Positions 1 to 25,198 of a DNA stretch of 25,198 nucleotides are shown piece by piece (position 1 is the first letter of the stretch; the number at the start of each line of letters is the position of its first letter). The notes beneath the pieces were generated by a model. That model was not told the DNA's origin. It did no database searches and saw only the letters and a program-made list of their open reading frames with translations. Position numbers and translations under genes: made by a program. Source of the stretch: Nitrospirota bacterium (GTDB lineage: Bacteria > JACPQY01); the NCBI GenBank assembly GCA_016190245.1, contig JACPQY010000068.1:1-25198 (forward strand), given 5' to 3'.

Positions 1-1
1 C

Positions 2-538
2 GGCACGGACGTGTACGAGACATTGGCAGGGTTCCCGTATCAGGGGCCGAGCACGGACATCGGGAACGTAAGCCGCGGGGCGAGCGTGAATTGGAATTCT
101 GAGCAGGACGAGGTGTATTTCGGCGCGGACGACGGGAAGCTTCACTGCGTCTGCACGACCACGAGCGTGCAAGGGGGGAACAGTTGTGTGATTGCAGTGG
201 CGGATCGGTGTGACGGGACGCCCGGAGTGGGTCAGGCGTGCACGGGTTTTCCGGTGACCTTGCAGGCTGGCGTGGCGCTTCGGGAGCCGCTGATCAAAGA
301 TGGGACGATCTACATCGCCTCGGCCACCGGGAAGATATATGCGGTCGAGCCGCTGTGCGACGAGGGCGGAGCGGATGGCACGGCATCGGGCACAGTGAAA
401 AGCTCGAACGGGTTCACCTTCACGCTCGACACGACGGGGTTGGATTCCTCCGTTTCCGCGCTGGACACGGGTGGTCCGGTTCAGATCATGGTGGGGACGA
501 ACACGGGGCGAGTGTTTTATCTGCCCACCGCGCCGTGA
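2..538 (+). CDS. 3' part of a secreted beta-propeller-like (PQQ-repeat-like) protein
   Basis: The reading frame is already open at base 2 and ends with TGA at 536-538, so about 179 C-terminal residues of a longer protein are present and the true start lies outside the window. Three short blade-like motifs recur: FGADDGKLHCV, ASATGKIYAVE and GTNTGRVFYL. Each has the small-residue/G-K/R-aromatic pattern typical of PQQ-like or quinoprotein-type beta-propeller strands. Six cysteines in the middle part suggest disulfides and therefore an extracytoplasmic location, but the signal peptide is not in the window. No catalytic residues can be recognised; such propellers often serve as binding scaffolds. 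The exact family and function are unknown. Confidence 0.6.
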   Translation, partial: GTDVYETLAGFPYQGPSTDIGNVSRGASVNWNSEQDEVYFGADDGKLHCVCTTTSVQGGNSCVIAVADRCDGTPGVGQACTGFPVTLQAGVALREPLIKDGTIYIASATGKIYAVEPLCDEGGADGTASGTVKSSNGFTFTLDTTGLDSSVSALDTGGPVQIMVGTNTGRVFYLPTAP

Positions 539-660
539 CGGCGTGAAGTCGGGAGATGGCAAACGCGGTCACAGTTTGAGCTTTTCCATGACCGGTTCTC
601 GACTTCGCTCGAACAGTAGCCCTTTCTTGCCCTTCGAGCTTGCCACGCTATTTGCAGGCC

Positions 661-775
661 GTCCCATGCCACGGAGGGCATGGGACCATGCGCAGATGCG
701 GGCCACGATGGCCCGCGCATAACAAGGTCCTGGCCTGCTTTCCTTTCGTGGCACCAGGGCTCCGTGCCCAGGTGT
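661..775. repeat. Structured dispersed repeat, copy A
   Basis: The segment GGAGGGCATGGGACCATGC (673-691) matches 10511-10529 at 18 of 19 bases. A second shared block, CGTGGCACCA, lies at 747-756 here and at 10586-10595 in copy B, with almost identical spacing (74 versus 75 bases). Two hairpins form. CCCATGCC (663-670) pairs with GGCATGGG (677-684), and GCGGGCC (698-704) pairs with GGCCCGC (710-716). The second stem has a different sequence in copy B but still pairs. The nature of the element (REP-like or structured RNA) is unknown. Confidence 0.6.
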
Positions 776-870
776 CGAGAAGTACGAACGGGTAGCCGAC
801 GGGTCCAAAGCTCAAGTTGCGACCGCGCGCGGCATAGTGGGCGAATGGTCGTGGAGCCCCCTCATCTGCA

Positions 871-896
871 TCACGACTTCTCGAACTCACGACTTC
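871..896. promoter_or_regulatory. 10-base direct repeat upstream of a possible promoter
   Basis: TCACGACTTC occurs at 871-880 and again at 887-896, a period of 16 bases, ending 11 bases before a TTGACT element. A tandem operator for a regulator of the gene at 944 is possible, but no family can be named. This is inference from position only. Confidence 0.25.
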
Positions 897-907
897 ACGG
901 CCGCAAG

Positions 908-936
908 TTGACTTCCTCCCCGCCCTGACCTAAGTA
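908..936 (+). promoter_or_regulatory. Possible sigma70-type promoter for the half-GlnE gene
   Basis: TTGACT (908-913, five of six to the -35 consensus) is followed after 17 bases by TAAGTA (931-936), a poor -10. Transcription would begin close to base 943, at the GTG start codon at 944, giving a leaderless or nearly leaderless mRNA. No good Shine-Dalgarno sequence precedes that codon. The weak -10 limits confidence. Confidence 0.3.
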
Positions 937-943
937 GGCTGGC

Positions 944-2338
944 GTGGCCACGCCCATGCCCACGCCCGTCGCGGCGGACCTCAAGAAGTTTGCGGCCGAT
1001 CCGGCGCTGGCCGAGGCCAACCTCGAACGCTTCCTGGAAACCGGCGAGGAGGCGAGGTCGGCGTGGGATCGCGCGGGCGCGGAGGGACGGCGCCGCCTCG
1101 TGCGGATCCTCGGCTACGCGCAGCCGCTCGCGGGCTACCTCGTCCGCCATCCCGACTCGGCCTCGCTTCTGATCGACGCCAAGTTCTTCGACAAGGCTTC
1201 GCGGCCGGCGGACTGCGCCTCCCGGCTCCGCGAGCGTCTGGAACGCCGCCGACCGGGCCCTGAGCGCGAGCAGGAGCTGTTCCGCTTCAAGTACGACGAA
1301 CTCCTCCGGATCGCGGTGAAGGATCTGGAGGAGATCGGACCGTATGAGGCGATCCTGGCCGAGCTGTCGGCCCTGGCGGACGCGATCATCGGGGGCGTGC
1401 TGGAACAGACACGTCCGGACGCCGCCCGAGGGAATTCCCTCCGGCTCAGCGTGATCGCGCAGGGCAAGCTGGGGAGCGAGGAACTCAACTTTGCCTCCGA
1501 CGTGGATCTCCAATTCATCTACTCCGGCTCGGATCCCATGGCATCGCCGGCGCCCGAGCTGCACGAACCGGCCACCAAGTGGGCTCAGAAGATCGTCGAG
1601 TTGATGCAGCGCGACACGGAGGAAGGTTTCCTCTGGCGAGTGGATCTGGAGTTGCGGCCGGAAGGCATTTCAGGTCCCCTCGTCAACTCGGCCTACGCGG
1701 CGGAGCTCTACTATGAAACCTGGGGCCAGCCGTTCGAGCGGTTCGCGCTGCTGCGGGCTCGGCCCGCCGCGGGCGACGTGGAACTCGGGACGGGACTCGT
1801 TCAGGCCCTCGAACCTTTCATCTACAAGCGGTTTCTGAGCATGGCCGACGTTCAGTCCGTCAAGAAGATGAAAGACATGCACGCCGCCGAGCGCGAACAG
1901 CGCGGAAAATGGAACGTGAAAACCGGCGTCGGAGGGATTCGGGACATCGAGTTCTTGGTCCACGGCCACCAGATCCTGAACGGCGGAAAGATGCCTTTGC
2001 TTCGCACGCCCCACACGATCAAGGCGATGGAGGCTCTGGAGAAAGAGCAATTCCTCTCGCCGGGGGAGAAGCGCCAGTTGCGCGAGGCCTACATTTTCTT
2101 GCGCCGACTGGAGAACCATCTCCAGATGAGCGAGGAACAGCAGACGCATGCGCTCAAGTCCGCCCGGCCCGAGCGCGAGGTTGTGGCCCGGTCGCTGGGT
2201 TACGGGATGAAGAAGGGATCGAAATCCGAACACGCCTTGGACGACTTCGACGCGGACCTGCAGGTCTTCACGACCGTGTCCCGCGAGGCGTTCGAGCGAT
2301 TCCTCAGCGACTTCAAGACGGATGTGCAGGGGCCGTGA
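944..2338 (+). CDS. Half-length GlnE: glutamine synthetase deadenylylase-type domain only
   Basis: This 464-residue protein matches one half of the bifunctional glutamine-synthetase adenylyltransferase/deadenylylase GlnE, which is usually about 950 residues. The nucleotidyltransferase motif GKLGSEELNFASDVD is present with metal-binding aspartates D186 and D188. It is followed by the family blocks RVDLELRPEGISGPLV, GVGGIRDIEFLV and FLRRLENHLQ. These resemble the N-terminal (deadenylylating) half of E. coli GlnE more than the C-terminal half. The protein then stops, and no remnant of the second half is visible downstream. Start: GTG at 944; an in-frame ATG at 956 is possible. It lies directly upstream of the glnB-glnA operon, whose synthetase would be its substrate. 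The half-domain assignment comes from recalled motifs, not alignment. Specificity for glutamine synthetase is inferred from family and context. Confidence 0.85.
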   Translation: MATPMPTPVAADLKKFAADPALAEANLERFLETGEEARSAWDRAGAEGRRRLVRILGYAQPLAGYLVRHPDSASLLIDAKFFDKASRPADCASRLRERLERRRPGPEREQELFRFKYDELLRIAVKDLEEIGPYEAILAELSALADAIIGGVLEQTRPDAARGNSLRLSVIAQGKLGSEELNFASDVDLQFIYSGSDPMASPAPELHEPATKWAQKIVELMQRDTEEGFLWRVDLELRPEGISGPLVNSAYAAELYYETWGQPFERFALLRARPAAGDVELGTGLVQALEPFIYKRFLSMADVQSVKKMKDMHAAEREQRGKWNVKTGVGGIRDIEFLVHGHQILNGGKMPLLRTPHTIKAMEALEKEQFLSPGEKRQLREAYIFLRRLENHLQMSEEQQTHALKSARPEREVVARSLGYGMKKGSKSEHALDDFDADLQVFTTVSREAFERFLSDFKTDVQGP

Positions 2339-2365
2339 ACGGGACCGCACCGGACCGCGGTGGCA

Positions 2366-2459
2366 GGAGATCGCCGCGCCCCTTTCCGCCTATGGCGGAC
2401 TTGCGATGACGAAGAGAAGGCGTCATGGCGATCCGCCCAAGGGGCGGAGAAGCAATCCC
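2366..2459. repeat. Imperfect inverted-repeat element (REP/MITE-like)
   Basis: The left arm (about 2366-2410) ends in TTGCGATGAC. The right arm (about 2422-2459) starts with GTCATGGCGATCC and ends in AGCAATCCC. The left arm begins GGAGATCGCC. Read on the opposite strand it gives GTCATCGCAA followed later by GGCGATCTCC, so the two arms are imperfect inverted copies. The GTCATTGCGA...AAGCAATC vocabulary resembles a short dispersed repeat common in intergenic DNA of several phyla. It sits between the half-GlnE gene and the glnB promoter. Confidence 0.5.
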
Positions 2460-2509
2460 GGTGTGCGCCGGCCGCGGCTGTTGACCTCGTGCCATGGCGG
2501 CCCACATGA

Positions 2510-2526
2510 TGAACCATCGTGGTGCA
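2510..2526 (+). promoter_or_regulatory. NtrC-like enhancer site 1
   Basis: The sequence TGAACCA-TCG-TGGTGCA differs from the dyad TGCACCA-N3-TGGTGCA, typical of NtrC sites, at a single base. Its centre (2518) lies about 124 bases upstream of the transcription start predicted from the sigma54 promoter at 2616-2631, within the usual range for enhancers. Binding by NtrC is inferred; no ntrC gene is in the window. Confidence 0.65.
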
Positions 2527-2530
2527 ATGC

Positions 2531-2547
2531 TGCCCTCCACGGGTGCA
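2531..2547 (+). promoter_or_regulatory. NtrC-like enhancer site 2 (weaker)
   Basis: The dyad TGCCCTC-CAC-GGGTGCA matches the NtrC half-sites at four of seven and six of seven bases. Its centre (2539) is exactly 21 bases from that of site 1, about two helical turns, so two dimers would bind the same DNA face. The left half is weak, and the site could be a chance neighbour. Confidence 0.4.
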
Positions 2548-2615
2548 CAGAGGAATCCGGCGCCCAATCGCCGCGGAAAAATCGAATGATGGCGATACAT
2601 CAGGAATCACAACAT

Positions 2616-2631
2616 TGGCACTGCGCTTGCA
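2616..2631 (+). promoter_or_regulatory. Sigma54 (-24/-12) promoter of the glnB operon
   Basis: TGGCAC (2616-2621), five bases, then TTGCA (2627-2631) is a full match to the conserved -24 and -12 blocks of RpoN promoters, with the invariant GG and GC exactly 10 bases apart. The expected start is near 2642, leaving a leader of about 50 bases before the glnB ATG. With the NtrC-like sites upstream this predicts strong induction under nitrogen limitation. Confidence 0.9.
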
Positions 2632-2680
2632 CAGGGCCAAGCACAGTGGACGACATAGGAGCAACGCCCGGAAGAACTAA

Positions 2681-3031
<351 letters not shown>

Positions 3032-3105
3032 CGGCTCAACTTGCGATGATCCCGCGGGGGAACACGAATGGCTGAGAAGAAGCAAACGAAAGCAGGAGCA
3101 GGAAA

Positions 3106-3111
3106 AGGAGG
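3106..3111 (+). promoter_or_regulatory. Shine-Dalgarno site that decides the glnA start
   Basis: AGGAGG followed by AAAC and then ATG (3116) is identical in layout to the ribosome site of the second amt gene (7229-7234, AAAC, ATG 7239). It supports initiation at 3116 rather than at the upstream in-frame ATG at 3068, which has only a G-run in front of it. Confidence 0.7.
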
Positions 3112-3115
3112 AAAC

Positions 3116-4531
3116 ATGACACCGAAGGAGGTCCTGAAATTCGCGAAGGAAAATGGCGCGAGGGCCTGTGACGTGAAGTTCTGCGACATGCTGGGCAAGT
3201 GGCAGCACTTCACCACGGGCATGTCGGAGATTTCCGAAGAGACGTTCGAGGAGGGCCTGGGATTTGACGGCTCCAGCATCCGTGGCTGGCAGGGCATCCA
3301 GGAGAGCGACATGCTCGTGATGCCTGACCCCAAGACCGCCGTGATGGATCCATTCTGCGCGGAGCCCACGCTCACGATGATTTGCGACATCCTGGATCCG
3401 GTCACCCGCAAACCCTACTCGCGCGATCCGCGCTACGTCGCCAAGAAAGCCATTCAATACCTGAAGAAGAGCGGGATCGGCGACGCCGCCTATTTCGGCC
3501 CGGAGCCCGAGTTCTTCATCTTCGACGGCGTCCGGTATGCCAGCGGCGTCCAGCACAGCTTCTACTACATCGACTCGCGCGAGGGGTGGTGGACGAGCGG
3601 CAGTGAGGAAGCCCCCTCCAACCTCGGGCACAAGCCCCGCTACAAGGAGGGCTATTTCCCGGTCTCTCCGAATGACACGCAGCAGGACATCCGCACGGAG
3701 ATGCTCCTCACCATGGAGAAGGTCGGGATCATCGTGGAGAAGCAGCACCACGAGGTGGCCACGGCCGGCCAGGCCGAAATCGACATGCGCTTCATGGACT
3801 TGGTCGAGATGGGCGACAAACTGATGTGGTTCAAGTACATCGTCAAGAACGTGGCGGCCAAGGCGGGCAAGACGGTGACCTTCATGCCCAAGCCCCTGTA
3901 CGGCGACAATGGATCGGGCATGCACACCCACCAGAGCATCTGGAAGGGCGGGAAGCCGCTGTTCGCGGGCGAGGGATACGCGGGGCTTTCGGAGCTCGGT
4001 CTCTCGTACATCGCGGGCATCATGAAACACGCCTACGCGCTGTGCGCGATCGTCGCGCCCACCGTCAATTCGTATCGGCGGTTGGTGCCCGGGTACGAGG
4101 CCCCCGTCAACATCGCCTACTCGGCCCGCAACCGCAGTGCCTGCTGCCGCATCCCGCTCTACAGCCCTTCTCCGAAGGCCAAGCGCGTCGAGGTTCGGTT
4201 CCCGGATCCCGCGTGCAATCCTTACCTCGCTTTTGCCGCGATGCTCATGGCGGGACTCGACGGCGTCGAGAAGAAGCTCAAGCCGGGCGAGCCGCTCGAC
4301 AAGAACCTCTACCACCTGCCGCCGCAGGAGGCGAAGAAGGTCAAGCAGCTCCCGGGCAGCCTGCCCGAGGCGCTCGCGGCCCTCGATGCGGACCACGACT
4401 TCCTCAAGAAGGGGGACGTGTTCACGGATGATCTCATCGAGGCTTGGACTTCCTGGAAGGTGGAGAACGAGATTGATCCGATCCGCCTCAAGCCGACGGC
4501 GATGGAGTTCGAGCTCTACTACGATGTTTGA
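3116..4531 (+). CDS. glnA: Glutamine synthetase, type I
   Basis: This enzyme makes glutamine from glutamate, ammonia and ATP as a cytoplasmic dodecamer. From ATG 3116 the protein has 471 residues, the usual GS-I length. An in-frame ATG at 3068 would add 16 Lys/Gly-rich residues and has a poorer ribosome site. Family blocks occur in order: [64 protein letters not shown] and [15 protein letters not shown]. The adenylylation loop [11 protein letters not shown] is present with the target tyrosine at residue 399 (E. coli Tyr397), so control by GlnE-type enzymes is expected. It is co-directional with glnB and shares its sigma54/NtrC-like promoter. The pair ACC in NRSACCRIP replaces residues usually Ser/Ile there, probably without effect. 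Confidence 0.97.
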
Positions 4532-4557
4532 TCTACGGATCTCTGAGGTTCCAACTG

Positions 4558-4574
4558 GGCGCCCACGTGGCGCC
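4558..4574 (+). terminator. Small GC hairpin after glnA
   Basis: GGCGCC (4558-4563) pairs with GGCGCC (4569-4574) across a five-base loop, 27 bases after the glnA stop. There is no T-tract, so it may be a partial terminator, a processing site or an mRNA-stabilising stem rather than a true terminator. The rest of 4532-4725 is GC-rich and matches no riboswitch I recognise. Confidence 0.3.
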
Positions 4575-4725
4575 GGGAGGTGCGGCATAGAGACGTAGGG
4601 ACGCGAAGTCGCGCGGGGGCAAGGAGGCCTCCGCCCAACACCGGAGCGTGGCCGGGATCGGCACCCGCGACGGACGGCGCAAGCGCTAGGACGGCGCCAC
4701 GCTGAAAACGAGAAGGAGGTCTACT

Positions 4726-5592
4726 ATGAAGGTACAGGTCTGTCCAAGAAGCAACCTCGGGAGGTTTGCGCTCGCGCTGGCGCTGGCGCTCACGGTGCCG
4801 TCGTTGGCCAAGGCCACGCCATCCACCACGTTCTGGGCTCCGTCCACGCCCTTCGTGCAACCGTACGGGTTGCTCCACATCACGTATGACACCTACTTCC
4901 TGGGGTCGGCCCTCTATCCCGTCGATACCGGCCTGGAGATGGGTGTGTTGCCCTTCGACAAGTTCCAGATGGAGGCCGGATTCGACTTCCTCTACCCCAC
5001 TCAGGATCCGAGCAAGGCGCCAAAGGTGAAGGGCCTGGCGCTGCCACTCCTTCTCAACGCCAAGGTCGGTTCCCCTGAAGGTGCGTTCGGGGACTGGTCT
5101 CCCGGCTGGTCGGCCGGCATCTTCGGCGTCGGATTCGAGGATGACGTGACCGACTACAACATCGTGCATTTCATGCTCGGCAAGACGTTCCCTGTGATCG
5201 GCAATCCCGAGGTCGGCTTCTACTACGGTCTGAACGACAAGCTTCTGATCGACAAGAACGGCGACAAGGAGCAGTTCGGCGTGATGGTCGGATGGTTCTC
5301 CCCTGCCATCGAGCTCAAGAAACCGTACATGGACAAGGTCATCTTGGCTGCCGACATCCAGACAGGCAAGAACGGGTTCGGAGCCGCCGGCGGCGGCGTC
5401 TACCTCTACTTTACGCCCACGATCAGTCTTCTCACGGGTCCGGTTTTCTTCCTCGAGAAGGATGTGCAGGCGCCCGTGGCGCTGTTCGGTGCTGACAAGA
5501 CCGGCGCGCTGGTTGCTGCCGACAAGCCCGGCATGGTCTGGACGATGCAGCTCGACATCGACATGGATCTGTTCACAAAGAAAGCCGAGTAG
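4726..5592 (+). CDS. Predicted outer-membrane beta-barrel protein of the ammonium operon
   Basis: This 288-residue protein begins with a clear Sec signal peptide: basic n-region, then an ALALALALTVPSLAKA core with cleavage after AKA at residue 30. The mature part alternates aromatic/hydrophobic and polar residues, with glycine-rich strands such as SAGIFGVGFEDD, EVGFYYGLND and FGAAGGGVYLYFTP, as in outer-membrane barrels. It has no other membrane helix and no cysteine in the mature part. It does not end in the usual C-terminal aromatic residue. A strong AAGGAGGT site (4713-4720) precedes ATG. It lies between glnA and two amt genes, 30 bases before the first. An inferred role is passage or capture of ammonium or a small nitrogen compound at the outer membrane; no specific family is recognised. 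Confidence 0.75.
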   Translation: MKVQVCPRSNLGRFALALALALTVPSLAKATPSTTFWAPSTPFVQPYGLLHITYDTYFLGSALYPVDTGLEMGVLPFDKFQMEAGFDFLYPTQDPSKAPKVKGLALPLLLNAKVGSPEGAFGDWSPGWSAGIFGVGFEDDVTDYNIVHFMLGKTFPVIGNPEVGFYYGLNDKLLIDKNGDKEQFGVMVGWFSPAIELKKPYMDKVILAADIQTGKNGFGAAGGGVYLYFTPTISLLTGPVFFLEKDVQAPVALFGADKTGALVAADKPGMVWTMQLDIDMDLFTKKAE

Positions 5593-5622
5593 GGAGCGGA
5601 GAATCTCCCCAGGAGGTGAACC

Positions 5623-7152
5623 ATGAATAGACTGAAGAAGTTCTTGAGCCCCGGGAGCCTGATCCCATTCGCGGGAACGCTCCTCTGGGCCGGATGGGCC
5701 ATCGCCCAGGAAGTGATGCCCGAGATGGCCGCACCCGTGGCCGAGGCGGCTCCGCCGGGGCCGCCCCCGCTCGACGCGCCCAAGGTGATGGCGGACACGC
5801 TGTGGACGCTCATCACGGCGATGCTGGTGTTCTGGATGAACGCGGGCTTCGCCCTCGTGGAATCCGGGCTGTGCCGCGCCAAGAACGCGGTCAACATCCT
5901 CTCGAAGAATGTGATCGTCTTCGCCATGACGTCGCTCGCCTTCCTTGTGGCGGGCTTCGGCATCATGTTCGGGGACGGCAACTCCCTCTTCGGGACGCAC
6001 GGCCTCTGGTTCCTCGGCGGAGCGGACAACAGCCCCTACACGGGCGACGCCTATCAGGGGGACTACAAGTCCATCGCGTGGACGGGAACTCCGCTCTGGG
6101 CGAAGTTCTTCTTTCAGCTCGTCTTCGCGGGGACGGCGGCCACGATCGTATCCGGCGCGGTGGCGGAGCGGATCAAGTACGCTTCGTTCATTATCTTCAC
6201 CGTCATCATGGGCATCTTCCTCTACCCCGTGACCGGGCACTGGATCTGGGGCGGCGGCTGGCTGGCCCAGAAGGGGATGTGGGACTTCGCCGGGTCCACC
6301 GTCGTCCACTCCGTGGGCGGCTGGGCGGCTCTGGTGGGGGCGATCCTCCTCGGCCCTCGGATCGGGAAGTACACCAAGGAAGGGAAGGTGAATCCGATCC
6401 CCGGTCACAACCTCGGGTTCGCGACGCTTGGCGTCATGATCCTGTGGCTCGGCTGGTTCGGATTCAACCCCGGCTCGACGATGGCGGCCGACTGGAACGC
6501 CATCTCGGGCATCGCCGTCACCACCAACACCGCGGCCGCCGCGGCGGGATTCGCGGCCACGATCGCGTCGTGGATCCTTTTCAAGAAGCCGGATCTCTCG
6601 ATGACGCTTAACGGCATCCTGGCCGGGCTCGTGGCGATCACGGCCCCGTGCGCCTTCGTGTCCGTGAAGGCGTCGGTCGCGATCGGCCTCGTGGCGGGGG
6701 TGCTGGTCGTCCTCTCCGTGTTGTTCTTCGACCGCGTGAAGGTGGACGATCCCGTGGGCGCGCTCTCCGTGCACTTGGTGAACGGGATCTGGGGAACCCT
6801 CTCCCTCGGGCTGTTCGGCTCCGACGCGTTCGTGGCGGGCCCCGGCATGGGCCTCTTCTACGGTGGAGGCTTCACGCTCCTGGGCGCCCAGTTCCTGGGC
6901 GTGGTCACCGTGGGCTTGTACACGGTGATCGTGGCCCTCATCGCGTGGGGTGTCGTTCGTGTCCTCACGGGCGGCCTGCGGGTGAGCGCGGAGGAGGAAC
7001 AGGAAGGTCTGGATCTGGGCGAGCACGGTCAGGCGTGCTACCCGGATTTCGCCACGCACCAGATGTCCGGCATCGGCCTGGAGGAAGACGAGCCGAAATC
7101 CGAGCGGCGAGCCGCCGGAGCGCCGGTCGCAAGACCCGTCCACCAGACCTGA
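5623..7152 (+). CDS. amt: Ammonium transporter (Amt family), first copy
   Basis: This 509-residue inner-membrane channel for ammonium has an N-terminal signal sequence ending near AIAQ (as E. coli AmtB also has one), a short Pro/Ala-rich segment, and then about 11 membrane helices. Conserved pore residues are visible: D221 in DFAGSTVVHS, the twin histidines H229 and H384 (in LSVHLVNG), GAVAERIKY, and WFGFNPGST. The C-terminal cytoplasmic part holds the AEEEQEGLDLGEHG motif, the region that couples to PII (GlnK). A good AGGAGGTGA site precedes the ATG. It is followed by a hairpin and a second amt. The last 45 or so residues (EEDEPKSERRAAG and on) are a charged tail beyond the usual end, of unknown use. 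Confidence 0.95.
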   Translation: MNRLKKFLSPGSLIPFAGTLLWAGWAIAQEVMPEMAAPVAEAAPPGPPPLDAPKVMADTLWTLITAMLVFWMNAGFALVESGLCRAKNAVNILSKNVIVFAMTSLAFLVAGFGIMFGDGNSLFGTHGLWFLGGADNSPYTGDAYQGDYKSIAWTGTPLWAKFFFQLVFAGTAATIVSGAVAERIKYASFIIFTVIMGIFLYPVTGHWIWGGGWLAQKGMWDFAGSTVVHSVGGWAALVGAILLGPRIGKYTKEGKVNPIPGHNLGFATLGVMILWLGWFGFNPGSTMAADWNAISGIAVTTNTAAAAAGFAATIASWILFKKPDLSMTLNGILAGLVAITAPCAFVSVKASVAIGLVAGVLVVLSVLFFDRVKVDDPVGALSVHLVNGIWGTLSLGLFGSDAFVAGPGMGLFYGGGFTLLGAQFLGVVTVGLYTVIVALIAWGVVRVLTGGLRVSAEEEQEGLDLGEHGQACYPDFATHQMSGIGLEEDEPKSERRAAGAPVARPVHQT

Positions 7153-7175
7153 CGGGGGCAAGAACGTGCAGCAGG

Positions 7176-7207
7176 GAAGGGGAGCGGCCTCGGGATCGCT
7201 CCCCTTC
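7176..7207 (+). terminator. Intergenic hairpin between the two amt genes
   Basis: GAAGGGGAGCG (7176-7186) pairs perfectly with CGCTCCCCTTC (7197-7207) across a 10-base loop. The stem is 11 bp and highly stable, placed 24 bases after the first amt and 31 before the second. It is followed by TGCAGTGTTTCG and lacks a full T-tract, so it is more likely an attenuator or mRNA-stability element that sets unequal amt expression than a strong terminator. Confidence 0.6.
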
Positions 7208-7238
7208 TGCAGTGTTTCGAGCAGGTTGAGGAGGAAAC

Positions 7239-8744
7239 ATGGAGAAGTTGCATATGCGGATGAACACGGGAGGTGTGGCCGCGCTGGCGCTGCTCGTCCT
7301 GGCGGTGGTGTTGGCGGGATGCAGCGTCTCGGCTCAGGAGGGGATGCAAGAGGCCCCTCCGACGGTGGCCGTGGAGCCCGCCAGCGCACCGCGGTCGGAT
7401 CTCGATCAACGCGTGGCGGATCTCGAAGCCTACGTGAACAACACGGGGCGCGGAGCCGACGCGGCCGGGTCCGGCCTCACCTCGAAGGTGGCGGGAGCGG
7501 GCCCCGGGCACAATGCATGGCTGATGACGGCCTCGGCGCTTGTCCTGTTCATGACCCTGCCGGGCCTCGCGCTTTTCTACGGCGGCTTGGTGCGCGCGAA
7601 GAACGTCCTCTCCGTTCTGGCCCAGTGCCTGGGGATCGCGGGGCTTGTCACCATCCTCTGGTGGGTGGTCGGCTACAGCTTGGTCTTCGCGCCAGGTGGC
7701 TCGATCCTGGGCGGGTTCCAGCACGCGTTTCTCAACGGCGTGGATTCCAATCCCAACACGAACTACGCCTACTGGGTCTCTCACAATGTCTTTTCGATGT
7801 ACCAGCTCATGTTCGCCATCATCACGCCGGCGCTCATCATCGGCGCGATCGCAGAACGCATGAAGTTCGGGGCTGTCCTCCTCTTCGTGGGCCTGTGGAT
7901 GTTCATCGTGTACTTCCCGCTCGCCCACATGGTTTGGGGCATCACCGGTCTCATGAATGGAGTCTGGAACGCGGATGCGGGCATTAAGGCGATCGATTTT
8001 GCGGGAGGGACCGTCGTCCATATGTCATCGGGATGGTCGGCGCTCATCCTGTGTCTCCTCGTGGGTCGGCGCGTCGGCTTCGGCAGGGAGCCGATGCCCC
8101 CGCACAGCATGGTCTTGTGCATGATCGGCACGGGGATGTTGTGGGTCGGCTGGTACGGGTTCAACGCGGGCAGCGCCGTGGCGGCCGACGGGATCGCGGC
8201 CAATGCCTTCACTACGACGACCATCGCGACGGCGGTGGCGTCCTTCAGTTGGGCCGCCGCGGAGTGGCTTCTCAAGGGCAGGCCGAGCGTACTCGGCTTT
8301 TGCTCCGGGGCGGTGGCGGGACTCGTGGTCATCACCCCCGGCTGCGGGTTCGTGGCGCCTTCGTCCGCCGTCCCCATCGGCGTGCTGGCCGGCTTGGTCC
8401 CGTTCTTCGCCTGCTACAAGGTGAAGTCCTGGCTGGGGTATGACGACGCCTTGGACACTTTCGGTGTGCACGCCGTGGGCGGGACGCTCGGCGCGTTCCT
8501 TACGGGCGTGTTCGCGACGGCGGATGTAAACGCGAACCTCCTCACCAACCTGAAGGGGATCGTGGGAAGCACGTTGTGGCAGGAGCAATTGAAAGCCATC
8601 GGGCTGACGTTGGTGCTCGCCGTGGTGGGCACCATCGTGATCGGGTTGATTGTGCGCGCGGTGGTGGGATTGCGCCCCGCCGAGGAGATTGAGCGGCAGG
8701 GCCTCGACATCGCGGAGCACGGGGAAACGGGGTACCACGTGTAG
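7239..8744 (+). CDS. amt: Ammonium transporter (AmtB-like), second copy, with lipobox-type leader
   Basis: This 501-residue Amt protein is closer to E. coli AmtB than the first copy, with blocks LFMTLPGLALFYGGLVR, AHMVWG and WYGFNAGSAVAA. Pore residues D253, H261 (TVVHMSS) and H411 (FGVHAVGG) are present, and the C-terminus carries EEIERQGLDIAEHGETGYHV. The leader is odd: a basic start, a hydrophobic core and then VVLAGCSVS, a perfect lipobox with Cys28, predicting lipoprotein processing. A periplasmic segment with a short heptad-like stretch (LDQRVADLEAYVNN) follows before helix 1. The GAGGAGG site (7228-7234) supports ATG 7239. It probably shares the glnB promoter by read-through. Lipidation is inferred from the motif only. 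Confidence 0.95.
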   Translation: MEKLHMRMNTGGVAALALLVLAVVLAGCSVSAQEGMQEAPPTVAVEPASAPRSDLDQRVADLEAYVNNTGRGADAAGSGLTSKVAGAGPGHNAWLMTASALVLFMTLPGLALFYGGLVRAKNVLSVLAQCLGIAGLVTILWWVVGYSLVFAPGGSILGGFQHAFLNGVDSNPNTNYAYWVSHNVFSMYQLMFAIITPALIIGAIAERMKFGAVLLFVGLWMFIVYFPLAHMVWGITGLMNGVWNADAGIKAIDFAGGTVVHMSSGWSALILCLLVGRRVGFGREPMPPHSMVLCMIGTGMLWVGWYGFNAGSAVAADGIAANAFTTTTIATAVASFSWAAAEWLLKGRPSVLGFCSGAVAGLVVITPGCGFVAPSSAVPIGVLAGLVPFFACYKVKSWLGYDDALDTFGVHAVGGTLGAFLTGVFATADVNANLLTNLKGIVGSTLWQEQLKAIGLTLVLAVVGTIVIGLIVRAVVGLRPAEEIERQGLDIAEHGETGYHV

Positions 8745-8778
8745 CGGCGCGGATCGGATGGAAGCCTCCTGACCTGCT

Positions 8779-8803
8779 CCGCCCATCGGTAACGATGGGG
8801 CGG
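8779..8803 (+). terminator. Hairpin 1 after the amt genes
   Basis: CCGCCCATCG (8779-8788), loop GTAA, then CGATGGGGCGG (8793-8803) pair with one bulged G. It lies 34 bases after the second amt stop. There is no T-tract; together with the next hairpin it could end the nitrogen operon transcript by pausing or protect its 3' end. Confidence 0.45.
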
Positions 8804-8812
8804 AACCGGTGA

Positions 8813-8836
8813 GCCCCCTGCCCCTTGGCGGGGGGC
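8813..8836 (+). terminator. Hairpin 2 after the amt genes
   Basis: GCCCCCTGCC (8813-8822) pairs with GGCGGGGGGC (8827-8836) across a CCTT loop: ten pairs, one of them G-U. It stands nine bases after hairpin 1 in a tandem arrangement. It also lacks a T-tract. Confidence 0.45.
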
Positions 8837-8858
8837 GAGCCGTTGGGGGCGGCTTCAC

Positions 8859-8887
8859 TGGAAAGGGAGGAAAGGTCCCGCTACACT
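8859..8887 (+). promoter_or_regulatory. Possible promoter giving a leaderless transcript
   Basis: TGGAAA (8859-8864, four of six), a 17-base spacer and TACACT (8882-8887, four of six) end six bases before the ATG at 8894. Transcription would start at or next to that ATG. The purine-rich GGGAGGAAAGG upstream is too far from the ATG to act as a ribosome site. Confidence 0.4.
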
Positions 8888-8893
8888 GACGCG

Positions 8894-9436
8894 ATGAAAT
8901 TCTCGATCGAAGAAACCCTGCCTCATCCCTTCGATGCCGTCTACACCACCTACCGGGACAAGCTGCCGACTCTGGTCCCGTACCTTCCGGACATCCGCTC
9001 GATCGAAGTGATCGAGCGCGAGAAGAAGGGAAAGAAACTTCGGCTCGTGAACAAGTGGGTGGCGAGCACGGAGGTGCCCGCCGCCGTGAGGAAGATCATC
9101 GACCTCAAGGAAGTGAGTTGGCTGGACCATGCGGAATGGGATGACGAAGACCACGTGGTCCAATGGCGGTTCGAGATCCCGGTGCTGAGGGACTATGTCA
9201 CCGCGGAGGGAACCAACGAGTTCCGCGAGGCGAAGGGCGGAACGCGGCTTGTGCTGGCCGGCGAATTCCGGATAGATGTGTCGAATCACCCGCGGGTGCC
9301 GCGCCTGCTGGCGCGAGTTTTCCAACCGCAGATGGAGAAGTTCATCTTCGCGCTCATCAAACCCAACCTCACCGCGGTGAACCGGGGGCTGGACAAGTTT
9401 CTGTCCGAGCAGGAAAAGAAAGGGCGGAAGAAGTAA
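8894..9436 (+). CDS. START/SRPBCC-fold protein (DUF2505-like)
   Basis: The preferred ATG at 8894 gives 180 residues. It begins MKFSIEETLPHPFDAVYTTY, the usual beta-alpha start of the START/Bet-v-1 fold. The alternation of long strands (KLRLVNKWVAS, HVVQWRFEIPV, TRLVLAGEFRID) and a long C-terminal amphipathic helix (FIFALIKPNLTAVNRGLDKF) fits a cup-shaped hydrophobic-ligand-binding domain. An in-frame start at 8825 would add 23 residues that look non-native and overlap the tandem hairpins. There is no Shine-Dalgarno site; a -10-like element six bases upstream suggests leaderless initiation. It appears separate from the amt operon. Ligand and role are unknown. Confidence 0.75.
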   Translation: MKFSIEETLPHPFDAVYTTYRDKLPTLVPYLPDIRSIEVIEREKKGKKLRLVNKWVASTEVPAAVRKIIDLKEVSWLDHAEWDDEDHVVQWRFEIPVLRDYVTAEGTNEFREAKGGTRLVLAGEFRIDVSNHPRVPRLLARVFQPQMEKFIFALIKPNLTAVNRGLDKFLSEQEKKGRKK

Positions 9437-9447
9437 GAAAGAAAACG

Positions 9448-9475
9448 GGCGCCTCCGCGCTCCGGCGGAGGCGCC
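9448..9475 (-). terminator. Rho-independent terminator of the zinc-finger gene (possibly bidirectional)
   Basis: GGCGCCTCCGC (9448-9458) and GCGGAGGCGCC (9465-9475) form a perfect 11-bp stem with a six-base loop. On the minus strand the stem is followed by a T-rich run (complement of GAAAGAAAAC at 9440-9446). This marks it as the terminator of the gene ending at 9498. It also separates this gene from the convergent gene ending at 9436. Confidence 0.75.
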
Positions 9476-9497
9476 GCGTTGTCGTACCCGGGGTGGT

Positions 9498-10028
9498 TCA
9501 GTGGATCGGTGTATCTTCTCCCGTCAGGAACTGCTCCAGGCCCACGGACTTCTCGCCCACCTTGAGCATGATCCCGTCGCCGACGACCACCTGCTCCACG
9601 GGGAGCTCGTGCTCGGCGAGGTGGGCCTGAATATCGGTCGGGCCGGAAAGCCAGACCGTTTCCTGGCACAATTTGCAATGGAAGTACCCGCGGTGGACCG
9701 CCTTCTCGATCTTGCCTTCCAGCGCCTGCGCGACGATCCCGCTCCAGAAACGCAGGCCATCCTTCCGGGACATCCTGTGCGTCTCCACGTCCGCGTAGCC
9801 GGATTCCCAGTCCACTACAAGGGTGGAAGTGTCGCGATTCGTCAGCGCCTCGATCGCGATCTTATCCGGGCCCTGCTCTCGGACGTGAAGCTCGACGTTC
9901 TCGCCCTCCTCGTCCTGGGCTTGGCACCAGTTGATGAGTTCCACAAGCTCCCACCTCTTGAGGTTTCGGAGGGACTTGTAGGGGGAGCTGTGCTCCATCA
10001 ATCTCTCGTTTCCGCCAACCTGTCCCAT
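9498..10028 (-). CDS. Hypothetical protein with a C2H2-type zinc-finger motif, sigma54-controlled
   Basis: I do not recognise this family. The start chosen, ATG at 10028, follows AGGAGG by five bases and gives 176 residues; an ATG at 10073 in the same frame lacks a ribosome site. The first 60 residues are charged and helix-rich (LRNLKRWELVELINWCQAQDEE). The middle holds predicted strands (TSTLVVDWESGYADVETH). Residues 118-140 read C-x2-C-x14-H-x3-H, a C2H2-like zinc-binding pattern, followed by a strand-rich end (VEQVVVGDGIMLKVGEK). It stands alone with its own terminator and a perfect sigma54 promoter about 75 bases upstream of the start. The context suggests a stress- or nutrient-induced DNA-, RNA- or protein-binding adaptor. 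Function is not known. Confidence 0.75.
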   Translation of the reverse strand: MGQVGGNERLMEHSSPYKSLRNLKRWELVELINWCQAQDEEGENVELHVREQGPDKIAIEALTNRDTSTLVVDWESGYADVETHRMSRKDGLRFWSGIVAQALEGKIEKAVHRGYFHCKLCQETVWLSGPTDIQAHLAEHELPVEQVVVGDGIMLKVGEKSVGLEQFLTGEDTPIH

Positions 10029-10113
10029 CTTCGCCTCCTCTCCCGATTCCCTCGGGGCTTCGCGGGCATCCACTGCCCTTCTCTGACCGTCCCTTGGCCT
10101 CTACATGGGTAAA

Positions 10114-10129
10114 AGCAATCGCCGTGCCA
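10114..10129 (-). promoter_or_regulatory. Sigma54 promoter of the zinc-finger gene
   Basis: On the minus strand TGGCAC-GGCGA-TTGCT is a full match to the extended RpoN consensus TGGCACGR-N3-TTGCW. The invariant GG and GC have the required 10-base spacing. The predicted start is near 10103, giving a leader of about 75 bases that includes the AGGAGG site. Confidence 0.88.
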
Positions 10130-10197
10130 ATACACGTGCGTGTAAAGTACAGTAATCTCAAATTAGTAATGCCTAAGGTGCCATAGTGGCGTGGTAT

Positions 10198-10236
10198 TCC
10201 TGTCCTAGCTTTTGACAGGAGAGGCAAAAACTGTCA
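10198..10236 (-). promoter_or_regulatory. Candidate enhancer for the sigma54 promoter
   Basis: TCCTGTC (10198-10204) and GACAGGA (10214-10220) form a 7-bp inverted repeat with a nine-base gap, centred about 106 bases upstream of the predicted start. A further half-site, CTGTCA (10231-10236), lies beyond. The position and symmetry suit a dimeric enhancer-binding protein, whose identity is unknown. The surrounding DNA (10130-10250) is distinctly AT-richer than the genes. Confidence 0.5.
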
Positions 10237-10498
10237 CCAGTTTGGGGATGTTTCCGTCGGATCAAGCGTCCCCTCCTACCTGCCTGTGCGCCCCGCAATT
10301 CACCGGCAAGGTGCGTTGGCTGATGGAGGCGTGGTGCCCTCGGGGCGGAAGGGCTGGGTAGGGAGCGATTCTCATCGCTCCGAGCTTGCAGACGCACCTG
10401 GGCAGGATGCCCTAGTGCCATGAGTGGAAGGCAGTCCGCCGCGGCGGAGAGGGGCTGCCATCGGCATGGCATGGGAATGCCACGTAACATGCCCCGCA

Positions 10499-10612
10499 TC
10501 CCCTTGCCGAGGAGGGCATGGGGCCATGCAGTGTCGCCGCGCCCAGGATGGCGCGGCATGGACCATGGCCTGCGGGGCTTCATCTCGTGGCACCATGCCT
10601 TCCATGGCAAGG
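10499..10612. repeat. Structured dispersed repeat, copy B
   Basis: It shares GGAGGGCATGGGGCCATGC (10511-10529) and CGTGGCACCA (10586-10595) with copy A at collinear spacing, plus the block TGGCCTGC. The first hairpin is CCCCTTGCC paired with GGCATGGGG (one mismatch). The second is GCCGCGCC paired with GGCGCGGC, whose stem differs in sequence from copy A while staying fully paired. A conserved GAT lies in the loop side of both. Confidence 0.6.
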
Positions 10613-10632
10613 TGCCCTCCATGGCAAGGTGC
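10601..10632. repeat. Tandem repeat, period 17
   Basis: The 15-base unit TCCATGGCAAGGTGC occurs at 10601-10615 and again, unchanged, at 10618-10632, at the edge of repeat copy B. It looks like a recent local duplication. Confidence 0.7.
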
Positions 10633-10691
10633 GTCTACGAAGAGCGATCCCGTGTCATCCCACTGCGCGCCGCGCGGTCGCGCTGGTGGGG

Positions 10692-10720
10692 TTGAGCGAA
10701 TTGTGATACCCTGCTACCCT
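10692..10720 (+). promoter_or_regulatory. Promoter of the nusA operon
   Basis: TTGAGC (10692-10697), a 17-base spacer and TACCCT (10715-10720) form a reasonable housekeeping promoter. The start is predicted near 10727, only about 10 bases before the nusA ATG, with AGGA at 10727-10730 as ribosome site. The leader would therefore be extremely short. Confidence 0.5.
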
Positions 10721-10737
10721 TATTTTAGGAAACAGGC

Positions 10738-11997
10738 ATGGAAATTCGTTTGAAACAGGTTATCGATGAGGTCTCCCGGGAGAAGGGGATCGACCAGGCG
10801 CTCATCCGCGAGTTGGTGATCTCCGCAGTTGACGAGGCCGCGCGCAAGAAGTTCGGGCCGCAGGCGGAATTCCGGACGAACTACGAGCCTGAAACCGACA
10901 CCGTGGAACTGGTGGAATACAAGAAGGTGGTGGAGAAGGCCGCGACCTCCGGCGAGATCTCCGTGGGCGAGGCGTGCAAGAAGGCCGGCGTGGAGGACAT
11001 CACGATCGGCGACCTTTTTGCCGAGCGGTTCGGGATGGAGGAATTGGATCGCGTGTTCGCGCGCAACGTGCTCCAGATCATCACCAAGAAGCTCAAGGAG
11101 ATCGAGCGCGCCAACGTGTACAACGAGTTCAAGGATCGCAAGGGGCAGGTGGTGGTGGGGATCGTCCGGCGGTTCGAGCGGGGCGACATTGTGGTGGACA
11201 TCGGCCGCGCCGAGGCAATCTTCCCCGAACGGGAGCAGATCCCGAAGGAACGCTATCGCATCGGCAACACGGTGCGCTGCTACATTCTCGATGTGACCAA
11301 CCACTTCCACGGGCCGCAGCTCATCCTCTCCAGGCGGGCTCCCGGGTTCATCATGAAGCTCTTCGAGAGCGAGGTGCCGGAGGTGGCCGAGGGGCTGGTG
11401 CAGATTGTGGCGGTGGCCCGAGAGGCGGGATGGAGAGCCAAGGTTTCCGTACGCTCGAAGGACCCGCGGATCGACCCCGTGGGGGCGTTCATCGGCTCGA
11501 AGGGGTCACGGGTGCAAGCCATCGTGCAGGACCTGAGCGGCGAGAAGATCGACATCGTGCCCTACAGCGACGACCCGATCGCGTATGTCTGCAACGCGCT
11601 GGCGCCCGCGAAGATCCAGCGGGTGATCCTCGACGAGGAGGCCCACCAGATGGAGATCATCGTGGGGGACGATCATCTCTCGGTGGCGATAGGCAAGCGG
11701 GGCCAGAATGTGCGGCTGGCCGTGGAACTGACCGGCTGGAACCTCGACATCCGCTCGGAGTCGGAGGTCCGCAAGCTTAAAGATCAAGTCAAGAAGGCCC
11801 TCATGCAGGTGGAGGCGATCGACGACCACCTCGCCGAGGAGCTCTATAAGCGCGGTGTGTATTCGATCGAGGAGATCTCGCGAATGGAGCCCGCCGCTCT
11901 GGGCGACACGCTCGGGGTGGAGCCGGCCGTGGCCGAGCGCATCCGCAACGGGGCCGCGGGGGTTCTCGAGTCGATGCGCCCCCGGCGAACGGAATAG
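10738..11997 (+). CDS. nusA: Transcription termination/antitermination factor NusA
   Basis: This 419-residue protein binds RNA polymerase near the RNA exit channel and modulates pausing, termination and antitermination. In order it has the N-terminal polymerase-binding domain (about 1-125), an S1 domain (about 131-200, with GQVVVGIVRRFERGDIVVDIG) and two KH domains. The first KH carries GAFIGSKGSRVQAIVQDLSGEKID and the second DHLSVAIGKRGQNVRLA. A short helical C-terminal region (about 345-419) contains one helix-hairpin-helix-like repeat. The usual GxRGSRVQ signature is GSKGSRVQ here. It opens the operon and has its own promoter; rimP, normally just upstream, is absent from this window. Confidence 0.97.
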   Translation: MEIRLKQVIDEVSREKGIDQALIRELVISAVDEAARKKFGPQAEFRTNYEPETDTVELVEYKKVVEKAATSGEISVGEACKKAGVEDITIGDLFAERFGMEELDRVFARNVLQIITKKLKEIERANVYNEFKDRKGQVVVGIVRRFERGDIVVDIGRAEAIFPEREQIPKERYRIGNTVRCYILDVTNHFHGPQLILSRRAPGFIMKLFESEVPEVAEGLVQIVAVAREAGWRAKVSVRSKDPRIDPVGAFIGSKGSRVQAIVQDLSGEKIDIVPYSDDPIAYVCNALAPAKIQRVILDEEAHQMEIIVGDDHLSVAIGKRGQNVRLAVELTGWNLDIRSESEVRKLKDQVKKALMQVEAIDDHLAEELYKRGVYSIEEISRMEPAALGDTLGVEPAVAERIRNGAAGVLESMRPRRTE

Positions 11998-12024
11998 CCC
12001 TCCCTCCCTTCCCACCCCCAAGCC

Positions 12025-14460
12025 ATGCCGAAGATCTTCGAACTCGCCCGTGAACTCAACGTCGAGTCCAAGGTGATCATTCAGCATCTGAGCACCATGG
12101 GGATCTTGGCCAAGACCCACGTGATGCGGGTGGACGACGAGATCGCGCAGAGGATCCGCGCCAAGTTCCAGCAGCCTAAGGAGAGGAAATTCTCCGTCAT
12201 CCGCCAGCGTCCCGGCGAGGCGCTGCTGCCACCGGTTCCCGACGGGCCGAAGGCCGCGGCGCCTCCGACCTCGGCGGGGCCCGCGCCCGAGCCGCCCCCC
12301 ACGCTGTTGGCGGCGCCGCCGGCCGATGGCGAGCCCGTTCCGCCCGCTCCGGTTCAGGCCGCGGCTGCGCCGACGCCGCCACCACATGCGGCCCCGGCAG
12401 CGACCCGGCCGCTGGCGGGGCCGGCTGCGCCCGCCAAGCTTTCGTCACAGCCGGCCGGGTTGCGGCCCACCGTCGTGATCGGCGAGGCCCCGGCTCGGTT
12501 GCTGACCCCCGACAAACTCAAACGGCCGGAGAAGCCCTTGCGCAAGCTCGACCGGCCCCGTGAGCTACAGCGAGTGATCGAGGAGCAGCTCGCCTCGACA
12601 CGGGGCGCCCCCGCGGCTCCGGAGGGCCGCAGGACGGCGACGCCTCCGCCCAGCCGGTCCTTCAAGAAAACGGAAATCACCACGCCCAGGGCGAGCAAGC
12701 GCCGCGTCAAGATCCATGGGGCCGTTCCGGCGGCCGAGTTGGCCCGCCGCATGGGGGTCAAGGCCAATGAAGTCCTCAAGAAACTCCTGGCCCTCGGTGT
12801 AAGGATCACGAGCCTCAACCAAGCCATCGATGCCGACGCCGCCGGCCTTGTCGCCCAGGAGTTCGGCTACGAAATCGAGAACACGGGGGGCGGAGAGGCG
12901 GCCGTTGCCGAGCCCGAGGTGCCGACAGTGGGGATCCCCGAGCCCCGGGCGCCGGTGGTCACGATCATGGGTCATGTGGATCACGGTAAGACGACGCTTC
13001 TCGATACCGTTCGCAAGGCGAATGTCGCTGAGCAGGAGGCCGGCGGCATCACCCAGCATATTGGGGCCTACCAGGTTCAGGTCAAGGATCGGGCCATCGT
13101 CTTTCTCGACACACCTGGGCACGAGGCCTTCACGGCCATCCGGGCCCGCGGTGCCAAGGCCACCGATCTCGTGGTTCTGGTCGTGGGGGCGGATGACGGC
13201 GTGATGCCGCAGACGGTGGAGGCCGTGGATCATGCGAAGGCCGCCGGTGTGCCGATCGTGGTGGCCATGAACAAAATGGACAAACCGACGGCGAATCCCC
13301 ACAAGGTCATGCAGCAGCTCGCCGAGCATGGGCTGACCCCCGAGGAGTGGGGCGGGCAGACGCTGTACGCCTCGATCTCGGCCAAGACGGGCAAGGGGGT
13401 GGACGAGCTGCTGGAGAAGATTCTCCTCCAGGCCGACGTCCTCGATCTCAAGACCACCCACCAGGGGCCGGCTCGCGGGGTGGTGATCGAATCGCGGTTG
13501 GACAAGACCCAGGGGCCCGTCTGCACGGTGCTCGTGCAGCAGGGGCGGCTGGAGACGGGGAATGTCGTTTCGTGCGGGGTGGCCTCGGGCCGGCTTCGCG
13601 CGATGATGGACGGGCAGGGGCAGAGGCTCCGCGAGGCGGGTCCAGCCACCGCCGTCGAGATCGTGGGTCTGGACGAAGTGCCGACGCCGGGCGACCGGTT
13701 TGTCGTCCTGGACGACGAGCGCAAGGCGGGCGAACTCGCCGCCGCGCGCCGGGAGCGAATCAAGGCGCTGGAGGCGCAGAAGGTAGTGGTGCGGCCGAGC
13801 GTTCAGGAACTGCTTATCCAGGCGAGGGATGGGAAGCAGAAAGAGGTGAACGTTGTCCTGAAGACGGACGTGCAGGGTTCCCTGGAGGCCATCCGACAGG
13901 CGCTGGTCAAGCTCGACGAGACCGTGGCCGTGGGGAAAGTGAAGCTCCAGGTCATCCGCTCGGCGGTGGGGGCCATCTCGCTCAGCGACGTGATGCTGGC
14001 CTCCGCCTCGAAGGGGATCGTGCTCGGGTTCAACGTGCGGACGGACCCTCAGGCCTACGCCGTGGCCGAAAAGGAGGGCGTCCAGGTGCAGACGTACGAG
14101 ATCATCTACGAGTTGCTGGAGAAGATGAAGGCGCTGATGCTGGCGCAGGTGGAGCCGACCTACCGGCACGAGGTGATTGGGCATGCGGAGGTCCGCCAGC
14201 TCTTCCGGGTTTCAACGGTGGGCATCATTGCCGGCTGTTATGTGAAGGATGGGAAGGTTCTGCGGAGCGCGCTCGCGCGCGTGCTACGGGCGACCAGCGT
14301 GGTTCACGACGGCAAAGTCGGATCGCTCAAGCGTTTCAAGGACGATGTCCGTGAGGTTCCAGCCGGGATGGAGTGCGGGATCGGGCTGGCCAACTACGCC
14401 GACGTGCAGGCGGGCGATACGCTGGAGTTCTACACCAAGGAGGAAGTTCCGGCCGTCTGA
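12025..14460 (+). CDS. infB: Translation initiation factor IF-2
   Basis: This 811-residue GTPase places initiator tRNA on the 30S subunit and promotes subunit joining. An N-terminal IF2_N helix bundle ([22 protein letters not shown]) is followed by an Ala/Pro-rich linker (about 60-225). A second IF2_N module (about 230-285) and the G domain come next. G1 is GHVDHGKT (316-323), G3 DTPGH (362-366), G4 NKMD (416-419) and G5 SAK. Domains II, III and the tRNA-binding C2 domain follow ([17 protein letters not shown]). The ATG at 12025 is the only start possible, because a stop lies 30 bases upstream in frame. The 27-base gap after nusA is pyrimidine-rich with no Shine-Dalgarno site, so translation is probably coupled to nusA or uses another route. 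Confidence 0.97.
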
Positions 14461-14563
14461 AGGTGGCCTCCGCAGGTTGGGGGACCCACCGAGGATGGCG
14501 TTGGACGGGCGGACGTAGGAGAATACCCCCTGAAGGCGGGCGGACACTCGCCGAAGGAATCGG

Positions 14564-14887
14564 ATGCCGAGACGAATCGAGCGCGAAGAAAACAAGCTGG
14601 TTGTGGGAGTCCTGTCCCTCGAGCTCTTCCTCGACGGGCGGCAGTCCCTGAAAGAAAAGCGCTACGCGCTGCGGAAGATCCTGGATCGCGTGCGCAACGA
14701 GTTCAACGTCTCGATCGCCGAGACCGGTTTCCAGGACCTCTGGCAACGCTCCGGCCTGGGCATCACGATGGTCTCCAGCGATCGCCGGATCGTGGACTCG
14801 ATCCTGGACCGGATCCCGCGTCTGATCGAGACTTGGACCGATGCCCAGGTGACGCGCGCGGACCGCGAGGTGTTCTACTTTGGGTGA
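14564..14887 (+). CDS. ylxP: YlxP/DUF503 family protein
   Basis: This 107-residue protein carries the DUF503 pattern: VVGVLSLELFLDG, then SLKEKRYALRKILDRVRNEFNVSIAETG, then DLWQRSGLGITMVSSD. The family is small, cytoplasmic and nearly always sits between infB and rbfA, as here, so a role near ribosome maturation is likely, though its molecular function is not known to me. ATG 14564 is preceded by GAAGGAA with four bases between. The 103-base gap after infB contains no gene. Confidence 0.88.
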   Translation: MPRRIEREENKLVVGVLSLELFLDGRQSLKEKRYALRKILDRVRNEFNVSIAETGFQDLWQRSGLGITMVSSDRRIVDSILDRIPRLIETWTDAQVTRADREVFYFG

Positions 14888-14914
14888 CCTCACGTCCCGG
14901 AGGGCGGCGCGCCC

Positions 14915-15274
14915 ATGAAATGGGGGGGAGCGAAGAGATCGCAGCGCGTGGGGGACCTCCTCCAGCGTGAGATTGCGGGGCTGCTCCACAAGGGGCTCAA
15001 GGATCCGCGCCTCGAGGACGTTTCCATCACGGGGGTGGACGTGACGGCGGACTTGCGCGAGGCCATCCTGTACTTCCAGGTGCGCGGCGGCGATGACCGC
15101 ATCCGGCAGGTGGTGGATGGCTTCGAGAGCGCCCAAGCCTTCCTTCGGGGGCACTTGGGGCGCGTTCTGTACCTCCGCCATATCCCCCATTTCACGTTCC
15201 GCTACGACCCGACGCTCGATCGGGCACGCCGCATCGAGTCCTTGCTGCGCGAAATCTCGGAGACGAAGGCGTGA
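14915..15274 (+). CDS. rbfA: Ribosome-binding factor A
   Basis: This 119-residue single KH-like domain protein begins with RSQRVGDLLQREIAGLLHKG and has the RbfA core block LKDPRLEDVSITGVDVTADL and the end PHFTFRYDPTLDRARRIESLL. It helps mature the 5' end of 16S rRNA in the 30S subunit, in line with its neighbours nusA, infB and rpsO. A GGAGGG sequence upstream is somewhat far from the ATG. Its last codons overlap the start of the next gene by four bases (GTGA), which indicates translational coupling. Confidence 0.95.
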   Translation: MKWGGAKRSQRVGDLLQREIAGLLHKGLKDPRLEDVSITGVDVTADLREAILYFQVRGGDDRIRQVVDGFESAQAFLRGHLGRVLYLRHIPHFTFRYDPTLDRARRIESLLREISETKA

Positions 15275-16272
15275 GACCGGGCACGATCCCCGAGGAACAC
15301 AGAGCCGACTACGAGGCCGTCCTGGCGTTCCTCTCGTCACACCGCCGGTTTGTGATTGCCTCTCACGAGTCGCCGGACGGCGACGCGCTGGCTTCCACGC
15401 TGGCGATGGCGTTGGGGTTGCGACGCCTCGGGAAGGAGGCTACCGCGTTCAACAAGGACGGCGTGCCCGCCACGCTGAGGTTCCTGCCGGGCGCCGAGAC
15501 GGTGGTCTCGCGTCTCGACTCGTTTGCCGACTTCGACGGACTGATCGTCGTGGATTGCGGCGACCTGCACCGGATTCGCGAAAGCATCGTGAACGAACCT
15601 AGACCGCCGATTGTGAATCTCGACCACCACCTCACAAACCCGCGCTACGGCGACCACAATCTTATCCTGCCGGACGCCAGCGCGTCGGGGCACGTGGTGT
15701 ACTACGTTCTCCTCGGCCTTGGTGTAGAGGTGGATGCAGCCTTGGCCACGAACCTGTATACGGCGCTGACCGTCGATACCGGTTCGTTTCAGTATTCCAA
15801 CACCGGTCCGGAGACGCTGCGCGTCGCGGCGGAGCTTGTCGAGCGGGGGGCGCGCCCCGAGGCCATTGCCGAGGGCCTTCACTATCACGAGCCGGTGCGG
15901 AAATGGCGGCTGCTGTCACGCGTGCTCGGCTCGCTCAAGGTGGAGTTGGGCGGCCGTGTGGCCACGATGGACTTGACCCAGGCCATGCTCCGGGAGACAG
16001 GCGCCTCCATGGAGGACAACGAGGGTTTCGTGGAGATGGCCCGGCAGGTGGATGGCGTCGAGGTGGCGATTCTCCTGAAGGAGCATGGGGCCGACCGCGT
16101 CAAGGTGAGTCTGCGCGCCAAGGACCGGGTGGACGTGTCCCGCGTGGCGCAGGCCTTTGGAGGGGGGGGGCACCGGAACGCGTCCGGCTGCACCATCCGT
16201 CTCGGCCTTGAGCCGGCGCGCGGGCGACTGCTGGAGGAAGTGGCGCGGGCGCTGGACGGCCGCAAGGGCTGA
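15271..16272 (+). CDS. nrnA: DHH-family oligoribonuclease / pAp phosphatase
   Basis: This 333-residue NrnA-type phosphoesterase hydrolyses short RNA oligomers and 3'-phosphoadenosine 5'-phosphate. The DHH motifs occur in order: SHESPDGDALAS (D36, D38), VDCGD, DHH (118-120) and VDTGSFQYSNT. The C-terminal DHHA1 domain has the substrate-binding GGGGHRNASG. It starts with GTG overlapping the rbfA stop. The DHHA1 glycine codons contain a run of nine G (16162-16170), a possible slippage point. With PNPase in the same operon it would complete RNA decay from long substrates to mononucleotides. Confidence 0.93.
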   Translation: MRPGTIPEEHRADYEAVLAFLSSHRRFVIASHESPDGDALASTLAMALGLRRLGKEATAFNKDGVPATLRFLPGAETVVSRLDSFADFDGLIVVDCGDLHRIRESIVNEPRPPIVNLDHHLTNPRYGDHNLILPDASASGHVVYYVLLGLGVEVDAALATNLYTALTVDTGSFQYSNTGPETLRVAAELVERGARPEAIAEGLHYHEPVRKWRLLSRVLGSLKVELGGRVATMDLTQAMLRETGASMEDNEGFVEMARQVDGVEVAILLKEHGADRVKVSLRAKDRVDVSRVAQAFGGGGHRNASGCTIRLGLEPARGRLLEEVARALDGRKG

Positions 16273-16297
16273 GAGAGCGCGTCACCGTCCGAAGATC

Positions 16298-17239
16298 ATG
16301 GACCTGCACGGCCTGCTACTGATTGACAAGACCGCGGGGATCACCTCGTACGACGTCATCCGCCGGCTCAAGCGCATTCTCCCGGGGGCGAAGATCGGCC
16401 ATACCGGGACGCTCGATCCGTTTGCGACCGGGCTCCTCGTCGTCCTCGTGGGTGAGGCCACGAAACTTTCCATCTTTCTGTCCGAACTGGACAAGGAATA
16501 CCTCGCGACGGCGAAGCTCGGGGAAGAGACGGATACGCAGGATTGCACGGGGCGCGTGGTGCGCTCGCAGCCCGGCCCGTGGCCCTCTGAGGCCGACGTG
16601 CGCGCCGCGCTGGCTTCCTTCGAGGGGCGCATTCTCCAGAAGGTGCCTTCGTTCTCGGCGGCGAAGTTCAAGGGAAAACCTTTTTACGAGATGGCGCGGC
16701 GTGGGGAGGAAGTGCCCGAGCGCGAGCGGGAAGTCGAGATCCATCGAGCGGAGTTGGTCGCCTACGAACCGCCCACGCTGAAGATGCGGGTCGTTTGCGG
16801 GAAGGGCGTGTATGTGCGGGCCCTGGCGGCGGATCTCGGCGCGAGGCTGGGCACGGTCGCCCACTTGGCCGAGCTCAGACGGGTGCGGTGGGGCGGATTC
16901 AATGTGGAGCACGCGACGTCGGCGGACGCCCTCGGCGATCCCGCGTCTGTGCTGCGCCACGGCGTGGCATTCGATGAGATCCTGTCCTTCCTCCCGCGGG
17001 TGGACCTGGATGAACCCGCTCTCGTGTCCCTCCGGTCGGGCTTGGCCGTGAAGCTTTCGCAAAAACATGCTATAGTGCCCGCCCGAAACAAAAACGAACA
17101 AACAACACGAATGAGAGTCTGCGATTCTGACGGCAACCTGTCGGTGGTGGCGGAGGCCGAGGCGGCCGAGGGCTCCGAGCCCGGAGTGTTCTCCGGCGAG
17201 ATCCTCTTGCGCCCCCTCAAGATCCTCCACCCCTCATGA
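16298..17239 (+). CDS. truB: tRNA pseudouridine(55) synthase TruB
   Basis: This 313-residue enzyme makes pseudouridine 55 in the tRNA T-loop. The catalytic motif KIGHTGTLDPFATGLLVV has aspartate D40, and the other family blocks are present: YLATAKLGEETDTQD, QKVPSFSAAKFKGKPFYEMAR and GKGVYVRALAADLG. The ATG at 16298 is chosen because the protein starts DLHGLLLIDKTAGITS as in the family. A longer open frame from 16157 would run inside nrnA and is rejected. The C-terminal PUA-like part contains an unusual lysine/asparagine stretch (KHAIVPARNKNEQTTRMR) encoded by AT-richer DNA that also looks like a promoter. Confidence 0.95.
   Translation: MDLHGLLLIDKTAGITSYDVIRRLKRILPGAKIGHTGTLDPFATGLLVVLVGEATKLSIFLSELDKEYLATAKLGEETDTQDCTGRVVRSQPGPWPSEADVRAALASFEGRILQKVPSFSAAKFKGKPFYEMARRGEEVPEREREVEIHRAELVAYEPPTLKMRVVCGKGVYVRALAADLGARLGTVAHLAELRRVRWGGFNVEHATSADALGDPASVLRHGVAFDEILSFLPRVDLDEPALVSLRSGLAVKLSQKHAIVPARNKNEQTTRMRVCDSDGNLSVVAEAEAAEGSEPGVFSGEILLRPLKILHPS
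17048..17076 (+). promoter_or_regulatory. Promoter candidate inside truB, for rpsO-pnp
   Basis: TATAGT (17071-17076, five of six) lies 17 bases after GTGAAG (17048-17053, three of six), in a locally AT-rich patch of truB. Transcription would start near 17083 and give a leader of about 260 bases before rpsO. Separate promoters for rpsO-pnp are known in other bacteria. Confidence 0.45.
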
Positions 17240-17252
17240 ACACGTCTCGATT

Positions 17253-17309
17253 GGCCGCGCCTTGCGCGCCGGCCCGAGCGCCCAGGTGGACCCCGGTCAC
17301 CGGCCGGTC
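17253..17309 (+). other. Structured leader before rpsO
   Basis: Hairpins can form in the 101-base gap between truB and rpsO: a GC-rich stem within 17253-17274, then GACC-CCGG, loop TCA, CCGG, two-base bulge, GGTC (17289-17309). S15 represses its own mRNA through leader structures in several bacteria, so a similar role is possible. No specific S15-binding motif could be confirmed. Confidence 0.3.
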
Positions 17310-17340
17310 GCTGCCTCGAACCAAGCGATGGGAGGCCTGA

Positions 17341-17619
17341 ATGCCTTCGTCCAAGGGCAACCATAGCGCCAAGACGAAACTCATCCACGAGTTCCAGCAG
17401 CACCAGGAAGATACGGGATCGCCCGAGGTTCAGGTCGCCATTTTGACCGAACGAATCAACGCTCTCACGAAGCATTTCGAGACGCACAAGAAGGACCACC
17501 ATTCGCGTCGAGGGCTGCTCATGCTGGTCAGCAAACGCCGCCGGCACCTTGACTATCTCAAGCGGAACTACCCTGAACGCTACAAGTCCTTGATCGAGCG
17601 GCTCGGATTGCGCAGGTAG
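17341..17619 (+). CDS. rpsO: Small-subunit ribosomal protein S15
   Basis: This 92-residue S15 is close to the standard 89 residues. It carries [22 protein letters not shown], the block [25 protein letters not shown] and the end [13 protein letters not shown]. It binds the central domain of 16S rRNA early in 30S assembly. GGGAGG followed by CCTGA precedes the ATG. It lies 33 bases before pnp, the common arrangement, so the two are probably co-transcribed. Confidence 0.97.
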
Positions 17620-17652
17620 TCAACGTACCCCATCTGAGGAGGTAAACCCATC

Positions 17653-20400
17653 ATGTCCGTTCATTCTGTAGAAATCCGTCTAGCCGAAAAGCCGTTCTCT
17701 TTCGAAACCGGAAAAGTGGCCACCCTGGCGCACGGCGCCGTCGTGGCCCGTCTGGGGGACACGATCGTCCTTTCAACCGTCGTGGCCGGCAACGATCGCC
17801 TCGGAATCGATTTTCTGCCCCTGTCGGTGGATTATCTGGAGCGCACGTCTGCCGCCGGAAAGATCCCCGGCAGCTACTTCCGTCGCGAGGGGCGCCTCTC
17901 CGAAAAGGAGACCATCACCTCACGTCTCATCGATCGCCCGATCCGCCCGCTGTTCCCCAAGGGGTGGACAAAAGACACCCAGATCATCGCCACCGTGCTC
18001 CAGTACGATCAGACCCACGAGCCCGACGTTGTGGCCGTGAACGCCTCGGCATGCGCGTTGCTCCTTTCCAGCCTTCCGTTCAGCGACCCGATCGGTTGCG
18101 TTCGCGTGGGGAGGGTGGACGGGGCCTTCGTGATCAACCCGACCGACGTGGAGATGGCGAAGAGCGATCTCGACATCATCGTGGTGGCCAAGCGCGATGC
18201 CATCGTCATGGTGGAGGGATCCGCCAAGGGACTGCCTGAGGAGCAGATGCTCGAGGCGCTGTTCCTCGCCCACGACAGCATCCTGCCGATTCTCGACATG
18301 CAACTCGAGCTCCTGGACAAGGTGAAACCCGAGAAGCCGCCGTTCCAGCCGCTGGTGCTGGACGCGGACCTTCAGGCCAGGATCCGCTCACTCATGAACG
18401 AGAAGCTTCCCTCCGCGTTGAGCCCGAGCGGCAAGAAGGAGCGGCGCGAGGCGCGCAAGAAGGCGATCGAAGTGGTGACGGCGGCCGTCCAGCCCGAGGG
18501 GGCCGATCCCATCCCCGGGTTGAAGGCCTTCATTGAGGCGGAGGAGCGCCGGATCGTCCGGCGTCTCGTGTTGGCGGAGCGCCGCCGGTTGGACGGGCGG
18601 GGCGCGCGGGACATCCGAGACATCACCTGCGAAGTGAGCGTTCTCCCACGGACGCACGGGTCCGCTCTTTTCACGCGTGGTGAAACGCAGGCGATCGTCG
18701 TGACCACCCTCGGAAGTTCGTCCGACGAGCAGCGGATCGACGCCCTATCCGGCGACATCTTCAAGTCGTTCATGCTGCACTACAACTTCCCGCCCTTCAG
18801 CGTGGGCGAGGTCAAGCCGCTCCGGGCGCCGGCGCGACGTGAAGTCGGACATGGAAACCTGGCCGAGCGCGCCATCCGATCCATCATGCCCGCCGAGGAG
18901 GCTTTCCCGTACACGGTCCGCGTGGTCTCGGACATCCTGCAGTCCAACGGCTCCTCCTCGATGGCCACGGTCTGCGGAGCGACGCTCTCGCTCATGGACG
19001 CGGGCGTCCCCATCAAGGCCCCCGTGGCCGGCATCGCCATGGGTCTCATCAAGGAGGGTGACGACGTGGCGATCCTCACGGATATTCTGGGCGACGAGGA
19101 TCACCTGGGCGACATGGACTTCAAGGTCGCCGGCACGCGCGAGGGCGTTACCGCCCTCCAGATGGACATCAAGATCGACGGCCTCAAGCGCGAGCTTCTG
19201 GCTGAGGCCCTGAGCCAGGCCCACGAGGCGCGGCTGCGAATCCTCGATACGATGGCAGGGACTCTCGAGAAGCCGCGCGAGAGCATCTCCCCGTACGCCC
19301 CCAGGATCTTCTCGATCAAGATCCAACCCGACAAGATCCGGCTGGTCATTGGACCGGGCGGCAAGAACATCAAGGCGATCATCGAGAAGACGAACGTCAA
19401 GATCGACGTGGAAAACAGCGGCGACGTCAACATCTTCGCCACGTCCAAGGAGGCCGCGGACGCGGCCATCGCCATGATCCGCGAAATGGCGCAGGAGTAC
19501 GACATCCAGGCGGGCACCGTCTACAAGGGGAAGGTGGACCGGATCGAGAATTACGGCGCCTTTGTCGAACTCTTCCCCGGCCTGAGCGGTCTGCTGCACA
19601 TCTCCGAGATGGACGTGCGGCGGGTCGAGCGGGTGACGGACATTGTTCACGAGGGAGACGAGATCGAAGTGAAGGTGCTCTCGTTGGAGCCGAACGGACG
19701 GATTCGCCTGAGCCGGCGGGCACTCCTGGAAGGGGACGCATACCGAGAGGGCGCGCCCCGGGAGGGAGAACGACCCCGCGAGGATCGCGGGGAGCGAGGC
19801 GAGCGCGGTGACTTCCGCGGCCGAGGTGGTCGCGGCCGAGGTCGGCCCGGCCCCGGCCGGGGCGGCAGCTCCTACCGCGGTGAACGCCCCCGTGACTTCC
19901 GCGGCGAGCGCAGTGGAGAAAGCCGCGGCCCCAGCGGAGGCGGCCGAGGCTTTCGCGAGGATGGACCGCAGCGAGCCCCTCGTGAGGCGGGATACGACCG
20001 GTATGATCGGGGACCCGATCGTCGAGAAGGCGGACGGGGACCGCGCGAGGGCGGCTATGACCGCCCGGAAGGCGGGAGGGGCCCCCGCGAGGGTGGGCCC
20101 GAACGCCGCGAGCGCGAGGGCGATGCCCGTCAGGCCGGTCCAAGTCCGCGCGAGGGAGAACGCGATCGTTACGAAGGCGGGCGTGGCCCGCGCGAAGAGC
20201 AGTACGACCGCCCCGCGCGCGCCGAGGATCCCCGCGAGGGCGGCGAGGAGCCGCAGGACGGTCGCTACGACCGCTTCGAGGGTGGAGACGACCGCTTTGA
20301 CGATGTCTCCGATCCGGGTGATGAAGGGGCCGGCCGCCGCGGAGGCGGACGCGGACCGCGCGATCGTGACTCCCGAGAGCGTATCAAAGACCGTTTTTGA
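17653..20400 (+). CDS. pnp: Polynucleotide phosphorylase with a long Arg/Gly-rich tail
   Basis: This 915-residue 3'-5' phosphorolytic exoribonuclease is far longer than the usual 700. The order is first RNase PH domain (about 1-230), helical linker, second RNase PH domain (about 315-545, with [13 protein letters not shown] and [20 protein letters not shown]), a KH domain ([16 protein letters not shown], about 563-578) and an S1 domain (about 621-695, [18 protein letters not shown]). The remaining 220 residues are disordered and rich in Arg, Gly, Glu, Asp and Pro. Repeats such as GGRGPREGG and YDRPEGG occur there, resembling RGG-type RNA-binding tails. AGGAGGT precedes the ATG. The last 35 bases overlap the next gene. 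Confidence 0.96.
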
Positions 20401-21637
20401 GAACGGACTGAGACTGCTCACTCGGGACGTCCCGAGCAGCCACTCGGTCGCGGTGGGGCTCTGGGTCGAGTCGGGCTCGTCCAGCGAGCCGACCGACCAG
20501 GCGGGCCTGTCCCACTTCCTTGAACATCTCCTGTTCAAGGGGACGCCCACCCGGTCGGCCCGCGAGATTGCCCTGCAGGTGGAGCAGGTCGGCGGGATGC
20601 TCAACGCCTTCACGGGCCGGGAGGCCACCTGTTTCTACATCCGCGTCCTCCACTCGGATCTCCCCCTCGCGGTGGACATCCTCGCGGACATCTATCACAA
20701 CCCCCTCTTCGACGCCGGCGAGTTGGAGAAGGAGCGGGGGGTGATTCTCCAAGAGATCAAGATGGTGGAGGACACGCCGGACGATCTGGTCCACGATCTC
20801 CTGCACCGGAACCTCTGGGGAGATACCTCATTCGGCCTCCCCGTGCTGGGCACGGCCGAGACCGTCCATGCCCTTCGACGCGAACAGATCGTGACGTTCT
20901 TTCGGCGCATGTATGTGCCATCTCGATCGGTCCTCGCCGTGGCGGGGCGAGTGGATGTCTCGGAGGTGGAGCGCAGGGCTCGCGCGGCCTTCGAGCGCCG
21001 CGATCCGCGGCCGGGTGGGGCGAACGGATCGTCCTCGCCGCCTTCCTATCGCCGGGCGCGCCGGACTCACGAGCGGGAGCTGGAACAGGTGCATCTCTGT
21101 CTCGCGTATCCCGCCTTCTCGGAAACGGATCCCCGCCGGTATGCCCTCAGCCTCGTCAACACGTACCTCGGGGGGGGGATGAGCAGCGAGCTGTTCCAGG
21201 AGGTCCGCGAGAAGCGCGGGCTCGTCTATACGATCTATTCCTTCCTATCCCTCTACCGGGAAGTGGGATACACCGGCGTGTACGCGGGCGTCGAGCCGAA
21301 CGGATTGAACGCCTGCCTGGGGGTCACCCTCCACGAGATCCGAAAGGTCGCGCGCGAGGGAATGAGCGCCGAGGCCCTGGAACGAACCAAGGCGCAGGTC
21401 AAGGGGCAGGTCTCGCTGGGCATGGAGAGCAACTTCAACCTCATGCAGAAGCTGGCCAAGGACGAGTTCCTTTTCCAACGGCACGTACCGCTCGAGGAGA
21501 TCCTGGCATCTATTGACGCCGTGAAGCTGGACGACGCGAGAGATATCGCCGCGCAGGTCTACGGCGAGGATGGTCTCGCGATGACGCTCCTCGGTCCAGC
21601 ACCGGCGGCCGAGGACTTGGTGCGCTTGGCAGAATGA
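20366..21637 (+). CDS. M16-family zinc metallopeptidase (processing-peptidase-like)
   Basis: From GTG 20366 the protein has 423 residues, the usual size for bacterial M16 proteases. The inverted zinc motif HFLEH is intact (H50, E53, H54). A downstream acidic block ERGVILQE (E123, E130) probably supplies the third ligand. The second, non-catalytic half follows (LGGGMSSELFQEVREKRGLVYTIYS). The frame stays open back to 19808 across the pnp tail, but that stretch has no family residues and results from composition. ATG 20321 is an alternative start. Neither start has a good ribosome site, so translation is probably coupled to pnp. A run of nine G (21170-21178) lies in the LGGGMSS motif. Bacterial genomes often carry this gene after pnp; its substrate is unknown. 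Confidence 0.92.
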   Translation: MTPESVSKTVFENGLRLLTRDVPSSHSVAVGLWVESGSSSEPTDQAGLSHFLEHLLFKGTPTRSAREIALQVEQVGGMLNAFTGREATCFYIRVLHSDLPLAVDILADIYHNPLFDAGELEKERGVILQEIKMVEDTPDDLVHDLLHRNLWGDTSFGLPVLGTAETVHALRREQIVTFFRRMYVPSRSVLAVAGRVDVSEVERRARAAFERRDPRPGGANGSSSPPSYRRARRTHERELEQVHLCLAYPAFSETDPRRYALSLVNTYLGGGMSSELFQEVREKRGLVYTIYSFLSLYREVGYTGVYAGVEPNGLNACLGVTLHEIRKVAREGMSAEALERTKAQVKGQVSLGMESNFNLMQKLAKDEFLFQRHVPLEEILASIDAVKLDDARDIAAQVYGEDGLAMTLLGPAPAAEDLVRLAE

Positions 21638-21724
21638 ACGTCTCGCGGGAGAGCCCCGCAGGCTCAAAGCCTGCTGTGCCCCGTTCCACGGGTGCGCCTA
21701 CCTTGGATCCCCGCTTCCGGTAGC

Positions 21725-21787
21725 CGCGGGCTTCCCGCCTGTCCAGTCCGCCACGGCGGACGGACTTCGGCGGGCAGGCAGCCCGCG
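21725..21787. terminator. Cruciform-like inverted repeat between convergent genes
   Basis: CGCGGGCT (21725-21732) pairs with AGCCCGCG (21780-21787). Inside, GCCTG (21737-21741) pairs with CAGGC (21775-21779), with a central CCGCC-AC-GGCGG hairpin (21748-21759). A smaller CAGGCT-CAA-AGCCTG hairpin lies just upstream near 21659-21673. It sits between the M16 gene and the convergent glycosidase-like gene, a place for a bidirectional terminator, but has no T-tract. It may be a repeat element. Confidence 0.5.
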
Positions 21788-21820
21788 TCATTTCGCTGGA
21801 CGCTCCCGCCCTTCAGAACA

Positions 21821-23248
21821 CTACTTCTCCTTTACGACAACCGGGGTGGTCGAGGGGACGAGTCGAACCTCTCGCCCAGCGGTTGAATAGGGCGGGGGTG
21901 TTTCCGTCGGCACGAGCGAGATGACCTCGACGGCGGCTCGAGAATTCCAAGGCAGCGCGATTTCGCCTGAGGCTGCGGTCTCTGCCCACACCACGAGCCG
22001 CGGCCGGCCGCCTTCATCGTACTCATACACCCTGGCAAAGGACGGGATGTCCTCATCCGGGCCAAGCCGTCGGACGAAGCTTGACGCGCCGAGCTGTCGC
22101 GCCAGTTCGCGGTACGCAAGGTACACCGGCTTCGGCTCGCCCGAGTGGCGCACGAGGCCGAAGTAGTTCTCCCCTTCCGGCCGCGCCGTTCCGGAGTCGT
22201 CGCCGTACGTGTACCAACAGATACGCTCGAATCCCTCGGCGTGGGCGAGGACGAAGGCGCGCACAAGAAACCTCGCCTGATCGAGTTCCGTCACGCCGTA
22301 GCCGTATGGCCCCGTTTGGTCGTTGTAGCTCGGCCAGCCGAATTCGGTGATCCACAGTCGCTTGTCGCCTGCCCCGCCCCCGTGCAGCGCGCCGCGCGCC
22401 CCCGTCAGGAGGGCTTCGAGCGAACCGTAGCCCGGCGCAGCCTCCTCCGGGGAGAGCGTTTGCAGGAAGGTGTACGGATGGATCGAGAGCGCGTCGAAGT
22501 GGGATGCGAGCGTGGGGGTTCTTTCGAGCGCATCGGAAAGGAAGCCCCACGGCACGGGCCGGTCGGGATAGAGGAGCGGGTCCGAGGAAGAGAGGCCGCC
22601 GAAGGAAACCACGGAGGTGGGATCCGCGGACTTGATTTCCCGGTACGCGCTCTCGAGCATTCGGGCGTAGAGGATCGGGTCCGCGCGCGGCCTGAAGAAG
22701 CGCTCGGCAAGATTCATCTCGTTCCAAATCTCCCAGTGGTTGACCGTTCCCCGGTAGTGTCGGGCGACCTGTCCCGCGAAGCGGCCGAACTGCTCCGGAT
22801 CGTCCGGGGCATACGTCGCGCCGTCCTGCGAAGAGCCGCGCGAGGTCGCCCCCTCCGCGTTGCTCCGGGGACGACGGATGGAATCGCTATGGGGTCCTTG
22901 CGTCGCCCACGCCGGCGTGCCGCCGCCGATCAGGCCGATGAGGGAAAAGCCCTGGGCCGTGGCATCGGACACCATCGCGTCCTGGGCCTCGAAGTCGAAT
23001 TCGCCGGGATTCCGCTCGATCTGGTCCCACGAGATGTCCCGCCGGATCCAGCGCACGCCGACGTCCCGAAGGTCCTGCAGTTCCCTGCTGCGCGAATCGG
23101 TCGCCTGCGGGCTCATCCCGAGGGCCATGTGCGAGGAGATGCCGAATGTGTCTCCGACCGGGAGCGGGGCGGGTTCCTCGCCGTTCGAGCAAGCGAACAG
23201 GGCCAGCCCGGCGAGGGTGAGGGGGAGGAGTGGGCGATAGGGCTTCAA
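21821..23248 (-). CDS. Clan GH-A glycoside-hydrolase-like lipoprotein
   Basis: This 475-residue protein starts with a lipoprotein leader (KPYRPLLPLTLAGLALFACS, lipobox LFAC), so it is probably membrane-anchored and extracytoplasmic. The body looks like a (beta/alpha)8 glycosidase of clan GH-A, nearest to GH39-type. VRWIRRDISWDQIERNPGEFD is near the first strands, WEIWNEMN carries the expected acid/base E177, and WITEFGWPS the expected nucleophile E302. A C-terminal beta-sandwich-like part follows (RPRLVVWAETAASGEIALPW). The start codon is TTG at 23248 and no clear ribosome site is seen, so the start is less sure. It lies nine bases after the regulator gene and is probably co-transcribed with it. 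The sugar substrate cannot be told. Confidence 0.82.
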   Translation of the reverse strand: MKPYRPLLPLTLAGLALFACSNGEEPAPLPVGDTFGISSHMALGMSPQATDSRSRELQDLRDVGVRWIRRDISWDQIERNPGEFDFEAQDAMVSDATAQGFSLIGLIGGGTPAWATQGPHSDSIRRPRSNAEGATSRGSSQDGATYAPDDPEQFGRFAGQVARHYRGTVNHWEIWNEMNLAERFFRPRADPILYARMLESAYREIKSADPTSVVSFGGLSSSDPLLYPDRPVPWGFLSDALERTPTLASHFDALSIHPYTFLQTLSPEEAAPGYGSLEALLTGARGALHGGGAGDKRLWITEFGWPSYNDQTGPYGYGVTELDQARFLVRAFVLAHAEGFERICWYTYGDDSGTARPEGENYFGLVRHSGEPKPVYLAYRELARQLGASSFVRRLGPDEDIPSFARVYEYDEGGRPRLVVWAETAASGEIALPWNSRAAVEVISLVPTETPPPYSTAGREVRLVPSTTPVVVKEK

Positions 23249-23257
23249 GCGAATGAA

Positions 23258-24859
23258 TCAGTGCGGCCGGCGCATCAGGCCGTGCTTGTGGAGGAGGCGG
23301 TAGAACGTCGAGCGCGGCAGTCCGGACAGCTTGGCGGCCTGGCTCACGTTCTCGCCCACCGACTTGAGCACCTCTTCGAGGTAGGGGCGGCCGAAGAGGC
23401 CGATCCACCGTTCCTTCGCGGTGTGCCACGGCTGCCGCGCGAGTTGGCGAATCGCGGTGTGGAGCATGCCCCACCCCTTGGCATCGGCGTCCAGACTGGA
23501 ACGAGGTTGAGTCACTTTCGGCGACAGCAGGTCGGGAATCAAGATGGGCTCAGCGCCGGACAGGATCACGAGGCGCTCGATCTCGTGCTCCAATTCCCGG
23601 ACGTTGCCGGGCCACGTGTAGTTCATCATGAGACGAAGCGTCTCGGGATGCAGTGCTTTGGGTCGGCCGGTCCCCGCCAGGCGGGCGAGGAAATGCTCCG
23701 CAAGCTGGGGCAGATCCTCGATTCGTTCCCGCAGGGGCGGAAGCGCGACGGCCACCGCGTTCAACGCTTCATGAAGCTCGGGGTTGATGCGCCCTTCCTT
23801 CACGAGCTCTGCCGGATCCCGGCGCGTCGCCGCGACCACGCGGACGTTGGCCTGACGGCGATCCGTTCCGCCGGCCGGATGGAAGGTGCCGTCCTCGATG
23901 AACTGAAGGAGTTTCGCCTGGAGGCTGGGAGGGATATCCCCCAGTTCGTCGAGGTAGAGGGTGCCCGCCTCCGCGGCCTCCAGGGCGCCCGGGCTGTGAG
24001 TCGCGGCGCCTCCTGCCGTTCCGGTCGCGCGACCAAACACCTCGGCATCGAGCACGGCCTCGCCGAGCGAGGCGCAGCTCTGCACCAAGAAGGCCCTTCC
24101 GGAGCGGGGCCCACCGTGGTGAAGAATACGGGCCACCAGTCTCTTCCCTGTGCCGCGCTCACCCACGATCAGGACGGGCACGTCGGACGTCGCCAGTCTC
24201 TCGGCGAGGCGTGCGACCTGTTCCACAGCCGAACTCCGGCCGACGAGGCGGGGGTCACCTGAGTCTCTGTTCCGCTGGTCGGATAGCACGGCGATTCTTC
24301 GCTCGCGTTCCTGGAGTTCCCCCAGGTGCGCAATGGCTTCCCCGATCACCATCGAGACCAGCCCACGCAGTCGGCCGACGTCTTCGGGCGAGAGGGCGCG
24401 GCCCTCGGCGGCTTGACCGGTGAGCGATCCCGCCGGGAGTTCGAGTTCCAGCTCGAGGGTAGTCAATCCGTGCCCATCGGCCTCGCTACCCCGATCCCGC
24501 CTGATCCCGTCGGCCAAGATGAAGCCGAGTGTCTTCTCCCCCTGGCGAACGGGGAGCACGAAGTGACGAAGTCCTGCCCGGCAGCTTCCCTCGAAGCCGT
24601 CAGAATCCGCCCCCGCAGGCTCGATCGAGCCTTCCAAGGCGCGTACGTAGCCGCCTTTCAGAGCCGCCAGGCAGTGGACGTGGCCTTTTGAGGTGCCGAG
24701 GATGGAACCGCACAGGGGAGTGGGGGCGGGAAGGCGATCAAGATGGGGCGCAAGAAGTGCTCCGTTCGCGTCCATGACGAGGATTTCCACTCCCCACCAT
24801 TCGCGGACGAGTTCACGTAAGTTATTGACAACACTTAGTTTACAAAGATCAACCAACAC
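23258..24859 (-). CDS. PocR-domain regulator resembling sigma54 activators but with degenerate GAFTGA loop
   Basis: This 533-residue protein has three parts. A PocR-type sensor (about 10-120) carries cysteines C50, C63 and C93. An AAA+ domain keeps Walker A GERGTGKR (K239), Walker B LYLDELGD (D304, E305) and WPGNVRELEHEIER. A Fis-type helix-turn-helix (NVSQAAKLSGLPRSTFYRLL) ends the protein. Key sigma54-activator residues are lost. The GAFTGA loop reads GTAGGA (280-285). The FRxDLYYRLN arginine-finger segment reads INPELHEALN (358-367), with N359 and A365 in place of both arginines. It probably binds ATP and DNA but may not remodel sigma54 polymerase, perhaps acting on sigma70 promoters or as a repressor. 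The start GTG 24859 lacks a ribosome site and sits at the predicted transcription start. Confidence 0.9.
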   Translation of the reverse strand: MLVDLCKLSVVNNLRELVREWWGVEILVMDANGALLAPHLDRLPAPTPLCGSILGTSKGHVHCLAALKGGYVRALEGSIEPAGADSDGFEGSCRAGLRHFVLPVRQGEKTLGFILADGIRRDRGSEADGHGLTTLELELELPAGSLTGQAAEGRALSPEDVGRLRGLVSMVIGEAIAHLGELQERERRIAVLSDQRNRDSGDPRLVGRSSAVEQVARLAERLATSDVPVLIVGERGTGKRLVARILHHGGPRSGRAFLVQSCASLGEAVLDAEVFGRATGTAGGAATHSPGALEAAEAGTLYLDELGDIPPSLQAKLLQFIEDGTFHPAGGTDRRQANVRVVAATRRDPAELVKEGRINPELHEALNAVAVALPPLRERIEDLPQLAEHFLARLAGTGRPKALHPETLRLMMNYTWPGNVRELEHEIERLVILSGAEPILIPDLLSPKVTQPRSSLDADAKGWGMLHTAIRQLARQPWHTAKERWIGLFGRPYLEEVLKSVGENVSQAAKLSGLPRSTFYRLLHKHGLMRRPH

Positions 24860-24867
24860 TTCTAACT

Positions 24868-24896
24868 CTAATATCAGATCTCATGTGTTTCGTCAA
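24868..24896 (-). promoter_or_regulatory. Promoter of the PocR regulator operon
   Basis: On the minus strand TTGACG (24896-24891, five of six), a 17-base spacer and TATTAG (24873-24868, four of six) lie in AT-rich DNA. The start falls near 24861, so the mRNA would begin within about two bases of the GTG at 24859. Confidence 0.6.
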
Positions 24897-25198
24897 TAGT
24901 ACACCTGACCCATTTCTGGAACATGTCGGCAGGGATTCTGTTAGATTACGGGGCTTGGTGGGTGACCTATTGAGGCGCTCACCACTGGGATCGGCTACAA
25001 TCGGTGCAACTTGAGGTGGGTCGAGAGCAGAACTAGTACCATGTTGACCAAGTCTCTGAGCGGATGGGAAATCGGCTTCACGTGGCAACATGGTACATAC
25101 GCCCCGCCTCTATTCGGAAACAGCGCGGGGAGAGCGGGGCTACCGTACCGCGACCACGCTGGAAACCGCTCAATGAATTCCTCAACGCGGTACTAGGC
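24897..25198. other. Terminal stretch without a supported gene
   Basis: This stretch differs in composition from the genes and has no ORF with convincing coding character on either strand. Short frames at 25011-25196 (+) and 24849-25091 (-) look random. An 11-bp inverted repeat is present (25036-25046 and 25086-25096). A TACAAT (24996-25001) has no properly spaced -35. Confidence 0.5.
25036..25096. repeat. 11-bp perfect inverted repeat with 39-base spacer
   Basis: GTACCATGTTG (25036-25046) is the exact reverse complement of CAACATGGTAC (25086-25096). The arms could pair in RNA or bind a dimeric protein. Nothing else in the area identifies a purpose. Confidence 0.5.

Follow-up and report, generated by a model that had tools for sequence, protein, structure and literature searches.

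GlnE modifies glutamine synthetase (GS) in both directions: its C-terminal domain AMPylates the enzyme, its N-terminal domain deAMPylates it, and a central regulatory domain joins the two (PMC12409994). A 1997 paper by Jaggi et al., cited in PMC12409994, describes in its title the signalling between the opposing E. coli activities as intramolecular. In engineered diazotrophs, AT domains work on their own (PMC9249168). The locus described here shares with E. coli GlnE (b3053, 946 aa; structures 1v4a and 3k7d) the two homologous halves, the metal aspartates, the GlnB, GlnD and GlnA partners, and the adenylylation tyrosine, but its halves are separate proteins encoded by unlinked genes, and the span matching the central regulatory region appears short. 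Engineered unidirectional adenylyltransferases, AT-only truncations of GlnE (PMC9249168), likewise provide a free AT half acting on GS without AR; those truncations are laboratory-made and have no AR partner, whereas here both halves are natural, separate genes. In GlnD, the PII uridylyltransferase, a related nucleotidyltransferase and helical domain (PF08335) are combined with HD and ACT domains; this genome encodes GlnD separately, as a protein of 870 aa. Literature searches covering part of the literature returned no description of a naturally split GlnE, which is weak evidence of novelty.

The gene of interest, glnE-N, lies at positions 944–2338 (+ strand; 464 aa, GTG start) of the window, by which we mean the whole 25,198-nt stretch of DNA that was analyzed. 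Its product has single Pfam matches to GlnE (PF03710, residues 51–283, E = 6e-50, 170.4 bits against a cut-off of 24) and to GlnD_UR_UTase (PF08335, residues 312–432, E = 3.5e-24, 85.9 bits against a cut-off of 21). It covers only residues 145–436 of the 946-residue NCBIfam GlnE model and scores 269.8 bits against a cut-off of 487, as expected of half a protein. The nearest solved structure is the E. coli AT-N domain (1v4a, E = 2.1e-52), with AT-C (3k7d, E = 1.9e-28) a weaker match. These results agree with the initial annotation, made from the sequence alone, which had recognized here half a GlnE comprising a nucleotidyltransferase and a helical domain, with its metal aspartates kept; three such residues, D186, D188 and D234, align with E. 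coli D173, D175 and D223. The residues that separate the two halves are purely of the N type in the window protein, which has the arginine of the GGIR(E/D)IEF motif found in all 29 fused N halves and in 0 of 29 fused C halves. By its sequence, the window gene is a complete N-terminal half of GlnE, of the AMP-removing type.

The initial annotation had offered, as the first of several options, that an adenylylating half is encoded elsewhere, and this half exists. In the window's own assembly (a draft of 86 contigs with 84.8% completeness and a contamination estimate of 0.84%), PF03710 has three matching places: the window gene, the nucleotidyltransferase domain of GlnD on contig C10, and a second half-GlnE on contig C22 (match at C22:15014–15508, E = 1.7e-29). 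This gene, glnE-C, spans G000:C22:14492–15889 (L004:3493–4890, minus strand of L004) and encodes a 465-aa protein of the adenylylating type, whose nearest structure is AT-C (3k7d). Its aspartates D210, D212 and D249 align with E. coli D701, D703 and D752, and valine occupies the position of the diagnostic arginine of GGIREIEF. The catalytic aspartates are thus complete in both halves, which are not joined in one polypeptide but occur as proteins of 464 and 465 aa from different contigs. A tRNA-Arg (tcg) gene at L004:5080–5155 (− strand) lies 189 bp upstream of the C22 half and is a possible insertion site.

The canonical partners of the cascade are all present. GlnD on C10 is complete, with GlnD-family and ACT matches. 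The single PII match in the genome is glnB of the window (2693–3031, + strand; Pfam and NCBIfam), which has Tyr51. The genome encodes two GS-family proteins, and the sole type I GS is glnA of the window (3116–4531, + strand, in a frame open from 3068; Pfam and NCBIfam). GlnA keeps its target tyrosine, as the initial annotation had stated: numbered from the ATG at 3116, which AGGAGG precedes, it is Tyr399 (DKNLYHLPP, codon 4310–4312). The second GS-family protein has DAYTARDVPH in place of DKNLYHLPP, which makes the window GlnA the evident substrate. That glnE-N stands alone at its locus might suggest a single-domain enzyme that performs both jobs or acts on a target other than GlnA, readings that the initial annotation had also raised. 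Such an enzyme is improbable in a genome where a C half to match it and the whole PII/GlnD/GlnA cascade are encoded, for a gene that adjoins glnB-glnA both here and in a related genome (G001, below) and whose residues are purely N type; given the C22 half, these readings are not needed. We conclude that GlnE is very probably divided here between two proteins from unlinked loci, of which the window protein is the deadenylylating half.

To place the two proteins, we constructed a maximum likelihood tree of 75 half-domains of GlnE. The window protein groups with all the fused N halves in one clade (support 100/98), where its sister is the G001 N half (100/100); the C22 protein is placed outside that clade, with the G001 C half as its sister (100/100). 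Together with the N-type residues and the AT-N structural match, this upholds the earlier assignment, from motifs, to the deadenylylase-type half. Membership in a single-domain family unrelated to GS control is ruled out by the same clustering with GlnE N halves. The tree is not perfectly clean, as the N clade also takes in the C half of one fused protein, that of L118, next to the N half of that protein. In this GlnE (L118:1933–4935, − strand; genome G342), the protein's own two halves pair with each other (99/99) and not with the N and C halves of other proteins, as if homogenised or separately duplicated.

Because the genome is a draft of many contigs, one could suppose that a single fused glnE was interrupted artificially, through a frameshift or the misjoining of a contig, yet the arrangement of both genes makes such an artefact highly improbable. 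The N gene is interior to its contig, and between it and the glnB that comes next there is no remnant of a C half; the C gene is interior too, at 14.5–15.9 kb of a 44.7-kb contig; and the separately assembled G001 likewise has two genes. A frameshift near 2338 was considered specifically and rejected: when both C halves were compared by tblastn with window positions 2300–2800, only chance matches were obtained (best E = 4.8), and in the same search the N half recovered its own tail. The draft state of the assembly, with its nonzero contamination estimate, likewise leaves room for the C22 half to derive from a foreign organism, but the chance of this is very slight. In addition to its sister relationship with the G001 C half, C22 has a G+C content of 64.6%, like the window, and a tetranucleotide correlation with it of 0.78 (0.67 for the halves of the window against each other), and the genes flanking the C22 half have G001 homologues at 64% and 34% identity. 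The missing part of the draft could possibly hold an additional, fused GlnE.

G001, the only other genome of the same phylum in the comparison, bears on the history of the split. Its locus carries, on one strand, glnE-N (478 aa), glnE-C (454 aa), glnB and glnA, with the two halves 104 bp apart, so that the window order is the G001 order minus glnE-C. In the window, the site occupied by glnE-C in G001 is a 354-bp spacer between glnE-N and glnB (2339–2692, + strand), in which tblastn and blastn recovered no trace of a C half. Since the halves are adjacent upstream of glnB in G001, the lineage of the window most likely split GlnE first and moved the C half away later. Under this scenario, fission of a fused GlnE in the ancestor of the window and G001 family would have given the order glnE-N, glnE-C, glnB, glnA, and glnE-C would then have moved beside the tRNA-Arg gene in the window lineage. 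In G001, the homologues of the genes flanking the C22 half are on different contigs and so do not reveal the site as it was before the C half arrived. Identity to G001 is 41% for the C half, 59% for the N half, 79% for GlnA and 85% for GlnB; the faster evolution of the C half could reflect relaxed constraint, a point against the reading of two working halves. Short palindromic sequences in the spacer between the G001 halves (L036:8036–8139) resemble an intergenic repeat element.

Downstream of glnA, the window encodes a 288-aa protein (4726–5592, + strand) with no Pfam match, in whose place G001 has a gene for 359 aa, and two ammonium transporters, amt 1 (5623–7152, + strand; PF00909, E = 2.6e-116) and amt 2 (7239–8744, + strand; PF00909, E = 3.8e-105); past its glnA, G001 has large open reading frames where these three genes lie in the window. 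An exact match to the sigma-54 (−24/−12) type promoter consensus, TGGCAC-N5-TTGC, is found upstream of glnB at 2616–2630 (+ strand), and G001 has an exact match in the corresponding position upstream of its own glnB (L036:6514–6528, − strand). As the match in the window lies downstream of glnE-N, glnB-glnA may be nitrogen-regulated apart from glnE-N, to judge from the promoter consensus. A second exact TGGCAC-N5-TTGC match occurs in the window at 10115–10129 (− strand), just upstream of an open reading frame for a 191-aa protein (9498–10073, − strand). Elsewhere in the window, a 533-aa open reading frame (23258–24859, − strand) resembles a sigma-54-dependent activator, with ATPase and helix-turn-helix regions in its translation as read by eye.

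We propose that, once GlnD has uridylylated PII, the window protein (AR) would phosphorolytically remove the AMP on Tyr399 of the neighbouring GlnA, and that the C22 protein (AT) would add AMP at high glutamine with unmodified PII. The activities, the PII control and the assembly of the halves are all predicted from sequence, and the halves may work separately, as free enzymes under opposite regulation, or together in a non-covalent pair. One form of the latter, in which the window and C22 proteins bind to rebuild a GlnE-like heterodimer whose regulation is still coupled, as in the fused enzyme, would fit the retention of full nucleotidyltransferase and helical domains in both halves and the fact that fused GlnE is the common state. 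We consider it rather doubtful, given that the halves are unlinked both here and in one other phylum and that the motif-to-motif coding length is about 476–488 residues, against roughly 504–550 in most fused proteins, which may mean that some of the linker has been lost. Three fused proteins are equally short between the motifs (453–490 residues), and the heads of the C halves, which are shorter than in E. coli GlnE, are matched in shortness by some fused proteins. Whether free or paired, natural separate halves provide a clean test of the need for intramolecular coupling, as each can be assayed alone with PII, PII-UMP and glutamine. They would also be ready-made one-way modifiers of GS, comparable to those engineered for ammonia release by nitrogen-fixing bacteria (PMC9249168).

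Surveying 389 genomes from throughout the domain places this arrangement in a broader context, with counts taken from the matches listed and exceptions representing a lower bound. Among these matches, most GlnE proteins are one long frame of about 880–1270 aa, and separate frames away from contig ends occur at least in families f1 (that of the window), f93, f108 and f254. Each of the 16 genomes in the G108 phylum has a GlnE match, and 15 of them encode two halves that lie on separate contigs (in G108 itself, contigs of 2.87 Mb and 0.50 Mb); the exception is a draft, G408, with one half only. G134, whose halves are on two contigs, is at most a candidate split. Two adjacent frames are found in three genomes of the G093 phylum, where G332 has one frame of 1005 aa, and in two genomes of the G363 order, where two others have single frames (814 and 885 aa). 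The apparent splits in G200 and G045 fall at contig ends and were rejected.

The simplest reading of this distribution is that GlnE fission occurred more than once. Repeated fusion instead of fission is possible, and the tree of half-domains cannot strictly polarise the two. We suggest, tentatively and at somewhat less than even odds, that fission is recurrent and selected and would uncouple AMP addition from removal and let the halves be independently expressed and sensed via PII or glutamine, leaving the GS switch differently wired in several phyla.

Several of the surveyed halves have features of their own. A lone C-type half of 497 aa in G205 (L101:5791–7284, + strand) is the single GlnE match, with no N half, in a genome of 9.2 Mb that is 93% complete. 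The C-type halves of the G108 and G093 groups (L095:5018–7354, − strand, and L092:5190–7841, + strand) have a long N-terminal extension; that of the G108 protein matched none of the solved structures. In these C-type halves, glutamate replaces the second metal aspartate, and the L092 extension has a weak, sub-threshold ACT-like match.
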